Source: Streptomyces hyaluromycini
GTDB taxonomy: Bacteria > Actinomycetota > Actinomycetes > Streptomycetales > Streptomycetaceae
Assembly (NCBI RefSeq): GCF_002217755.1
Contig: NZ_BCFL01000018.1
Location: 930,001 to 994,000 of the forward strand
Direction of reading: 5' to 3'
Length of the DNA stretch: 64,000 nucleotides
The notes under the pieces were generated by a model that was not told where the DNA came from, did no database searches, and saw only the letters and a program-made list of their open reading frames with translations. Every line of letters starts with the position of its first letter. The first letter of the stretch is position 1. Of this stretch, positions 1-64,000 are shown piece after piece. A program made the translations under genes and the position numbers.

Positions 1-1
1 C

Positions 2-136
2 GCCGACGTGCTGCGCGAGGAAGCCGTCCGGCGGCTGGAAGGGCTGCGCCGACAACTCGGCGAGAACAACGGCATCACCCGCTTCGCGCTGGAGGAACGG
101 CGGGTGTACCGGAACCTGGAGCCGCCGGCCGCGTGA
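2..136 (+). CDS. C-terminal end of an unrecognised protein (partial)
   Basis: An open frame runs from the left edge of the window to a TGA at 134-136 and encodes 44 residues ending in EPPAA. It is rich in Arg, Glu and Leu and looks helical (for example REEAVRRLEGLRRQLGEN), with GC-rich third positions as in a real Streptomyces gene. The start lies outside the window. I do not recognise the family, so no function is assigned. Confidence 0.6.
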   Translation, partial: ADVLREEAVRRLEGLRRQLGENNGITRFALEERRVYRNLEPPAA

Positions 137-454
137 GCGCACGCGGCGGATCAGCGCGCGAACCGCCACCGCACGCGGGTGCGGGCCGCGGCCGGTGCGG
201 GTCGCCCGTGCGCCCGTGCTCCGTACGGCGATCCGGGTTCCCTAGTACGGCAGGATGCGCCCGGAAGGCGTCCTGCGGTCGATTTCCTGCCCGCGGGGAG
301 CGGGCCGACGAACAACGCGTACGCGGATCCGACCGTCCATGACGCCCTCCTCTTGCCGAGCCCTGACCGGTACCTGCTGTCCGGTAGGAGGGCTCTGCCC
401 CGCACATGGCTGGTCCAAGCCTGGTGCGGGGCAGCAAAGTTGGCGAGCGCCTGC
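137..454. other. Gene-free stretch with one hairpin
   Basis: No convincing gene is visible in these 318 bases; the small open frames are GC-driven shadows. The only clear structure is the hairpin at 396-433, listed separately. Confidence 0.5.
396..433. terminator. Hairpin, possible terminator
   Basis: The arms TGCCCCGCAC and GTGCGGGGCA form a perfect 10-bp stem around an 18-base loop. It lies just beyond the 3' end of the MFS remnant on the minus strand, where a terminator would be expected. There is no long T-run, which is common for Streptomyces terminators. Confidence 0.45.
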
Positions 455-580
455 TCAGCGGGGTCCCGGCCGTGGCCCGCGCAGGAACAGGGCGCTGGTG
501 AGGATGCCGAGGACGACGAGGGCGGCACCGCCGGGCAGCATCACCGCGCCGGTGGCATACCCGGCGAAACCACGGTCCGG
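455..580 (-). pseudogene. Remnant of the C-terminus of a DHA2-type MFS transporter
   Basis: The minus-strand frame ending at 455 reads AALVVLGILTSALFLRGPRP, closely matching the last residues of the complete MFS transporter at 55597-57033 (AALVVLGALTSAVFLRGARP). The DNA also matches: about 44 of 48 bases at 478-525 agree with 55620-55667. Nothing upstream resembles the other 13 membrane segments, so this is a leftover 3' end of a lost paralogue. The 5' limit is approximate. Confidence 0.6.
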
Positions 581-669
581 TAACACGTGAATCACAGGCG
601 GTGCCCCTAGGTTCCGGTGCCCATGACAGACACCTTCTGCACGTCTCACGGAAGGACATCCCTCCGGTC

Positions 670-1833
670 ATGAGCAAACACAGGAACCGCCGGGCCGCGC
701 GCATCGTGGCCTTCGCAGCCGCCGGTGCCCTGACGGTCGCCGCGGGCGTCACCGCCGTGGCGTCGGCGAGCCAGCCGGCCACGGCGACCGCAACCACCTG
801 CTCCTTCACCCGGTCCGACACCTCGGCGAGCACCGGGGACAACCCCCGGCACGTGGTGACCGGTGACCTCGACGGCGACGGGAACGCCGACGTGGTCGCC
901 GCCGACAACTCCGCCGACTCGGTCTCCGTCCTGCTCGGCAACGGCGACGGCACCTTCGGCGCGGCCACGGACTACTCCGTGGGCGACGCGCCGTACCAGA
1001 CCGTCATCGCCGACTTCGACGCCGACGGCAACCCGGACCTCGCCACCGCCGACTTCGACGGCGGCACGGTGAGCGTCCTGCTCGGCACCGGGAACGGCGC
1101 CTTCGGGACGGCCACGCAGTACACGGTCGGCTCGGGCGCCCGCGCGCTGGTCGCCGGCGACGTCGACGGGGACGGCGACCTGGACGTCGCGGTGGCCGAG
1201 GAGTCCGCCGGGCGCGTCAACCTGCTGCTGGGCGACGGTGAAGGTGCGTTCACCGTCTCCTCGCAGACGGTGACCGTGACCCGGCCGCACGGGCTGGTCC
1301 TCACCGACTTCGACGGCGACGGCGACCTGGACATCGCCACCGCGAGCGTCGCCACCGCCGGGGGCGTGAGCGTGGCCCTCGGCAACGGCGACGGGACCTT
1401 CGGCGACGTCACCGCGTACAGCAGCGTGCAGCGGCTGTACTCGCTCACCGAGGGCGACTTCGACGGGGACGGCACCACCGACCTGGCCGCCGTCAGCAAC
1501 GGCTCCGACACCCTGGAGATCTACGCCGGGAACGGCGACGGCACCTTCCAGGACCCCGTCGACCACACCACCTCCGCCCTGCCGGTCGCCGTCGACGCGG
1601 CCGACGTCAACGGCGACGACATCCCCGACGTCCTGGTCTCGTCCCTCAACGGCAACTCGGTCGGTGTCTGGACCGGCACCGCGGGCGGCTCGCTGAGCGA
1701 GCTGACCGAACTGCCGGCGGACGGCGCCTACGCGGCGGCCGCCGCCGACGTGACGTCCGACGGCACGACGGACCTGGTGGTGGCGAGCAGCAGCGACGAC
1801 GCGGTGGACGTCTTCACCGGCTCCTGCGACTGA
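670..1833 (+). CDS. Secreted FG-GAP/VCBS repeat protein
   Basis: A 387-residue exported protein. The ATG at 670 is chosen over an upstream in-frame ATG at 601 because GAAGGA lies about 12 bases before it and it begins directly with a signal peptide: basic SKHRNRRAAR, then an Ala/Val-rich core, with cleavage likely near the Ala-Ser-Ala at about residue 36. The mature part has about seven repeats centred on Asp-rich loops such as DGDGNADVV, DADGNPDLA, DGDGDLDVA and DGDGTTDLA. Such loops bind calcium in FG-GAP/VCBS beta-propellers, so an extracellular propeller is likely. No enzymatic domain is visible. It converges on the HExxH gene with only 9 bases between them. Confidence 0.85.
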   Translation: MSKHRNRRAARIVAFAAAGALTVAAGVTAVASASQPATATATTCSFTRSDTSASTGDNPRHVVTGDLDGDGNADVVAADNSADSVSVLLGNGDGTFGAATDYSVGDAPYQTVIADFDADGNPDLATADFDGGTVSVLLGTGNGAFGTATQYTVGSGARALVAGDVDGDGDLDVAVAEESAGRVNLLLGDGEGAFTVSSQTVTVTRPHGLVLTDFDGDGDLDIATASVATAGGVSVALGNGDGTFGDVTAYSSVQRLYSLTEGDFDGDGTTDLAAVSNGSDTLEIYAGNGDGTFQDPVDHTTSALPVAVDAADVNGDDIPDVLVSSLNGNSVGVWTGTAGGSLSELTELPADGAYAAAAADVTSDGTTDLVVASSSDDAVDVFTGSCD

Positions 1834-1842
1834 GCACCCGTC

Positions 1843-3639
1843 TCAGGCGGCCGTTCCGGCGGCCAGCCAGAGCGCGACGTCGCGCGGGTCGGCGGCCGTG
1901 CCGGCCATGCGCAGTTCGCGGTGCACCGCGCGGGGCAGTTCGGGGCGGTGCAGCAGCGGGCGGGCGGCGAGGGCGAGGACGAGGCCGGTCCATGCCTCGG
2001 GGTCCTCGGGGTCGCCCGCCAGCAGGCGGGCGTAGGCGTCGAAGGCGTCGGGGTCCCCGGCGACCAGGGCGCGGTCGGCGGCGGACGGCACGGGCCAGTC
2101 GCCGGTGTCCGGCACGCCGAGGCGCTGCCGGACCAGTCCGTTGCGGGCCTGCGACCAGGGCGCGGCGAGGTCGGGGACGACGGTGGACGCGGCGACGTGC
2201 GCGTCCACCGCGGCACCGGCGGCGAAGGCCCGGGCCAGGGCGCGGACGTCGTCCGGGGCGGGGGCCAGGTGCCGGACCCGCCAGCCGGTGCGGTGGTCGG
2301 TGGCCGCGAATTCGGCCAGGGCGACGATGTCCGGCCGGATCCGGTCGTCCGACCACCAGGCGGGCAGCCGTGCGGCCATGCCCCGCAGGAAGCGGCGGCC
2401 GTGCGCGGTCAGGGCGGGATCGGCCCCGAGGGTGTGAACGGCCTCCTGGGTCTGCCGCCTGCGCAGGGCGAACTCGAATTCCACCCGGGGCCGTTCGTCC
2501 TGCGGCGCGTGGTCCAGGTACCTGCTCCAGAAGTCGGTGATGCCCAGGAAGGCGTAGGCGCCCTGGAGCAGCCCCCGCAGCGGACGCGGGTCGTTGCGCC
2601 AGGGGGCGTAGTGCCGCTCGGTCCCGCTGTCCTGCTCCAGCGTCAGCAGATGGATCAGGGCGCCCAGTTTGGTGTGCTGGAACTCGTGGACCAACGTGAC
2701 CGCGAAAGTGGCCGGGTCCGGCGGCAGCGAGGAGAGCAGACCGCCGAAGGCGTCGCCGGAGGAGGCGCTCGACACCGTCCAGGGCCGTGTCGGCCGGACC
2801 TCCGCGACCGTACGCAGTCCCTCCGCCATGGCGGCGGCCGTGCTCGGATCGCTGGCCACGAGCAGGTCCAGGGCCAGACCGAACCGTTCCTGCCAGCGGG
2901 CGAGCTCGTCCTTGCCGAGGCGCTGCGGAGGCAGCGGTTCGCTCAGTTCCCGGTAGGGGTCGATGTCGTCCAGCCAGACGGTCACCGGCCGGCCCGCCGC
3001 GTCGGCCCGCAGCGTGCGCAGTCCCTGCCAGCCGGGGGCGTCGCCGTCGGGAGTCCCGAGCGGCTCGGGCGGCCCCACGCGGGCACCGTGCGGGTCGACC
3101 TTCAGCCGCCCGGCCTCCACCACCGCATCCGCCGTCCCCCACCGCGGGCGGTCCGGCAGGCGGGCCAGCCCGAGGGTGGGGAACATCGCGGCTCCGTCCC
3201 GCAACGGCACCGTGGTCCGCAATGGCAGTCCCGTGCGCAGCGCGGCGACGGCGCACACCGCGTACAGATGGCCGAGGTCGGTCCACAAAGGTCCGTCGCC
3301 CCAGGCTGTGAGCCTGAGCCGGCGCAGGCTGTGCCCCAGCCAGACGCCGATCTGCGGGTGCAGCAAGAGCTCCCCGAAGTCCTCCGGGGCGCGCTGCTGA
3401 GCCACCGTCAGGGTGTCCCACGCGGTGTCCACGGGCGGCAGCGGGCCCAGTGCACCGGGGGTTGCGGCGATGGCGTCGAGCAGGGCCCTCAGCAGCAGGA
3501 GCCGCCTGCTGTACTCGGTGCTCCGCAGGAAACGAACCGTCTCCGGACCTCCCCGGCCCGCGGCCAGGTCGTCCAGGTGAGCCAAGGGGATGACATGGTG
3601 AGCGGCGTGGGCGCGAGCCGAGCGACCGTCCTGCTGCAC
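1843..3639 (-). CDS. Stand-alone HExxH-domain protein, FxsB-associated type (candidate peptide-modifying enzyme)
   Basis: A 598-residue protein of the HExxH family associated with FxSxx-COOH peptides. The metal-binding motif is intact as VHEFQHTK at about residues 318-322. In FxsB proteins a related domain follows a radical SAM/SPASM half, but this protein has no CxxxCxxC motif and no radical SAM part. Recent work on radical-SAM-fused HExxH domains reported alpha-ketoglutarate-dependent beta-hydroxylation of peptides, so a hydroxylase or peptidase role is possible here (inference). GTG at 3639 is chosen because GGAAGGAG lies 4 bases before it; an overlapping ATG at 3641 is out of frame. The FxsA-like peptide gene ends 22 bases upstream, consistent with an enzyme-substrate pair in one transcript. 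Confidence 0.75.
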   Translation of the reverse strand: MQQDGRSARAHAAHHVIPLAHLDDLAAGRGGPETVRFLRSTEYSRRLLLLRALLDAIAATPGALGPLPPVDTAWDTLTVAQQRAPEDFGELLLHPQIGVWLGHSLRRLRLTAWGDGPLWTDLGHLYAVCAVAALRTGLPLRTTVPLRDGAAMFPTLGLARLPDRPRWGTADAVVEAGRLKVDPHGARVGPPEPLGTPDGDAPGWQGLRTLRADAAGRPVTVWLDDIDPYRELSEPLPPQRLGKDELARWQERFGLALDLLVASDPSTAAAMAEGLRTVAEVRPTRPWTVSSASSGDAFGGLLSSLPPDPATFAVTLVHEFQHTKLGALIHLLTLEQDSGTERHYAPWRNDPRPLRGLLQGAYAFLGITDFWSRYLDHAPQDERPRVEFEFALRRRQTQEAVHTLGADPALTAHGRRFLRGMAARLPAWWSDDRIRPDIVALAEFAATDHRTGWRVRHLAPAPDDVRALARAFAAGAAVDAHVAASTVVPDLAAPWSQARNGLVRQRLGVPDTGDWPVPSAADRALVAGDPDAFDAYARLLAGDPEDPEAWTGLVLALAARPLLHRPELPRAVHRELRMAGTAADPRDVALWLAAGTAA

Positions 3640-3661
3640 ATGGCTCCTTCCGCGGGGTTCG

Positions 3662-3844
3662 TCAGTCGACCCGCCTGGTTGGGTTCTCACCGCCCGCGAA
3701 GTTGACCCTCGGCTGTTCGACCTGGCGCAGCAACCGGTCCAGTGCGCGCGCATGGACGTCCGGGCTCTGCGACCTGAGGCCGGAGAGGGCGATCTCACTG
3801 AGATCGGGCAGTTCGGACTTCACAGATTCCATGGGCGTGTTCAT
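3662..3844 (-). CDS. Short FxsA-like peptide (candidate modified-peptide precursor)
   Basis: A 60-residue protein. ATG 3844 is preceded at 8 bases by GGGGG; an ATG at 3892 would add 16 residues with no ribosome site. The body (LPDLSEIALSGL then ALDRLLRQVEQP) matches the pattern of FxSxx-COOH proteins: an acidic leader with I/L-S-G/D, then a helical L-R-x-L-L segment before the tail. The expected C-terminal FxSxx is absent; the protein ends in FAGGENPTRRVD. It sits 73 bases after the caspase gene and 22 bases before the HExxH gene, all on the minus strand. Precursor status is inferred from size, resemblance and position. Confidence 0.65.
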   Translation of the reverse strand: MNTPMESVKSELPDLSEIALSGLRSQSPDVHARALDRLLRQVEQPRVNFAGGENPTRRVD

Positions 3845-3917
3845 GCGCCATCCCCCTCGGAGCGTCCACCCGTTGACTTCATGATGACGCATGGCCCAGA
3901 TGTCGGGAAGGCCGTGA

Positions 3918-5027
3918 TCAGGCCGGTGAGCCTCCTGATCCGGGGTTCAGCCGGCGGGCCGCCCAGTCCTTCAGCTCGCGCTGCGCCAGCGAGCCCGGGT
4001 CGAGTACGCCGAGCGCCTCGACGAGGGCGGCCAGGCCGCCCGGGTGCAGACGGCAGGTGCGGACGATGCTGATGATGTCGGCCCTGGCCGCTCCCAGCCG
4101 GGGGATGGCACCGGCCAGGTCGACGGGCAGCATGCCGATGACAAGCTGGCGCTGGTCGCGGTCGGCCAGGGCGGGCCATCCGGCCAGCAGTGCGACGAGT
4201 TCGGACAGGGCCGCGTCCGGCACCGGTTCCTCCCGGCGCCGGGCGGCGGGGAAGTCGTAGTGGCGTACGTCGCCGGCCCCGGACCGGTACCAGAGCGAGG
4301 TGGGCCGCTGTCCCCCCTCGGTGAACCGTCCGATCACGGTGTCCGCCAGTGCGCCCATGTCCGGTGGCCAGTTCTCGTCGTCCGAGGCCTCCAGCTCGGC
4401 CAGCACGGCCCGGGAGAACGCCCCGGTCCGCAGCACGGGGTCGTTGGCCGCTCGCTGCCCCGGCCCGGAGGCCAGCAGCACGAACTGCTCCCGGCCCGGC
4501 AACCGGTCGCCGCGGGACGGGAGTTCGGCGGGCAGTGAGCGGACGAAACCCAGGTCCTCGACGAAGGTCTGGCAGGAGTCCACCAGCCAGATCTGGCGCC
4601 GGAAGCCGGGCAGCGCGTCGGTGGTGAGGGTGGTCAGCCAGGCGTCCAGGTCGAGGTTGCGCTTGTCGTCGGCCGTGGCGTCGGCGTAGAAGAGCCTGCG
4701 GTGTCCCTGCGGGTCGGTGACCCCGTGGCCGCCCCAGACGACGAACAGCAGATCGCCCTCCAGCGCGGGCAGCCGGCGCGTCAGCACCTCCTGCACGGCC
4801 TCCCGCCCGGCGGGCCCGGCGGGCACGTCCACCTCGGGTCCGCCCGTCCCCGGCAGGGCGCCCAGCAGCAGGGAGATGTGGGCCGCGGGCACGCCGCGGC
4901 CGCGCAGCCAGGCGGTGAAGCGGCGGGCGTCGGCGGCCGGGCCCGGCAGGTCCCAGGACGGGCCGGCGGCGTAGCGTTCCACGCCGACGACGACGGCGTG
5001 GGTCCGGTCCGGGCGGACGGCGGTCAC
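3918..5027 (-). CDS. Caspase-like peptidase with C-terminal effector-associated domain
   Basis: A 369-residue caspase-family (C14) protein. The catalytic His is in VVWGGHGV (H101) and the Cys in LVDSCQT (C152), each following a hydrophobic strand as in caspases and metacaspases. Residues about 270-355 form a helical effector-associated domain (ADIISIVRTC, then PGGLAALVEAL) that resembles the N-terminus of the VMAP-like protein at 13470-14999. In published analyses of bacterial conflict systems, caspases with such domains are effectors switched on by VMAP/NTPase complexes; that role is inferred here. The ATG overlaps the stop of the upstream hydrolase by 4 bases, so the two are probably translationally coupled. 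No signal peptide; cytoplasmic. Confidence 0.88.
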   Translation of the reverse strand: MTAVRPDRTHAVVVGVERYAAGPSWDLPGPAADARRFTAWLRGRGVPAAHISLLLGALPGTGGPEVDVPAGPAGREAVQEVLTRRLPALEGDLLFVVWGGHGVTDPQGHRRLFYADATADDKRNLDLDAWLTTLTTDALPGFRRQIWLVDSCQTFVEDLGFVRSLPAELPSRGDRLPGREQFVLLASGPGQRAANDPVLRTGAFSRAVLAELEASDDENWPPDMGALADTVIGRFTEGGQRPTSLWYRSGAGDVRHYDFPAARRREEPVPDAALSELVALLAGWPALADRDQRQLVIGMLPVDLAGAIPRLGAARADIISIVRTCRLHPGGLAALVEALGVLDPGSLAQRELKDWAARRLNPGSGGSPA

Positions 5028-6250
5028 GGCAGCTCCCCGGCCAGCACGCGGTACAGCTCGGGGTTGCTCCAGTAGGCGCTGTGGGAGAGCGGGAAGGGCT
5101 GGCGGCTGTCGAGGGCGATGTCCGCGACCCGGCCGGGGAAGACGCCGGCGCCGAGGTAGCTGAGCAGGTCCCGCCGGTCGTAGACGTTCAGCCAGCGCGG
5201 CACGTGGGCGGGCAGCGGGCTGCCGGGCTCCAGGCTGGGCAGGGCCCCCAGTTCGTACAGGAACGGGGCCTGCGAGCCGACGGTCACCAGCAGCGCGACC
5301 TGCGGCAGCGGCCGCAGCACCAGCAGGTCCAGCGCGGCTATGCCGCCGAGGCTGTGGGCGAGCAGCACGACCGGCGGCTCCGCCGCGAGCACCGCCTGCG
5401 CGACGGCCTCGCGGATCGGGCCGCCGCGGGCCAGGTAGAGCAGCACGTCCCCGGCGGCCGGATGGGCCGCGTCGGTGAGCGCCGAACGCCGTTTGACCGC
5501 CTGCGCGGAGGCCAGGCCGAGGGCCAGCCGGCCCGTCAGCCGTTTGATCCGCCGGGTCACCGGGCCGCGGTGGGTGCCGGGTTCGTCCCCGGTGCCGGAG
5601 GGCCCGGGGAGCAGGGCGGCGATCCGGGCGACCGCCTCGTCGCGGGCGGTGCCGTCGAGGGCCGGGGCCGGTCCCTGCCGCCCGGTCCGGCGGCGCACCG
5701 CCTCGGCCGCGAAGGCCCGGGCCAGTTCGGTGGTTCCGGCACCCTCGACGGGGGCGCGGAGGAAGCGGCGGCAGTCGTCGGTGGTCAGTACGGCGGCCAC
5801 GGCGGCGGCGAAGTCCTCCGCGATGCCCGCCGCGTCCAGCAGCCGGCGCAGCCGGTCGTCCGCGGTGAGCGCCGGGGCCGCCGCTGCGAGGGCCTCGCCC
5901 GGCGGCCGGGCGCCGGGGGCCGACTCGGTTCTCCCCGTGGTCTCCGCGGTGAGCAGGCGCAGTTCGAGCAGCGGGTCCAGATAAAGAAGCCCCCAGAATT
6001 CGACGTCCTCGTCGAAGGCCTCCTCCGGTGCGCCGGGGGCGCCCGCGTGCGGTACTTCACGCCCGGTCCCGTACCCCGGCACGGAAATACCGTTCGAATG
6101 CAGTACCGATCCGGCAGTTCCTCCCCAATAGCAGGAAGATATGCGGACTTCGGGCCGTAACGGCCGCAGTCCTTCCCGTACGACTTCCACAGTTCCGCTG
6201 AATCCCGGCTCGCGCACGCCGGTGCCGTGTACGAATAAGACCGTCGTCAC
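5024..6250 (-). CDS. Alpha/beta hydrolase of the conflict locus
   Basis: A 408-residue protein starting VTTVLFVHGTGVREPG, the first strand and oxyanion HG of an alpha/beta hydrolase. The nucleophile Ser lies in LLAHSLGGIAAL. The C-terminal part has a likely His in PLSHSAYW. GTG 6250 is preferred because a GGGGGG block lies about 7 bases upstream; an ATG at 6277 would add nine residues. The middle (about 110-260) is Ala/Arg-rich and poorly conserved. It overlaps the caspase gene by 4 bases. An esterase or lipase effector, or a partner of the caspase, is plausible; the substrate cannot be told. Confidence 0.78.
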   Translation of the reverse strand: MTTVLFVHGTGVREPGFSGTVEVVREGLRPLRPEVRISSCYWGGTAGSVLHSNGISVPGYGTGREVPHAGAPGAPEEAFDEDVEFWGLLYLDPLLELRLLTAETTGRTESAPGARPPGEALAAAAPALTADDRLRRLLDAAGIAEDFAAAVAAVLTTDDCRRFLRAPVEGAGTTELARAFAAEAVRRRTGRQGPAPALDGTARDEAVARIAALLPGPSGTGDEPGTHRGPVTRRIKRLTGRLALGLASAQAVKRRSALTDAAHPAAGDVLLYLARGGPIREAVAQAVLAAEPPVVLLAHSLGGIAALDLLVLRPLPQVALLVTVGSQAPFLYELGALPSLEPGSPLPAHVPRWLNVYDRRDLLSYLGAGVFPGRVADIALDSRQPFPLSHSAYWSNPELYRVLAGELP

Positions 6251-6376
6251 CGTCGACCCCCCGCCCCAGAACGGCATATTCCAAGCGCCCGCAACAATAG
6301 GTCAGTTGCCCCCTCACCGGCTACACTGCGTGTGTACAACGCCACAGGGTGCGGCACTTGCCGAAGGGGGATGCCG

Positions 6377-7717
6377 GTGAGCATCGACTCCACTGTCTCT
6401 CATGTCGTCGCAGCTCTCGCGCTGGTGATCACAGCGTCCTCGGCCCTGGGAGCGGCCGCCCGCAAGCTGCGCCAGCCTTCCGTCATCGGGCAGTTATTCG
6501 CCGGCATCGCCCTCGGCCCCAGCCTGCTGGGCCTGGCCCCGGGAGGAGCGTACGAAACCCTCTTCCCGGACCAGATCAAGCCAATTCTCACTTCCCTGGC
6601 ACAAGTCGCACTGGTGCTCTTCCTGTTCGCGGTCGGTTATGAACTCGACCTCGGCCAGCTGCGTAATCGCGGCGCGGTGACCGCGGTCTCGCTGAGCGGG
6701 TTCGCGATTCCCATGCTTATCGGAGCCGGCATCGTTCTGCTGTATTCCGGAGGTTTCCGCTCCGCGAACGGCGGGCATCCGATCGACGCGACATTCACCC
6801 TCTATATGGCGGTCGCCCTGTCCATCACGGCGGTTCCCGTGCTGGCGAGCATCATCCGGGACCAGGGACTGGCCGGCACCCGCCCCGCCACGATCGCGAT
6901 GGCCGCCGCCGGTGTCATCGACGCGCTGAGCTGGCCGGTGCTGGCCGTCGCCCTGATCGGCGGCGAGGACGGCTCGCTGCGGGCCTGGAGCCTCAAGGTG
7001 GCGCTGCTGGCGGCGTACGTGCTGGTGATGTTCGTCGTCGTACGGCCCGTGCTGAAGTGGTGGATGCACCGGCCCGGCGCCCTGATGACCAATCACGTCC
7101 CCGTCGCCGCCGCGCTGGCGCTGGCCTCGGCCTGGGCCACCAGCGCGCTCGGACTGCATGTGATCTTCGGTGCGCTGCTGGCCGGCATCATCATGCCCCG
7201 CCAGTCCGACGGCGCCCCGGACAGCCAGGTGCTGCGTCCGCTCCAGGAGACCGGCGGCCTGCTGCTGCCGGTGTTCTTCACGATCTCCGGGATGTCGGTC
7301 CAGCTGAACGGACTGCACGCCTCCGACCTGGTGCTGCTGCTGGTGATATGCGCCGCCGCGATGGTGGGCAAGGTGACCGCCGGCGCCCTGTCGGCCCGGG
7401 GCGGTGCCCGGCTGCCCTGGCGTGACTCCCTGCTGATCGGTGTGCTGCTCAACACCCGGGGGCTCACCGAACTCATCGTGCTCAACGTGGGGTTGCAGGC
7501 CGGAGTGATCGGCCCCCGGCTGTATGCGCTGCTGGTCGTGATGGCGCTCCTCACCACGGCGGCCACCGGGCCGCTGATCGGCCCGCTGTACCGTCCCGCC
7601 GACGCGTCGCCGGCCGGGCCCGTCGGCACCGGCCCCGACGACGAACAGACGCCCGAGCAGACGCCGGGCCCCGGACAGGCCCCCGCCGTGGACGCCGAGC
7701 CGACGCCACAGCCGTAG
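6377..7717 (+). CDS. CPA2-type cation:proton antiporter
   Basis: A 446-residue membrane protein with about 12 hydrophobic segments. Family motifs include RKLRQPSVIGQLFAGIALGP near the N-terminus and NTRGLTELIVLN near residue 365, typical of Na+/K+:H+ exchangers of the CPA2 family. The GTG at 6377 has AAGGGGG six bases upstream and is preferred over the ATG at 6371. The last about 50 residues are a Pro/Gly/Glu-rich cytoplasmic tail. It lies inside the minus-strand conflict locus but on the opposite strand, between the hydrolase and the NB-ARC/TPR gene. A functional link, such as ion flux as an output, is possible but unproved. Confidence 0.88.
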   Translation: MSIDSTVSHVVAALALVITASSALGAAARKLRQPSVIGQLFAGIALGPSLLGLAPGGAYETLFPDQIKPILTSLAQVALVLFLFAVGYELDLGQLRNRGAVTAVSLSGFAIPMLIGAGIVLLYSGGFRSANGGHPIDATFTLYMAVALSITAVPVLASIIRDQGLAGTRPATIAMAAAGVIDALSWPVLAVALIGGEDGSLRAWSLKVALLAAYVLVMFVVVRPVLKWWMHRPGALMTNHVPVAAALALASAWATSALGLHVIFGALLAGIIMPRQSDGAPDSQVLRPLQETGGLLLPVFFTISGMSVQLNGLHASDLVLLLVICAAAMVGKVTAGALSARGGARLPWRDSLLIGVLLNTRGLTELIVLNVGLQAGVIGPRLYALLVVMALLTTAATGPLIGPLYRPADASPAGPVGTGPDDEQTPEQTPGPGQAPAVDAEPTPQP

Positions 7718-7775
7718 CGCCGGCCGCAGCGCCGCTGCCCCGGTCGAGCCGTCCGGGCCCTGAGCCCGGCCGGCG

Positions 7776-7801
7776 GCCCCTGGCTCTGGCTCTGGCTCTG
7801 G
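7776..7801. repeat. TGGCTC hexamer repeat between convergent genes
   Basis: About four tandem TGGCTC units fill the gap between the antiporter stop and the stop of the NB-ARC/TPR gene. There is no clear hairpin. It is probably replication slippage. Confidence 0.7.
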
Positions 7802-10800
7802 CTAGAACGGCACCGGGGCGATGTCCACCTCGGCCCGCTGGCTGCTCGCGGCGGCGGTGGTCGCCGGGTGGCTCTCGCCCAGCGTCCGGCGGAACCGGGT
7901 CAGGGTGTCGGTGTGCAGCACCGTGGCCTCGTCCACACGGTCCAGCGCGCGCAGGTCCAGAGCCACGTTGTTGGCGCAGGCCAGGGTGGTCGGGTGGTCA
8001 GGGCCGAGGTCGCGGCTGAGGATCTCCAGGTTCTGCCGGTCCAGTTCCAGGGCTTCCGTGTGGCGCTCCAGCGCGCTGTGGTGGTTGGCCATGCCGAGGG
8101 CCGTGGTCACGGTGAGGATGTGCTCGTCCCCCAGCGACGCGTGCATGCCGCGCAACGCCGCGTCCAGGTGTTCCTCGGCGGCTTCGAGACGGCCCAGATG
8201 GCGCAGGGTGATGGCCACGTTCGTACGGGCCGACAAGGTGTAGGGATGGGTGGCGCCGAGGGTGGCCGTGTAGCGCTCGACGGTCGCCTCGCCCAGTTCC
8301 ACGGAACGCGTCAGCTGGCCGTCCTGCCGGAGGTCGACGACCAGGTTGGCCGCACAGGCGATGGCGTCCGGGTGGTCGGCGCCGTAACGGCTCTCGAACT
8401 TCGACAGCGCCAGCTCACCGAGTTGCAGCGCGCCGTCGTGGTCTCCGGCGCGCCGGCGGCATACCGAGAGCACACGGGCGCAGCCGATGCTGGCGGGGTT
8501 GTCCTCGCCGTAGTTCGCGACGTAGCGGGCGTAGACGTCCTCCTGGTGGACGACTGCTGCGAGGTAGTCGCCGGTCTCGCGGATGTCGAGGGAGAGCGCG
8601 CTCAGGGTGTTCAGGGTGTTGAGGTGGTTCTCGCCGAGTGCGAGGGCGCGCTGCTGGGCCGTCTCCGTGTCGCGTTCGCGCGCCTCCTGGTAGAGGCCCA
8701 TCAGGCGCAGAGCGACGCCCAGGTTGTGGGCCGCGCGCAGGGTGGACGGGTCGTCGTCGCCGAAGGCCCGCAGCGAGCGCGTGAAGACCGACCGGCTGAT
8801 CTCCAGCGCCTGGGCCAGCTCGGCCCTCAGCCACAGCCCGCTGGTCAGCTGGATGAGGGCGTCCAGGGTGCCCTCGTCGTCCTCGCCCGCGATCCGGATG
8901 TACGTGTCCGCGGTGCGCTGCATCATCTCGGCGGCTTCCTCGTACTCGCCGATCCGGCGCAGCAGGAAGGCCAGCCACTTCGCCATCTCCAGGGTCTGCT
9001 GGTCCTCGGCGCCGAACTTCCGGGTCCATACGTCCATCGCCTCGCGGGCCATGGAGACCGCACCGTCGTGGTCGCCCCAGATGAAGAGGAACTCCACCAC
9101 GTCCCGGATCAGGCCGCGCACCCACGGCGAGTCGCACTCCACGGCCCGCGAGACCACGATGTGCGGCAGCAGTTGCTGATAGCGCGGCCACAGTTCGCGC
9201 GAGCCGGGGCTGTTGGGGTTGGCGTCGGCGAGCAGCAGGTGTGCGCCGTGCCGCATGTCCGCCTGCTGCTGCGGGGACATGCGGTTGACCAGCACCGCCT
9301 GGACCAGGCGGTGCAGCTGGATGGTGTCGTGCCGGTGCTCGATGCGGGCCAGGGCGTAGACGTTGATCTCCCGGATGGCCCGGCCGAGCCGGATCGGGTG
9401 GCGCAGGGCTTCGTCGATCTCGGGGGCGATGGTGCTCCGCGAGTTGTTGAAGAGGGTCCGCGAGATCGGCTCGGGGGCGAAGAAGGAACAGACCTGGAGG
9501 AGCTGGAGCGCCGCGGGGTTGCGCTGTTCGAGCTGGCGCAGCGAGACGTCCCAGGCGGCGGCCACCGACATGGGGTAGTCCGGCGACGGGACGAGTTCGA
9601 GCATCAGCTCGGCGATCTTCTCCCGGATCAGCCCGAGGTACTCGTCGACGGCCATGCCGGTGACGGCCTGCCAGGCCGCGGCCTGTTCGATGGCGAGGGG
9701 CAGGTCGCCCAGCTCCTGGGCGAGCAGGTCGGCGTCAGCGTCGCTCAGGTCACGGGCCCGGCGGCGCAGCAGCGCCTTGCTCTCCTCACGGGTGAAGACG
9801 TCCACGGAGAGGGTCCTGGCCACCCGGTCCCACTCCTGGTTCCGGGAGGTGATGAGGATCTTTCCGGTGCCGCCGGTCGGGAAGTAGGGGCGTACGGCCT
9901 CGACGTTCTCGGCGTTGTCGAACACCAGGAGCCAGCGGTCGTACGGCTCGCCCCGGCGCAGGGCCTCGCGCACCGCCGGGACCGCGCGGTTGGCCTCCGC
10001 GCCCACGTTCAGGCCGAGCCGGTGGGCGAGTTCGGTGAGCGCGGTCAGGATCATCGTCGGCTGTTCGGAAGGGATCCACCAGATCACGTCGTACTCGGCG
10101 GTGTGCCGGTACACGTACTCGATGGCGATCTGGGATTTCCCGACACCGCCCATGCCGTGCAGGGTGTGCGGCAGCACCGCCGAGGTGTCGCCCGTCAGCA
10201 ACTGCTCGTGCACCTGTGCGAGGAGTTCCTCCCGGCCGGTGAAATTGGGGTTGTTCGGCGGCACGTTGCCCCAGACCACCGGTACGGAGGCACGCTGCGG
10301 GACCTGCCGTGACTGCGGTGCGGCCGGCCCCGGGACCGTCCTGCCGGGTGCCGAGAGGCCGGCGCCCGGCTGCCCGTCGGCGCTCGGAACGGGAATCTCC
10401 CGCACTGGAGTCCCGCTCGCGGATCCTTCCGCTGCGTGCTGGTACTCACTGGCAGTGGTGTCGGTCATGTCCGGGCCGCCCAAGTCTGAATTTACAACAT
10501 TTTTATTACGGATATCGTGGCTTATTTGCCGCGAATTCTCATTGATCGACGCACCCGACGGCGCCCCTTCCAGAGCCGCGCTGACCCGGCGGGCGCGCAG
10601 CAGATAGGGCCCCGACAGGGCGCGCAGCACGGCCAGCTCGACACGCAGGAACGGCAGGCTCTCCGCCGTCACTTGTGGAACCGGCTCCTCCTCCGGGGCG
10701 AGCAGCGCACCGGGCAGGCCGCGGGCCGCCTCGAACCGGTCGCCGTAGAACTCGGACACCGAACTCACCACCCGGGCCGTGTCCGCGCGCATCGCGCCCG

Positions 10801-12355
10801 CCAGCAGCGCCTCACGCGCGCCGTCGACGAACTCCAGCGGCACGGGGGCGGCGGCGCTGCGCGCCGCGGCCGGCGCCGGCTGCTCCAGCAGACCGCTCAG
10901 AAAGAGCTCGGCCAGATGGGCCGGCTGTGCCTCGGGCACCAGCCGGCGCTGTACGTCCCGCACCAGGCGGGGTTCCAGGATCGCGGCGGCCAGATGGGTG
11001 GCCAGCCGGAAGGCGGTGGGGGTGGCATGGCTGCGGAAGCGCCGGATGCGCTCCTGCACCGAGGGCGCCGGGATGACGACCGGCGGCTCGTCGACGTCCT
11101 CCTCGGGCACGTCGGGCGCGCCCAGTAACAGCACCGGGGCCTCGAACCGGTCGGGCTCCGTACCGGCCACCAGGGCGGCCCAGCGGCCCAGCCACCGGGC
11201 GTCCAGCTCCAGCATCGGGACCGCCGCCGTCCAGCTCGCGGGCGGCGGGTCGAACGGGTCGCGCCACTCGGCCGGGAAGTCCACGGCCAGTTCGGTGGTG
11301 CGGGCCCCCGCGCGGGGGCTGCGCAGCCGCGCCTGCCGGGGCACCAGCGCGGTGCGGTGCCAGTCCCGCTGGGACAGCAGATGCACCACCGCCACCGGTC
11401 CGGCCGCCGCCCACAGCTCCAGCGCCTGCCGGCCGGCCGGGGTCCGCCACAGCGGTCCCAGGCCGTCGGTCAGGACCAGGACGATCCGGCGGCCGGTACG
11501 GTCCACCAGCTCGCCGGGGACACCGAGGACGTCGTGCTCCGGGTACGGCCCGCGCAGCACCGCCTCCGGCCCCCGCGGGGTCTCCCGCAGGCCGAGCCGG
11601 CGCACCCGCACGTCCCGGAAGGCGCCCAGCCGCTCCGCCACGGCGGTGAACTCGGCGACCGTCTGCTCCCAGATGACCATGGTCGCGTGGTCGTCCACCA
11701 CCAGCACCAGATCGAAGCGGCGCTCGTCCGCCGACCGGGTGTAGGGCACCCACAGGCCGTCCTCGGCGGCGCGTTCGGCGGTGGTCTCCTCGTCCAGTTC
11801 GACCTCGAACGCCGAGGGCACCAGCTGCTTCAGCGGCCGCAGCGCACGGGTGATGCCCGCCGCGTCCCGCAGATCCGGCACGGCCCCGACCGGTCCGGCC
11901 GCCTCGGCCGTCCCGGTCCGCAGCCGCCGGGCCGCCCGCTCCCGTGCGGTTCCGTTCCCGGGACCCTCCGGCCCGGCGGGGCGCAACGGCAGGATCAGCA
12001 CCTCGGCCAGGTCACCGGGCGGCTCCCGCACCGCGCCGTCGGCGGCCTCGCCCGTCGTTCCGTCACCGGTCTCCGCCGTCGTACCGCCGACGGCACCGTT
12101 CGTCGCACCACCGGCGGAACCGCCCGTACCGCCCGTCGTGCTCCCGCCGGTACCGCCCGTACCGCCCGTACCGCCGGACGTCGGCGGCCCGCCGGGGGGT
12201 TCGGGCAGGCCGGAGAGCTCCGACAGCGCGGTCGGCCGGGGCTGCGGCGGGCGGTCCGACGCCGGCAGCCGTGCCGCCAGCGTCTGGTACGCGTGCAGCC
12301 AGAGGCCCTCCGCCACTTCGAAGGCCTCCGGACAGGCACGCGAGTCCTCGTCCAT
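7802..12355 (-). CDS. vWA-like (SAV2336 type) / NB-ARC / TPR protein, FxsT-like
   Basis: A 1517-residue multidomain protein. Residues 55-115 are a Gly/Thr low-complexity linker. Residues about 200-420 match the SAV2336-type vWA-like domain (LVLVVDDHATMVIWEQ, then VLVLTDGLGPLW). A polar linker at about 615-650 is encoded by unusually AT-rich DNA. The NB-ARC has its P-loop GMGGVGKS near residue 732 and Walker B LLVFDNAEN near 808. About ten TPR-like repeats follow from about 1090 to the end, with recurring LG..HP.TL. The layout fits the FxSxx-COOH-system tetratricopeptide proteins and the vWA/STAND member of ternary VMAP-MoxR-vWA systems. Its ATG shares the A of the MoxR stop (TGATG), so it is translationally coupled. 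It probably serves as a sensor/scaffold (inference). Confidence 0.85.
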   Translation of the reverse strand: MDEDSRACPEAFEVAEGLWLHAYQTLAARLPASDRPPQPRPTALSELSGLPEPPGGPPTSGGTGGTGGTGGSTTGGTGGSAGGATNGAVGGTTAETGDGTTGEAADGAVREPPGDLAEVLILPLRPAGPEGPGNGTARERAARRLRTGTAEAAGPVGAVPDLRDAAGITRALRPLKQLVPSAFEVELDEETTAERAAEDGLWVPYTRSADERRFDLVLVVDDHATMVIWEQTVAEFTAVAERLGAFRDVRVRRLGLRETPRGPEAVLRGPYPEHDVLGVPGELVDRTGRRIVLVLTDGLGPLWRTPAGRQALELWAAAGPVAVVHLLSQRDWHRTALVPRQARLRSPRAGARTTELAVDFPAEWRDPFDPPPASWTAAVPMLELDARWLGRWAALVAGTEPDRFEAPVLLLGAPDVPEEDVDEPPVVIPAPSVQERIRRFRSHATPTAFRLATHLAAAILEPRLVRDVQRRLVPEAQPAHLAELFLSGLLEQPAPAAARSAAAPVPLEFVDGAREALLAGAMRADTARVVSSVSEFYGDRFEAARGLPGALLAPEEEPVPQVTAESLPFLRVELAVLRALSGPYLLRARRVSAALEGAPSGASINENSRQISHDIRNKNVVNSDLGGPDMTDTTASEYQHAAEGSASGTPVREIPVPSADGQPGAGLSAPGRTVPGPAAPQSRQVPQRASVPVVWGNVPPNNPNFTGREELLAQVHEQLLTGDTSAVLPHTLHGMGGVGKSQIAIEYVYRHTAEYDVIWWIPSEQPTMILTALTELAHRLGLNVGAEANRAVPAVREALRRGEPYDRWLLVFDNAENVEAVRPYFPTGGTGKILITSRNQEWDRVARTLSVDVFTREESKALLRRRARDLSDADADLLAQELGDLPLAIEQAAAWQAVTGMAVDEYLGLIREKIAELMLELVPSPDYPMSVAAAWDVSLRQLEQRNPAALQLLQVCSFFAPEPISRTLFNNSRSTIAPEIDEALRHPIRLGRAIREINVYALARIEHRHDTIQLHRLVQAVLVNRMSPQQQADMRHGAHLLLADANPNSPGSRELWPRYQQLLPHIVVSRAVECDSPWVRGLIRDVVEFLFIWGDHDGAVSMAREAMDVWTRKFGAEDQQTLEMAKWLAFLLRRIGEYEEAAEMMQRTADTYIRIAGEDDEGTLDALIQLTSGLWLRAELAQALEISRSVFTRSLRAFGDDDPSTLRAAHNLGVALRLMGLYQEARERDTETAQQRALALGENHLNTLNTLSALSLDIRETGDYLAAVVHQEDVYARYVANYGEDNPASIGCARVLSVCRRRAGDHDGALQLGELALSKFESRYGADHPDAIACAANLVVDLRQDGQLTRSVELGEATVERYTATLGATHPYTLSARTNVAITLRHLGRLEAAEEHLDAALRGMHASLGDEHILTVTTALGMANHHSALERHTEALELDRQNLEILSRDLGPDHPTTLACANNVALDLRALDRVDEATVLHTDTLTRFRRTLGESHPATTAAASSQRAEVDIAPVPF

Positions 12356-13473
12356 CAGGGCGCCCCCGACAACTCACGCCAGAGCGCCTCCAGCAGCTCG
12401 CCCCAGGACTCTTCGTCCTCCCGGACCCCGGCCGTCCGCAGGAACACGGCGTTGAGCAACTGGTCGGTGGCCAGCCCGCCGCTCTGCCGGCTGCGTTCCA
12501 CGAACGCCCGGATCATCTCGTCGTGCCGGCCCTCCTGGTCCCGGAAGTGCGCGGCGATCATGGCGGCCAGCTGGTCCTCGCGGGGCGGGGAGACGTCCAG
12601 CCGGACGCAGCGCCGCAGGAAGGCGGGCGGGAACTGCCGTTCGCCGTTGCTGGTGATGACGACGAACGGGAAGGCCCGGCACCGGACCCGGCCGTCCGTC
12701 ACCGTGACCGTGGTGTCCGGGTCGTCGGTGAACACCCGCGCCGAGCTCTCGTGATGGCGGGCGCGGACCAGTTCCGGGATGTCGTAGGAGCCGTTCTCCA
12801 GCACATGGAGGAGGTCGCTGGGCAGGTCGATGTCGCTCTTGTCCAGCTCGTCGATGAGCAGGACGCGGGGCAGTTCGTACGGGAGCAGGGCGGTGCCCAG
12901 CGGGCCGAGCCGCACGAAGTCCCCGATCCGTGCCCCGGTGCCGCCCTCCGGTGCCGCCGGCGGGGTTCCGTCCGCCGCCTCCGGGGTGCCGTCGCCCAAC
13001 GGGGCGGCCGGGCCCCGTCCGAGGGACGCCTGGGCGCGGCCGATGGCGTCGTACTCGTACAGTCCGGCGCGCAGGGTGCTGCGCGAGGTGATCCCCCAGT
13101 GCAGCACCCGGCCCAGGCCCAGTTCGCGCGCGACCAGATAGGCCAGCGTGGACTTCCCGATGCCGGGGCGGCCGGTCACCAGCAGCGGCCTGCGCAGCAG
13201 CAGAGCCGTGTTGATCATGTCGATGTCGTGCGGGTCCTGCCGGGAGGTGGTGCGGCCCACGCTGCCGAGCCGGCGGTCGGTCTCCGCGCTCTCGGCCGGT
13301 ACGGGCGGCAGCACCGGGCCGCCGTCGAAGGCCCGCCAGCCGGGCGGCGGGGGCAGCACGTCGGCGAGACGGATGTCGGGCAGCGGCTGCCCGGTGCCGC
13401 GGTAGATCCACCAACTGCGGCTGACCGGACCGCCGTTGCGGCTGCCGTCCACCGGGTGCTGGGCGCGGCTCAT
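12355..13473 (-). CDS. MoxR-type AAA+ ATPase
   Basis: A 372-residue AAA+ protein. Walker A is GRPGIGKS at residues 101-108; Walker B is RVLLIDELDKSDIDLPSDLL, the DELDK form typical of MoxR ATPases; sensor 1 is FVVITSNGER. It starts at ATG 13473, overlapping the VMAP-like gene's stop by 4 bases, and its own stop overlaps the next start. MoxR ATPases work as chaperone-like motors with vWA proteins; here the partners would be the two neighbours. An N-terminal segment (SWWIYRGTGQ) precedes the AAA core and is seen in MoxR proteins of such clusters. Cytoplasmic. Confidence 0.9.
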   Translation of the reverse strand: MSRAQHPVDGSRNGGPVSRSWWIYRGTGQPLPDIRLADVLPPPPGWRAFDGGPVLPPVPAESAETDRRLGSVGRTTSRQDPHDIDMINTALLLRRPLLVTGRPGIGKSTLAYLVARELGLGRVLHWGITSRSTLRAGLYEYDAIGRAQASLGRGPAAPLGDGTPEAADGTPPAAPEGGTGARIGDFVRLGPLGTALLPYELPRVLLIDELDKSDIDLPSDLLHVLENGSYDIPELVRARHHESSARVFTDDPDTTVTVTDGRVRCRAFPFVVITSNGERQFPPAFLRRCVRLDVSPPREDQLAAMIAAHFRDQEGRHDEMIRAFVERSRQSGGLATDQLLNAVFLRTAGVREDEESWGELLEALWRELSGAP

Positions 13474-14999
13474 GAGGTCCCCTCGTCGTTGTGTCCGCCG
13501 CGCACGCTCCCGGGCTCCGACGCCGGGTGTTCGGACCAGTCCACCATCCGGTTCGGGTTGTCGAGGAGCACCGCGAGGTGACGTCCTGAGTGCGCATCGC
13601 GTTGCCCCGCGGCGGCGGTGGCCGCTTCGGTGCGCAACTGCCGGACGCGTTCCGGCAGTTCGGCGGCCGTTCCCTTCAGCAGCTTGTCGACCCGTTTCCT
13701 GAAGTCGCCCGGGGGTGTGGGCCGGCGGTCCCAGACGGCCAGCGGCACGCCGGCCCGCAGCGCGGCTTCGAGCGCTTCCTGGCGGCCCTCGGGCCCGGTC
13801 AGCGGAGGCGCGTTGAGCGCGACCGACACCAGCCGCTCGTCGGCGGCGAGGGTGCTGTTCCACCGCACGGGGTCGTGGCCGCGCTCGCCCGTCGTGTCCC
13901 AGTGGCACAGGATCCGCGGGCCGGCCGTCATCTGCTGCCAGCGGTTGCGCCAGCGCCGGTGGTACCGCCGGGCCCGCATCCGCTCCAGGCTGCGCAGCGC
14001 CACCGGGAAGTCCAGGCACAGCGCGGTGGCGGAGGACGAGTGCGAGGCCATCGGCAGCCATTCCACGGGGTGGTTCAGCAGCTGCAGCGGCAGCACGAAC
14101 TCGAGTACCGGCCTGCCGGGGTGCTCGCCCCAGTCCTCCTCGACGCTCTCGACCAACTGCTCCACCGCGGCCTCGACTTCGCCCAAGGCCACGATCTGGT
14201 CCTCTCCCCGCTCCGGCCGCCACGAGCCCGGACGCCGCTGCCGCCAGTGGGACAGCAGATACTCGTCCGGGCTCATCCCGTGCTTGCTCAACTGGACAAC
14301 GAGACAGGCGGGAGCCGGTTCCGCCACCCCCCGAGTGATCTGCGAGCGGAGGGTTTCAAGAGGCTCCACCAGGTCAAGCCGGGTGCCCTGCTCGTCGTTC
14401 CAGCTGCGCAGGCCGTCGACGAGCTGCCGGTCGGCACCGGACGCCGCACCTGCCGCGATCGCGTGCTCCACCAGGACCAGCACGGGAAGCAGGCCGTCGG
14501 GGCGGGCGTTGGCGTCGGCCAGGAAGTCGAAGGCCTCCTGGAGGGTGGCGACCGGGCGGGCCGGGAGCGGCAGGTCACCGGCCGCCGCGTACAGCAGGCC
14601 CTGCGGGTCGGGATGCGGTAAGCGGCTCAACAGCGAGCGGGCTCTGCGGAATTCGGCTTCCGGCAGGACCGCCAGAACCGGTGAGGCGGAGACGAGCTCG
14701 ACGATCCTCAGTACCGGAATCGAGCCGGGGTCGTACTCCTGAAGGGTGTCCACCAGTACGGAAAGTCCGGAGGGCTTCCGCCAGCAGGCTTGGAAGATCT
14801 CCAGTATGTCGTGCCGCTTCCGGCTGTGTCGCCGGACGTTGGCCAACTCGGGTAACCGGCCCGCCAGCATGTCGATCAAGAGATCGCGCCCTCCCGGTGC
14901 ATCGAGTCCCGACACCGCGCACATCTGCTCTATCAGCTCATGCTCGAATCCCGCTGCATGGCCGCCGTTTCTCCCACTCAACAAGCTTCCCCCCGTCAC
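13470..14999 (-). CDS. VMAP-like protein with N-terminal effector-associated domain
   Basis: A 509-residue protein. The first about 90 residues form an effector-associated domain (HDILEIFQACWRKPSGLSVL) that resembles the C-terminal domain of the caspase at 3918-5027. The remainder resembles the VMAP C-terminal domain: VEWLPM, then CLDFPVALRSLERM, and AVLLDNPNRM near the end. GTG 14999 is chosen because it starts just before the conserved domain and has GAGGGG about 11 bases upstream; starts further up would add unconserved residues. In ternary conflict systems the VMAP protein links the NTPase/vWA pair to an effector. It is the first gene of the VMAP-MoxR-vWA/NB-ARC operon. Confidence 0.78.
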   Translation of the reverse strand: MTGGSLLSGRNGGHAAGFEHELIEQMCAVSGLDAPGGRDLLIDMLAGRLPELANVRRHSRKRHDILEIFQACWRKPSGLSVLVDTLQEYDPGSIPVLRIVELVSASPVLAVLPEAEFRRARSLLSRLPHPDPQGLLYAAAGDLPLPARPVATLQEAFDFLADANARPDGLLPVLVLVEHAIAAGAASGADRQLVDGLRSWNDEQGTRLDLVEPLETLRSQITRGVAEPAPACLVVQLSKHGMSPDEYLLSHWRQRRPGSWRPERGEDQIVALGEVEAAVEQLVESVEEDWGEHPGRPVLEFVLPLQLLNHPVEWLPMASHSSSATALCLDFPVALRSLERMRARRYHRRWRNRWQQMTAGPRILCHWDTTGERGHDPVRWNSTLAADERLVSVALNAPPLTGPEGRQEALEAALRAGVPLAVWDRRPTPPGDFRKRVDKLLKGTAAELPERVRQLRTEAATAAAGQRDAHSGRHLAVLLDNPNRMVDWSEHPASEPGSVRGGHNDEGTS

Positions 15000-15119
15000 G
15001 ACTCCGGCGCCCCTCAACTCCCTCCCGTTACAGGGCAGTCCGGGTGCCGCAGCCCTGCGTCCAGGGTATGGCCCAGGCCTTACACGTGGCCACCCCGGAA
15101 CGGCAATCACAGGCATCCG

Positions 15120-15671
15120 CTAGACGGTCACACGGGCGTAGACCAAGGGCGCGGCCGCCTCGCTCTCGTCGACCGTCAGCAGGGCCGATCCGGCCGTGTC
15201 GCCCCGCTCGGGGAGGTCCGCGTACAGGCCGGCGAGGTGTCCCTCGGTTCCGATCCTCCAGGGCAGCCCGACGGAGTCGATGTCGTCCTGGTCCAGGACG
15301 GCGTCACCGGCCGCCAGGTCCCCGGTGGCCTTGTCCAGGGCGGCCAGGAACTTCTCCAGGCCTGCGGGGGTGGTGCGGAAGCGCAGGTAGAGGTCCTGGC
15401 CGCTGTCCGCGCTGCCGTCGCCGGGCACGACGAGGTAGGCGGCCTGCCGGGCCCCGGCCGGCACCGCGAGCCGGAAGGTCCTCAGGAGCGCGGCGCCGGG
15501 AACGCCGTGCTTCTCCTGCGGGGCCTTCGGCAGCGCCTCGTCCGTGAACCCGAAGAGCCCGAGCGGTGCCGCGAGGATCGCCCCGGCGGCCGCCAGGAAC
15601 ACACAGCAGGCCACCACCAGGAGCGCGACGGGCAGCCGCCGTTCGCGCTCCGGGCGCGTCATGTCCGCCAT
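15120..15671 (-). CDS. Small membrane-anchored or exported protein, unknown
   Basis: A 183-residue protein. After a basic start (RPERERR) a hydrophobic stretch at about 13-40 (LPVALLVVACCVFLAAAGAI) acts as a membrane anchor or signal. The rest is a probably extracellular domain with alternating polar and hydrophobic strands and no motif I recognise. ATG 15671 has GGAG five bases upstream. Three 12-bp repeats precede the gene. It lies 120 bases upstream of the VMAP-like gene on the same strand, so co-transcription is possible but not compelling. Confidence 0.7.
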   Translation of the reverse strand: MADMTRPERERRLPVALLVVACCVFLAAAGAILAAPLGLFGFTDEALPKAPQEKHGVPGAALLRTFRLAVPAGARQAAYLVVPGDGSADSGQDLYLRFRTTPAGLEKFLAALDKATGDLAAGDAVLDQDDIDSVGLPWRIGTEGHLAGLYADLPERGDTAGSALLTVDESEAAAPLVYARVTV

Positions 15672-15680
15672 CACGGCTCC

Positions 15681-15716
15681 TCTCTCGTGTTCTCTCTCGT
15701 GTTCTCTCTCGTGTTT
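15681..15716. repeat. Three 12-bp tandem repeats
   Basis: Three copies of TCTCTCGTGTTC (the last ends in T) lie in the 5' leader of the preceding minus-strand gene. Read on the minus strand they would encode repeated Glu-His-Glu-Arg if translation began further upstream. Slippage is the likely origin. Confidence 0.75.
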
Positions 15717-15799
15717 CGCTTCGTGATCTCTCCCCTGTCCTGCCCCACCGTAGGGCTGCCGCTTCGCGGTCGGACGCGGGCACCGCCTAAGGTCGTCCG

Positions 15800-17524
15800 G
15801 TGACGAACAGCAGCGCGACGCGTTCCCACGACCTCGACGGCATACGTCCGGCGCCGGTGTCCCCCGGGTGGCGGGACCGGCTGCGCAGGTCCGGTCACGC
15901 CGGGGCCCCGCACACCGGCGTCCGGGAACGCCTGGTCCCGCCCTTCCCCGAGCCCGCCGCCCACCTCTGGCAACTCCTGGGCCTCGGCCCGGCCCGGGCA
16001 CAGCGCCTCGCGAAGGCGACGGAGTGGCTGGGCCCGCTGCTCGTCACCGCGCTGGCCGGCGCCCTCCGCTTCTGGCGCCTCGGCCGGCCGCGCGGCCTCA
16101 TCTTCGACGAGACGTACTACGCCAAGGACTCCTGGGCGCTGCTGCACCTCGGGTACGAGGGCACCTGGCCGGACCGCAAGATCGCCGACCCGGAGATCCT
16201 GGCGCACCCCCAGGTGATCCCGCTCTCCGACACCGGCTCCTTCGTCGCGCACCCGCCGACGGGCAAGTGGGTGATCTCCGCCGGCGAGTGGCTGTTCGGC
16301 CTCGACCCCGTCGGCTGGCGCTTCATGACGGCGTTGCTGGGCACCCTGTCGGTGTTCATGCTGTGCCGCATCGGCCGCCGCCTGTTCCGTTCGACGTTCC
16401 TGGGCTGTCTGGCCGGGGCGCTGATGGCGGTGGACGGCCTGCACCTGGTGATGAGCCGCACCGCCCTGCTCGACCTCGTCGTCATGTTCTTCGTGCTGGC
16501 GGCGTTCGGCTGTCTGCTGATCGACCGGGACCGGGCCCGGGCCCGGCTCGCGGCGGCCCTGCCGGCCGACGCGGAGGGCCGGGTGCGCCCGGACGCCGAC
16601 ACCGGCGACCGGGCCGGAACGGGCCCGCGGCCCTGGCGCCTCGCGGCCGGCGTCCTCCTCGGCCTGGCCGCCTCGACCAAGTGGAACGGACTGTACGTCC
16701 TGGTCTTCTTCGTGGTCCTGACGCTGCTGTGGGACGTCGGCGCCCGCCGCGTCGCCGGGGCCCGCCATCCGTACCGGGCGGTGCTGCGCCGGGATCTCGC
16801 CGGGTCGGTCCTCTCCCTGGTGCCGACCGCCCTGGTGACCTACCTGGTGGCCTGGACCGGCTGGTTCCTGTCCGACGACGGCTGGGGCCGGCACTGGGCG
16901 GACGGCCGCGGCGGCACCTGGTCGTGGATACCGGCCCCGCTGCGCAGCTTCTGGCACTACGAGTACCTCGTGTACCAGTTCAACGTGAACCTGCACGCGC
17001 CGCACAAGTACCAGTCGAACCCCTGGAGCTGGCTGGTCCTCGGCCGTCCCGTGCTGTTCGCCTACGACTCCCCGGAGCCCGGCCAGGACGGCTGTTCCAC
17101 GGCGTCCGCCTGCACCCGCACGGTCCTCGCCCTGGGCACCCCGCTGCTGTGGTGGTCGGCCTGCCTCGCCCTCGGCTACCTGCTCTACCGCTGGGCCCTG
17201 CGCCGCGACTGGCGGGCCGGCGCGATCCTCTGCGCGGTGGCGGCCGGATACCTGCCCTGGTTCCTCTACCAGGACCGTACGGTCTTCTCCTTCTACGCCG
17301 TGGTCTTCGTGCCGTACCTGTGCCTGGCCGTCGCGATGATGCTGGGTGCCGTGCTGGGCCCGCCGGGCGCGGACCGCCGGCGCCGCACCCGGGGCGCGGT
17401 GGCCGCGGGGGTGCTGGTGCTCCTCATCGCCTGGAACTTCGTCTACTTCTATCCGGTCTACACCGGGCAGACGATTCCCTACAGCGGCTGGCAGTCCAGG
17501 ATGTGGCTCGACACCTGGATCTGA
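15800..17524 (+). CDS. pmt: Dolichyl-phosphate-mannose--protein mannosyltransferase (PMT family)
   Basis: A 574-residue GT39 integral membrane glycosyltransferase. The catalytic acidic pair lies in IFDETYYAKD (D103, E104) and is followed by the family's HPPTGKW. About ten membrane segments follow. The C-terminus (RMWLDTWI) matches actinobacterial Pmt. These enzymes move mannose from polyprenyl phosphate to Ser/Thr of secreted proteins during Sec export. A GTG start with AAGG about 7 bases upstream. It stands alone, facing the convergent esterase gene. Confidence 0.93.
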   Translation: MTNSSATRSHDLDGIRPAPVSPGWRDRLRRSGHAGAPHTGVRERLVPPFPEPAAHLWQLLGLGPARAQRLAKATEWLGPLLVTALAGALRFWRLGRPRGLIFDETYYAKDSWALLHLGYEGTWPDRKIADPEILAHPQVIPLSDTGSFVAHPPTGKWVISAGEWLFGLDPVGWRFMTALLGTLSVFMLCRIGRRLFRSTFLGCLAGALMAVDGLHLVMSRTALLDLVVMFFVLAAFGCLLIDRDRARARLAAALPADAEGRVRPDADTGDRAGTGPRPWRLAAGVLLGLAASTKWNGLYVLVFFVVLTLLWDVGARRVAGARHPYRAVLRRDLAGSVLSLVPTALVTYLVAWTGWFLSDDGWGRHWADGRGGTWSWIPAPLRSFWHYEYLVYQFNVNLHAPHKYQSNPWSWLVLGRPVLFAYDSPEPGQDGCSTASACTRTVLALGTPLLWWSACLALGYLLYRWALRRDWRAGAILCAVAAGYLPWFLYQDRTVFSFYAVVFVPYLCLAVAMMLGAVLGPPGADRRRRTRGAVAAGVLVLLIAWNFVYFYPVYTGQTIPYSGWQSRMWLDTWI

Positions 17525-17552
17525 GTTCCGGCGCGGTGCGGCGGCCGGCGTC

Positions 17553-18872
17553 TCAGCGGTGTGCCGTGGCCGTGGGGCTGGGCACCGGGCCCTCCGCGCG
17601 CAGCGAGCGGTGGCCGGGGCCGGGAGCGGGGCGAGGAGTGGGCCTGCCCGCTGCCTCGGTCACCGGCTTCTTGGCGTGGTGCCGGGGCACGACGTCCTGG
17701 GGGAAGGTCAGCTGGTCGTTCATCCACTTCAGGGCGGCGGGCATCTCCCGTACCCAGGTGGGGAAGTTGTGGCTGCCGTTCTCGGGGAGGATGGAGACGA
17801 CCCGCATGGGCGCCCTGACGGCCTTGATGAAGGCCTCGGTCTGCGCGTAGCCCTTCTCGCCGTGCTTGCTGTTGGCGACCAGGACGGAGACCTGGGGCAC
17901 CGGCAGGTGCTTCAGCCGCCACATCAGGTCGTGACCGTCGATCCGGGCCTGGCGGCCGGGACCGCTGCCGAAGAGGTTGCCGGTGGTGGGGTCGTCCTTG
18001 ACCTGGTAGTCGGGCGACAGGGCGGCGGCCGTGGTGTAGACGCCGGGGTCGCGCATGGTGAGCTGGAGGGCGCAACTGCCGCCCGAGGAGTACCCCATGA
18101 CGCCCCAGGAGTTCGCGTCGTGGCCGGCCCGGTAGACGGACTTGATCGCCTCCGGGAGGTCCTTGGCGAGGAATGTCTCGGTCTGCGGTCCGCCGGGGAC
18201 GTCCACGCACTCGGTGTCGCGCGGCGGGGCGACGGTGGGCCGGATCATCACCATGATCGTCGGCTGCATCTGGCCCTTGCGCTGCAGTTCGCCGGCGGTC
18301 TGCGAGACCCGCAGGTGCTGGGCGAGGTTGAAGATGCTGCCCGGGTAGCCGCTGAGCGCGACGATCACCGGGAAGCGCATGCGGTGGTACGCCTTCTGGA
18401 AGTACTGCGGCGGCAGATAGACGAAGGCCGGGTCGACCACGCCGGTGCGCCGGCCGATGATCTTCACCGACTCCACCCGGCCGACGGCTGCGGCGGGCCC
18501 GCTCGGCAGCCCGCTGACCCTGCTCAACTGCTGGTCCCCGGCGGGCTGTACGAGCGACGCCCCGCGGACGCTGCTTATGCCGTTCACCGAGCCGCCGCCG
18601 TTCCCGCCGGCCGCCTGGGTCACCCCGACCGGAGCGGTGTCGACGTTGCCGAGCAGCTCGTTCCAGGAGCCGAAGAACTGGTACGACGAGTTCACCGCGC
18701 ACGCGAACGCCGCGACGATCGTCACCTGTGTCACCGCGATGCCCCCGAGCCGCCCCAGCACGTGCCACGGTCCCGGCTTGGCGAACCGCGGCCACAGCCA
18801 GACCAGCAGCGCCACACACAGGGCGGCCAGTGCCACCAGCGCGTATACGGTCGTTCGACTGGTCAAACCCAT
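17553..18872 (-). CDS. Membrane-anchored antigen-85-like esterase
   Basis: A 439-residue protein. Two membrane segments at about 8-27 and 43-60 precede an extracytoplasmic alpha/beta-hydrolase domain. The nucleophile is in GYSSGG (residues 260-265, Ser262), with a likely His in NGSHNFPTW. The order (VYLPPQYFQ, then AYHRMRFPVIVALSG) fits the esterase D/antigen 85 family. Members act on esters or mycolyl-type substrates; Streptomyces lacks mycolates, so the substrate is unknown. It converges on pmt with 28 bases between. Confidence 0.85.
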   Translation of the reverse strand: MGLTSRTTVYALVALAALCVALLVWLWPRFAKPGPWHVLGRLGGIAVTQVTIVAAFACAVNSSYQFFGSWNELLGNVDTAPVGVTQAAGGNGGGSVNGISSVRGASLVQPAGDQQLSRVSGLPSGPAAAVGRVESVKIIGRRTGVVDPAFVYLPPQYFQKAYHRMRFPVIVALSGYPGSIFNLAQHLRVSQTAGELQRKGQMQPTIMVMIRPTVAPPRDTECVDVPGGPQTETFLAKDLPEAIKSVYRAGHDANSWGVMGYSSGGSCALQLTMRDPGVYTTAAALSPDYQVKDDPTTGNLFGSGPGRQARIDGHDLMWRLKHLPVPQVSVLVANSKHGEKGYAQTEAFIKAVRAPMRVVSILPENGSHNFPTWVREMPAALKWMNDQLTFPQDVVPRHHAKKPVTEAAGRPTPRPAPGPGHRSLRAEGPVPSPTATAHR

Positions 18873-19060
18873 GTCACTCAGTCCCTGTTTTCCCTGCCCG
18901 TGCCTCGTTGCTTCCGCACAGGAGGAGGGCGGAAGAGCCTTCCGCGTTCCGTAACGAGGGATTCAGGAAGAAGACATGACCTGTTACGCCATGTCGGGCA
19001 AGGGGGCCGCCGTCGAGAGGTGACGGACGTCATTGACACACCGGATCACCGGAGGTTGTC

Positions 19061-19078
19061 ATGAACACATGCAACTGA
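19061..19078 (+). CDS. Possible 5-codon leader ORF before the LAL regulator
   Basis: ATG at 19061 with GGAGG five bases upstream opens a frame of five codons (MNTCN) ending in TGA at 19076-19078. It overlaps the ATG 19069 of the LuxR-family gene in another frame. It has the best ribosome site in the region, so it may couple or limit translation of the regulator. It could also be chance. Confidence 0.3.
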   Translation: MNTCN

Positions 19079-22000
19079 CCGGGCGCCGAGCGCTTCTCGA
19101 CGCCGCCCGGGTCCAGGCGGCGGCCCGCCCCGGACTGCTCCTCCACGGCCCCGCCGGCATCGGCAAGTCCACGCTCGTGGCAGCCCTCGCGGCGGACCCC
19201 GCCGCCGGCACCGTACTGCACTGCTCGCCCGCCGAGGAGGACGCCCGGCTGCCCTTCGCGGGGCTCGTCGACCTGTTCGCACGGGTCCCGGAGAACTGCC
19301 TGGAGACCCTGGCGCCGCAGCCTCGGACCGCCCTGCGGACAGCCCTGTTGCGCGGCGGCGGCCCGGCGGACGACCGCGGCCTGCTCGCCGTACGCGTCGC
19401 CGTCCTCGACGCGCTGCGCGCCCTGGCCGCCGCCGGTCCCGTCCTGCTGGTCGTCGACGGCCTGCAGTGGCTCGACGGACCGACCGCCGCGGTCCTCGCC
19501 TTCGCCGTACGCAGGCTCGACGACCCCGGCATCCGGATGCTCGCCGCCGAGCGGGTGGCGGACGGCGGCCAGCCCGAGCGGCTGCGCTGCTGCCCGCCGG
19601 GCACCGTCGAACTCCCCGTGCCGCCCCTGACGGACGGCGAGACGGCCCGCCTGGTCCGCGCCGACCTCGGCGCCGACCTGCCCCCGGGCGTGCTGCGGGC
19701 GGTCCAGCAGGCCGCCGCCGGGAACCCGTACTACGCACGGGAGTTGGGCCGCGCCGCACTGCGCGCCCCGGTGCCCGCCGGGTCCGGCACGCTGCCGCCG
19801 GTGCCTCCGGGACTGCGCACCCTCCTGCTGGAGCAGGCCCGTTCGCTCCCGGAGCCGGTACGGCGCACCCTCCTCGTGGCGAGCGCCGCCGCCCGCCCCA
19901 GCCTCACCCTGCTGCGCGCCACCGGGCTCCCGGACCCGGCCGCGGCCCTCGCGGAGACGGAACGGCTCGGCATCGCGGCGGCCGACGCCGACGGGGTCGT
20001 ACGCTTCCGGCATCCCGTGCTCCGGGCCGCCGTGCACGCCGACGCCTCCGAGGACGGCCGGCGGCAGGCGCACGCGCTGCTGGCCCGCGCGGTGACCGAG
20101 CCCGTGGAGCGGGCCCGCCATCTCGCGCTCTCCCACCCGTACGAGGACGAGGCCACGGCCCGCACCCTGATGTCGGCGGCCGGGTCCGCGCGCCTCGACG
20201 GCGCCCCCGGCACCGCCTTCGAACTGGCCGTCCTCGCCGCCCGCCGCACCCCGGCCGGCCATCCGGCGGACCGCGCCGAACGGCTGCTGGCCGCCGCCGA
20301 GTACGCCTGCGACGCCGGACGCACCGAGGAGGCGGGCGAGGCCGCCGGGGCCGTGCTCGCCCGGTCGGGCTCGGCGGCGCAGCGGGTGCGGGCCCGCCTG
20401 GTCCTGCTGCGCGGCGCCGGGCAGGCGCTGGAGGGCGCCGAGGACCTGATCGCGGACGGTCTGCGGGACGCGGACGGCGATCCGCGCTCCGAGGCCCGGC
20501 TGCACCACTGGGCCGCCGTACGGGGCCTGCTGTGCGGGGAGTTGACGGAGGCGGCCGGGCATGCCCGGCGGGCCGCGCGGCAGGCGGGCGCGGCCGGCGA
20601 CACCGAGACCCGGATCGACGCGCTCGCCACCCTGGCCCGGGTGCGGTCCCTGGCCGGGGACCCGGTCGCCGCCGACGCCGCACTGACGGAGGCGCTGGCC
20701 CTGGTCGGCGGCGGTTCGGCAGCGGCAGCGCCCCATAGGGGCGCGAGGCCCCATCCGATATGCGGCTGCCGCCGCGTGGGCGCGACCAGCCACGACGAAG
20801 CCGCAGCCGACAAACGGCAGATCGCGGCACCCCCAGATATCGCGGCGCTCCCAGCGGAGCGCTCCGGCGGCCCGGAGAGCCGGCGGCTGATCCGGATGCG
20901 GGCGATCCTCGCCCTGGACTCCGACCGGGTGACCGAGGCCCGCGACCAGGTCCTCCCGCTGCTCGCGGCGACCGGTGAGCCCGCGGGGGCAGAGGAGACC
21001 GTCGCGACCCTGGTGGCGCTGACCCGCATCCAGGTGCGCGCCGGGCACTGCCGGGAGGCGCTGCGCACCGCGGCCCGCTGCTCCCGGGCCCTGGCCCAGG
21101 CGGCTCCGGCCCTGTACGCGGCGGCACTCGCCGCGACCGCGGGCGCCACCGCCGACGAGGCCCGGCAGTTGGCCGCACAGGCGGTCCGCGCCTCGGAGGC
21201 GGACGGCGACCGGCTGTTCCTGCTGCGCGCGCTCGCGGTCCTCGGGCAGGCCGAACTGCTCGGCGGCGATCCGCGCGGGGCGGCCGCCGCCGTCGAGGCG
21301 CTGCAACGCGTCAGGGAACTCGGCGAGGCCATGTGCGCCGCCGACCCGCCGCTGCTGCACTGGTACGGCGACCTGGCCGAGGCCCTGGTCGCGCTGGGCG
21401 AGACGGACGCGGCGGGGGCGGTGCTCCGCGACGCCCGGGCGCGCGTGCCGCAGGGCGCGCCCGGCAGCGTACTGGCGGCCCTGGAACGGGCGGAGGGGCT
21501 GTGCGAGGCGGGCCTCGGCCGGGCGCGGGAAGGGGCGGTACGGCTGCGCACCGCCGTCGAGCGGCTGCGCCCGCTGCCGCTCCCCGTCGACCTGGTACGC
21601 ACCCTGATCGCACTCGGTACGGTCGAGCGCCGCGCCCGCCGCCGGAACGCCGCCCGGGAGGCGCTCGCCGAGGCCCTGGAGACGGCGACCCGGATCGGCG
21701 CGGCCCCGCTCGCGGCCCGGGCCAGGGACGAACTGGCCCGGCTGGCGGCCGGGGAGCGCGGCGGCGAGACGGGCGCGGGCGGACCCGAACTCACGCCCGC
21801 GGAGGCGCGGATCGCCGAACTGGTCGGCGGCGGGGCGACCAACAGGGAGGTCGCCGCGGAGCTGTTCATCAGCGTCAAGACGGTGGAGGGGGCGCTGTCC
21901 CGGGTCTACCGCAAGTTCGGCGTCCGCTCCCGCACCGCGCTCGCCCACGCGATGGCGGTCGCCGTCATCGCCGCCGGCGCGGCGGTGGTGGACACCGGCG

Positions 22001-22092
22001 ACGACGACCGGCCCGGGCCCGCCGCCCAGACGGTGGCGGTGAGTCAGGCGGCGCGTGCCCGTCTCCCCCGCCCGCTCGACACACGCCGTTGA
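19069..22092 (+). CDS. LAL-family (large ATP-binding LuxR) transcriptional regulator
   Basis: A 1007-residue regulator. The P-loop GPAGIGKS is at about residues 27-34, a helical repeat region follows, and a C-terminal LuxR HTH (LTPAEARIAELVGGGATNREVA) lies at about 907-970. ATG 19069 is chosen because the conserved N-terminus begins there; the best Shine-Dalgarno instead serves an overlapping 5-codon frame. Residues about 551-600 are encoded by a dispersed Streptomyces repeat and interrupt the helical region in frame. LAL proteins control catabolic or secondary-metabolic genes; the target here is unknown. Confidence 0.9.
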   Translation: MQLTGRRALLDAARVQAAARPGLLLHGPAGIGKSTLVAALAADPAAGTVLHCSPAEEDARLPFAGLVDLFARVPENCLETLAPQPRTALRTALLRGGGPADDRGLLAVRVAVLDALRALAAAGPVLLVVDGLQWLDGPTAAVLAFAVRRLDDPGIRMLAAERVADGGQPERLRCCPPGTVELPVPPLTDGETARLVRADLGADLPPGVLRAVQQAAAGNPYYARELGRAALRAPVPAGSGTLPPVPPGLRTLLLEQARSLPEPVRRTLLVASAAARPSLTLLRATGLPDPAAALAETERLGIAAADADGVVRFRHPVLRAAVHADASEDGRRQAHALLARAVTEPVERARHLALSHPYEDEATARTLMSAAGSARLDGAPGTAFELAVLAARRTPAGHPADRAERLLAAAEYACDAGRTEEAGEAAGAVLARSGSAAQRVRARLVLLRGAGQALEGAEDLIADGLRDADGDPRSEARLHHWAAVRGLLCGELTEAAGHARRAARQAGAAGDTETRIDALATLARVRSLAGDPVAADAALTEALALVGGGSAAAAPHRGARPHPICGCRRVGATSHDEAAADKRQIAAPPDIAALPAERSGGPESRRLIRMRAILALDSDRVTEARDQVLPLLAATGEPAGAEETVATLVALTRIQVRAGHCREALRTAARCSRALAQAAPALYAAALAATAGATADEARQLAAQAVRASEADGDRLFLLRALAVLGQAELLGGDPRGAAAAVEALQRVRELGEAMCAADPPLLHWYGDLAEALVALGETDAAGAVLRDARARVPQGAPGSVLAALERAEGLCEAGLGRAREGAVRLRTAVERLRPLPLPVDLVRTLIALGTVERRARRRNAAREALAEALETATRIGAAPLAARARDELARLAAGERGGETGAGGPELTPAEARIAELVGGGATNREVAAELFISVKTVEGALSRVYRKFGVRSRTALAHAMAVAVIAAGAAVVDTGDDDRPGPAAQTVAVSQAARARLPRPLDTRR
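20719..20868. repeat. Dispersed Streptomyces-type palindromic repeat inside the LAL gene
   Basis: This stretch contains AGCGCCCCATAGGGGCGCG and GGGCGCGACCAGCCACGACG, sequences I know as a frequent intergenic repeat of Streptomyces. Related arms (GCTGGTCGCGCAGTTCC) occur in the foldback element at 26973-27144. It adds about 46-50 codons without a stop, giving residues unlike the flanking helical repeats. Confidence 0.65.
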
Positions 22093-22127
22093 CGTGACAT
22101 CCGCAGTTAACACGTAACGCAAGGGTT

Positions 22128-22143
22128 CCCCCGCTTACGGGGG
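22128..22143 (+). terminator. Hairpin after the LAL gene
   Basis: CCCCCG-CTTA-CGGGGG is a perfect 6-bp stem with a 4-base loop, 36 bases after the LAL stop and before the protease leader. It fits a terminator, without a T-run. Confidence 0.6.
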
Positions 22144-22231
22144 CGGGGCCGGAGTTCCTACGGTGATCACGTTCCGTTTCCGGGACGGCTCAACTCCCCA
22201 CCCCCCACTCTCCACTCCTCGGAGGACCCCA

Positions 22232-23857
22232 GTGAAGTCACGCCTGAAGCTGCTCGGCCTGGTCGCCGCGCCGGCCCTGGTCACGGCGGTCGTCCCCGCC
22301 GCCTTCGCGGCCGACGCCCCGCACACCGCCCGGGCCGCCGTCGCCGGCGACGTCCTGCCCGGCCTGAAGCACAACGCCGCCCGCACCGGCAAGGTGGCCG
22401 CCGGCAAGCGGATATCCGTGGCGATCAGCCTGGCTCCCCGGGGCGGTACGGCGCTCGACACCTTCGTGGCGAAGGTCAGCGACCCCCACTCGGCCTCCTA
22501 CGGGCACTACCTGACGAAGAGCCAGTTCGCGGCCCGCTTCGGCCGGACCGACGCCGAGGTCAAGAAGCTGAAGGACTACCTGCGTTCGCAGGGCGTCACC
22601 GTCGGCAAGGTGCACTCCGGCAACCTGCTGGTCGACGCCAGCGGCACCGCCGCCCAGCTCCAGAAGGCCTTCGGCACCCAGCTGTCGACCTGGAAGGACG
22701 CCGCCTCGGGCCGCTCCTTCTACGCCAACGACAGCGCGCCGACGCTCCCGTCCTCCCTCGCCTCCATCGTCAGCGACGTGGCCGGCCTCAACAACCGCGT
22801 CCAGCTGCACCACCAGGCGACCCCGCACACCGTCTCCCCGCACGACGGCCCCGGCGGCGGCTACACCCCGGCCCAGCTCAAGGGCGGCTACAACGTCTCC
22901 GGCACGTACACCGGCAGCGGCCAGAAGATCGCGCTCCTGGAGTTCGACGGCTTCCAGCAGTCCAACATCACCAAGTACGACACCAACTACAGCCTCGGCT
23001 CGCCCACCCCGACCGTGTCCAAGGTGGACGGCGGCTCCGGTTCGCTCGGCGACGGCCAGGTCGAGGTCGAGCTGGACATCGAGGTCCTGCACGCGATCGC
23101 CCCGAAGGCGAACGTGACGGTCTTCGAGGGCCCCAACTCCGACGCCGGCGAGGTCGACACGTACCAGGCCATCGTCGACAGCGGCATCGCGACCACCTCG
23201 ATCAGCTGGGGCGCCGCGGAGTCGGCCCGCACCACCTCCAACATCAACGCCGTGGACGCGGTCTTCAAGACGGGCGCCGCCGAGGGCCTCGGCTTCTACG
23301 CGGCCTCCGGCGACGACGGCTCCGACGACGCGGGCGACGGCGGCACCTCCGTCGACTACCCGGCCAGCGACCCGTACGTCACGGGCGTCGGCGGCACCAA
23401 GCTGACCGTCACCTCGGCCAACGCCTTCAGCAAGGAGGTGGCCTGGTCCGGCGGCGGTGGCGGCAAGTCCACCGTCTTCAAGATCCCGAGCTGGCAGACG
23501 GCCGTCCAGAAGAGCGCGGGCGGCGGCTACCGCCAGGTCCCGGACGTCTCGGCGCACGCCAACCCGAGCCCCGGTGTCTCCATCTACTCGCAGGGCTCCT
23601 GGTCCTCGGTCGGCGGCACCAGCGCGGCGGCCCCCGAGTGGGCGGCGTTCGCGGCCCTCTACAACCAGCAGGCCGCGGCGGCCGGCAAGGCCAACCTCGG
23701 CTTCGCCAACCCCGCCCTCTACACGGCGAGCGGCACCGGCTTCCACGACATCACCAGCGGCAGCAACGGCGCCTACTCCGCGGCCACCGGCTGGGACTTC
23801 ACCACGGGCTGGGGCTCGTACAACGCCTCGACCCTGGCGGCGAAGCTCCTCGGCTGA
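22232..23857 (+). CDS. Secreted sedolisin-type serine-carboxyl protease (S53)
   Basis: A 541-residue pre-pro-protease. GTG 22232 has GGAGGA five bases upstream and starts a signal peptide (KSRLKLLGLVAAPALV, cleavage likely after AFA). Residues about 40-190 form the pro-peptide activation domain (SASYGHYLTKSQFAARFG). The catalytic domain carries the E-x3-D pair in VEVELDIEV (E278, D282) and the Ser in GGTSAAAPEW (Ser464), the sedolisin triad. C-terminal DFTTGWGSY matches the calcium-site region of the family. It is an extracellular acid protease. It follows the LAL gene but is separated by a hairpin. Confidence 0.93.
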   Translation: MKSRLKLLGLVAAPALVTAVVPAAFAADAPHTARAAVAGDVLPGLKHNAARTGKVAAGKRISVAISLAPRGGTALDTFVAKVSDPHSASYGHYLTKSQFAARFGRTDAEVKKLKDYLRSQGVTVGKVHSGNLLVDASGTAAQLQKAFGTQLSTWKDAASGRSFYANDSAPTLPSSLASIVSDVAGLNNRVQLHHQATPHTVSPHDGPGGGYTPAQLKGGYNVSGTYTGSGQKIALLEFDGFQQSNITKYDTNYSLGSPTPTVSKVDGGSGSLGDGQVEVELDIEVLHAIAPKANVTVFEGPNSDAGEVDTYQAIVDSGIATTSISWGAAESARTTSNINAVDAVFKTGAAEGLGFYAASGDDGSDDAGDGGTSVDYPASDPYVTGVGGTKLTVTSANAFSKEVAWSGGGGGKSTVFKIPSWQTAVQKSAGGGYRQVPDVSAHANPSPGVSIYSQGSWSSVGGTSAAAPEWAAFAALYNQQAAAAGKANLGFANPALYTASGTGFHDITSGSNGAYSAATGWDFTTGWGSYNASTLAAKLLG

Positions 23858-23897
23858 CGCCACGCCCCTGAGCCACCCGCCCCTGCGCGCACCGGGA

Positions 23898-23922
23898 ACC
23901 GCCCGGCCCGCGCGGGGGCGGT
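23898..23922 (+). terminator. Hairpin after the sedolisin gene
   Basis: ACCGCCC and GGGCGGT form a 7-bp stem 40 bases after the protease stop, in the gap between two convergent genes. Confidence 0.55.
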
Positions 23923-23924
23923 CT

Positions 23925-23972
23925 CGTTCTCACCTGACGTCGTTCTCACCTGACGTCGTTCTCACCTGACGT
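23925..23972. repeat. Three 16-bp tandem repeats at the end of the secreted-protein gene
   Basis: Three exact copies of CGTTCTCACCTGACGT. On the minus strand the copy nearest the gene contains the final codons (Asp-Val-Arg-stop), and two more copies lie in the 3' region, each repeating the same stop codon. Confidence 0.85.
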
Positions 23973-24762
23973 CGACGAAGTCCCCGGCCGCCGTGGCCGG
24001 GCCGGTGGTGGCGGTGCCGGCGAAGACGAAGCGGAAGTAGCCGTCGGCCTTGGCCTTGGCGGTGGTCTTCAGCGCTCCGGCGCTGCCGCTGGTGACGGTC
24101 TTCAGGGTGGTGTAGGCGGAGCTGCCCTTCTTGCGGAACTGCAGCTTGACCGGCTGCCCCTGGTAGCCGGTGTAGCTGCCGCTCGACCAGCTCGCGCGGG
24201 TCAGCCTGCCGGTGACCGTGACGGTCCTGCCCTTCTTCACCGGCTCGGGCGAGGCGTTCACCGTGACCTTGGCCAGCCGCTTGACCGAGGCGGTGCCCGC
24301 GACGTCGATCTCCGTCCAGTCGTCGGTGCGGTCCTGCGCCCCGGCGAGCACGTTCCAGGTACCGGCGAGGCCGTTGTGGTCGAGGTCCCGGGCGGCGTCG
24401 ACGGCGATGCTCACCTTGCAGTCGGCGGTGGTGGGGTCGGCGATGGCCGGCACCTCGCACGTACCCGCCGGGTACGCCCCCAGGATGCCGTCCTCGTCGT
24501 CGGTGTTCGGGCCGTGCCACAGGTAGGCCCAGGACGCGACGACGCCGTCCGGGTCCGTGGCCGTCCAGGTGATCGTGACGGTCTTCTTGGTGGTGAGGCC
24601 GAGCACGATGTCCTTGCCGCCGTTGACGACGACGTGCGAGAACACCGTGTCGCCGGCCGCGGCCCGGTCCGCCGCCTGGGCGGCTGCCGGAAGCAGCGAC
24701 GCGGACAGGGCGGAAAGGCCGGTGGCAAGGGATACGGCGGCGACGGCCGGGCGGATGCGCAT
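23962..24762 (-). CDS. Secreted protein with Ig-like fold, unknown role
   Basis: A 266-residue exported protein. ATG 24762 has GGGG five bases upstream; the signal peptide is MRIRPAVAAVSLATGLSALS with cleavage near AQAAD. The mature part has two beta-rich modules: one with HVVVNGGKDIVLGL and Cys residues in TCEVPA and ADCKVS that could form a disulphide, and a C-terminal module (VKKGRTVTVTGRL, then GYQGQPVKLQFRK) like bacterial Ig-like or surface domains. Similar proteins are common and uncharacterised in Streptomyces. Confidence 0.8.
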   Translation of the reverse strand: MRIRPAVAAVSLATGLSALSASLLPAAAQAADRAAAGDTVFSHVVVNGGKDIVLGLTTKKTVTITWTATDPDGVVASWAYLWHGPNTDDEDGILGAYPAGTCEVPAIADPTTADCKVSIAVDAARDLDHNGLAGTWNVLAGAQDRTDDWTEIDVAGTASVKRLAKVTVNASPEPVKKGRTVTVTGRLTRASWSSGSYTGYQGQPVKLQFRKKGSSAYTTLKTVTSGSAGALKTTAKAKADGYFRFVFAGTATTGPATAAGDFVDVR

Positions 24763-24947
24763 GGAGTCCCCTTTCGGGATCGACGGCTCGCCATCTCCGT
24801 ACGGCGAGTCCTGATGCTGCGTCACACCGCCTAGACATGTGGGAGACCGTCACGGTTGCCCCATTGTTCCGACTGTGTTCACAGAGTCGGCCGGGTCCCG
24901 CCGCTCCGCCCCGGCCCCGCTCCGCTCCGCCCCGGCCCCGCCCCGGA

Positions 24948-26834
24948 TCAGGATCTGCGCAGGACCCGGTTGGCTCCCGCCACGATCGTGGTCGCGAGCA
25001 CCCAGCCCACGCTGACCAGGGCGACCACCACCCATTGCATGGCGCCGTGGGAGCTGTACGAGCGCTCCTGCCCGAAGTCGACCACCGGAAGCAGCAGGTC
25101 GAGGGTGTACACGGCCGGCTGGAAGTCCGGCGGTGTGCCGTCGCCGTAGGGCAGCGGCGGCCAGGTCGCGAACAGTACGCTGCCGACGGTGAAGAAGACC
25201 GCGAGCAGCAGCACCGCGCGCAGCGGCCGGTACCCGTAGCCGACGGTGAGGTCCTGCAGGAGGCTCCAGATCCGGGCGGGCCGGGCCAGGGTGGCCCGCC
25301 TGCGGCGCTGTTTGGCGAGCAGGACGAGGCGTGCGTCGGCGTCGCGGCCGTGGCGCCGGTAGTTGGCGGCCAGTTGCTCGTAGGGCTGCGGTGCGAAGCC
25401 GGCCGGGTCGCGGTCGAGCCAGGTCAGCCGCTGCCGGCCGGTCAGCGCGGGCTGGGCACTGTCGTAGGCGAGGCCCTCCAGGACCAGGGAGCCGGGCCAG
25501 CCGGCCGGGTCGTCGCGCAGCACGCCCACCCGGGTGTGGCTGAGGTCGACGATGCCGCGCGGTGCCTCGCGGGGCTTCAGTGTCAGGTCGGCGGCCGCGG
25601 ACCGCCGGCAGATCAGGGCGCGCTCCCCCGCCGGGACGTCCAGCACGGCGTTCTCGAAACAGAGCTTGGCCCGTACGGTGATGCTGCTGAGGGAGATCCG
25701 GCCGTGCGCGGTCAGCCCGTCGCAGCAGTTGAACTCCGCCCCCACCTCTATGCCGTTGGCCCGCAGCGCGGCGGCTCCGGCGCGGCCGGTCAGCTCGGCG
25801 CCCTCGAAGAGGGCCGAGCCGCCGACCCGGGCGTCGCAGAGGTCCACCGTGCCCTGCGAGACGAAGCCGGCCCGGCAGTCGAGGTCGCCGCCGACATGCA
25901 GGCGGTGGGCCCTGAGCGCGGTGCCGTCCGGATGGTGCAGCCGGGCCCGCCGCAGCACGACGCTGCCCCGCACCGAGGTGTCCCGCATGTCCACGCTCCC
26001 CCGCACGGTGAGCCCGGAGCCGGCCTGTATGTCGCCGCCGACCGAGGCGCAGAGTAGCTGCAGTGCGGGTTCACCGCCGGGTGCGTCCGGGCCGGTCAGA
26101 GTGGCGTCCTCCAGGTACAGCGAACCGCCTATCGAGGCGCCGTAGAGGTTGATCGCCCCGTCGCTGGAGAACCCCCGGTCGAGGTAGAGGCCGCCGCCCA
26201 CGGTCAGTTCGGGGGCCTGGAGGCAGGCCCGGTCCCCCTGGAGCCGGGCCCCGCGGAAGCCGAGCGTGTCCTGCACCCGGGAGCTCATGAGCCGGATCGG
26301 CCCGGTGCACACCAGTCCGGTCGCCGAGAGGTGCTCCTCGACGGCGAGCGACTGCGCGTCGACGGCCGCCGTGCCGTCGGGCGCGTGCACCGTCGAGCGG
26401 TCGAGCAGCAGGTGCGTACCGACGGTCAGGGAACGGAGGTTCAGGGTGCCGTCGAGGGTGCACCCCACGATCTCGCACTCCTGGCCCACCCGCGCCCCGA
26501 CCGCGCTCAGCCCCGGCAGGGCGCAGTCCTTCAGCTGGAGCACGCCGAACTGCCCGCCGTCGAGGCACGGCACCTCGTCGAAGCGACAGGAGTCGAGGCG
26601 TATCGCGCCCTGGACGGCCGCCTCGGCCAGATCGAGCGTGCCGGTGATCCGGGCACCGCGCAGCCGGAGCCGGGCCAGCCGCCCCCGCACGGGACGCGGC
26701 GCGGCGACGAGCAGCCACCGCAGGGCCTCGGCCCGCACCTCCGGCACGTCCTCGCACCACTCGCCGTGCCGGTACGCCTCCCACAGCCGGCGCTCGTGCA
26801 CCTCCCAGCCGTCCGGCGGGCCGTCGTCCGACAC
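24948..26834 (-). CDS. Membrane protein with beta-helix-like repeats (membrane-associated oxidoreductase type)
   Basis: A 628-residue protein. Residues about 50-480 are short repeats such as LRLRGARITGTLDL, GGGLYLDRGF and IGGSLYLEDA, resembling pentapeptide-like right-handed beta-helix repeats. Two membrane segments lie near the C-terminus (AVLLLAVFFTVGSVLF and WVVVALVSVGWVLATTIV). Homologues are often annotated as membrane-associated oxidoreductase, but I see no redox motif. GTG 26834 has GGGGG eight bases upstream. It is divergent from the NLR-like module, with a foldback repeat between them. Confidence 0.8.
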   Translation of the reverse strand: MSDDGPPDGWEVHERRLWEAYRHGEWCEDVPEVRAEALRWLLVAAPRPVRGRLARLRLRGARITGTLDLAEAAVQGAIRLDSCRFDEVPCLDGGQFGVLQLKDCALPGLSAVGARVGQECEIVGCTLDGTLNLRSLTVGTHLLLDRSTVHAPDGTAAVDAQSLAVEEHLSATGLVCTGPIRLMSSRVQDTLGFRGARLQGDRACLQAPELTVGGGLYLDRGFSSDGAINLYGASIGGSLYLEDATLTGPDAPGGEPALQLLCASVGGDIQAGSGLTVRGSVDMRDTSVRGSVVLRRARLHHPDGTALRAHRLHVGGDLDCRAGFVSQGTVDLCDARVGGSALFEGAELTGRAGAAALRANGIEVGAEFNCCDGLTAHGRISLSSITVRAKLCFENAVLDVPAGERALICRRSAAADLTLKPREAPRGIVDLSHTRVGVLRDDPAGWPGSLVLEGLAYDSAQPALTGRQRLTWLDRDPAGFAPQPYEQLAANYRRHGRDADARLVLLAKQRRRRATLARPARIWSLLQDLTVGYGYRPLRAVLLLAVFFTVGSVLFATWPPLPYGDGTPPDFQPAVYTLDLLLPVVDFGQERSYSSHGAMQWVVVALVSVGWVLATTIVAGANRVLRRS

Positions 26835-26972
26835 TCTGTGATCCCCCTTCACACACGTTCCCGCCGAGTTCCCGCGAGCAGCGGCGAAGCAGGACGTTGC
26901 TACCCGACGGATACGGAGATCACGCCTGTGAACCACCCTGACGGTGCGGGCCCTTGGGACTGCCGGGGCCGG

Positions 26973-27144
26973 GGCCGTCGCGGTCGTCTGCGGGTCCGTG
27001 GGGGCTGGTCGCGCAGTTCCTCCCCCAGCCTTCGGCCGGGGGTACCCCCAGCGCCCCTTCCGGGGCGCTGAAGTGCCGCGCCCCGCAGGGGCGCGGGGAA
27101 CTGCGCGCTCAGCCACAGCGACGCCGCAGACGACCGCGACGGCC
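26973..27144. repeat. Foldback (palindromic) dispersed element in a divergent promoter region
   Basis: Outer arms at 26973-26993 and 27124-27144 are a perfect 21-bp inverted repeat. Inner arms GCTGGTCGCGCAGTTCC and GGAACTGCGCGCTCAGCCAC pair imperfectly, and smaller hairpins (AGCGCCCCTTCCGGGGCGCT) lie between. It belongs to the same Streptomyces repeat type as 20719-20868. It occupies much of the 431-base gap between divergent genes; the rest of that gap shows no gene. Confidence 0.75.
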
Positions 27145-27265
27145 ACCGTCCCACCGAGCGAGTTACCCCAAGACGCCGGCTCTGTCCGTGCTTTCCGTGT
27201 TTTGCCCCCGGCGGGTCGTTGGTCGCTGTACCTCTGGCAGCACGCGTCGAGGCAAGGGGGGACGC

Positions 27266-27733
27266 ATGCAACGCGCTGGGCGTTGGGTCGTCGCGGTGTG
27301 CGTGGGGGCCGGTTCGTTCGTGGTCTGTCTGTGGGCGGCGCGGGCCGCGTCGTTCGGCTTCCTGCCCCGTGCGGAGGCCGACCGGTGGGTGGTGGCCACG
27401 GCGTTCGCGACGACGGTGGCCGCGCTGGTCGGGACGGCGGCCGGCTGGTGGGCGGGGGCGGGGCAGGAGGAACCCCCGGACGGCCGCCCCCCGGAAGCCG
27501 CGGACGGGGCAGGGGCAGGCCGGCGGCCGGCGGTGCGGCAGAGCGCCACGGCGTCGGACGACGCCCAGGTCACGCAGGTCGCGGGAGACCGGCGCCCCGG
27601 CTCCGGCGCCTCCGCGGAACGCCCCGGCAGGCTGGCCCAGCGCGCCAGGGCGGCGGGCCGGGCCCGGATCACCCAGGTCGGCGGGAACGACGGGACCGAC
27701 GGGACGGCAGGTCCCGGGCATGGTGACCGGTAG
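27266..27733 (+). CDS. Small two-TM protein with RHIM/BASS-like motifs (candidate membrane effector)
   Basis: A 155-residue protein. ATG 27266 has AGGGGGG five bases upstream. Two membrane helices, about 7-26 and 41-64, form a hairpin. A disordered tail (70-155) follows, with two short matching motifs: QVTQVAGD at 101-108 and RITQVGGN at 134-141. The next gene begins with HVIQITGTGN. The shared Q-[VI]-x-G core resembles RHIM and the bacterial BASS amyloid-signalling motifs that couple NLR sensors to effectors. A membrane-disrupting effector is inferred. It overlaps the NB-ARC gene by 14 bases. Confidence 0.7.
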   Translation: MQRAGRWVVAVCVGAGSFVVCLWAARAASFGFLPRAEADRWVVATAFATTVAALVGTAAGWWAGAGQEEPPDGRPPEAADGAGAGRRPAVRQSATASDDAQVTQVAGDRRPGSGASAERPGRLAQRARAAGRARITQVGGNDGTDGTAGPGHGDR

Positions 27734-30521
27734 GAGCAGGGCCGGGCGGGCGCAGGCCGCCGCGGCATCCGGGCACGGCCACGTCATCCAGATCACCGGC
27801 ACCGGCAACCACGTCTGCGCGTCGGGCGTCGGGGACCCGTCGCCGGTGCTGCAGCTCCCGGCGGAGCCGGTGCATCTGGCCGGCCGGGAGAAGGAGGCCG
27901 AGGCCGTACTCGCGCTGCTCGCCCCCGCGTCCCGCGGCCGGCCCGACGCCGCCGTCTCGTTGCTCTCCGGGCTCCCCGGCATCGGCAAGACCGCCCTGGC
28001 CCTCCATGTCGCCCACCGGGCCGTGGCCCGGGGCTGGTTTCCCGGCGGCGCGGTCTTCCTGCACCTGCGGGGCTACGATCCGGCCGGGCCGGTCGGCGCC
28101 GACGAGGCGGTCGGCGCGCTGGCGCGGGCGCTGTGCGTGGACGACGCGAGGACACCGGACGAGCAGACGGGGCTCTGCCAGGCCGCGCTGAACCGGCTCG
28201 CGGACGAGGGCAGGGCGGTCCTGCTGATCGCCGACGACGCGGCCGACGCCGCACAGATCGAACGCCTCGTCCCGGCCCGCTCCGCACACCGGCTGCTGGT
28301 GACCTCCCGTCACCTGCTCACCAGTCCCGCCTTCCAGCCCCGGCTGATCGGCCTGGACGAGCTGACGCCGCAGGGCGCCGCCGACCTGGTCGCCGAGGCG
28401 CTGCGGCACGCCCGGCCCGACGATCCGCGTCCGGCGCGGGAGGCCGGCGCGCTCGCCGAACTCGCCGGACTCTGCGGGCACCATCCGCTCGCCCTGCAGA
28501 TCGCCGCGTGCCTGCTCACCACCGACGCGGGCCGGTCCGTCGCCGCGCTCGCCGCCGACCTGGCCGACGCCCGGACCCGCCTCGACGTGCTGTGCTTCGA
28601 GGACGGCGGGCACACGACGGCGGTCCAGGCGGCGTTCCACCTGTCGTACCAGCGGTTGTCGCCGCCCCACCGCCAGCTGTTCCGGCAACTCGCCCTCAGT
28701 CCGGGCCCGGACATCGGCACGGACGCCGCGGCGGCACTCGCGGGACGGTCCCGGGGCCGGACCCGGGACTCGCTGGCCGCGCTCGCCCGGGCCGGGCTGC
28801 TGGCGGAGCAACCGCAGAGCTCGGGACGCTGGCGGATGCACGACCTGCTCCGTGTCTACGCGGCCGCGCTGGTCGAGAGGGACAGCCCGAAGTGGCGGAA
28901 CGCGGCCTTCACGCGGCTGCTGACGCACTGTGGGCAGCTCGCGCGGGCGGCGGACGCGCATCGGCACGCCCACGACGACGAACCGTTGCCGGGAGAGTTC
29001 CCGGACCGGGCGCACGCCATGCGCTGGCTGGAGGCGGAACGGGCGAACCTGGTGGCGCTCATCGCCCGGGCCGCGGCCACCGGACATGCGCGCGCGGTGC
29101 TGGAACTGGAGGAGCACATACGTCTGTTCCTGCTGGAGCGGAGCCGGCACGCCGCCGACGCCGTGACCGCCGCGCAGCTCGCCGTCGCCTGCGCCCGCGC
29201 GATCGGCCACACCTGCTGCGAGGCCACTGCCCTGGGGCACCTCAGCCAGGCCCTCGGCGACTCGGGACGGCTCCCCGAGGCGGTGGCGGCCGCCACCGGG
29301 AGCCTGGACATCGCCCGGGCCCGCGGCGACCGGGAGCGGCAGATCACTGCACTGCTCAACCTCGGCGGCGCGCTCCGCCAGGCCGAGCGGTTCGAGGAGG
29401 CCACCGAGGCCCATACCGAGAGTCTGGCCCTCTGCGAGGAACTCGGCGACCGGGGCCGGATCGGCACGGCGCTCGTCGGTCTTGCCGACACGCTGTGCGA
29501 CCGCGACGAGTACGAGGAGGCCGCCGGCCTGTTCACCGAGGCCGTACGGCACTTCGCCAAGACCGGCGACTGGCATGCCGAGGGCCTCAACCTCATTCGT
29601 CTCGGGGACACGTTGTTCGCGATGAAGAGGACCGAGGACGCCGTCGACGCGCACCGCCGCGCCCTCGCCGTCTACCAGGAGCGCGGCGACGAACACCACC
29701 AGGCCATCGCCATGCAGCACCTGTGGGCGGTGAGCGAGATGAGCCCGGAGGAGGCGGTGGACAACTACGAGAAGGTCGTGGCCATCTGCCACAAGGTGTG
29801 CGACCGCCCGCTGGAGGCCCTGGCTCTGAAGGCCCTGGCCGGCAGGCTCCAGCGGCTCGGCCGGTACGACGAGGCCGTCACGGCCCACCGCAGGGCGGCG
29901 GCCATCCACGAGGAGCGCGACGAGGAGAGCCAGCTGATCCGCGTGCTGCACGACCTGGGCACCGCCCTGTGCGCGGCCGGCCGTCTCGCCGAGGCCGTCG
30001 AGGTGCACGAACGGGAGATCGCGCTGTTCCGGACCCGCGGTGACCGGCACGAGGAGGCCGAGGCGCTGGAACGCCTCGCCGCGGCGCTGCGGCGCGGGCG
30101 CCGGCGATCGCAGGCGACGGAAGCCTCCGCGGCGGCGATCGGCCTCTACCGCGAACTGGAGGACACGTGGTGCGAGCGGAGGACACTGGGCGACGTGGGC
30201 CTGCCGGTCCGGGACACGCCACGGGCCGACCGGGTCATGGCCGATTACCACTGGGTCCTGGCCGGCCTGCCGGAGGACGACGCGCCCGGCCGGCAGAGCC
30301 GGATCCTGTTGGCCCTCATCTTCGCGCAGCGGCGGGCGTGGCGCGTCATCGGCATGTTCTGGTCGGTGGCGAGTCTGGCCAGGATCGTATGGCGGAACGA
30401 CCGGGCCGCGGAGCAGTTCGTCGAGGACTCCCACCGGCTGACGAAGGCCTGGCTCCGCCTCGTCCGCCCCGACGCCGCCCTCGCCGCCCTGCGGAACCGG
30501 TACCGCCGGCCGACCGCCTGA
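27720..30521 (+). CDS. NB-ARC / TPR protein with N-terminal amyloid-like motif (bacterial NLR)
   Basis: A 933-residue STAND ATPase. Residues 21-32 (HVIQITGTGNHV) match the motifs of the preceding small membrane protein. The NB-ARC P-loop GLPGIGKT is at 84-91, Walker B AVLLIADDA near 168, and GLCGHHPLAL marks the later helical part. TPR repeats run from about 480 to 830 (EEATEAHTESLALCEELGD). Such proteins bind a ligand with the TPRs, oligomerise through NB-ARC and expose an N-terminal motif. ATG 27720 lies inside the upstream gene and the longer upstream frame is a shadow. Interaction with the upstream protein is inferred. Confidence 0.85.
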   Translation: MVTGRSRAGRAQAAAASGHGHVIQITGTGNHVCASGVGDPSPVLQLPAEPVHLAGREKEAEAVLALLAPASRGRPDAAVSLLSGLPGIGKTALALHVAHRAVARGWFPGGAVFLHLRGYDPAGPVGADEAVGALARALCVDDARTPDEQTGLCQAALNRLADEGRAVLLIADDAADAAQIERLVPARSAHRLLVTSRHLLTSPAFQPRLIGLDELTPQGAADLVAEALRHARPDDPRPAREAGALAELAGLCGHHPLALQIAACLLTTDAGRSVAALAADLADARTRLDVLCFEDGGHTTAVQAAFHLSYQRLSPPHRQLFRQLALSPGPDIGTDAAAALAGRSRGRTRDSLAALARAGLLAEQPQSSGRWRMHDLLRVYAAALVERDSPKWRNAAFTRLLTHCGQLARAADAHRHAHDDEPLPGEFPDRAHAMRWLEAERANLVALIARAAATGHARAVLELEEHIRLFLLERSRHAADAVTAAQLAVACARAIGHTCCEATALGHLSQALGDSGRLPEAVAAATGSLDIARARGDRERQITALLNLGGALRQAERFEEATEAHTESLALCEELGDRGRIGTALVGLADTLCDRDEYEEAAGLFTEAVRHFAKTGDWHAEGLNLIRLGDTLFAMKRTEDAVDAHRRALAVYQERGDEHHQAIAMQHLWAVSEMSPEEAVDNYEKVVAICHKVCDRPLEALALKALAGRLQRLGRYDEAVTAHRRAAAIHEERDEESQLIRVLHDLGTALCAAGRLAEAVEVHEREIALFRTRGDRHEEAEALERLAAALRRGRRRSQATEASAAAIGLYRELEDTWCERRTLGDVGLPVRDTPRADRVMADYHWVLAGLPEDDAPGRQSRILLALIFAQRRAWRVIGMFWSVASLARIVWRNDRAAEQFVEDSHRLTKAWLRLVRPDAALAALRNRYRRPTA

Positions 30522-30550
30522 GCCCGGCCCCCTCCCCTTCCGCCGGCGGC

Positions 30551-31522
30551 CTACTTGCACTCGACCCGTCCGGCCGGGGCGGTCCCGGTCGTCAGTGCCT
30601 CGCACGCCGCCTGCCAGGCGTGGCGGTCGGCCCGCAGCTGGGTGCGCAGATAGGCCGCGGTGAGGTGCCCGAGGGCGGCGACGCGCCCGGGGTTCTCGTC
30701 GGTGGTCTCGTCGGCGTCGTATCCGGAGATGCCGCCGAGCAGGTGCTCGGCGTCGAACAGGGTGAGCAGGGTCTTGGGGGTGGGAGCGAGGCGGTAGGGG
30801 TCGGCGTGCCAGTCGGGGCCGATGTCGGTGAAGTGCCGGGAGTCGTCCTTGTCGCCGACGACGACCAGGGTGGGTGTGGTCATCGTGGAGAAGTCGGTGG
30901 TGTGGAAGAACGGCACCTTGTCGGCCATCGGTCCGTTGAGGATGTCGCCGCCTGTGCCGGGCGCCGCCAGCAGTACACCCGCCTTGATCCGGGGCTCGCT
31001 CAGGTCCGCCTCCGTCCCGGTGTCGGGGTCGGTGATCCGGGCGCCCAGCAGCAGGCTCGCGGTGTGTCCGCCGAGGGAGTGCCCGGCGACCGCGATCCTG
31101 TCGTGGTCGAGGCGCCCGGCGAGCCCCGGCACGGTGTTCTCGATCTCGTCGAGCCGGTCGAGGACATGGCTCATGTCCTCGGCGCGTGAGCGCCAGAAGA
31201 AGGGGCCTCCGGGGGCACCGGCGAGTCGCCGGCCCAGGGTCCGGGAGCTGAGGTGGGTGGGCTGGACGACGGTGAATCCGGCTGCCGCCCAGAGGTTGGC
31301 GAGGGGTGCGTACCCGTTCAGCGAGGAGAGGTTGTTGGAGCCGCCGTGACCGTGTGAGAACAGGACGACGGGCAGGCCGGTCCCGGTCGCGGGCACGGAG
31401 ACACGGACCTGGAGCTCCACGGGCCGTCCGGGCACGGAGAGCGTCACCGGGCTGTACGACAGCACGGGAGCGGGCGGGCCGAAGGTGCCGTTGGTGTCGG
31501 TGGTGTCGGTGGATGCACTCAT
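30551..31522 (-). CDS. Alpha/beta hydrolase (PAF-acetylhydrolase/chlorophyllase-like)
   Basis: A 323-residue protein. The N-terminal strand region LPVVLFSHGHGGSNN carries the oxyanion HG, the nucleophile lies in IAVAGHSLGGHTAS, Asp is probably in VVVGDKDDS and His in FDAEHLLGG. No signal peptide is seen despite the extracellular role of many relatives. ATG 31522 is chosen as the start of the conserved region. Two operator-like repeats lie 68-107 bases upstream and suggest TetR-type control; no regulator gene is adjacent. Confidence 0.85.
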   Translation of the reverse strand: MSASTDTTDTNGTFGPPAPVLSYSPVTLSVPGRPVELQVRVSVPATGTGLPVVLFSHGHGGSNNLSSLNGYAPLANLWAAAGFTVVQPTHLSSRTLGRRLAGAPGGPFFWRSRAEDMSHVLDRLDEIENTVPGLAGRLDHDRIAVAGHSLGGHTASLLLGARITDPDTGTEADLSEPRIKAGVLLAAPGTGGDILNGPMADKVPFFHTTDFSTMTTPTLVVVGDKDDSRHFTDIGPDWHADPYRLAPTPKTLLTLFDAEHLLGGISGYDADETTDENPGRVAALGHLTAAYLRTQLRADRHAWQAACEALTTGTAPAGRVECK

Positions 31523-31589
31523 GGCGAGCGGTTCCCTTCTTCGTCCTGCACATCGGCGGCCAGGCGAGCCCGGCCACGGCCAGCACAAA

Positions 31590-31628
31590 CGGAACACTGT
31601 CCCGATTACTATCCGGAACAGCGTCCCG
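31590..31628 (-). promoter_or_regulatory. Two operator-like repeats upstream of the hydrolase gene
   Basis: CGGAACACTGTCCCG (31590-31604) and CGGAACAGCGTCCCG (31614-31628) are imperfect palindromes 24 bp apart, flanking TACTAT in a relatively AT-rich stretch. The form suits TetR-family operators that overlap a promoter. Confidence 0.5.
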
Positions 31629-31713
31629 TTTTGTCAAGCGGCACCGGCAGAAGAGGCGTCAGCAGAGCAGAATCAAGAACCAGATCGCGCTCGCCCTCGA
31701 TGGCGGGCCGGGT

Positions 31714-32823
31714 TCACAGGCGCACGATGACCAGGGCGGTGTCGTCGGTGGCGTCACCGGGCGGGAGCAGGTCGACGAGCACGGCGTCGGCGAGCGCTTC
31801 GGGATCGTCTGCCCGGTGGCGGACCAGGGAGTCGGCGAGCCGGGCGAGGCCGGTGTCGATGTCCTCGCCGCGGCGTTCGATCAGACCGTCGGTGTAGAGC
31901 ACGAGGACGGCGCCCTCGCGGAAGGCCGCGACCGCCTGGGTCCGGGGGCCGTGTTGAGGCCGGGCTGCCAGCGGCGGGTCGGTGGCCTGGTCCAGGAACT
32001 CGACGGACCCGTCCCGCTGCAGGAGTGCCGGTGGGGGGTGGCCGGCGCTGCTGTAGGTGATGGTGTCGTTCTCCCAGTCGATGAATGCCGTGGCCACGGT
32101 GGTGTTCTCGGCGCCGTCGACGGTGCGGGCGTACAGCCCGAGGACCTCCAGGGCGCGGGCAGGACCTTCGGGGACGAGGGAGGCGGCGGTGAGGGCACTG
32201 CGCAGCTGTCCCATGACGCCGGCCGCGGACAGGCCGTGGCCGACGACGTCGCCGACGGCGACGGCGATGCGGTCGCCGGGCAGGTCGACCAGGTCGTACC
32301 AGTCGCCGGCCACATTGAGGGCTTCGGCGGCGGGCCGGTAGCGGACGGCCGCCGGGTGCCGGCCGACCGGACGAGGAGCGGGCAGCATGGCTTCTTGCAG
32401 GGCGAGCGCGACTTCCCGGGCGCGGATGAGTTCGCTGACGTCCTCCAGCCGGTGCAGCAGCAGCGTCACCCGACCGTCGGCTCCGAACACGGGAATGTTG
32501 GTCACGTTGAAATACCGCTCGTGCCATACCCCGGGCTGGTCGGGGTCCTCCCTGTCGAAGCGCTGCAGCGCCACGACACTGCGCTCACCGGTCTCCACCG
32601 CCCGGCGCAGTGACGCCAGGACTCTGAGCAGGAGCGGCTCGGCGGAGTCGTTCTCGGGATTGTCCTCGGGCAGGAAGCGACCGATCACCTGCTCGCGGGG
32701 CAGGCCCCGGAGGCGCAGGAACTCCGCGTTGGCGTCCGCGAAGATCAGCTGCGGAGTCACCAGCGCCGCCGCCCCGGGAAGAGCCTGGAACACCGCCGCG
32801 TAGTCGACCGCCCGTTCTCCCAT
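31714..32823 (-). CDS. PAS-domain SpoIIE-type phosphatase (PP2C)
   Basis: A 369-residue protein. An N-terminal PAS domain (about 5-125, ending HERYFNVTNIPVFGADGRV) is followed by a SpoIIE/RsbU phosphatase: VAGDWYDLVDLPGDRIAVAVGDVVGHG with the metal-binding Asp residues, then VLVLYTDGLIERR and DDTALVIVRL. Streptomyces has many such phosphatases acting on anti-anti-sigma factors. The ATG at 32823 has only a weak GGG upstream. It is divergent from the hydrolase at 33032; the 208-base gap contains the duplicated element. Confidence 0.9.
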   Translation of the reverse strand: MGERAVDYAAVFQALPGAAALVTPQLIFADANAEFLRLRGLPREQVIGRFLPEDNPENDSAEPLLLRVLASLRRAVETGERSVVALQRFDREDPDQPGVWHERYFNVTNIPVFGADGRVTLLLHRLEDVSELIRAREVALALQEAMLPAPRPVGRHPAAVRYRPAAEALNVAGDWYDLVDLPGDRIAVAVGDVVGHGLSAAGVMGQLRSALTAASLVPEGPARALEVLGLYARTVDGAENTTVATAFIDWENDTITYSSAGHPPPALLQRDGSVEFLDQATDPPLAARPQHGPRTQAVAAFREGAVLVLYTDGLIERRGEDIDTGLARLADSLVRHRADDPEALADAVLVDLLPPGDATDDTALVIVRL

Positions 32824-32866
32824 GATTTTCCCGCTTACCGCGCCGTGCTCTGTCTTTTCACGATAC

Positions 32867-32941
32867 GACCTGCGCCGCAGGCGTGTGGGGTGCCCTGTCA
32901 CAGCACGGATCGGCACTCCACGCCACCGTGGGGCCTGCCAC
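32867..32941. promoter_or_regulatory. Duplicated 75-bp promoter-region element, copy A
   Basis: Matches 34939-35013 over 75 bases without gaps; the first 43 bases differ at only 2 positions. It contains the near-palindrome CCTGCGC[C/G]GCAGG and the shared core GTGGGGTGCCCTGTCACAG. Each copy lies in a 208-base gap between divergent genes, upstream of an enzyme gene that converges on an XRE regulator. Confidence 0.75.
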
Positions 32942-33031
32942 TCGCAGGCCGAGGCGGCGAGGTTGGAGACCGTTCGCTCCGTCGGCCACACCACGCACGG
33001 CAGAGAAACCCGGAACGAAGAGGACCTGGAA

Positions 33032-33964
33032 ATGGACCGAGTGACTTTTCAGAACAAGGGCAACACGGTGGTCGGCAACCTGTTCAGGCCGGACGGCTTC
33101 GAGCAGGGCACGGCGTACCCCGCGATCGTGGTGACCCACCCCTTCGGCGCCGTCAAGGAGCAGGTCTCCACGACGTACACGAAGCTGCTGGCCGAACAGG
33201 GATTCGTCACCCTGGTCTTCGACGCCTCCTACCAGGGTGAGAGCGGCGGCGAGCCGCACTTCTCGGAGTTCCCCTCAACGCGTGTCGAGGACATCCGCTG
33301 CGCGGTGGACTTCCTGAGCGTCCACCCCGACGTGGACCCGGAGCGCATCGGCGCCCTCGGCATCTGTGCGGGCGGCGGCTACACGGTCAACGTGTCGCAG
33401 ACCGAGATGCGGATCAAGGCCGTCGCGGGCGTGAGCACCTTCGACATCGGCTCCGCGCGCCGCGACGGCGTCGGCCCCCTCGGCAGGCAGTCGGAGGAGT
33501 ACCGCACCGGCCTCCTCAAGCGGTCGGGCCAGGCCCGCACGCGCGAGGCGGCCGGCGGGCAGGTCGAGATGTTCTCCCTGATCAGCGACAACCCCAGGTT
33601 CGACATGAACGACCCGTCCACCATCCCCCTGATGTACCAGGAGGGGTACACGTACTACTCCGAGATCGACCCCAACCCCCGGTTCATGGGCACGTTCGCC
33701 CTCTCCAGTCTCAGCCGGCAGATGGCGTTCTTCCCGTTCGAGGGCATCGAGCTGATCTCCCCGCGCCCGCTGCTGCTGATCGCCGGCTCGGAGGCCGACA
33801 CGCTCTACATGAGCCAGGACGCCATCGGGCGGGCGAAGGAGCCGAAGGAGCTCGTCGTCCTCGACGGCGCCAGTCACATCGACCTGTACTGGAGGCCCGA
33901 GTACGTCCCGCAGGTCGCCGGCAAGCTCGCCGAGTTCTTCAGGAAGCACCTGTCAGCCCTGTGA
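33032..33964 (+). CDS. Alpha/beta hydrolase, dienelactone-hydrolase-like
   Basis: A 310-residue cytoplasmic protein. Strand AIVVTHPFGAVKEQ is followed by the nucleophile elbow GICAGG (110-115), where Cys112 replaces the usual Ser as in dienelactone hydrolases. A likely Asp lies in IAGSEADTL and His in DGASHIDLYW. ATG 33032 has AGAGG 8 bases upstream. It converges on an XRE regulator, overlapping its end by 12 bases. The substrate is unknown. Confidence 0.85.
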   Translation: MDRVTFQNKGNTVVGNLFRPDGFEQGTAYPAIVVTHPFGAVKEQVSTTYTKLLAEQGFVTLVFDASYQGESGGEPHFSEFPSTRVEDIRCAVDFLSVHPDVDPERIGALGICAGGGYTVNVSQTEMRIKAVAGVSTFDIGSARRDGVGPLGRQSEEYRTGLLKRSGQARTREAAGGQVEMFSLISDNPRFDMNDPSTIPLMYQEGYTYYSEIDPNPRFMGTFALSSLSRQMAFFPFEGIELISPRPLLLIAGSEADTLYMSQDAIGRAKEPKELVVLDGASHIDLYWRPEYVPQVAGKLAEFFRKHLSAL

Positions 33965-34915
33965 GCGAGGCGGGGCGCACGCCGACGGCTCGTCCGGTGC
34001 GGTCGCCGGCCGTGCCTCCCGGGGCGGCCGGGTGCCGTGCTCGACCGGCCTGTCCGCGGTCAGGTCCAGGAGGACGAGCGCGTCATGGGCCGGGGTGCCG
34101 GGCTCGGCGTGGTAGGTGACCAGGCGGTGACCGGGAGTGCCCTCCAGGTGCATCCCCTGGTAGCCGAGAGTGAGGGTTCCGACGTCGGGGTGGTGGTAGG
34201 TCTTGCGGCCGAACGCATGCGCCTTGACGTCGTAACGCTCCCACAGGCGGGCGAAGTCCGGGCTCTTGAGCAGGAGTTCGCCGACGAGCGCGGCAAGGTC
34301 GGGTGCGTCGGGGTCGGTGCCGGCCAGGGCGCGGAGGCGGGCGACGCAGCCGCGCAGGGTGTGCTCCCGGTCGGCGAAGAGTTCGCGGGCGGCGGGGTGC
34401 AGGAAGGCGTAGCGGGCGAGGTTGCGCTGTGTGACCGGCCAGTCCTCGATGCCCGCGAACAACGCCAGCCCGGCGGGGTTCCAGGCCAGCAGGTCGTTGG
34501 TGCGGCCGGCGACGTACGCGGGGCCCGGGCGAAGGCTCTCCAGCAGTAGCGTGACGGCGGGCCGCACGGTCCTGCCGGGCGCGACGGGAGGTTCGGGCGC
34601 TGTCCTGGCGGCACGGACGGCGAGGCTGCGCAGGTGCTCGCGTTCGTCCTCCATGAGCAGGAGGACGCGGGCGAGTGCGTCGATGACGGACGGGCTGGGA
34701 CGGGTCTCCCTGCCGCGCTCCAGCCGGGCGTAGTAGTCGATGCTGACCCCGGCCAGGGTGGCCAGCTCCTCGCGGCGCAGCCCCGGGGTGCGGCGCAGTC
34801 CGGCGCCGGGGGACAGTCCCGCCTCGGCGGGGGTCACCTGGGCCCGGCGAGCCCGCAGGTAGCGCCCCAGCTCGGTGCCGCCACCGGCAGGCTGCTGCTG
34901 CTGCTCACGTGTCAT
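33953..34915 (-). CDS. XRE-family regulator with MmyB-like ligand domain (1)
   Basis: A 320-residue regulator. The N-terminal HTH (LRREELATLAGVSIDYYARLERG, residues about 48-70) is followed by a C-terminal PAS-like ligand-binding domain of the MmyB type (NDLLAWNPAGLALF, HHPDVGTLTLGYQGM). It is similar over its length to the regulators at 36169-37065 and 57236-58117. In such families the regulator controls the adjacent oxidoreductase or hydrolase. Its upstream gap contains copy B of the duplicated promoter element, so it may regulate that site and copy A (inference). Confidence 0.9.
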   Translation of the reverse strand: MTREQQQQPAGGGTELGRYLRARRAQVTPAEAGLSPGAGLRRTPGLRREELATLAGVSIDYYARLERGRETRPSPSVIDALARVLLLMEDEREHLRSLAVRAARTAPEPPVAPGRTVRPAVTLLLESLRPGPAYVAGRTNDLLAWNPAGLALFAGIEDWPVTQRNLARYAFLHPAARELFADREHTLRGCVARLRALAGTDPDAPDLAALVGELLLKSPDFARLWERYDVKAHAFGRKTYHHPDVGTLTLGYQGMHLEGTPGHRLVTYHAEPGTPAHDALVLLDLTADRPVEHGTRPPREARPATAPDEPSACAPPRSQG

Positions 34916-34938
34916 ACCGTCCAGTCTGCCGGGCCTGT

Positions 34939-35013
34939 GACCTGCGCGGCAGGCGCGTGGGGTGCCCTGTCACAGCACGGAACGCCACTGCCGGGCACGA
35001 CGCGGCCTGCCAC
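34939..35013. promoter_or_regulatory. Duplicated 75-bp promoter-region element, copy B
   Basis: Counterpart of 32867-32941. This copy is flanked by TGTGAC on the left and carries TGTCACAG within the shared core, giving a wider dyad. It sits between the divergent XRE regulator (start 34915) and the dehydrogenase gene (start 35124). Confidence 0.75.
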
Positions 35014-35123
35014 GCGGCGCAGCGGGCGGGCAGGCTGGGCCAGGTCGCGGGTCTCCCTTTCGCCGGCCCCGTGGCCCGGAACTCCGTCCCCCCTCAGATT
35101 CAGGCGAGATCGGAAAGATTCTC

Positions 35124-36158
35124 ATGCGAGCAACAGTGATGTACGGCGCCCGCGACGTCCGCGTGGAGGACGTCCCGGACCCGAGGATCCAGCACCCCAC
35201 CGACGCGGTCGTCCGGGTGGTCCTGGCCTGTGTCTGCGGCAGCGACCTGTGGCCGTACGCCTCCATGCCGGCCACGGAAGAGGGCCGGCGCATGGGACAC
35301 GAGTTCCTCGGCATCGTGGAGGAGACCGGCTCCGAGGTGTCCGGGGTGAAGGCCGGTGACCTGGTGGTCGCGCCCTTCCTGTGGGCGGACAACACCTGCG
35401 TCTTCTGCAGGGAAGGTCTGCACGTGGTCTGTCCGCACGGCGGCCAGTGGGGCCCGAACGGGGTCGACGGCGGCCAGGGCGAGGCGGTCCGCGTCCCACA
35501 GGCCCAGGGCACCCTGGTCAGGCTTCCGGTGGCCGAGGACTCCGCCCTCCTGCCCTCCCTGCTGAGCCTCTCCGACGTGCTGTGCACCGGCCACCACAGC
35601 GCGGTCAAGGCAGGAGTCGACGAGCGCACCACCGTCACCGTGATCGGCGACGGCGCGGTCGGCCTGTCCGCCGTCCTGGCCGCCAGGCGGCTCGGAGCCG
35701 AGCGGATCATCCTGATGGGCCGGCACAAGGACCGCACCGACCTGGGCGTCGAGTTCGGGGCCACCGAGGTCGTCGCCGAGCGCGGCGAGGAAGGCATCGC
35801 CCGGGTGCGGGAACTGACCGGCGGCATGGGCACCCACGCCGTGCTCGAATGCGTCGGCGCGCTGTCGGCCCTGGAGACGGGCCTCGGCGTGGTCCGGCCC
35901 GGCGGCGCGATCAGCCGGGTCGGCGTGCCGCAGTACGGCGAGATCCCCTTCGGGTTCCTGGACTTCGCGAAGAACGTCACCCTCACCGGCGGCGTGGCCC
36001 CGGCCCGCGCCTACATGGAGGAACTGCTGCCCGACATCCTGGAGGGGAGGATCGAGCCGGGCCGCGTCTTCGACCGCACCGTGGACCTGGACGGCACCCC
36101 CGACGCCTACCGCGCGATGGCCGGCCGGGAGGCGCTGAAGGTCCTGATCAAGCCCTGA
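35124..36158 (+). CDS. Zinc-dependent alcohol dehydrogenase family protein
   Basis: A 344-residue medium-chain dehydrogenase. Catalytic-zinc ligands are C38 (ACVCGSDLW) and H59/E60 (GHEFLG). A reduced structural-zinc loop has CVFCREGLHVVC. The Rossmann fold has VIGDGAVGLSA. The enzyme oxidises or reduces an alcohol/aldehyde with NAD(P); the substrate is unknown. ATG 35124 starts the conserved domain. It converges on the second XRE regulator with 10 bases between, repeating the layout of the hydrolase-XRE pair just upstream. Confidence 0.92.
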   Translation: MRATVMYGARDVRVEDVPDPRIQHPTDAVVRVVLACVCGSDLWPYASMPATEEGRRMGHEFLGIVEETGSEVSGVKAGDLVVAPFLWADNTCVFCREGLHVVCPHGGQWGPNGVDGGQGEAVRVPQAQGTLVRLPVAEDSALLPSLLSLSDVLCTGHHSAVKAGVDERTTVTVIGDGAVGLSAVLAARRLGAERIILMGRHKDRTDLGVEFGATEVVAERGEEGIARVRELTGGMGTHAVLECVGALSALETGLGVVRPGGAISRVGVPQYGEIPFGFLDFAKNVTLTGGVAPARAYMEELLPDILEGRIEPGRVFDRTVDLDGTPDAYRAMAGREALKVLIKP

Positions 36159-36168
36159 CGGACGGGGG

Positions 36169-37065
36169 TCAGCCCTGCTGCTCGCCGGCGGATCGCGCGG
36201 CGGCCCCGGCGCCGGCCCCGTCGAGGAGGAGCATCTTGTCGTGGTCGGGGGTGCCGGGTTCGGCGAAGAACACGACGAGGCGGTCGCCGGGGGTGCCGTC
36301 GAGCTGCATGGACTGGTAGCCGAGGGTGAGGTCGCCGGCCTCCGGGTGGCGGAAGGTCTTGTCGCCGCGCGGGTGCGGCTGCACGTCGTAGTCCGTCCAA
36401 CGGCGCACGAACTCCGGGCTTTCCCGCATGAGTTCGTCGATGAGCGGGGCCAGGCCGGGCGTGTCCGGTTCGGTGCCGGCCAGGGCGCGGACGCGGCCGA
36501 CGCAGGTGCGGACCTGCTCGTCCCAGTCGGCGAACAGCTTCGGCGCGTGCGGGTCCAGGAAGAGGTAGCGCAGGGCGTTGCGCCGCTCTGCCGGCCACTC
36601 CTGCGTCCCCGCGAACAGGCGGACCGAGCCGGGGTTGCCGGCGAGGATGTCCATGGTGCGGCTGATCACGTACGCGGGGTTGGGCCGCAGGCTCTCCAGC
36701 ATCAGCTCGATGCCGGGCCGCACGGTCCGTTCGGATGCGGCCGGCGGTCCCGGCGCGGACCTTCTGTCGGCCCGCTCGGCGAGATCGCGCAGATGCCGGT
36801 GCTCGTGCGCGTCCAGCCGGAGGGCACGGGCGAGGGCGTCGACGACGGCAGGACTGGGGTTGGTCTCCTGGCCGCGCTCCAAGCGCGCGTAGTAGTCGAT
36901 GCTGATCCCGGCCAGCGTGGCCAGCTCCTCGCGGCGCAGCCCCGGCGTGCGCCGCAGCCCGGCGCCCGTCGCCAGACCGACGTCCTTGGGCGTCACCCGG
37001 CTCCGGCGGGTGCGAAGGAAGACTCCCAGCCCGCTGCCGCCGGCGTTCCGCTGCTCACGCGCCAT
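36169..37065 (-). CDS. XRE-family regulator with MmyB-like ligand domain (2)
   Basis: A 298-residue paralogue of the regulator at 33953-34915. The HTH is LRREELATLAGISIDYYARLERG and the ligand domain has MDILAGNPGSVRLF and RHPEAGDLTLGYQSM. ATG 37065 is taken as the start since the regulator family begins there; the frame is open to 37146. A triple palindrome at 37130-37155 lies about 65 bases upstream and is a good candidate for autoregulation. Confidence 0.9.
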   Translation of the reverse strand: MAREQRNAGGSGLGVFLRTRRSRVTPKDVGLATGAGLRRTPGLRREELATLAGISIDYYARLERGQETNPSPAVVDALARALRLDAHEHRHLRDLAERADRRSAPGPPAASERTVRPGIELMLESLRPNPAYVISRTMDILAGNPGSVRLFAGTQEWPAERRNALRYLFLDPHAPKLFADWDEQVRTCVGRVRALAGTEPDTPGLAPLIDELMRESPEFVRRWTDYDVQPHPRGDKTFRHPEAGDLTLGYQSMQLDGTPGDRLVVFFAEPGTPDHDKMLLLDGAGAGAAARSAGEQQG

Positions 37066-37129
37066 GTGGTCCAGTATGCAGCCGGAGTCATCGCCCGATC
37101 TGCCGTCCTCTCCGGTGTTCAGGCCGGCG

Positions 37130-37155
37130 GTCCGGACGGTGTACACGGTCCGGAC
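37130..37155. promoter_or_regulatory. Triple 8-bp palindrome upstream of XRE regulator 2
   Basis: GTCCGGAC, then GTGTACAC, then GTCCGGAC, each separated by a single G. Each unit is a perfect palindrome and the whole is nearly symmetrical. Its position 65-90 bases before the regulator start fits an operator. Confidence 0.55.
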
Positions 37156-37196
37156 CCGGGCGCTCCGCCTGCTCGCGCGCCGACGGGGATGCGTCG

Positions 37197-38108
37197 TCAG
37201 GAAGCCTGCCGGCTGCCCTGCTCCGACGCGGTGACGTTCCGGCGGGAGCCGGTCTTCTTCCGCTCCTCCAGATGGGCGTATCCCATCAGGCCGACCAGGA
37301 TCGCCAGGAGCACGGCCGAGGAGCCGGCCGTTCCGAGGTCGAGCCCGCCCTTGGCGACGGGTTTGGTGAGAAAGTCACCGGCCGTGGCCCCGAGCGGCCG
37401 GGTGAGGACGAAGGCGACCCAGAACAGTACGACGTTGGGCACCGCGGGCACCCGCATCAGGACCAGCAGCACGGCGAGCAGTCCGGAGATCAGGAGGGCG
37501 CCGCCCGCGTAACCGAGTCCGGAGCTGTCGGACAGGAAGTCGCCCATCGAGGTGCCCAGGGTGTTGGAGACCAGGATCGCCGACCAGAACAGCGCCTCCC
37601 CGCGGAAGGAGACGATGTCGCGGATGACGAAGGTCATCCCGGTGTACTTCCAGACGGCGAAGATGGCGATCAGGATCGAGACCAGGATCGCGGCGCCGAC
37701 GGGGTATCCCAGTCCGAGGCCCTGTGGCCCCCAGCCGAGCGACGAGGCTCCGCCGGAGAGGTAGCTCGTGTCACGGTTCATGAAGTCGGACATGGTGGTC
37801 CCGGCCATGCTGGTGGACAGGATGACCGTCCAGTAGAAGAACGGGTTGTAGCGCAGGGACCTGAGCTGGACGACCAGTGTGACCACGAAGATGAGGAAGA
37901 GCAGGACCGTCGTGACGAAGTAGCCGAGCTTGAGCGTCTGGGCGAACAGGTCACCGGCAGTCTCGCCGAGGGTCGTGGCGGCGGTCTTCATGACCCAGAA
38001 AGCCAGGGTCACCTCCGGCAGTTTCTTCATCACGGACCTGCCGGTGCCGGTGACATCCGGCTCGGTGAGGACTTCGGTTTCGTTCAAGGTCGGACTCCTT
38101 GTCGTCAT
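37197..38108 (-). CDS. COG4705-type multi-spanning membrane protein
   Basis: A 303-residue integral membrane protein with about eight helices. A short motif recurs four times, at the start of alternate helices: LGETAGDLF, AGTTMSDFM, LGTSMGDFL and LGATAGDFL. This internal repeat is typical of the uncharacterised COG4705 family. Transport or membrane-stress roles have been proposed for such proteins but none is shown here. A promoter box shared with the neighbouring two-component operon lies about 100 bases upstream. Confidence 0.85.
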   Translation of the reverse strand: MTTRSPTLNETEVLTEPDVTGTGRSVMKKLPEVTLAFWVMKTAATTLGETAGDLFAQTLKLGYFVTTVLLFLIFVVTLVVQLRSLRYNPFFYWTVILSTSMAGTTMSDFMNRDTSYLSGGASSLGWGPQGLGLGYPVGAAILVSILIAIFAVWKYTGMTFVIRDIVSFRGEALFWSAILVSNTLGTSMGDFLSDSSGLGYAGGALLISGLLAVLLVLMRVPAVPNVVLFWVAFVLTRPLGATAGDFLTKPVAKGGLDLGTAGSSAVLLAILVGLMGYAHLEERKKTGSRRNVTASEQGSRQAS

Positions 38109-38181
38109 GGCGCCGGGTCACCTGCCCAAACCCGTCTTCGCCACGGCTCACGGTTTGTCGCCCGCCAGACAACCGGCGCGG

Positions 38182-38223
38182 GATAAGTCATGTGCCACTC
38201 GCGGGGTGAAGCTTCCGTGAAGC
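38182..38223 (-). promoter_or_regulatory. Shared promoter with OmpR-type box (copy 1)
   Basis: On the plus strand: TGAAGC-TTCCG-TGAAGC at 38207-38223, preceded by CCACTCGC, and GATAA at 38182-38186. On the minus strand this reads two GCTTCA half-sites with an 11-bp period, then GCGAGTGG, then a TTATC -10-like element. The order and spacing are the same as at 41288-41329. Confidence 0.7.
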
Positions 38224-38301
38224 AGCCCTGTCAGACCGCTGTGCCGCCCTGCGGGGACGGAAGGGACGGTGAGGACGGTGCGGGACGGGCGGGCCCCACG
38301 C

Positions 38302-39393
38302 TCACATCGGCACTACGGGTATGCGCAGGGTGAACGTGGCGCCGTTGCCCGGTCCGGGCGACGACGCGGTGACGTCTCCGCCGTGGGCGCGGGCGATGCC
38401 CCGGGCGATGGTCAGTCCGATGCCGCTGCCGCCGGCCGGAGCGGGCCGGCCAGGGTGCTCAAGGCGTTCGAAGCGGCTGAAGATCCGGTTCAGGTCGCCG
38501 GCGGTGATGCCGAGGCCGTCGTCCGTGACGAGGACGAGGACGTCGGGTGGCGCGTCCGGGCCGGTGCCCGCGTCGCTGCGGACGGAGATCGATACGTGCC
38601 CGTCGTGGTCGCACGCGGCCAGGGCGTTGCCGAGCAGGTTCACGAGTACCTGGGCGATGCGGTCGGGGTCGCAGGAGGCGACGGCCGGGGTGTCCGCCGC
38701 GATGGTGAGGGCGACCCGCTGATCGTCGTACTGGGGGCGCAGTCGTTCGGCGGTAGCCCGGGCCAGTGCGGCGACGTCGGAGGGCTTGCGGTGGAGGGCG
38801 AAGGCTCCCTCCTCCACCCGGGACAGGCTGGACAGGTCGGAGGCCAGCCGGCGCAGCCGGTCCAGATCGTCGGTGAGCGAGGCGAACATCGCGTCGTCCG
38901 GCGCGAAGATGCCGTCGGCCATGCCCTCGATCTGGCCGCGCAGGATGGTGATGGGGGTCTTCATCTCGTGGGCGACCTCGGAGACCAGCCGGGCGCGGCG
39001 CCGCTCGGTGTCCGCGAGTGCGGCCGCCAGCGTGTTCACGTCCGCGACCAGCGCGGCGAGGCCCGGTTCGCTGGGCAGGTCGAGGACGTGGTCGTAGCGT
39101 CCCTCGGCGAGCCGGTGGGTGGCGGCTCGCACGGTGTCCAGGGGGCGCACCAGGAACCGGGACATCACGACCGCCGCGACGACGGCCGCGGCCGCCCCGC
39201 TCCACAGGCCCATCGCGTCGGGGTCCAGGTAGTCGTGTGCGGGGCCGTTCATCAGTTCCCTGGTTCCCGACATCGCCCCGACCGCCACGAGCACGACCGT
39301 GACATGGGAGAGCACCAGGCGGGTGCGCAGCGACAGGCGGGCGTGGAACCTGCGCCACCGGGTCCGCCACCGGGCCGGTCGCACGGGGTTCAC
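38302..39393 (-). CDS. Sensor histidine kinase (HisKA type)
   Basis: A 363-residue membrane kinase. Two membrane segments at about 25-42 and 62-78 enclose a very short (about 20 residues) external loop. HAMP follows, then HisKA with the phosphorylated His in EVAHEMKTP (H142) and an HATPase with DDGLGITAGDL and GGSGIGLTIARGI. GTG 39393 overlaps the response-regulator stop by 4 bases. The short loop suggests that the signal is sensed in or at the membrane. Partner of the response regulator at 39390-40118. Confidence 0.93.
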   Translation of the reverse strand: MNPVRPARWRTRWRRFHARLSLRTRLVLSHVTVVLVAVGAMSGTRELMNGPAHDYLDPDAMGLWSGAAAAVVAAVVMSRFLVRPLDTVRAATHRLAEGRYDHVLDLPSEPGLAALVADVNTLAAALADTERRRARLVSEVAHEMKTPITILRGQIEGMADGIFAPDDAMFASLTDDLDRLRRLASDLSSLSRVEEGAFALHRKPSDVAALARATAERLRPQYDDQRVALTIAADTPAVASCDPDRIAQVLVNLLGNALAACDHDGHVSISVRSDAGTGPDAPPDVLVLVTDDGLGITAGDLNRIFSRFERLEHPGRPAPAGGSGIGLTIARGIARAHGGDVTASSPGPGNGATFTLRIPVVPM

Positions 39394-40118
39394 GTCCTTC
39401 CGCCGCGCGGGTGATCACGGCCGACGAACCGGTAGCCGACGTTGCGGACGGTACCCACGAACCGGGGCGCGTTGGCGTCGTCGCAGAGCGCGCGGCGCAG
39501 CGTCCGGATGTGCACGTCCACGACTCGTTCGTCGCCGAAGAAGTCCTCGCCCCACACCTGGGCCAGCAGACCGCGCCGGGTGAACACCCGGCCGGGGGCG
39601 CGGGCCATGGCGATCAGCAGGTCGAAGTCGAGGGCGGACAGCTCCGCCGTCCGATCGCCGTCGACCAGGACGGTCCGGGTACTCGGGTCGATGGTCAGAC
39701 CCTCGAAGTTCAGGGTGCCGTCGGCCGCGTCCTGTTCCGCTCCGGGCCCGCTCTCGGCGCGCCGCAGGATGGCCCGGACGCGCAGCGCCAGCTCGCGCGG
39801 GCTGAACGGCTTGGTGACGTAGTCGTCGCTGCCGGTGGTGAAGCCGATGAGCCGGTCCACCTCTTCGTCCCTGGCGGTGAGCATGATCACGGGGACCTGG
39901 CTGGACTGCCGGATCCGGCGCAGTACCTGGAAGCCGTCCAGTCCGGGCAGCATCACGTCCAGCACGACCAGATCAGGCCGGTCGCGGGTGACCGCCTGCA
40001 GGCCGGAGGGTCCGTCCGGGGCCTCCAGGACCTCGAACCCGTCCGCCTCCAGATAACCGCGTACGGTCATGCGGATCTTGGGCTCGTCATCGACGACCAG
40101 AACCCGTTGCGTACTCAT
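39390..40118 (-). CDS. OmpR-family response regulator
   Basis: A 242-residue regulator. The receiver domain has acidic pocket DD (10-11) and phospho-acceptor D54 in VVLDVMLPG. The C-terminal winged helix contains ELSALDFDLLIAMARAPGRVFTRRGLL and the VDVHIRTLRRAL recognition helix. Its start overlaps the DMT transporter stop by 4 bases, and its stop overlaps the kinase start. Direct repeats of GCTTCA with 11-bp spacing upstream of this operon and of the COG4705 gene are the likely binding sites. Confidence 0.94.
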   Translation of the reverse strand: MSTQRVLVVDDEPKIRMTVRGYLEADGFEVLEAPDGPSGLQAVTRDRPDLVVLDVMLPGLDGFQVLRRIRQSSQVPVIMLTARDEEVDRLIGFTTGSDDYVTKPFSPRELALRVRAILRRAESGPGAEQDAADGTLNFEGLTIDPSTRTVLVDGDRTAELSALDFDLLIAMARAPGRVFTRRGLLAQVWGEDFFGDERVVDVHIRTLRRALCDDANAPRFVGTVRNVGYRFVGRDHPRGGRT

Positions 40119-41146
40119 CGTGCTCGCTTTCGCTTTCGGTCTCGGCTTTCGGTCTCAGGTGCGGGGTCCGGTACGGATGCGGAGCGTCCGGCGGCCTGGA
40201 GGCGGAGGTCGTCGAATCGGTCCAGCGTACGGCGGACGTCGTGACGCGGCCGGGTGAGCGGGCCGGCTGTCACGGCCCGCTCCTGCGGTGGCGAGGGTGC
40301 TCGCAGGTGGGGGAAGGGCGTGGCACGGGTGATCTGGAGTACGCCTGCGAGGGCGATCGCCCAGCAGGCCAGTCCGGCGAGTGCGGTAACCGGGGTGAGC
40401 CCGGGGGCCTCGCCGAGCAGGCCGATCCCGATCGCGACGGCGACGAACGGGTCGACCACGGTCAGGCAGCCGACCGTGACCTCCGGCGGCCCCGACGCCT
40501 GGGCTTTCTGGACGAGCCAGAAGCCCGCGAGAACGGTCAGGGCCAGAGCCGCGAGCGTGCCGCACAGCACGGGACTCACGCCGGAGGTCGTGAACTCCTC
40601 GCCCGCCGCCCGGATCAGTACCGACATGCAGCCGTACGAGCTGCCCGCGCCGACGGCCGCCGCCAGGCACCGCCGCCGGCCGCGCAGCACCCCTGCGAGT
40701 GCGGTGCAGCCGGTCACCATCGCCAGGACCAGCAGCCCCGCCCGCACCTGGGCGGTCGCCGAGACGGAGGTGGCAACGGTGATCCGCGCGGCCAGCGTCG
40801 CGAAAGCCCCCGTCCCGAGGACCACCGCCAGCAGCGCGATCCCCGTGGCCGCGCCGAGCCGGGCCCGGCGCGCCCGCAGCCCCCAGAGCACGCTCACCAC
40901 GACCCCGGTCACGCCCAGCGGTTGCACGACCGTCACCGGAGCCAGCCGCAGAGCGGTCACGTGCAGGCCCGCACCGGACGCCATCAGGACCAGCCCGGCA
41001 AGCCAGCGCGGCCGCCGGACCACGGACTTTCGCGGGCCGACGGCGGCACCGCGCGGCGGCTGGTGCAGAGCCTGGTGCTGGAGCCGTGCGCCCGCCGCGT
41101 AACCGCACGCGTCCAGAACCGCCAGAACCATGGCGAGCACGATCAC
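40115..41146 (-). CDS. DMT-superfamily (EamA-like) transporter
   Basis: A 343-residue membrane protein with about nine to ten helices in two halves (PVTVVQPLGVTGVVVSVLWG, then VGCLTVVDPFVAVAIGIGLLGE). The last about 60 residues are an Arg-rich cytoplasmic tail. GTG 41146. It is the first gene of the operon with the response regulator and kinase, so its export substrate or membrane state may be connected with the signal. The substrate is unknown. Confidence 0.85.
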   Translation of the reverse strand: MIVLAMVLAVLDACGYAAGARLQHQALHQPPRGAAVGPRKSVVRRPRWLAGLVLMASGAGLHVTALRLAPVTVVQPLGVTGVVVSVLWGLRARRARLGAATGIALLAVVLGTGAFATLAARITVATSVSATAQVRAGLLVLAMVTGCTALAGVLRGRRRCLAAAVGAGSSYGCMSVLIRAAGEEFTTSGVSPVLCGTLAALALTVLAGFWLVQKAQASGPPEVTVGCLTVVDPFVAVAIGIGLLGEAPGLTPVTALAGLACWAIALAGVLQITRATPFPHLRAPSPPQERAVTAGPLTRPRHDVRRTLDRFDDLRLQAAGRSASVPDPAPETESRDRKRKRAR

Positions 41147-41287
41147 GGCCGGCTCCGTCCATCGTGCCGCACCCCGGCCGTCGCGAAGGCCGTGAGGGCA
41201 GCCGTCGTCGGACGCCCCGGATCACGGTGACCGGCAGCGGCCGGCAGCGAATGGAGACTCTGCATGCCCGTCACACAACGCGGACCC

Positions 41288-41329
41288 GATAAGGCGGACA
41301 CCACTCGCCGTATGAAGCTTCCATGAAGC
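41288..41329 (-). promoter_or_regulatory. Shared promoter with OmpR-type box (copy 2)
   Basis: TGAAGC-TTCCA-TGAAGC at 41313-41329, preceded by CCACTCGC, with GATAA at 41288-41292. Distances from the box to GATAA equal those of copy 1. It lies about 140-180 bases upstream of the transporter start, so it probably drives the transporter-regulator-kinase operon. Confidence 0.7.
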
Positions 41330-41400
41330 CACCGCTCGCCTCCGGAGCGGGCGCTCGTCTCCGGAGCGGCCATGCCGGCAAGCCTCCCTGGGGCCTCCTG

Positions 41401-41450
41401 GGGTCTCCCTGGGTCTCCCTGGGTCTCCCTGGGTCTCCTTGGGTCTCCTT
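41401..41450. repeat. Five 10-bp tandem repeats
   Basis: Five copies of GGGTCTCCCT (two end in TT), with weaker units on either side. They lie in the 443-base gap between the two-component operon and the phosphoesterase gene. Otherwise this gap holds only the box listed above. Confidence 0.85.
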
Positions 41451-41589
41451 GGGGAAAACCAGACCTGCTTGGTGAAGCCCCGACCGCCCATTCCGGGTGT
41501 GTTCACAGCTGCGCCGGTTCCGGTACACAGGGCGCGACTCTGATGAGCCCGGCACCCGCAGCACGCTCCGAACACCCGGGAGAGATCAG

Positions 41590-43242
41590 ATGTCCAGACG
41601 TTACGTCAGACCCGCAGCCTTCCTCGCCGCCACCGGAGTCCTGGCCGGAGTGACCGCCGCCCAGCCCTCCGCGTTCGCCGCCTCCCCCCACCCGGCGGCC
41701 GCCGCCAAGCACGTTCTGCTGATCTCCGTCGACGGGCTGCACCAGTCGGACCTGACCTGGTACATCGCCGGACACCCGAAGTCCGCGCTGGCCCGGCTGG
41801 TCGGCGGCGGCGTGGAGTACACCCACGCCAGCACCACCACGCCGTCCGACTCCTTCCCCGGCATGGTCGCCCAGGCGACCGGCGGCAGCCCCGGCACCAC
41901 GGGCGTCTACTACGACGACACCTACAACGCCGCGCTTCTCCCGGCGGGAACCACCAGTTGCAAGGGCGTCAAGCCCGGGGTCGAGGTGGACCTCACCGAG
42001 GACCTGGACAAGAACCAGGCCTCCATCGACGCCGGTCAGGGCCTCGCGGGCCTGCCGGACAGCATCCTGTCGATGACCGGCCGGCCGGAGAGCCTGATCA
42101 ACGCGTCGAAGCTGCCCGTCGACCCGAAGACCTGCAAGCCGGTCTACCCGCACTCGTACCTCAAGGTGAACACGATCTTCGAGGTGGCCCGCCAGGCCGG
42201 TCTGCGCACCGCCTGGTCGGACAAGCACGCCGCCTACGAGATCCTCGACGGCCCCTCGGGCACCGGCGTCCAGGACCTGTTCACCCCGGAGATCAACAGC
42301 GACGCCCTCGGCTACGCCGCCGGTGACGACTGGACCAAGGACAACAAGGCCACCGAGCAGTACGACGGCTACAAGGTGAAGGCCGTCCTCAACGAGATCG
42401 ACGGCTACGACCACAGCCGCACCCACAAGGTCGGCACCCCGGCGATCTTCGGCCTCAACTTCCAGTCGGTCTCCACCGCGCAGAAGCTGCCCGCCTCCGA
42501 CGGCCTCACCGGCGGCTACACCGCCAAGAACGTCCCGGGCCCGCTGCTGGTGAAGAACCTGGACTTCGTCAACACGGAGATCGGCGCCCTGACCGCCGAG
42601 ATCCGCAAGCGGCACCTCTCCGGCAGCACCGCCGTCATCCTCTCCGCCAAGCACGGCCAGTCGCCCACCGACCCCGCCGCGCTCACCCGCGTCGACGACG
42701 GCCCGCTGCTGGACGGCCTCAACGCCGCCTGGAAGAAGCTGCACCCCGGCGCCGCCGACCTGGTGACGCACGCGGTGGACGACGACGCCATGCTGCTCTG
42801 GCTCTCGGACCGCTCCGCGGCCGCCACCGCCTTCGCCAAGAAGTACCTGCTCGCGCAGAGCGGCACGGGCACCGACATCAACGCCGCGCCCAAGGCCTAC
42901 ACCCACAGCGGGCTCAGCAAGGTCTACGCCGGCAAGGCCGCGGCCGGCTACTTCCACGTCAAGGCCGGCGACGCCCGGGTCCCCGACCTCTTCGGTGTCG
43001 CGCAGTACGGCGTCGTCTACACCGGCGGCACCAAGAAGATCGCCGAGCACGGCGGCGGCCACTCCGACGACCTCGACGTCCCCCTCGTCGTGTCCGGCGC
43101 CTACGTCCCGGACGGCGTGCGCGACTCCGCGCACGTGCAGACCAAGCAGATCGCACCGACGATCCTGAGCCTGCTCGGTCTCGACCCCCGCTCCCTCAAG
43201 GCCGTCCGCGAGGAGCACACCGCCGTACTGCCGGTCCGCTGA
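41590..43242 (+). CDS. Secreted alkaline-phosphatase-superfamily phosphodiesterase
   Basis: A 550-residue exported enzyme. ATG 41590 has GGGAGA six bases upstream. The signal peptide starts SRRYVRPAAFLAATG, with a twin-arginine pair that could direct Tat export, and probably ends near AFAAS. Metal and nucleophile motifs are LISVDGLHQSD and STTTPSDSFPGM; further metal ligands are in LSAKHGQSP and EHGGGHSDDLDVP. This is the nucleotide pyrophosphatase/phosphodiesterase branch. It probably releases phosphate from extracellular substrates. Confidence 0.9.
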   Translation: MSRRYVRPAAFLAATGVLAGVTAAQPSAFAASPHPAAAAKHVLLISVDGLHQSDLTWYIAGHPKSALARLVGGGVEYTHASTTTPSDSFPGMVAQATGGSPGTTGVYYDDTYNAALLPAGTTSCKGVKPGVEVDLTEDLDKNQASIDAGQGLAGLPDSILSMTGRPESLINASKLPVDPKTCKPVYPHSYLKVNTIFEVARQAGLRTAWSDKHAAYEILDGPSGTGVQDLFTPEINSDALGYAAGDDWTKDNKATEQYDGYKVKAVLNEIDGYDHSRTHKVGTPAIFGLNFQSVSTAQKLPASDGLTGGYTAKNVPGPLLVKNLDFVNTEIGALTAEIRKRHLSGSTAVILSAKHGQSPTDPAALTRVDDGPLLDGLNAAWKKLHPGAADLVTHAVDDDAMLLWLSDRSAAATAFAKKYLLAQSGTGTDINAAPKAYTHSGLSKVYAGKAAAGYFHVKAGDARVPDLFGVAQYGVVYTGGTKKIAEHGGGHSDDLDVPLVVSGAYVPDGVRDSAHVQTKQIAPTILSLLGLDPRSLKAVREEHTAVLPVR

Positions 43243-43249
43243 CCCGTCC

Positions 43250-43282
43250 GGTGCGCCCCGGCCGCACACCGCGGGGCGCACC
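43250..43282 (+). terminator. Hairpin after the phosphodiesterase gene
   Basis: GGTGCGCCCC and GGGGCGCACC form a perfect 10-bp stem 8 bases after the stop codon. This is a strong Streptomyces-type terminator without a T-run. Confidence 0.75.
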
Positions 43283-43478
43283 GGCCGCGATCCCACCACC
43301 CGACCGCCCCGCCACAGCCGACGCCCCCGGTGCGCCGCGCCGGGGGCCGGTCAGCCGGGTGATTGGCGATCAGCTCGCCATGGGCATGAATCGGATACGG
43401 GCGTACGGCCGCGCCACCCCGCGGCCGATCCGGTCCCCGATCCGACTTCCCTGTTCCGCGGCGGTACGGAGAGACGCC

Positions 43479-43814
43479 ATGAGCACAACCCATGAAATGC
43501 AGCTGGTCAACACGTTGGCATCGGGCGCCGAGGAATGGTTCTGCCCAAGTTGCCGGCGACGGATACTGATGCAGTGGCCGCCCCAGTACGAGCTGGTGGT
43601 GCTGGAGCGCGGCGACGAGACCGTCACCCATGCGGGAGGCAAGGGCGGCCTGTCGATCGTACGGACCGAAGTGCCCACCGCCCCGACCGCCTCGACCGTC
43701 CCGCAGCCGTTGGCCATGCCTTCCGGGCCGGGACCGGAGGACAGCCGCTGGCTGCGGGAGATCGGCATCGCCTGGGACGACGAGGCGGGCCCGGACTCGG
43801 ACTCCGCCGCGTGA
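43479..43814 (+). CDS. Small zinc-ribbon-like protein, unknown
   Basis: A 111-residue protein. ATG 43479 has GGAGAG six bases upstream. A single CPSC knuckle (EEWFCPSCRRRIL, about residues 20-30) followed by a strand-rich part resembles half of a zinc ribbon. The second pair of ligands is not evident, so dimeric or partial metal binding is possible. The C-terminal part is acidic and Pro-rich. Homologues are widespread in Streptomyces without known function. Confidence 0.7.
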   Translation: MSTTHEMQLVNTLASGAEEWFCPSCRRRILMQWPPQYELVVLERGDETVTHAGGKGGLSIVRTEVPTAPTASTVPQPLAMPSGPGPEDSRWLREIGIAWDDEAGPDSDSAA

Positions 43815-43845
43815 GGCGTGAGGCGTGGTCCGGTGCCCGTCACCG

Positions 43846-44703
<858 letters not shown>

Positions 44704-44705
44704 GG

Positions 44706-45134
44706 CTAGTCGATGACCTCGATCACCGGCAGCGTGGTGAACGCTCCGATGCTGTTGACACCGGGGAACTGGACCATGGCCGAGACCTGGTAGAGCCCGG
44801 GCGCCAACGTGTTGGCCGGCAGAGTCACTTCGGTCTCGGCGCCGCTGTGCACCACCCGCGGATGCTTCGGCAGCGGGCCCGTGATCAACGGGCGCTCGAC
44901 AAACCGCGTGACGTTGCCGGTGCCCGAGAGCGAGGCGAAGGCGTAGGTCACCCGGTACTTCGCCGTGATCGCCAGTGCCAGTGCGGACCCGCGCGCCTCG
45001 AAGGTCACGCTGACCGTGATCGGCAGGGAAGCGGTGAGTATCAGGCTGGACGGAGTGGCGTCGTTGTCCTTCACCTGGATGTTCCTGGCGTCGACTCCGA
45101 AGCCGGGGTCGTTGAGGTCGGGCTGTCCGGACAT
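44706..45134 (-). CDS. Beta-rich protein of unknown function
   Basis: A 142-residue protein with alternating hydrophobic residues (LILTASLPITVSVTFEA, LAPGLYQVSAMVQF) suggesting an immunoglobulin-like beta-sandwich. It has no signal peptide. ATG 45134 has GAGGAG six bases upstream. It is the first gene of an operon with the HhH protein and lies downstream of the BTAD regulator on the same strand. I do not recognise the family. Confidence 0.7.
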   Translation of the reverse strand: MSGQPDLNDPGFGVDARNIQVKDNDATPSSLILTASLPITVSVTFEARGSALALAITAKYRVTYAFASLSGTGNVTRFVERPLITGPLPKHPRVVHSGAETEVTLPANTLAPGLYQVSAMVQFPGVNSIGAFTTLPVIEVID

Positions 45135-45282
45135 GCTGGTCTCCTCCTGACGCGTGAGCGGTCGGCTCGGTGGCGGGGTGCCACCGGCCATGGCACCGGT
45201 TATGCCGGACGCCGCTTAACGGCCTCGCCGGGCACCGCTTAATCGCGCGGCCCGGCGCGTTAAGCCAGGCGTCGAACGACGC

Positions 45283-46512
45283 TCACACCGGAAGGTCGGC
45301 GCGGAGCCGGTCGTACAGTGCCGCCGTCTCGCGCTGTGGCGGTATGCCGAGTTCGGCCCGCAGGGCCTTGGCGCAGGAGCGGAACTGGAGGATGGCCAGG
45401 TGGGGTTGGCCGATCCGGCTCAGGCAGCGCATCAGGCGGCGGTGGGCGCTCTCCCGGCACGGGTCCAGCTCGACCAGCCGGCGGCAGAGCTCGGCGCAGG
45501 GGACGTAACGTCCGGTGGTGAAGTGCAGTTCGCTGAGCCGGGCGAGGGCGTCGAGGTGGGCCAGGCGCAGCCGCTCCCGGTAGAGGGCGCTCCACTCCTC
45601 GTACGGGGATTCGGCGAGGAACTCGCCCCGGTAGAGGGCGAGCGCCTGCTCGTAGTCCGTCACCGCGACGGTCTTGTCGCCGCGGTCCTCCGCGTCCCGG
45701 GCGGTGCACAGCCGCAGCTCGAACTCGTCGGAGTCCAGCCACAGGCCGAGGCGCGGGCAGAGCCGGTAGGTGCCGCAGCTGAAGACGACCACGGGATCGC
45801 CGGTGGCGGTGCGCAGGGTCTGGCGCAGCTGGTGCAGTGCGACACCGAGGCTGTTGCGGGCGGCCTCGGGGGCGGAGTCCGGCCAGAAGGCACCCATGAG
45901 GGCCTCCCGGTGCGGCCAGGGGTCGCGGTGAGTGGCCAGGAAGGCGAGCAGTGAGCGGGTCCGGTGGCCGTTCCAGCCCTCGGCGGGGACGCCGTCGACG
46001 CTGACGTTGAGCGAGCCGAGCAGGGCGATCGCCAGCTGCGGCGCAGGGTGCGCGGCAGGCCCGGCCGGGTCGGGGGACCGTTGCGGTTCCGGGGACCGTT
46101 GCGGTTCCGGGGACCGTTGCGGTTCCGGGGCGCGCCGGGTGTGGCGCAGCCGCCCCCACAGCCGGGGGCCGGGGTCGGCGCGGGCCGCGTCGTCCGATGT
46201 GCGCGGTGGGGGCCGGTCCGCGTCCGGCGACCCGGCCTGCCGGAACCAGTCGGCGGCGGCCTCATGGTCCCCGGCCAGCAGGGCCAGGCGTCCCTGGCGC
46301 AGCTGGGCGGCCCGCAGGTGGGTCGCCAGCCCTGCGGAGGCGGCCAGCATCGCCGCGGTACGGGCATGGGCGGCGGCGGTCGCCAGGTCGCCGGTGTCGG
46401 CGGCGGCGTCGCTCGCCTCCAGCAGCTCACGGCAGAGACGGTCGTTCGGGACTCCGGGCAGTGGTGGTTGCAGCGGCGGCTGCGGCGCGGATGAGTTGCT
46501 GTGACCAGGCAT
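45283..46512 (-). CDS. BTAD-domain (SARP/AfsR-like) regulator
   Basis: A 409-residue protein. Residues 20-90 are a TPR-like helical segment. Three PEPQRS repeats follow (18-bp tandem repeat). A winged-helix OmpR-like DNA-binding part (IALLGSLNVSVDGVPAEGW, then RTRSLLAFLATH) precedes the BTAD domain (EEWSALYRERLRLAHLDALARL, ESAHRRLMRCL). This is the SARP layout with an N-terminal extension. Genes downstream on the same strand are candidate targets. Confidence 0.88.
   Translation of the reverse strand: MPGHSNSSAPQPPLQPPLPGVPNDRLCRELLEASDAAADTGDLATAAAHARTAAMLAASAGLATHLRAAQLRQGRLALLAGDHEAAADWFRQAGSPDADRPPPRTSDDAARADPGPRLWGRLRHTRRAPEPQRSPEPQRSPEPQRSPDPAGPAAHPAPQLAIALLGSLNVSVDGVPAEGWNGHRTRSLLAFLATHRDPWPHREALMGAFWPDSAPEAARNSLGVALHQLRQTLRTATGDPVVVFSCGTYRLCPRLGLWLDSDEFELRLCTARDAEDRGDKTVAVTDYEQALALYRGEFLAESPYEEWSALYRERLRLAHLDALARLSELHFTTGRYVPCAELCRRLVELDPCRESAHRRLMRCLSRIGQPHLAILQFRSCAKALRAELGIPPQRETAALYDRLRADLPV
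46075..46128. repeat. Three 18-bp tandem repeats within the BTAD gene
   Basis: Three copies of GGACCGTTGCGGTTCCGG encode the PEPQRS repeats of the linker between the helical segment and the winged helix. Confidence 0.85.
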
Positions 46513-46651
46513 GACGTCTCCCCCTGCGGTTCTGCCTGGCGTCCACTCAAGGGCGGTGGTTTGGGCGTGTCAATCCGCATTTCGGTGTAGCGACCGGCGG
46601 CGCCCGCAGGCCGTCGGGACCGGAATCCGCCCCGCGGCCGGACGGCCTTGC

Positions 46652-46830
46652 CTAGGGCCTGTCTGACAATTCCCGTCGTCGCCCGGAGGGCGGCCTCGCG
46701 GCGTCAGGTGCGTGCTCTCGGCGTGCCGGGCGTAGGCCCTCGTACTGGACGTACTTGGGTCTGCGCCCGGTGCGGCGAGAGTGCGTGCATGGCGTCGCGA
46801 GGCAGACGGGAATTGTCAGACAGGCCCTAG
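46652..46830. mobile_element. MITE-like foldback element of 179 bp
   Basis: A perfect 26-bp terminal inverted repeat (46652-46677 and 46805-46830) begins CTAGGGCCTGTCTGACAATT. The inner sequence is also imperfectly palindromic (GCCTCGCG..CTCTCG pairs with CGAGAG..CGCGAGGC), so the whole element can fold back. It carries no coding capacity. The outer CTAG may be a target duplication or part of the ends. It fills half of the 352-base gap and ends 35 bases before the NUDIX start. Confidence 0.8.
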
Positions 46831-46864
46831 CATGCCGAGCGAGCCCATCGACGAAGGGAAACCC

Positions 46865-47374
46865 GTGGCGGACCAGCACACCGGCGGCAGGCCACCGGCC
46901 CTGCGGCCGGCGGTGGAATCGATGACTCTCCTGGCGGCCGCCGTCATCGTCCACGACAAGGAGAACAACCGGATCGTCCTCCTCCAGCGGGGCCCGGGCG
47001 CCAAGTACGGGAACGGGCTGTGGGACCTTCCGGTCGGCAAGAGCGACCCCGGCGAGCCCGTCACCGAAACGGCCGTGCGTGAACTACGGGAGGAGACCGG
47101 GCTGGTCGTCGACCCGAAGTCGCTGCGCGTCGCCCACCTCATCCACGGCGCCTGGGGCGTCGAGGCGCCGGGCGGCTTCCTCACCGTCGTCTTCGCCACC
47201 CACGAGTGGACCGGCGAGCCGGTCAACGCCGAACCGGCCAAGCACGCGCAGGTCCGCTGGACCGGCACCGGCGCCATCCCGGCGGCCATCGTGCCGACGA
47301 CGGGCATCGCCCTCGGCCACTATCTGAGCGACGGCACCCAACTGTCGATCGCCGGCTTCGGCGCCGCCGGGTAG
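46865..47374 (+). CDS. NUDIX hydrolase
   Basis: A 169-residue protein. GTG 46865 is preferred because AAGGGA lies six bases upstream; the ATG at 46832 directly abuts the foldback element and lacks a ribosome site. The full NUDIX signature is present: G-x5-E-x7-REL-x-EE-x-GL in GKSDPGEP..REETGL. It hydrolyses a nucleoside diphosphate derivative or oxidised nucleotide. Because the mobile element ends 35 bases upstream, the promoter may lie in it or have been disrupted. Confidence 0.9.
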   Translation: MADQHTGGRPPALRPAVESMTLLAAAVIVHDKENNRIVLLQRGPGAKYGNGLWDLPVGKSDPGEPVTETAVRELREETGLVVDPKSLRVAHLIHGAWGVEAPGGFLTVVFATHEWTGEPVNAEPAKHAQVRWTGTGAIPAAIVPTTGIALGHYLSDGTQLSIAGFGAAG

Positions 47375-47547
47375 GCCCTGCCGTCGAGTCCCTCTTCGCC
47401 GGTCAAGAGGCGAGCTCGTCCACCGGACTGCGCGTGGACCCTGGCCGCAGTCTGTCGATCGGGTCAGCCGAGGACGTAGGCAGCGAGGGCGGCGACCAGC
47501 CGTCGGTGCGGCGATCGGCGCCTCCGGATCGAGCGTTTCGCAGGCGG

Positions 47548-48267
47548 TCATTCGTCGGTGTCGAGGCCGTCGATCAGGCGGCCGAGGAAGCGGGTGAACG
47601 TGGCTTCGGGGGTGAGGGGGCGTCCGGGTGAGGAGAGGGCTTCGGCCAGCTCCGGGTGGTGGCCGTCCGTTGCGACAGCGGCCAGGTAGCGGGCTTCGGC
47701 CGCGGCCCGGTCGGGTGACTGTGCGGCTGCGGCCTGCGCGATCTCGTAGGCGACGTGCCCTGCCACGAACGCGGTGAGCTGGGCGAAGATCTCCAGGTTC
47801 GCCGCGCCGTCCAGTCCGGCGGGCCGCAGGGCGGCAAGTGCTCGTTCCAGGAAGGCCAGGGTGTTGGGGCCGAGTGTCCGGCGGGTGGAGAGGGCACCGG
47901 GCAGCCAGGGGTGCCGCAGCATCAGGGCGCGCTGGAGATGGGCGATGGTTTTCAGGTCGGCGCGCCAGTCGCCGGTGGGTGCGTCCGTCGTCGGCAGTTC
48001 GGCGCTGACGTGGTCGACCATCAGTTCCAGCAGCGTCTCCTTGTCGGGGGCGTAGCTGTAGAGCGACATGACACCGGCTCCGACCTGTGAGGCGACCCGC
48101 CGCATGGTGACCGCGTCAAGCCCTTCGGCATCCGCCAGGGCGACGGCCGCCACCGTGATCGCCTCGCGGCTGAAGGCGGGCCTGCGCCCCCTGCGGGGCC
48201 CCGTGGGGCCCAGCCAGAGCTGTTGGGGGTCGACACCCCTGGCACCGGACGCTCCATCACGGGTCAC
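47548..48267 (-). CDS. TetR-family regulator
   Basis: A 239-residue regulator. The N-terminal HTH is ITVAAVALADAEGLDAVTMRRVASQVGAG, followed by VMSLYSYAPDKETLLELMVD, the TetR_C-type ligand domain making up the rest. GTG 48267 is near the start of conservation and has GGGG about 13 bases upstream; the frame is open further up. A perfect 15-bp palindrome at 48340-48354 is a likely operator. There is no intact divergent target gene. Confidence 0.87.
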   Translation of the reverse strand: MTRDGASGARGVDPQQLWLGPTGPRRGRRPAFSREAITVAAVALADAEGLDAVTMRRVASQVGAGVMSLYSYAPDKETLLELMVDHVSAELPTTDAPTGDWRADLKTIAHLQRALMLRHPWLPGALSTRRTLGPNTLAFLERALAALRPAGLDGAANLEIFAQLTAFVAGHVAYEIAQAAAAQSPDRAAAEARYLAAVATDGHHPELAEALSSPGRPLTPEATFTRFLGRLIDGLDTDE

Positions 48268-48339
48268 GATCTTCGCAGTCCCCTTCTCTCTTTCTCTCTG
48301 CTGCGGCCCTTGCGAGAGCCATCCAAGCATCCACCATTC

Positions 48340-48354
48340 TCGTACGTCGTACGA
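48340..48354. promoter_or_regulatory. Palindromic operator of the TetR regulator
   Basis: TCGTACG-T-CGTACGA is a perfect palindrome around a central base, 73 bases upstream of the regulator start and in the gap towards a divergent fragment. The rest of the gap from 48268 to 48483 has no gene. Confidence 0.65.
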
Positions 48355-48483
48355 TGAGAGCGGTCTGTTGCTGCTCCCCCGGCGTGCCAAGGCTGCGCAA
48401 CCCTCCGGTGTTCAGCAGCCCGACGCACAGACAGCGGGCCCGCCGAACGAAGCGGGATACAGGGGCAGATCAAGACGGCGGGG

Positions 48484-48592
48484 GTGACATCGCCATCCGC
48501 CACGACTCCTCTTCGCCGGCACCGGCAGGGTCACGCAGCGGCCGCAGCCCGCCGTGCCGTGGTCCTCGCTCTCGCGGGTCTGCCCGCGGTCA
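48484..48592 (+). pseudogene. Possible fragment of a divergent gene
   Basis: A GTG after GCGGGG opens a frame whose first about 36 residues (TSPSATTPLRRHRQGHAAAA then AVVLALAGLPAVM) look like the N-terminus of a membrane protein such as a transporter. From about 48593 the frame runs antisense into the methyltransferase gene, so it seems cut off. It would be the lost target of the TetR operator. This is a weak call. Confidence 0.25.
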
Positions 48593-49165
48593 TGGCCTCT
48601 GGGTGGCCCGGTGCACGAAAGCGGGCGGCAGGTTCGCCCACACCGTCTTCGAGCGTTCCAACCGGTCGAAACGGCGGGCCAGTTCGGCGGTGAGTTGACG
48701 GGCGGGCGGGGTCCAGGCCGCGTGCAGGTAGGCGAAGGTGGTGAACCGGCCGCCGGGCGCGAGGACTTCGGTCACGGCATCCAGGATGCGCCCGCGCTGG
48801 TTCTGCGGCATGACCGTCCACGGCAGCCCGGAGACCACCGCGTCGACCGGTTCACCCACCGCGGCGGCCAGTTCGGCCGCCGACCCCTGCACCACGGTCA
48901 GCCGTCTGTCGCGCCGGGTGGCCGTCAGCCGGCCGGCGAGCACCGGGTTGAGTTCGACGGCGACGAGCCGTGCGCCGGAGGCGAGCCGGGCGAGGATCGC
49001 GTCGGTGAACACCCCGGTCCCCGGGCCGAGCTCGGCAACGGTGCGGGCCTGCTCCAGGCCGATGCCCTCGGTCATCGCGTACGCCAGTCGTCGTGAACTG
49101 GGCGCCACAGCACCGGTCATGAGGGGCCGTCTGAGGAACTCGGTGGTGATCGACATGGCGGCCAT
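48590..49165 (-). CDS. SAM-dependent methyltransferase (phospholipid N-methyltransferase-like)
   Basis: A 191-residue protein. Motif I is VAELGPGTGVFTDAIL (about residues 41-57), followed by VAVELNP and PVDAVVSGLPW, as in the PmtA-like/KsgA-like group. ATG 49165, with an alternative ATG at 49156; neither has a strong ribosome site. No membrane segment is seen; it may act on lipids at the membrane surface. Divergent from the NarL-type kinase. Confidence 0.85.
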   Translation of the reverse strand: MAAMSITTEFLRRPLMTGAVAPSSRRLAYAMTEGIGLEQARTVAELGPGTGVFTDAILARLASGARLVAVELNPVLAGRLTATRRDRRLTVVQGSAAELAAAVGEPVDAVVSGLPWTVMPQNQRGRILDAVTEVLAPGGRFTTFAYLHAAWTPPARQLTAELARRFDRLERSKTVWANLPPAFVHRATQRP

Positions 49166-49288
49166 GGTGGAAACGCCCTGGGTGGCCGCACGTCGTATCC
49201 CCGGCCGGTGTCCGTACGACTGCGGGAGGACCCCGTGACGCCCGCCAGGACGATGCCGGGGAGCGGGCCCCGGCCGTAGCGTGAGGCG

Positions 49289-50563
49289 GTGCAACGGCTG
49301 ATGGAGACCCTGCCCCGCCTGCGGCGCGGACATCCGTGGCTGACGGACCTGCTGCTGGTCGTGCTGGTTGCCGTGCCCCCGGTGATCCGCCCCCAGCCGG
49401 GCTGGCGGCCCGTCTGGGTACAGACGGGCGTGTACGCCGCCCTGGTGCTGCCTCTGTTGTGGCGCCGCCGTCGGCCGGTGCTGGTCGCGGCCCTGGTGAC
49501 GGCCGGGTTCTGGGTGCAGTTTCTCGGGCGGGTGTGGGGACAGGAACCGGGACGCGGCGCCGTCGCCCTGGCCGCGGTCCTGGCCACCCTCACGGTGCGC
49601 GGCCTGCGCCGGGCCGCCGCGGCGACGGTGATCTGTGCCGCCGGCTGCGTTGTGCTGTGGATTCCCGCCTGGCAGCGGGACTACGGGGGCCCAGGTGCCC
49701 GCGGTGCCTGGCTCACCCCGCTCGCCGTGGGGCTCCTGCTGGCCGGGGCCTGGGTGTTCGGCGAGTACGTCCGGGCCCGGCGCGCCTATGTCGCCGAGTT
49801 CGAGCGGCGGGTCGCGCTCGCCGAGTCGGAGCGCGTCGCCCTGGCCCGGGTCGCCGTCGCCGAGGAGCGGGCGCGCATCGCCCGCGAGATCCACGACGTC
49901 CTCGCACACAGCGTGAGCGTGATGGTGCTGAACGCCGAGGGCGGCAGGCTGATGCGGCACGCCGATCCCACGGTCGTCGACCGCACCCTCGGTGTCATCA
50001 GCACCACCGGCCGCGAGGCCCTGGACGAACTGCGTCGGCTGCTGGAGGTGCTGCGCACCCCCGACGCGGACGCCCCAGCCGGCGGCCCCGGACCCTATAA
50101 CGGTAGGGCCGGCGAGTCCCTCTCGGCCGATCTGCGGCGGCTGGTCGGGCGCCTCAACACGAACGGCACGCGCGCCTGGCTGGACCTTCGCGGAGAGCCG
50201 GGCGGCCTTCCGGCGGACCTCACCGCGCAGACGCACCGCATCGTGCAGGAGGCGCTCACCAACGTCGTCAAGCACGCACCGCCGGACGCCACGATCCACG
50301 TACGGGTCGACACCGGTACCGAGGGGCCCGGACGGCTGGTCCGCATCCGGGTGGAGAACTCGGCCGGAGCCGGAGCCGGAGCGGGAGCCGTCCCGGAGCA
50401 CCCCGCCCCACTGCTCTCCTGCGGTCACGGACTCACCGGCATGCGCGAACGCACCGCCCTGTACGGCGGGAGCGTCGACGCCGGACCCACACCCGGCGGG
50501 GGCTACCGGGTCACCGCCACCCTGCGCACCACCGAGCCCGAGCCCACCACGGCGGCCCCGTGA
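49289..50563 (+). CDS. NarL-type sensor histidine kinase
   Basis: A 424-residue kinase. Four or five membrane segments lie between about 20 and 165. The HisKA_3 dimerisation domain has the phospho-His in REIHDVLAHSV (about H202). HATPase motifs include VVKHAPPDATIHV and GHGLTGMRERTALYGG. GTG 49289; the alternative ATG 49301 also lacks a clear Shine-Dalgarno. It overlaps the response regulator by 4 bases and forms a two-component pair with it. The signal is unknown. Confidence 0.92.
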   Translation: MQRLMETLPRLRRGHPWLTDLLLVVLVAVPPVIRPQPGWRPVWVQTGVYAALVLPLLWRRRRPVLVAALVTAGFWVQFLGRVWGQEPGRGAVALAAVLATLTVRGLRRAAAATVICAAGCVVLWIPAWQRDYGGPGARGAWLTPLAVGLLLAGAWVFGEYVRARRAYVAEFERRVALAESERVALARVAVAEERARIAREIHDVLAHSVSVMVLNAEGGRLMRHADPTVVDRTLGVISTTGREALDELRRLLEVLRTPDADAPAGGPGPYNGRAGESLSADLRRLVGRLNTNGTRAWLDLRGEPGGLPADLTAQTHRIVQEALTNVVKHAPPDATIHVRVDTGTEGPGRLVRIRVENSAGAGAGAGAVPEHPAPLLSCGHGLTGMRERTALYGGSVDAGPTPGGGYRVTATLRTTEPEPTTAAP

Positions 50564-51240
50564 CCGGCCAGAGCCCGTCATCGTCCCGGGTGCTGATCTG
50601 CGACGACCAGGAACTGATCCGGATGGGACTGCGCATGGTCGTCGACAGTCAGCCCGATCTCACCGTGGTGGGCGAGGCCGCCGACGGCGACGCGGCGATC
50701 GCGGGCGTGGCCGCCCTGGAGCCGGACCTCGTCCTGATGGACGTACGCATGCCCGGTCTGGACGGGCTCGCCGCGACCGAACACCTCTGCGCGCAGCCCC
50801 ATGGGCCCCGGATCCTCGTCGTCACCACCTTCGACCTCGACGAGTACGCCTACGCGGCCCTGCGGGCCGGCGCGAACGGCTTCCTCGTCAAGGACGCCCC
50901 CGCCGAGGAGATCCTGGTGACCGTCCGCGCGGTGCTGCGGGGCGAGGTCATGGTGGCGCCCTCGCTCACCCGGCGCCTGGTCGAACGCTTCGTCCTGCAG
51001 TCCCCCACGTCCGCGCCCGCAGCGCGCAGCCGCCTGGCCGCACTCACCGAACGGGAACGGGACGTCCTCGCCCTGGTCGCCCGGGGACTGGCCAACGGCG
51101 AGATCGCCGACCGCCTCTTCGTCGGGGAGACGACCGTCAAGACCCACCTCGGCCGCATCCTGGCCAAACTCGGCCTCCGCGACCGTATCCACGCAGTGAT
51201 CTTCGCCTACGAGAGCGGGCTGATACGGGCCGGGGACTGA
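50560..51240 (+). CDS. NarL/LuxR-family response regulator
   Basis: A 226-residue regulator. The receiver has DD at 15-16 and phospho-acceptor D61 in LVLMDVRMPG. The C-terminal LuxR HTH is LTERERDVLALVARGLANGEIA, about residues 160-220. The GTG overlaps the kinase TGA by 4 bases, so they are translationally coupled. Confidence 0.94.
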   Translation: MTGQSPSSSRVLICDDQELIRMGLRMVVDSQPDLTVVGEAADGDAAIAGVAALEPDLVLMDVRMPGLDGLAATEHLCAQPHGPRILVVTTFDLDEYAYAALRAGANGFLVKDAPAEEILVTVRAVLRGEVMVAPSLTRRLVERFVLQSPTSAPAARSRLAALTERERDVLALVARGLANGEIADRLFVGETTVKTHLGRILAKLGLRDRIHAVIFAYESGLIRAGD

Positions 51241-51389
51241 CCGCCCGGCATACCGCCCGCGGCTGGGACCGGGGTTCGCGAACGGCCGGAGCCGTTCGTC
51301 GACCGGCGGCCGCTGCGAGGGGTCCATTGCGGTGAACTTCGGTGGTGGTACCAAGCCGTCCGTGTGCTGTCGACTTCCGCCGGGCGCCC

Positions 51390-51863
51390 CTACTTCGCGC
51401 CTGGGGCCAGCAGCCGCCGGATGCGCTCGTACTCGGCCGCCATCTCCGGTGTGGCGAGGAAGTCGCCGAGATCCGCGGACACCTCCTGGTCGATGTCCTC
51501 GATGGAACGGATGGCGAGTTCGTAGAGCTCGCCGCGCCGGTTCTGCTCCAGGTAGCTCTTCCAGTGCGCCAACGCGCTGATGGCGGTGAGGACTCCGAGG
51601 TCCAGACCGTCGTCGACCAGGATGCCGTCATAGATCGACGCAAGCCCGTCGTGCAGCTCGGCGGCGCTGATCGTCAGGACGTTCGCGCACGCGGTGGTCA
51701 GTGCCGCCCGGGCCTCTTCCGTGAGTTCGTCCTCGGCCGCACCGCGCAGCAGCTCCGGCCGCACCAGACGGGTGACCGTCTCCTCTCCGAAGGCACGAAC
51801 ACTGCCCTCGGTGGCTCCGACGATCAGCCGGAGAATCTCCGCCTCAAGTTCGCTGTAATCCAC
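51390..51863 (-). CDS. Small acidic helical protein, unknown
   Basis: A 157-residue acidic, mostly helical protein (DYSELEAEILRLIVGATEGS, then LAIRSIEDIDQEVSADLGDF). It has no signal, membrane segment or recognised motif. Size and acidity are like immunity proteins of polymorphic toxins, but no toxin gene is adjacent, so this remains a guess. GTG 51863. Confidence 0.65.
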   Translation of the reverse strand: MDYSELEAEILRLIVGATEGSVRAFGEETVTRLVRPELLRGAAEDELTEEARAALTTACANVLTISAAELHDGLASIYDGILVDDGLDLGVLTAISALAHWKSYLEQNRRGELYELAIRSIEDIDQEVSADLGDFLATPEMAAEYERIRRLLAPGAK

Positions 51864-51988
51864 GCCCGCAGCTTAGGCGGGGTGGGACCGAGATCCGCGC
51901 CGAAGGAGTGACGGGATGAGCCCGAGGCCCTGAGTTGACACTCCGAAACCAAAAAATGAACGTTTCCGCAGTTCAGAAGCCTGCGCTG

Positions 51989-52040
51989 GTGGGGCGGGTG
52001 GGACTCGAACCCGCGGCCGACGGATCATGGGTCCATCGAG
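51989..52040 (-). other. tRNA 3'-end-like att footprint 1
   Basis: On the minus strand: an anticodon-loop-like part with CAT, then GTCGGCCGCGGGTTCGAGTC (T-arm), then an acceptor end CCGCCCCACCA. The 5' half of a tRNA (D-arm) is missing. A hairpin and A/T-rich tail follow on the minus strand at 51950-51985. Similar copies occur at 58219 and 59594. This is typical of attachment sites of integrative elements. Confidence 0.65.
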
Positions 52041-52104
52041 GAGCCTGGCGACCCTTGTCGGTCTGTTCCCGTCCTTGCGTCCCCACTGCGTCCCGACACC
52101 GCCC

Positions 52105-53538
52105 TGGTGAAGCGATCCCTCCGCCTACGCCCTGACCCTCGCCGTGCTGCTCCTCATGGCCGGTTCCGTTGCCGACCTCGTCGGCCGCCGGCTCGTGTTC
52201 GGCGCCGGGATCGCAGTCTTCACAGTCGCTTCCGCCCTGTGCGGCGCTGCGCCCAACGCCACGTTCCTGGTTGTCTCACGGGGGCTCCAGGGGACAGGCG
52301 GCGCCATGATGTTCGCGACCAGCCTGGCACTGCTGGCCCAGGAGTTCGCGCCTGAGGAACGTGGTACGGCATTCGGGATCTTCGGCGCGGTGACCGGCGG
52401 AGCGGTCGCGGTCGGGCCGGTGCTGGGTGGCGTCGTCACGACGGACGTGTCCTGGCGCTGGATCTTCTTCATCAACGTGCCGGTCGGTCTCGCTCTCCTG
52501 GCGGTCACCGTGCTCACGTTGCGCGAGTCGAAGCCGCCGATGGCCCGACATCTCGACATCCCGGGCTTTGTCAGCTTCGGCTCGGCTCTCGCCGCCTTCA
52601 TCTACGGGCTGATCAAGAGCCAATCCGACGGTTGGGGCTCCGCAACCGTGGTCATCTCACTGGGCTGCGCACTCGTACTGCTCGTCGCGTTCCTCGTCGT
52701 CCAGGGCCGCTCCCGGCACCCGATGCTCGATCTGAGCCTGCTGCGCATCCCCACTTTCACCGGCGGTCTGGTGGCAGGCTTCGCCATCAGCGCGTCGATC
52801 TTCTCTCTGACGACCTACCTGACCCTCTACATGCAAGGCGTGCTGGGGTACTCCGCCATCGCCACCGGCGTGCGCCTGCTCCCGTTCACCGGCGCGATCT
52901 TCCTCATCGCCCCGGCCGCGGGACGCCTGACAGCGAAGGTGCCCGTCAAGTACGCGATCAGCGGCGGATTCCTGCTGCTCACCATGGCGATGCTCCTCAT
53001 GCGCGGCCTCACCGCCGCCGACGGCTGGACGCACTTGTTGCCCGGATTCATCCTCGCCGGCATCGGCTGTCCACTCATTGCCGTGCCGCTCTCGTCCACC
53101 GCCGTGGGCGTCGTTGCACCCGAACGCGGCGGCATGGCATCGGGGATCAGCGCAACCGCCCGGCAAGTCGGCGTCGCGACCGGTGTCGCCGTGCTGGGCA
53201 CGATCCTGGCAACCAGCGTGCGAGACCACGTCACCCACCAGCTCGCCGCAACACCACTCGCCCCTCACACCCACCGGATAGCCGGCGCGGCAAGCTCCGG
53301 GTCGGTGCTGGAGGCCACCCGGCAGGCGCCCACCGCGTTCCGGGAGCTCGTGATCAGCACCGCTCGCGGCGGCTACGTCGACGCACTCAACTCAGTGCTG
53401 CTGATCGGCGCGCTGATCGCGGCCGCCGCAGCAGTCGTGACCTTTCTGACGATCCGGTCCGAAGACTTCCACCACGTCCGGCAAGCGGTGGCAACCGGTC
53501 GCGACGAGACCGCCCAGGCGACGTCAGATGCGGCTTGA
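52105..53538 (+). pseudogene. EmrB/QacA-type MFS transporter lacking its N-terminus
   Basis: From about 52114 the frame reads SAYALTLAVLLLMAGSVADLVGRR, which corresponds to the end of TM2 of a 14-TM DHA2 transporter. The first about 60-70 residues, with TM1 and the start codon, are missing; upstream is an in-frame stop and att-like DNA. The remainder is intact to 53538 (motif C-like GAVTGGAVAVGPVLGGVV is present). A GTG at 52144 could start a shortened protein, but it would lack two helices. The break lies next to att footprint 1. Confidence 0.7.
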
Positions 53539-53656
53539 CAACCCGGTCGACACGGCCCATCGCCGCCCCGCGGCCATCGCGACGAGGCAGGGACGCGCCG
53601 GGCTTCGCCCGGCAGCGGACACGGGCACCAGGGCGGTCCGTACGGTCCGCTTCACG

Positions 53657-53890
53657 TCAACCAGGCAGGGCTGGAGCAGTAGGAGACGGAGGTAAGGGCG
53701 TGGCGAGCACGGCCATCAGTCGGCGTACATCCTCGCCGGAGACGCCGTCAACGATCACGGACGGGCCGTCCGCAGCCCACCACGGTGTGAAGGCGGCGAT
53801 CGACCACCGGCCGAGTGTGAGGCGCAAGCTCGCGTAGAGCGTCACGAGGTCGGCTACTGCCTCAGCGTGAGAAAGCGCGAGGCTGACGAC
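53657..53890 (-). pseudogene. C-terminal fragment of an unknown protein
   Basis: About 78 residues (VVVVSLALSHAEAVADLVTL, then IAAFTPWWAADGPSVIVDG) have coding-like composition. The upstream continuation to 54196 in the same frame is Arg/Trp/Gly-rich and looks non-coding, so a start is missing. A short stretch in another frame near 54040 (GAVGYRIDPDRWSSAAV) may be a further fragment. From 53891 to 54192 I see no intact gene. Confidence 0.35.
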
Positions 53891-54192
53891 AACCACCGGC
53901 CGAGCCCGACCACTTCGGCGGCACCATCTTCCGCGACCGCCACGATCTCCCACCGCACGCGTCATGCGCTCCGAATCGGGCCTGCCCAGCCTGAGGCCAA
54001 GGTGGTTCACACCGCGGCCGAGGACCACCTGTCCGGATCGATCCGGTAGCCGACCGCACCATCCCGCATGATCACGGCAAAGCCCGATGGCTGTGCGCCG
54101 TCGGCAGGGGCGCACCCACGGGCTGGAGGAACCGGACCCCACGAGGACGGGCGATTGGTCCAGCACCGACAGACGCGGGGCCGCCGCCCTGC

Positions 54193-54714
54193 TCATCGCG
54201 CACCTCGCGTGATCGCCGGCACGATCCTGTAGTCCCGCTGGAAAACCAGGTTGTGCAGATCACCGGTGGCGATCGCGCGCAGCGTGGGCACCTCGGCCGC
54301 CGCCTGCTCGGGCGAAAACACGTTCAGCGGCCAGTCGTGCACGGTCGCGCCCCGCAGATGTGGGTGATGGAAGCCGCCGCCGTAGTACGCGAGAAGGGTG
54401 ATCGGCGCGATCCCGGACTCCCGCTGCTCGGGCCACGACAGCGTCCAGCTCGCCCCGAGCCCCAGGTCCTGGGTGCGTCGGGTCCCGCTGGCCGCCACCT
54501 CGCCGGTACCGAGGAGCAGGGCGGTGTCGAACTCCTCCAGCACCTGGACGGCGTACGGGTGGAGCAGTTCGGCTGCCTGCTCGAAGTGCCGTTCCTTGCC
54601 CCGGCGCGACACAGTGTCGCCGCCCTCGCCGTGGGTGCCGTCGCGCAGGTCCCCGAAGTGGCGCAGCAGGGCCGCGATGTGCGGCGGCCCCGTCTCGGAC
54701 CGTGTGGTGGTCAT
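54193..54714 (-). CDS. Hypothetical protein of the MFS-hydrolase operon
   Basis: A 173-residue protein with no signal or membrane segment. Residues such as LLLGTGEVAASGTRRTQDLG and GGGFHHPHLRG suggest a compact alpha/beta protein. Its ATG overlaps the hydrolase stop by 4 bases, so it is the third gene of the operon. I do not recognise the family. Confidence 0.7.
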   Translation of the reverse strand: MTTTRSETGPPHIAALLRHFGDLRDGTHGEGGDTVSRRGKERHFEQAAELLHPYAVQVLEEFDTALLLGTGEVAASGTRRTQDLGLGASWTLSWPEQRESGIAPITLLAYYGGGFHHPHLRGATVHDWPLNVFSPEQAAAEVPTLRAIATGDLHNLVFQRDYRIVPAITRGAR

Positions 54715-55607
54715 GGTGTCTCCTTCCGTCGTTGCAGTTGCTCGCGCAGCGCCGTGCCGAGCCGGCGCCGCAGCCCCGGGTTCCCCGCAGCGGGACCGTC
54801 GGCGGCGAGGAAGGCCGCGTGCGGGGTGCCGGGGAAGGTCTTCAGCCGTACGGCGTTGCCCGCCTCTCGCAGCAGCCGGGCGTACTCCGCGACGTCATCG
54901 CGGACGGGATCGAGCTCGCCGACCGCGAGTACGGCCGGGGCCAGGCCGCCCAGCCGCTCTGCCGCCAGGGGGGTGCTGTACAGCGGGATCCCGCCGCGTA
55001 CGGCGGTTTCCACCCCGCCGCGGTACGTCTCCCAGGCCAGCCGGAGATCCTCCGCCGCGGGGAAGGCGCCCCGCTCGCTGGTGTAAGAGGCGGCGGCGCA
55101 GTCGGGGTCCAGTGGCGGGTACGCCAGCACCTGGGCGGCGAGCGGCTGGTCGCGGTCGCGGCGGGCGAGGGCCGCGCAGGCGGCGATGGTGCCGCCTGCG
55201 CTGTCGCCCCCGACCGCCAGCGGCTCGCCGTCCGCCGCCTGTTCCCCGGCCCAAGACAGCGTGGTCAGCACGTCCTCCAGCTGGGCTGGGTGCCGATAGC
55301 CGGGGGCCAGCCGGTAGCCGGTGCTGACCACCGTGCACCCCGAGGTCCTCGCGAGGTCCATGACGGGCCCGTGCCAGCGCTCGACCGACCCTGCCTGCCA
55401 GCTGCCGCCGTGCGCCCAGACCAGCCAGCCGTACGGCCGCGGTCCGGGCCGGTAGATCCGAACCGGTATGCGATGGGTCCCCGCGTCGAGCCAGACCGGC
55501 CGCCGCTGCACCTCACCGGACCGCCGGCCGTCCGGACGTACGGCCCTGTCCTCGTCCGGAGCGGCCAGGCCCGCGCGTGGTTCGTACCGTCGTGAGTTAC
55601 TGCGCAC
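54711..55607 (-). CDS. Alpha/beta hydrolase of the hormone-sensitive-lipase family
   Basis: A 298-residue protein. The HGG oxyanion motif is in WAHGGSWQAG, the nucleophile in GGDSAGGTIA, Asp in VGELDPVRDD and His in PGTPHAAFLA. GTG 55607 is chosen; it overlaps the MFS stop by 11 bases. The first about 35 residues are Arg-rich and poorly conserved, so a later start is possible. Probably an esterase acting with the exporter, for example on an ester-type drug (inference). Confidence 0.83.
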   Translation of the reverse strand: MRSNSRRYEPRAGLAAPDEDRAVRPDGRRSGEVQRRPVWLDAGTHRIPVRIYRPGPRPYGWLVWAHGGSWQAGSVERWHGPVMDLARTSGCTVVSTGYRLAPGYRHPAQLEDVLTTLSWAGEQAADGEPLAVGGDSAGGTIAACAALARRDRDQPLAAQVLAYPPLDPDCAAASYTSERGAFPAAEDLRLAWETYRGGVETAVRGGIPLYSTPLAAERLGGLAPAVLAVGELDPVRDDVAEYARLLREAGNAVRLKTFPGTPHAAFLAADGPAAGNPGLRRRLGTALREQLQRRKETP

Positions 55608-57033
55608 TCGGCCGCGCACCACGCAGGAACACGGCGCTGGTGAGGGCGCCGAGGACAACGAGGGCGGCGTTGACCGCGATGGCCGTCTTCAGCCCGCCGA
55701 GGATGGCCGAGGCTCCCCTGCCGGTCATCGCGGCGGTGGCGATGGCGCTCATGATCGGCGTGCCCATGGTGATGCCGATCTGCTGGGTCATGGTCGCGAG
55801 CCCGGTGGCCAGGCCCTGTTCACGGTCGGCGAGACCGGAGGTGGCGGTGACCATGAATCCGACGATGACGAGCATGTTGCCCACACCGCCGGTGAAGGTG
55901 GCGACGAGCAGCAGCCACAGCGAGGAGTGAGTGGCGCCGAGGCCGAGCAGGGCGGCCGTGAACACGGTCTGCAGGATGCCGCCGGTGATCAGCGTCTGCT
56001 TGCTGCCGATCTTCCCGATGACCTTCGGGGCGACCGAGCCGCCGACGACCGTTCCGATTCCCAGTACACCGAAGGACAGGCCGGCGGCCAGCGGGGAGAA
56101 GCCGAGCACCTCCTGGAGGTAGAGGGTCAGCAGGAAGACCAGGGAGGTCTCGGTGAGGAAGGCGATCAGACCGGCGACGTTGCCCCAGGCCACCGAACGC
56201 TTGCCGAGCACGCTGAGCGGTACCAGCGGGGCGCTCACCTTGCGCTCGACTGCCCAGAACACGATCAGCAACAGCACGCCGGCCGCCAGCGACAGCAGGG
56301 CGTTCGCGGAGCCCCAGCCGTGCTCACCGGCCTGTGTGAGGCCGAAGACGATGGCCAGCAGACCGACGGTGACGCTGATGGCGCCGGGAACGTCCAGCTT
56401 CGGGCGCTCGTCGGGCCGGGACTCCTTGATGACCGTCGGGGCGACGATCAGGACGGCGAGGGCGACGGGCACATTGATGAAGAACGCCCAACGCCAGGAC
56501 AGCAGGTCGGTCAGCACACCGCCGAGGATCGCTCCGGTGGTGAACCCGGCGGACATCAGAGCCCCGTTCAGGCCGAGCGCCTTCTCCCGCAGCGGGCCCT
56601 CCGGGAACGAGGTCGTCATGAGCGAGAGGCCGGCCGGGGTCACCGCCGCAGTAGCGAGCCCCTGGAACACACGAGCCGTGATCAGCACCTCCGGGTTCTG
56701 CGCCAGACCGCCCGCCAGCGACGCCGCGCCCAGCACCACCAGACCTCCGAGGAAGAGCCTGCGACGGCCGAACAGGTCCGCAACCCGGCCGAACAGCAGG
56801 GTGAACCCCGCCGCGCACAGGGCGAACGCGGTGCCGATCCACTGCAGACGCGCCAGAGAGAAGCCCAGACCCTCGCCGATCACCGGCAGCGCCACGTTCA
56901 GGATGGAGAAGTCCACCGCCAGCATGAACTGGGTCGCGAGAAGCAGCACCAGCACCAGCCGCAGACGCGGGGTGAGGACGGCCGGAGCCGTTCCCACGGC
57001 CGTACCGGCCGTGTCCGAATCAGTGACGGACAT
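55597..57033 (-). CDS. DHA2-type MFS drug exporter
   Basis: A 478-residue, 14-TM transporter. TM1 region FMLAVDFSILNVALP, motif A GRVADLFGRRR and motif C-like GALMSAGFTTGAILGGVLTD are all present. ATG 57033 begins the family-typical N-terminus; an upstream ATG at 57084 lacks a ribosome site. First gene of an operon with the hydrolase and a small protein. Divergent from an XRE regulator that probably controls it. Confidence 0.9.
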   Translation of the reverse strand: MSVTDSDTAGTAVGTAPAVLTPRLRLVLVLLLATQFMLAVDFSILNVALPVIGEGLGFSLARLQWIGTAFALCAAGFTLLFGRVADLFGRRRLFLGGLVVLGAASLAGGLAQNPEVLITARVFQGLATAAVTPAGLSLMTTSFPEGPLREKALGLNGALMSAGFTTGAILGGVLTDLLSWRWAFFINVPVALAVLIVAPTVIKESRPDERPKLDVPGAISVTVGLLAIVFGLTQAGEHGWGSANALLSLAAGVLLLIVFWAVERKVSAPLVPLSVLGKRSVAWGNVAGLIAFLTETSLVFLLTLYLQEVLGFSPLAAGLSFGVLGIGTVVGGSVAPKVIGKIGSKQTLITGGILQTVFTAALLGLGATHSSLWLLLVATFTGGVGNMLVIVGFMVTATSGLADREQGLATGLATMTQQIGITMGTPIMSAIATAAMTGRGASAILGGLKTAIAVNAALVVLGALTSAVFLRGARPSAQ

Positions 57034-57235
57034 GACGTCGAGTCCCTTTCGTTCGAGCTTCGCCGGTGCGTCTGTCGTGCACACCGTTGGGAAAGAGACT
57101 CGTCTCGGCCCGGGGACCCGGCCAGCACCCTGTCTCGCACAGTCAGCGCAAGGGTGGTCATCGCATGACCACCCTTATGGCTCACGCCTGGCCCGGCGGG
57201 TGGGCATCATGAAGGGGAGTGATCGGGAGGCATCG

Positions 57236-58117
57236 ATGGACGCTCCGTCCGAACTGGGAGACTTCCTCAGGTCCCGCCGTGCCGCACTGCGCCCGGAGGA
57301 CGTCGGCATCACCCCGCATCCGACCCGCCGCCGGGTCAGCGGGCTGCGCCGCGAGGAGCTGGCCATGCTCGCCGGGGTCAGCATCACCCACTACACCCGT
57401 CTCGAACAGGGCCGTGTCCTCAGCGCCTCGGACTCCGTGCTGGACGCGATCGCGCGCACCCTGCGGCTGACCGACGACGAGACCGCGCACCTGAAGGACC
57501 TGGCCCGGCCCACCGCCACCGCTGCCCGCCCCACCACACCCCGCGCGGAGCAGGCCAGCCCCTCGGCACGGCAGCTGCTGGCGGCCATGTCGGAGGTGCC
57601 GGCGCTGGTCCTGGACCGCCGTAACGACGTACTGGCCTGGAACCGGCTGGGGCACGCACTGCTCGCCGCGCATCTGCCCGCGGACAGCGGCGAGACGCCG
57701 GCCACCCGGCCCAACGTGACGCGGATGCTGTTCCTGGATGACCGCTACCGCGCGCTGTACACCGACTGGCACGACGAGGCGCAGCTCGCGGTCGCCTCGC
57801 TGCGGCTGATCGCCGGCCGCCACCCCGACGACCGCCGGCTGACCGAACTGGTCGGCCAACTCACCGTTCAGTGCGATGAGTTCGCATCCCGTTGGGCCCG
57901 CCATCCGGTGCGCACCTGTACCTCGGGAGTGAAGCAGCTGCGTCACCCGCTGGTCGGCACGATGGACCTGAGCTTCGAGAACCTCGTCATCCCCGGCTCG
58001 TCCGGCCAGCGCCTGATCGCCTATACGGCCGAACCGGGCTCACCTTCCGAGGCGGCCCTGCGCCTGCTGGGCAGCGCGGCCGCACCTGAGGTCGAGAGCA
58101 CCTCCGCGACGCTGTGA
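57236..58117 (+). CDS. XRE-family regulator with MmyB-like ligand domain (3)
   Basis: A 293-residue regulator. HTH LRREELAMLAGVSITHYTRLEQG is at about 39-61, followed by an MmyB-type domain (NDVLAWNRLGHALL, RHPLVGTMDLSFENL). ATG 57236 has GGGAGG about 7 bases upstream; an ATG at 57209 is in frame but less well placed. It is a more distant relative of the two regulators near 34-37 kb. Divergent from the MFS operon, so it is the likely local repressor. Confidence 0.88.
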   Translation: MDAPSELGDFLRSRRAALRPEDVGITPHPTRRRVSGLRREELAMLAGVSITHYTRLEQGRVLSASDSVLDAIARTLRLTDDETAHLKDLARPTATAARPTTPRAEQASPSARQLLAAMSEVPALVLDRRNDVLAWNRLGHALLAAHLPADSGETPATRPNVTRMLFLDDRYRALYTDWHDEAQLAVASLRLIAGRHPDDRRLTELVGQLTVQCDEFASRWARHPVRTCTSGVKQLRHPLVGTMDLSFENLVIPGSSGQRLIAYTAEPGSPSEAALRLLGSAAAPEVESTSATL

Positions 58118-58145
58118 GGGGAGATCGCTCGGACCGGCCGGGCGA

Positions 58146-58256
58146 GGATTCAGCCCCGTGACGCAAAGCCCTGAATCCGCACACCTGGCGAGACATTTCC
58201 GCAGGTCAGAGACCTGCACAGCGAGGCGGGCGGGACTCGAACCCACGGCCGACGTA
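58146..58256 (-). other. att footprint 2 (tRNA 3'-end-like, with flank)
   Basis: Contains the T-arm-like part (GGACTCGAACCCACGGCCGACG on the plus strand, shown in part: ACTCGAACCCACGGCC) and the preceding hairpin GCAGGTC-AGA-GACCTGC. About 100 bases, beginning at GGATTCAGCCCCGTGA, match 59518-59625. It stops before the anticodon part, so it is shorter than copies 1 and 3. Confidence 0.6.
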
Positions 58257-58334
58257 CCGCACCGCCCTGCACATTCGACGCGAGCACCCTGCCGTCAGCG
58301 GCAGCACCATGACCTGGCTCAACACCCGCCGGAC

Positions 58335-58481
58335 ACCCTCGCCTTCCACCGCGCTCCCGGCCTCGTGTGCGTGCTCAATCCGTCGAACGAGGCGTACAGG
58401 CTGCCCGACCGCACCACGGTCCTTCTGGCCAGCGGTCCCGTCGAAGACGGATTGCCCGCCGACTGGCCAGTCCCTGGCCCA
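58335..58481 (+). pseudogene. C-terminal fragment of a GH13 alpha-glucosidase/amylase
   Basis: The frame reads LAFHRAPGLVCVLNPSNEAY then RLPDRTTVLLASGPVEDG, the C-terminal beta-domain pattern of GH13 alpha-glucosidases. No catalytic part precedes it; upstream DNA is att footprint 2. It is a leftover from an insertion or deletion. Confidence 0.5.
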
Positions 58482-58525
58482 CACGAACGGTTGCGGCCCC
58501 GCACCTTGGAATATATAAAAGATCT

Positions 58526-58539
58526 TGTATCTTGATACA
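58526..58539. promoter_or_regulatory. Palindromic operator before vapBC
   Basis: TGTATC-TT-GATACA is a perfect 14-bp palindrome in AT-rich DNA (AATATATAAAAG just upstream), about 36 bases before the VapB start. It fits autoregulation by the VapB-VapC complex. Confidence 0.65.
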
Positions 58540-58574
58540 CTTCGCCTAATACACTCAAGTTGGAGGAGGCCACC

Positions 58575-58844
58575 ATGAGTCGGACGGTCATTGATCTCGA
58601 CGACGAGGCGCTGGAAGCAGCTGCCAGAGAGCTCGGCACCTCTACCAAACGCGACACCATCAACACCGCACTGCGGGAAGTCACGGCCCGCTACCGGCGT
58701 CTGCGAGCACTCGACGAGGCCCGCGAACTGGTGGCCGAGGGTGCTCTGGACATCGACCTACTGCTGGACAAGAGCGCATACCGCCCCACGAGCGCGGGCG
58801 CGGGCGCGGCGGACGATGACCGCGACACCGGAGCGCACGAGTGA
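58575..58844 (+). CDS. vapB: VapB-type antitoxin
   Basis: An 89-residue protein. The N-terminus (SRTVIDLDDEALEAAARELG, then KRDTINTALREV) is the ribbon-helix-helix DNA-binding domain of VapB antitoxins. The C-terminal part wraps the toxin. ATG 58575 with GGAGGAGG upstream. It overlaps the toxin GTG by 4 bases; an operator palindrome precedes it. Confidence 0.9.
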   Translation: MSRTVIDLDDEALEAAARELGTSTKRDTINTALREVTARYRRLRALDEARELVAEGALDIDLLLDKSAYRPTSAGAGAADDDRDTGAHE

Positions 58845-59254
58845 CAGTCGCCGACTACCTCATCGACACCTCCGCCCTCGCCCGCGTCCTGCTCCGCCAG
58901 AACACGGCCGAATGGGACGACAGGATCGCCGCCGGCCTCGTCGCGATCTGCGACCTCACCGAACTGGAAGTCCTCTACTCGGCCCGCTCGGCCACGGACC
59001 GCGCCCGCTTGAAGTCGGCACTCGACGCCCACTACGCCTGGTGCCCCATGCCCGACGGTGTCTACCGCCGCTCCCGCGTCATCCAGGAACAGCTGACCGC
59101 CAAGGGAGAACACCGCAGCGCGGACCCGGTGGACCTCCTGGTGGCCGCAGCCGCGGAAGAAGCGGGACTCACTCTGCTCCACCACGACCGCGACTTCGAA
59201 ACGATCGCCCGCACGACAGGGCAGCCGGTCCGCACGATCGACCTCAGGCAGTAG
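58841..59254 (+). CDS. vapC: VapC-type PIN-domain toxin
   Basis: A 137-residue PIN-domain ribonuclease. The acidic residues of the active site are D9 (LIDTSAL), E43 (LTELEVL), D95/D98 (SADPVDLL) and D116 (HHDRDF). Such toxins cleave tRNA or rRNA unless bound by VapB. The pair lies between att footprints 2 and 3, where it would help keep the island in the chromosome. Confidence 0.92.
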   Translation: MTVADYLIDTSALARVLLRQNTAEWDDRIAAGLVAICDLTELEVLYSARSATDRARLKSALDAHYAWCPMPDGVYRRSRVIQEQLTAKGEHRSADPVDLLVAAAAEEAGLTLLHHDRDFETIARTTGQPVRTIDLRQ

Positions 59255-59517
59255 AGCTCGCGCGGCACCGACGGGCACCGAGCTTCTGACCGACCAGGCC
59301 GCCTGGCGGTCACTCAGGGGCCCGGGCCGTCTCCCGACACCCAAGGTCACCAAGCAACTTCCGAATCCCCGCGTCCAGCCAGCGTCCAGAATGCGACGTT
59401 CAGACGCTCGCACAGCCCACCCACGACGCCGTCCTCCAGCCGTTGGCCGATACGACCGCGCAGGCCAAAGCGATCTCAACGCACACCGACCGCCACCGAG
59501 TTGAACTCACGAGCAGC
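59255..59517. other. Gene-free stretch
   Basis: I see no intact gene. A stretch at about 59370-59400, with repeated GCGTCCAG, resembles the sequence around the integrase-tail-like DNA further right and may be another trace of integration. Confidence 0.4.
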
Positions 59518-59690
59518 GGATTCAGCCCCGTGAACCAACGACCTGAATACGCACCCCAGATGAGGCGTTTTCGCAGGTCGCAGACCTACACAGTGGGGCG
59601 GGTGGGACTCGAACCCACGGCCGACGGATTATGAGTCCTTTGAGGATCTTGGCGACCCTTGTCGATCAATGCTCATCTTGGCCGTTTTCC
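59518..59690 (-). other. att footprint 3 (tRNA 3'-end-like, with flanks)
   Basis: The plus strand has GGGACTCGAACCCACGGCC, then GGATTATGAGTCC, that is, T-arm and CAT anticodon-loop sequences on the minus strand. The shared flank GGCGACCCTTGTCG also occurs at copy 1. A hairpin (GCAGGTCGCAGACCTAC) precedes it. The 5' half of a tRNA is absent. Confidence 0.65.
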
Positions 59691-59790
59691 CAGGTCAGAC
59701 GAAGGTTTGGCACCTCACTCTCCCTCTGCCCTTGTCAGTCTTTTCCGATCCTTGTGTCCAACCTGCGTCCCGAATGCGTCCCGGATGGAC
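59691..59790 (-). pseudogene. Possible C-terminal tail of a lost integrase
   Basis: The minus strand reads RDAFGTQVGHKDRKRLTRAE, and a related GTQWGRKDGNRPTRVARLL lies next to att footprint 1. Such GTQ..HKD tails end some actinobacterial tyrosine integrases next to their tRNA att site. No catalytic residues remain. This is a weak call. Confidence 0.3.
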
Positions 59791-59808
59791 ACGCACACCC
59801 GGTTCAAG

Positions 59809-59836
59809 GACCCTCTCCCCAGCTGGGGAGAGGGTC
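59809..59836. terminator. Perfect 28-bp palindrome at the trailer end of the CRISPR array
   Basis: GACCCTCTCCCC-AGCT-GGGGAGAGGGTC is a perfect palindrome about 55 bases beyond the last repeat of the array. If the array is read on the minus strand, it would stand at the end of the precursor RNA, so a terminator is plausible. Confidence 0.5.
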
Positions 59837-59891
59837 TCGAAACCATGCGCAGCGGATTCCCTTTCCAACGCGCAGCGACTCAAAGGCAGGT

Positions 59892-60520
59892 GGATCGCCC
59901 CTCAAGTGCACGGGGCCGACACTTCCTCCGTCGCCTCAACGATGACGCAGTACGGGCTATCCCCGCGCGAAGGCCAACAGCAGCTCATGATCCCCCACAC
60001 CGTGGAGGAGCTATCTCATCGCGCGCGGGGCCAGCAATATGACCTCGCCCGCATAGGCATTGGCCTTGGAGCTTCCCCCCGTGCGGGGCCGAGCAGCGGC
60101 GGCTGTACCAAGGGCACATCGACGCGGAGCGACCCCAGCGGGCGCGGGGCCGACTGGTAACCGCGTGTGTGCATGGTATGTAGATCGGAGCCATCCCCGC
60201 GTGCACGGGGCCGACGGCCGCTCGTCCGGCATCCACCAGTAGATGTAGGAGCTATCCCCACGTGCGCGGGGCCGACGCGGTGGTCTACATGTGCCGCCGG
60301 TTTGCCTGGGAGCTATACCCGCGTGCGCGGGGCCGACGCCCTGACGTGCTCGATGTAGGGCACCCCGATCGAGCTATCCCCGCGCGCGGGGGCCGATTGC
60401 GAGGCGGCTCCGCCGTGGTAGCGGCACACGGAGCTATCCCCGCGTGCGCGGGGCCGACGGCGTCCGCGTTGTAGACGAACCCGCCGAACCGTGGGCCATC
60501 CCCGCGTGCGCGGGGCCGAC
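59892..60520 (-). CRISPR. Type I-E CRISPR array, 11 repeats
   Basis: Repeats of 29 bases start at about 59892, 59953, 60007, 60068, 60126, 60187, 60248, 60309, 60370, 60430 and 60492, mostly 61 apart, giving spacers of about 32. On the plus strand a repeat is GGAGCTAT, stem CCCCGCG-TG-CGCGGGG, then CCGAC. On the minus strand it begins GTCGG and has ATAGCTCC after the stem, matching the I-E form, so the array is read leftwards, in the direction of the cas genes. Repeats near 59.9-60.1 kb are degenerate (trailer end). The leader side has only 40 bases before cas6. Confidence 0.95.
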
Positions 60521-60560
60521 TCTCCCTGAGCTGGCACGTTCGCGGCTATCAGCTGCGATT

Positions 60561-64000
<3,440 letters not shown>

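Follow-up and report, generated by a model that had tools for sequence, protein, structure and literature searches.

The closest described counterpart of the locus analysed here is the 'RxD type' peptide-processing module of the actinobacterial vWA-MoxR-VMAP ternary conflict systems (Kaur et al. 2020; PMC7159879). That work distinguished FxSxx, RxD, acidic and FtsH peptide types; in the RxD type, AP-ATPase and vWA protein form one fused polypeptide, and the enzyme encoded next to the peptide was proposed to be a metallopeptidase that frees a C-terminal peptide acting as a toxin or signal (PMC7159879). In the literature searched, outside of which most subscription journals lie, we found no experimental test of an RxD-type enzyme.

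The second body of relevant knowledge concerns enzymes with alpha-KG-HExxH domains, the characterised members of which are Fe/alpha-KG oxygenases (PMC13060819, PMC12636437, PMC12707348). PesO forms 3-hydroxyproline at the residue preceding R(V/T)DN (PMC13060819). Hydroxylation of Gln and cleavage ahead of ARMD are catalysed by PflC and PosC; the oxidation is leader-dependent, whereas hydrolysis, seen with PflC in vitro, affects only leaderless peptide, and under anaerobic conditions, PflC failed to hydrolyse full-length PflA (PMC12636437). Cleavage by PosC occurs at Ala and partly at Gly, and the enzyme can do without any one of the R, M and D of ARMD (PMC12636437), so that R-x-D need not be a motif recognised by the active site. 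BipH is a further member of the family (PMC12707348). Finally, the FxSxx-COOH system combines a TIGR04268 peptide, a radical SAM enzyme (FxsB/FxsBH) and the TPR protein FxsT (NF040586).

The window, that is, the whole stretch of 64,000 nucleotides of Streptomyces hyaluromycini DNA that was analysed, contains a small gene next to a gene for an HExxH protein, together with the following neighbours:

1843-3639, minus strand: stand-alone HExxH enzyme of the predicted alpha-KG-HExxH type, with a GTG start at 3639 and the stop at 1843
3662-3844, minus strand: 60-residue precursor peptide, read from the ORF, MNTPMESVKSELPDLSEIALSGLRSQSPDVHARALDRLLRQVEQPRVNFAGGENPTRRVD
3918-5027, minus strand: caspase-like peptidase with a C-terminal EAD2 domain; the His101/Cys152 dyad is present in the sequence
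5024-6277, minus strand: alpha/beta hydrolase (weak match to Pfam Abhydrolase_6)
6332-7717, plus strand: CPA2-type cation:proton antiporter, divergent from the hydrolase-caspase-peptide-enzyme operon
7802-12355, minus strand: SAV_2336 N-terminal (vWA-type) region, NB-ARC domain and TPRs in one ORF of 1517 codons
12355-13470, minus strand, start not fixed, within the ORF 12355-14223: MoxR-type AAA ATPase with the P-loop GRPGIGKS and a MadB-like match
13470-15116, minus strand: VMAP protein with EAD2, VMAP-M0 and VMAP-C (Pfam PF19956, PF19916, PF20028)

In the order of minus-strand transcription, the genes encode VMAP, the MoxR-type ATPase, the vWA-type-NB-ARC-TPR protein, the hydrolase, the caspase, the peptide and the HExxH enzyme, with the plus-strand antiporter gene lying between the vWA-NB-ARC-TPR gene and the group of the last four. 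The caspase gene directly precedes that of the peptide and overlaps the 3' end of the hydrolase gene by 4 bp, and the peptide stop codon is separated from the start of the downstream enzyme gene by about 22 bp; given this gap and overlap, a single predicted transcript for the four genes is plausible. The 1517-aa protein scores 868 bits against NF040586 (cut-off 300) and 360 bits against NF041121, matches NB-ARC and TPR in Pfam, and carries the P-loop GMGGVGKS at residue 734; its N-terminal region matches SAV_2336, and Pfam gave no score for a vWA domain proper. The VMAP-C and VMAP-M0 matches in the window exceed the Pfam cut-off. Radical SAM enzymes had no match anywhere in the 64 kb, as the initial annotation had proposed from the open reading frames, and its assignment of the pair to a conflict system is corroborated by the VMAP, MoxR and vWA-type-NB-ARC-TPR genes.

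Thus, the pair is an RxD-type module of a vWA-MoxR-VMAP system, with the remainder of the system in the window. As in the published module (PMC7159879), a small, diverging peptide ending in R-x-D is encoded beside a zincin-like gene, an AP-ATPase (NB-ARC) with TPRs and the vWA protein are joined in one polypeptide, VMAP and MoxR genes are present and a radical SAM gene is absent. Two features set the locus apart from the 2020 description: the enzyme, then considered a metallopeptidase, is here assigned to the alpha-KG-HExxH oxygenase family by sequence and predicted fold, and the subset of loci represented by the window also has an alpha/beta hydrolase gene paired with the caspase gene, and an antiporter gene in divergent orientation.

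Several other elements of the window were observed. PADLOC reported only a caspase match and weak AAA/TPR matches. A further AAA/STAND-like protein with TPRs is encoded at 27219-30521 (plus strand), and an ORF at 61316-63268 (minus strand) matches Cas5 (PF09704), suggestive of CRISPR type I genes at the end of the window. At the left edge, a short stretch matching the C-terminus of the FxSxx-system TPR proteins (G000:C17:929924-930130) reaches into window positions 1-130; it may be a relic or the last part of a further copy.

Peptide and enzyme form a genuine, widely conserved pair. Relatives of the enzyme were detected by protein search in 286 of the 395 genomes of the family, a number that includes weaker matches in long open frames or matches covering only the part shared with radical SAM fusions, and that is not a count of stand-alone pairs because many of the weaker matches are of these kinds. 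An alignment-based scan yielded 77 loci from Streptomyces, Actinoplanes, Amycolatopsis, Frankia, Micromonospora, Saccharopolyspora and other genera. The HExxH motif is retained in all 89 enzyme ORFs of these loci, and a peptide of the family is encoded directly upstream, on the same strand, of 79 of the 89 enzymes, with a median gap of 19 bp, so that the pairing proposed initially withstood the check in relatives. Among the remaining ten enzymes, two (L049, L050) do possess a peptide that was overlooked because of how the start was estimated; for five others, a peptide lies about 2-3.5 kb downstream of the point where the enzyme starts. Enzyme and peptide distances are correlated (Mantel r 0.85), as partly expected from the shared descent of linked genes. 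The peptide of the window behaves as a protein-coding gene because, in comparisons with eight relatives, dN/dS is 0.31-0.47, indicative of purifying selection.

Some loci contain two peptide-enzyme pairs (L083, L085, L087, L090, L104, L105, L109, L115, L118 and L068, L069, L073, L080, L100), which are divergent in several Streptomyces loci and tandem in several Amycolatopsis loci; in the divergent pairs, the tails of the two peptides differ. In the phage collection, no relative of the HExxH enzyme was found, and the plasmids contained just four, all distant.

The identity of the enzyme is the point at which our analysis departs from the published description. The window protein scores 166.4 bits against TIGR04267 (alpha-KG-HExxH peptide beta-hydroxylase; cut-off 40), and its HExxH motif, HEFQH at 2688-2674, is intact, in agreement with the initial reading of a stand-alone, intact HExxH enzyme. 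Downstream lies a conserved PWRxDxR motif; across 22 relatives, H319, E320, H323, P347, W348, R349, D351 and R353 (P0001 numbering) are invariant, and the HExxHxK and PWRxDxRP stretches also occur in SjiH and ChlH. An AlphaFold2 model of the enzyme (pLDDT 90) was compared with solved structures. The best match was SjiH (22ob; Z 31.8, rmsd 2.7, 404 aligned residues), followed by ChlH (8s5f; Z 23.6, rmsd 3.2, 314 aligned residues), and the first row below these two had a Z of 8.6. The profile match and the predicted fold support the assignment of the window enzyme to the alpha-KG-HExxH oxygenases rather than merely to the zincins. It would then share one enzyme family with ChlH, PflC/PosC, PesO and BipH/BpmH, the fold of ChlH being backed by the structure comparison. 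The genes of these enzymes sit in natural-product clusters alongside MNIO or radical SAM partners, in contrast to the window pair, which is located in a conflict system where we detected no other modifying enzyme.

In view of the TIGR04267 score and the structural similarity of the model to SjiH and ChlH, the enzyme appears likelier to act by hydroxylation, perhaps with oxidative cleavage as well, than by simple proteolysis. The reading that we favour, and hold to be somewhat on the probable side, is that the pair supplies the peptide modification within a VMAP-type conflict system, in which the HExxH oxygenase would hydroxylate the peptide tail and the product would partner the NB-ARC-TPR protein. 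For the chemistry, its target residue and the part played in switching the system, we infer the following. The 60-residue precursor would be made in the cytosol and recognised by the HExxH protein via the N-terminal leader S-x-L-x-D-L-x-x-x-x-L-x-x-L-R and the segment after it. Acting as an Fe(II)/alpha-ketoglutarate oxygenase, the HExxH protein would hydroxylate the tail, FAGGENPTRRVD, at the C-terminus of the peptide; the GG-x-x-P-x-x-R-x-D stretch is the most likely region and Pro55 the foremost candidate. The tail might also be trimmed oxidatively. Once modified, the peptide would probably remain intracellular and serve the linked NB-ARC-TPR protein of the vWA-MoxR-VMAP system as ligand or partner. 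The mass shift of +16 Da and the cleavage that had initially been anticipated for the peptide would both be sensible predictions by analogy with the characterised relatives (PMC12636437, PMC13060819).

The tail of the window peptide (residues 49-60, ending in NPTRRVD) belongs to the R-x-D class and aligns with the GGSGPPGRAD class as GG-x-x-P-x-x-R-x-D. The peptide had been described as simply lacking an FxSxx tail; its terminus instead represents a recurrent R-x-D/E class that was named in 2020 (PMC7159879). A C-terminal R.[DE] is present in 56 of 90 peptides, compared with 36 of 7088 other ORFs of like size in the same loci, the former count being biased upward as the collecting profile was seeded with peptides carrying R-x-D/E tails; the same endings are found in unselected small ORFs upstream of the first 30 loci. 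Tail subclasses track enzyme clades and include GPPGRAD/RVD, TASGS..AKRVD, GGYNPQRDE, DFNPAERFD and some Cys-ending forms. In L088, L092, L098, L108, L116, L117, L084, L089 and L095, the peptides mostly end in Cys or Cys-x-x, not in R-x-D, and constitute a further tail class. With tail types that vary to this extent, including Cys-ending and Pro-less classes, no single residue is singled out as the target.

PesO and PflC/PosC act just before the R-x-D segment of the substrate C-terminus, and the window tail is likewise of the R-x-D type. Oxidative cleavage of the backbone, by which the terminal R-x-D segment would be removed and an amidated peptide left, as by PflC/PosC at ARMD, thus has a direct precedent on an R-x-D-containing C-terminus (PMC12636437). 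Many relatives also have Gly or Ala before RxD (PPGRAD, GARAE), the residues at which PosC cuts. In the window peptide, however, Thr56 and Arg57, neither Ala nor Gly, precede RVD, and the strong conservation of an RxD that is cut off would have to be explained by recognition alone. We consider cleavage as the main outcome rather unlikely, although it is the strongest of the alternatives to hydroxylation of a retained tail.

The published proposal that the HExxH protein is a metallopeptidase which cuts the precursor and releases the C-terminal R-x-D peptide (Kaur et al. 2020; PMC7159879) is, in our estimate, unlikely. It agrees with the presence of the HExxH motif, with a weak structural likeness to aminopeptidase N, at Z values of about 6 that fall inside the range of unrelated matches, and with the hydrolysis of leaderless substrates by PflC in vitro (PMC12636437). 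However, by both sequence and fold, the nearest families are alpha-KG-HExxH domains, well above any peptidase. Moreover, the characterised members of the family act as oxygenases on full-length substrates, and anaerobic PflC left full-length PflA unhydrolysed.

The leader connects this family with the FxSxx precursors, such that the initial label 'FxsA-like' holds for the family but not for the window peptide taken by itself. A profile built from 66 family peptides matches FxSxx precursors of related Streptomyces, the best at E 4e-10; the matched region covers the leader and stops where the tail begins. Among the same 66 peptides, 25 have a weak TIGR04268 match. The window peptide alone, the leader of which spans about residues 8-45, has no NCBIfam match, TIGR04268 included; a search of its own genome with TIGR04268 gave nothing above the cut-off; and a profile-profile comparison of the family with the FxSxx set, a small one in which two precursor subfamilies are mixed, was not significant (P 0.012). 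At the level of sequence profiles, the peptide family has its leader in common with the FxSxx precursors, whereas tail and enzyme differ. The leader of PflA, unlike that of the window family, is nitrile-hydratase-like.

The likeness to the FxSxx-COOH system extends to the NB-ARC-TPR protein, which is homologous to FxsT, and to a related HExxH domain. Unlike in that system, the window tail is R-x-D rather than FxSxx, no radical SAM enzyme (FxsB/FxsBH) is found in the window, nor is there a match to the radical SAM core in the 77 related loci, and the HExxH protein is stand-alone and intact. Two other FxSxx loci in the same genome (L012 and L013) each carry a radical SAM gene, and in the L012 protein, the fused HExxH-type domain has lost the motif, with LVRGFRLG replacing LVHEFQHTKLG.

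Across the 77 loci, homologues of the window proteins were counted as follows: TPR in 71, NB-ARC in 70, the vWA-type part in 58, VMAP in 54, MoxR in 38, caspase in 14 and alpha/beta hydrolase in 11, all of these being lower bounds since several contigs end inside the flank and only window proteins served as queries. The steadiest neighbour of the enzyme is accordingly the NB-ARC-TPR protein (70/77). A caspase does lie just upstream of the peptide in the window, as the initial annotation stressed, but the emphasis was misplaced, and the caspase was dropped as a key partner because a similar one is present in only 14 loci. The antiporter retains its position in nine of the 77 loci (L044-L050, L103, L107) and, confined to the window-type subset, may act there as an accessory or as a membrane effector.

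In three relatives, NB-ARC, TPRs and an intact HExxH domain are fused in a single ORF, the three frames measuring 1520, 1774 and 1577 residues:

L127:2913-7475, plus strand: NB-ARC-TPR-HExxH fusion (also L171)
L128:530-5854, plus strand: NB-ARC-TPR-HExxH fusion (also L172)
L169, about 6.4-11.2 kb, minus strand: NB-ARC-TPR-HExxH fusion

These fusions point to the enzyme and the NB-ARC-TPR protein acting jointly, a link that derives from gene neighbourhood and fusion only. No family peptide was detected near any of the three, so the enzyme may have another substrate there. This observation is compatible with an enzyme that mainly modifies the NB-ARC-TPR or another protein of the system, with the peptide as regulator or pseudosubstrate. 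Such a role seems to us quite improbable given the peptide directly upstream of 79 of the 89 enzymes and its layout of leader and variable tail, which is typical of RiPP precursors, the kind of peptide on which the related enzymes act. Least probable of all is an exported RiPP antibiotic or signal, for which the RiPP-like precursor and a CPA2 antiporter, the sole membrane protein recognised in the operon region, could be adduced, but neither a peptide exporter nor a leader protease turned up among the window genes examined, and the conserved partners in the 77 loci are conflict-system NTPases.

A further, distinctly tentative proposal can be made. The hydroxylase, dependent on O2 and alpha-ketoglutarate, might set the state of a small intracellular peptide that serves as ligand, guard or licence for the NB-ARC-TPR (NLR-like) receptor, and loss or change of the hydroxylated peptide might trigger the vWA-MoxR-VMAP response. 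FxSxx with radical SAM and RxD with HExxH would then be two interchangeable chemistries that operate on one leader and serve the same type of receptor.

The pair is real and conserved, yet it lies within a module that has already been described. What is useful is the proposed correction of the class to which the enzyme belongs; leader exchange and receptor fusions are additions in its support. The peptide-processing arm was previously known from sequence alone, with the enzyme taken for a protease; its placement among the oxygenases would bring known chemistry to the question of what the peptide becomes. From the leader held in common with FxSxx precursors and from the NB-ARC-TPR fusions, the modified peptide would seem to belong to the receptor module, and such a peptide could reveal how a bacterial NLR-like protein is switched.

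Follow-up and report, generated by a model that had tools for sequence, protein, structure and literature searches.

According to the available text of a review (PMC10969869), bacterial MITEs are small elements with inverted ends that duplicate their target, occur in many copies and are predicted to give transcripts with a stable stem-loop; they are typically AT-rich and lie in AT-rich regions. One described family, QMITE2 of Coxiella burnetii, is found mainly in 3′ untranslated and intergenic regions, as stated in the accessible part of its description (PMC5896051). For the insertion sequence IS5 of E. coli, duplication of Py-T-A-Pu has been reported, with CTAG as the commonest form, and CTAG is described as under-represented in bacterial genomes, both in the accessible part of the same paper (PMC5493358). 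The MITE analyzed here lies in front of a NUDIX hydrolase gene in a 64,000-nt stretch of Streptomyces hyaluromycini DNA (the window). Judged by the same partial sources, it has the small size, inverted ends, target duplication and copy number of bacterial MITEs in general, and it resembles QMITE2 in length (150–190 bp for the latter), in its location and in its very stable stem. Bacterial MITEs are typically AT-rich, however, whereas this one has a G+C content of 69% (124/179), targets CTAG and is often situated at stop codons; QMITE2 has variable direct repeats of 7–11 nt and is of the GTAG-type REP kind, whereas the CTAG of the family described here is fixed, and copies of it lie directly on a stop codon. 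The available text of the MITE review was found to make no mention of Streptomyces or of stop codons, and no described MITE family in Streptomyces was found in the one library of open-access literature that was searched.

The original prediction, made from the window sequence alone, described a foldback element of 179 bp with perfect 26-bp ends that ended 35 bases before the NUDIX start. A perfect 26-nt inverted repeat is indeed present (46652–46677 and 46805–46830), but it counts in the palindromic CTAG target copies; without them the repeat is 22 nt and the MITE proper is 171 bp. The element was correctly placed in front of the gene, with a gap of 34 rather than 35 nt between 46830 and the GTG at 46865; an in-frame ATG at 46832 is an alternative start. 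The "+" strand of the MITE was defined as the orientation giving the most stable RNA hairpin, which is also the sense strand of the NUDIX gene. Folding of the 179-nt stretch as RNA gave −160.6 kcal/mol compared with a shuffle mean of −83.1 (SD 4.68), i.e., 16.6 SD below the shuffles, and none of 200 shuffles folded as well. The predicted structure has 80 pairs, 10 of them G·U; the description "almost fully palindromic" is therefore apt for RNA pairing with G·U allowed but not for the DNA, which has 67% identity to its own reverse complement. Within the MITE there is no transposase frame, and 171 bp would not leave room for one.

Table 1. Features at and around the MITE in the window (positions in the window).
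Feature	Position	Strand	Basis or remark
Left target-site copy, CTAG	46652–46655	none	CTAG on both sides in 34/38 own-genome copies, on one side in 4
MITE, 171 bp, perfect 22-bp ends 46656–46677 and 46805–46826	46656–46826	+	
Small side hairpin in left half of MITE	46680–46692	+	Minimum-energy structure
100-nt hairpin core, common to elements with different ends	46699–46798	+	Alignment, covariation, covariance model
Right target-site copy, CTAG	46827–46830	none	Relatives have the NsdA-family stop codon here
Likely ribosome-binding site, GAAGGGA	46853–46859	+	Most of the relatives aligned have a similar GAAGGGA
NUDIX hydrolase gene, likely GTG start	46865–47374	+	PF00293, E 8e-19
Divergent BTAD-domain regulator gene, present left neighbor	45283–46512	−	PF03704, E 4e-28

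Further copies were among the things the original prediction had suggested looking for, and they are abundant. Alignment against the S. hyaluromycini genome (11.5 Mb, 51 contigs) returned 81 rows with both strands counted; alignment and an end-pattern search together delimited 38 copies with both ends (37 fetched plus the window copy). Not counted are L087, one end of which is poor, L094, of which just the core is present, and copies at the ends of contigs C25, C31 and C37. CTAG flanks both sides of 34 of the 38, and in the other four (L072, L086, L089, and L092) one letter of CTAG is changed on one side. Measured between the CTAGs, 32 of the 38 are 171–172 bp, and the rest are 169, 165, 151, 109, 109, and 59 bp. 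Thirteen of the 20 copies scored, including that in the window, are identical across 179 bp, so at least 13 are identical in the genome. The three shortest copies are internally deleted (L096 and L101, 109 bp; L100, 59 bp); they lack most of the core and are also flanked by CTAG. This could mean that the core is dispensable for movement; deletion after insertion is equally possible. In wider searches, element matches were present in 20 of 41 genomes (own included) and in 26 plasmid records, 24 from Streptomyces and two from Embleya; no match to the element was found in phage records. Its short length, inverted ends, dispersed copies and target-site duplication, together with an empty site in relatives (see below), identify the element as a MITE, and the prediction of an inserted mobile foldback element is borne out. 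Three contig ends of the assembly (C25 end, C31 start, and C37 start) fall inside MITE copies, which is not surprising for a strong hairpin that is repeated in the genome.

A search for an insertion sequence with the same ends had also been suggested; insertion sequences with similar ends were found in relatives and not in the strain's own draft genome. There, a search with end patterns at up to two mismatches revealed no insertion sequence with MITE ends: the ends belonged to MITE copies or contig-end positions, except for two singletons. L097, L098 and five partial ends (L235–L239) in this genome had no partner at insertion sequence size, and one 500-codon stretch of L235 had no Pfam match. 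An own helper may have more divergent ends or may have been lost in assembly. In the genus, MITE-type ends around a different inner sequence were detected in 26 of 392 genomes by pattern search. Thirty loci with related ends were examined, and these comprised three pairs 0.9–1.3 kb apart (L181, L193, and L196), nine MITE-sized pairs and 18 loci with no pair. At L196 an IS5 transposase is split over two overlapping frames, each of which scores above the NF033580 cut-off (PF13340, E 8e-31; PF01609, E 6e-24), and the CTAG-flanked ends of L196 are GGCCTGTCTGATAATTGG and GGCCTGTCTGACAAAGGA. L193 carries a DDE fragment. The single frame tested for transposase at L181 gave no match. L181 (188–1518) is a 1.3-kb element with window-type ends at CTAG and a methyltransferase-like frame (PF13649, E 1e-16) that adjoins IS5-transposase-like remnants; it is perhaps a passenger-carrying derivative. 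Among plasmids, 16 IS5 loci were fetched of the at least 60 matches listed, and paired ends were found in five and none in 11, under a pairing rule that itself demands YTAR-like flanks. Window-type ends occur at L401, L404, and L408, and ends of the GTCGTCAAA type at L411 and L413. Taken together, the IS5-family elements L196, L193, L181, L401, and L404 have outer ends like those of the MITE (GGCCTGTCTGA) and CTAG flanks; L408 has similar outer ends but CTAA on both sides. The insertion sequences differ from the MITE in being approximately 0.9–1.3 kb long, with the two-frame transposase in L196, whereas the MITE has no transposase frame and contains the hairpin core.

These comparisons point to a 171-bp non-autonomous transposon, a reading to which we assign a probability of roughly 85%: an IS5-family transposase supplied in trans would recognize the 22-bp ends, insert the element at CTAG and duplicate CTAG. 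Judging from the shared ends and flanks, the MITE probably moves by such an enzyme. Counting against this reading are the failure to find a helper in the own draft genome, the low number of insertion-sequence-sized pairs (three of 30 loci), the 11 of 16 plasmid IS5 loci that gave no paired ends and, as described below, the nonsignificant stop-codon excess in other genomes, the position of the window copy off any intact stop codon and the prevalence of TAA at the site in relatives. The duplication is seen as CTAG; the site is a palindrome, so a 2-bp duplication of TA and a 4-bp duplication are indistinguishable from sequence, and the length of 4 bp is the one we infer. Duplication of CTAG would leave a TAG stop codon intact.

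CTAG is scarce in this genome, with 79 occurrences in 464 kb compared with 1187 expected from base composition, an approximately 15-fold depletion. One fixed coding-frame rule, drawn up once these copies had already been inspected less strictly, was applied to all sites. By this rule, CTAG supplies the first in-frame TAG of the frame entering the element in 23 of 38 MITE copies, compared with 15 of the 73 CTAGs that hold no element (Fisher p 4.5e-5); the unoccupied sites were taken as the comparison set, random sites with CTAG pasted on being unusable as a null. The window copy is outside the 23 and does not lie at an intact stop codon. In other genomes the same rule gave a weaker, nonsignificant difference (30/56 versus 24/65, p 0.07), 43 unbounded copies and 12 with short flanks having been set aside from 111 core copies. 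A coding call was made on both sides of 13 of the 37 other own copies, and eight of these 13 lie between convergent genes. Copies are often at gene ends because CTAG is scarce and able to contain a TAG stop codon; the excess over unoccupied sites means either that the enzyme prefers gene ends beyond its requirement for CTAG or that insertions elsewhere have been lost. A bias of hairpin orientation relative to host genes was also considered, and none was consistent: among own copies of known orientation (n = 32) 12 have a stop on the right alone and five on the left alone, and in other genomes it is on the right in 12 and on the left in 16. Each side of L079, L091, and L100 has a TAG stop in frame; in these three copies two convergent genes apparently shared one CTAG for their stops and each kept its own after insertion.

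The original prediction had the element landing on the promoter and leader of the NUDIX gene. Matches to that gene were found in 254 of 295 genomes of the genus, many of them weak, and the comparison of orthologous sites was made with the 29 best NUDIX loci other than our own. Exact 17-mers of the MITE ends were present at 0 of these 29. An NsdA-family regulator gene (NF053720) lies directly upstream of NUDIX in 26 of the 29, several of the matches being partial and those at L215 and L218 very short. In all 15 loci that could be aligned to the right edge of the MITE, the NsdA-family stop codon is at that exact spot, which does not support a landing on the promoter. The stop is TAA in 14 and TAG in one (L212) and is followed by C and ATG; it thus precedes the in-frame ATG by one base and the GTG by 34 nt. 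In the window, the right CTAG is followed by CATGCC. At L206, L208, L213, and L220 the stop at the MITE edge is the sole stop of the NsdA frame, and at L212, the only locus with TAG, the frame also has an internal stop. An original CTAG at the NUDIX locus is therefore presumptive, since among the relatives it is seen in L212 only (1/15). No orthologue of this NsdA-family gene was found in S. hyaluromycini (best identity 32% versus about 75–80% among relatives with long matches). The best other match to the BTAD regulator in the 295 genomes covers 159 of 852 bases at 76%.

The relatives suggest that the MITE most likely entered the stop codon of an upstream NsdA-family gene, which would then have been lost or replaced by some route. 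On this account the element went in at the border of two genes, the upstream one of which has since disappeared, and no promoter was knocked out. Replacement of the NUDIX promoter by the MITE is improbable: of the 352 bp that separate the divergent BTAD and NUDIX genes, the MITE does take up about half, but the spot is a gene end in relatives, where transcription probably arrives through the NsdA-family gene, and a sigma-70 scan, a weak tool for Streptomyces, found no promoter-like site in 46450–46900. The hairpin is very stable, forms on the sense strand of NUDIX and lies 34 nt from the start, as might also be expected of a locus-specific regulatory RNA such as an attenuator or riboswitch in the NUDIX leader. 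The original prediction itself noted that an element absent elsewhere and conserved here in all relatives would suggest a regulatory RNA, and the opposite was found: it is missing from all 29 examined orthologous loci, and 37 other bounded copies lie beside other genes of the same genome. In Rfam 15 no family reached its gathering score for the window element (the only two matches, both E 0.21, scored 23.6 and 21 bits compared with cut-offs of 92 and 83), and a dedicated leader RNA is highly improbable. NUDIX mRNA would include the hairpin only if its synthesis began to the left of the MITE, and the hairpin should not mask translation directly because its end is 22 nt before the ribosome-binding site.

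Two traces of the missing gene were sought and rejected. A putative NsdA remnant to the left of the MITE (46562–46651) scored above all 80 other MITE flanks, yet not above chance, because 62 of 1500 stretches taken at random and 69 of 1500 matched for GC scored as high. For a rearrangement between MITE copies that moved the NsdA-family gene elsewhere, no clear DNA match was found near the copies examined (approximately 500 bp per side); tblastx matches in this search were noise and were left out. The BTAD regulator gene contains a PEPQRS-type repeat, and the neighboring gene (43846–44703, −) has a PEPEPE stretch.

The 100-nt core is not confined to elements with the ends seen in the window. 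Genome contigs searched with a 23-nt pattern from the left arm yielded at least 110 stretches, with Streptomyces accounting for 76 of the 80 matches listed. Among the matches listed, 68 bounded elements have 21 distinct first-nine-base ends, several of which are single-base variants of each other; clearly different ends over the same core include GGCCTGTCTGAC, GTCCTGTCGTCAAA, GGGGTGTTTCGAAA, and TGCCGCGGCAGGCA. When CTAG was not required, inverted ends were found in 88 of 111 core elements among the matches listed, with YTAR at both ends in 47 of the 88 and at one or both in 61 (chance, 0.8% per 16-nt stretch). An alignment of the window core and 39 others chosen from 67 distinct cores is 100 nt long and gap-free, and 97.7% of its cells pair; left columns 9–31 were fixed by the search pattern, which makes invariance there uninformative. 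Two-sided changes occur in 14 of 43 pairs (shuffled mean 7.3, 0/500 as high; slid controls 4–9), counted on a structure predicted from the same alignment. Of 197 genomes from the class, 14 had a match to a covariance model of the core: 12 belong to the genus (own included) and two, both with weak matches, to another family. If one conserved hairpin rides under many ends, it shows how passengers can switch transposases.

The pairing of the core favors one strand. Imperfect pairs in the 40 sequences are G·T in 389 cases and A·C in three, counts that are inflated by shared ancestry, and all 67 cores fold better as the plus strand (mean −83.2 versus −49.7 kcal/mol). A palindrome without strand-specific selection should show G·T and A·C alike. 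On the sequence evidence available, the G·T excess and the covariation suggest selection for a folded single strand, most likely RNA, with mutational bias a possible alternative source of the excess. We tentatively propose, as a doubtful rather than a favored reading, that selection on one strand maintains the core as a Streptomyces module of structured RNA (or single-stranded DNA), which is carried inside MITEs that have taken on the ends of several IS5-family lineages and sits preferentially on TAG stops, possibly forming the 3′ ends of mRNAs of the host. It is quite possible, though short of an even chance, that the core is instead a neutral palindrome whose one-strand pairing combines inherited G·T mismatches with strand-biased C-to-T mutation. 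The sequences are related and their cells are not independent, six G·T pairs are nearly fixed in the alignment, as one ancestor would give, and there is no clear orientation bias relative to host genes; neutrality is harder to reconcile with G·T occurring at least once in 26 of 43 pairs versus A·C in three, and with two-sided changes at about twice the shuffled mean. The strand that matters could also be single-stranded DNA, for example during replication or transposition. The element is mobile, and G·T is also tolerated in DNA hairpins, but IS5-family DDE transposition is not known to need hairpin DNA, and the core-deleted L096, L100, and L101 are also CTAG-flanked, although these were perhaps deleted after insertion; we regard a role for single-stranded DNA as rather unlikely. 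If RNA is indeed what the strand bias reflects, Streptomyces harbors a mobile structured RNA absent from Rfam, in many cases placed precisely at the ends of genes, in a genome with few CTAG sites. The core common across the genus, with one hairpin, many ends and one strand, is the part that deserves a second look. The core model also gave a weak match elsewhere in the window (29461–29580, −; 19.4 bits, E 0.04), possibly by chance, and in some related elements (L159, L167, L170, L172, and L174) a second small G+C-rich hairpin (TGGGGG...GAG type, approximately 30–40 nt) is nested in one of the two arms of the core.
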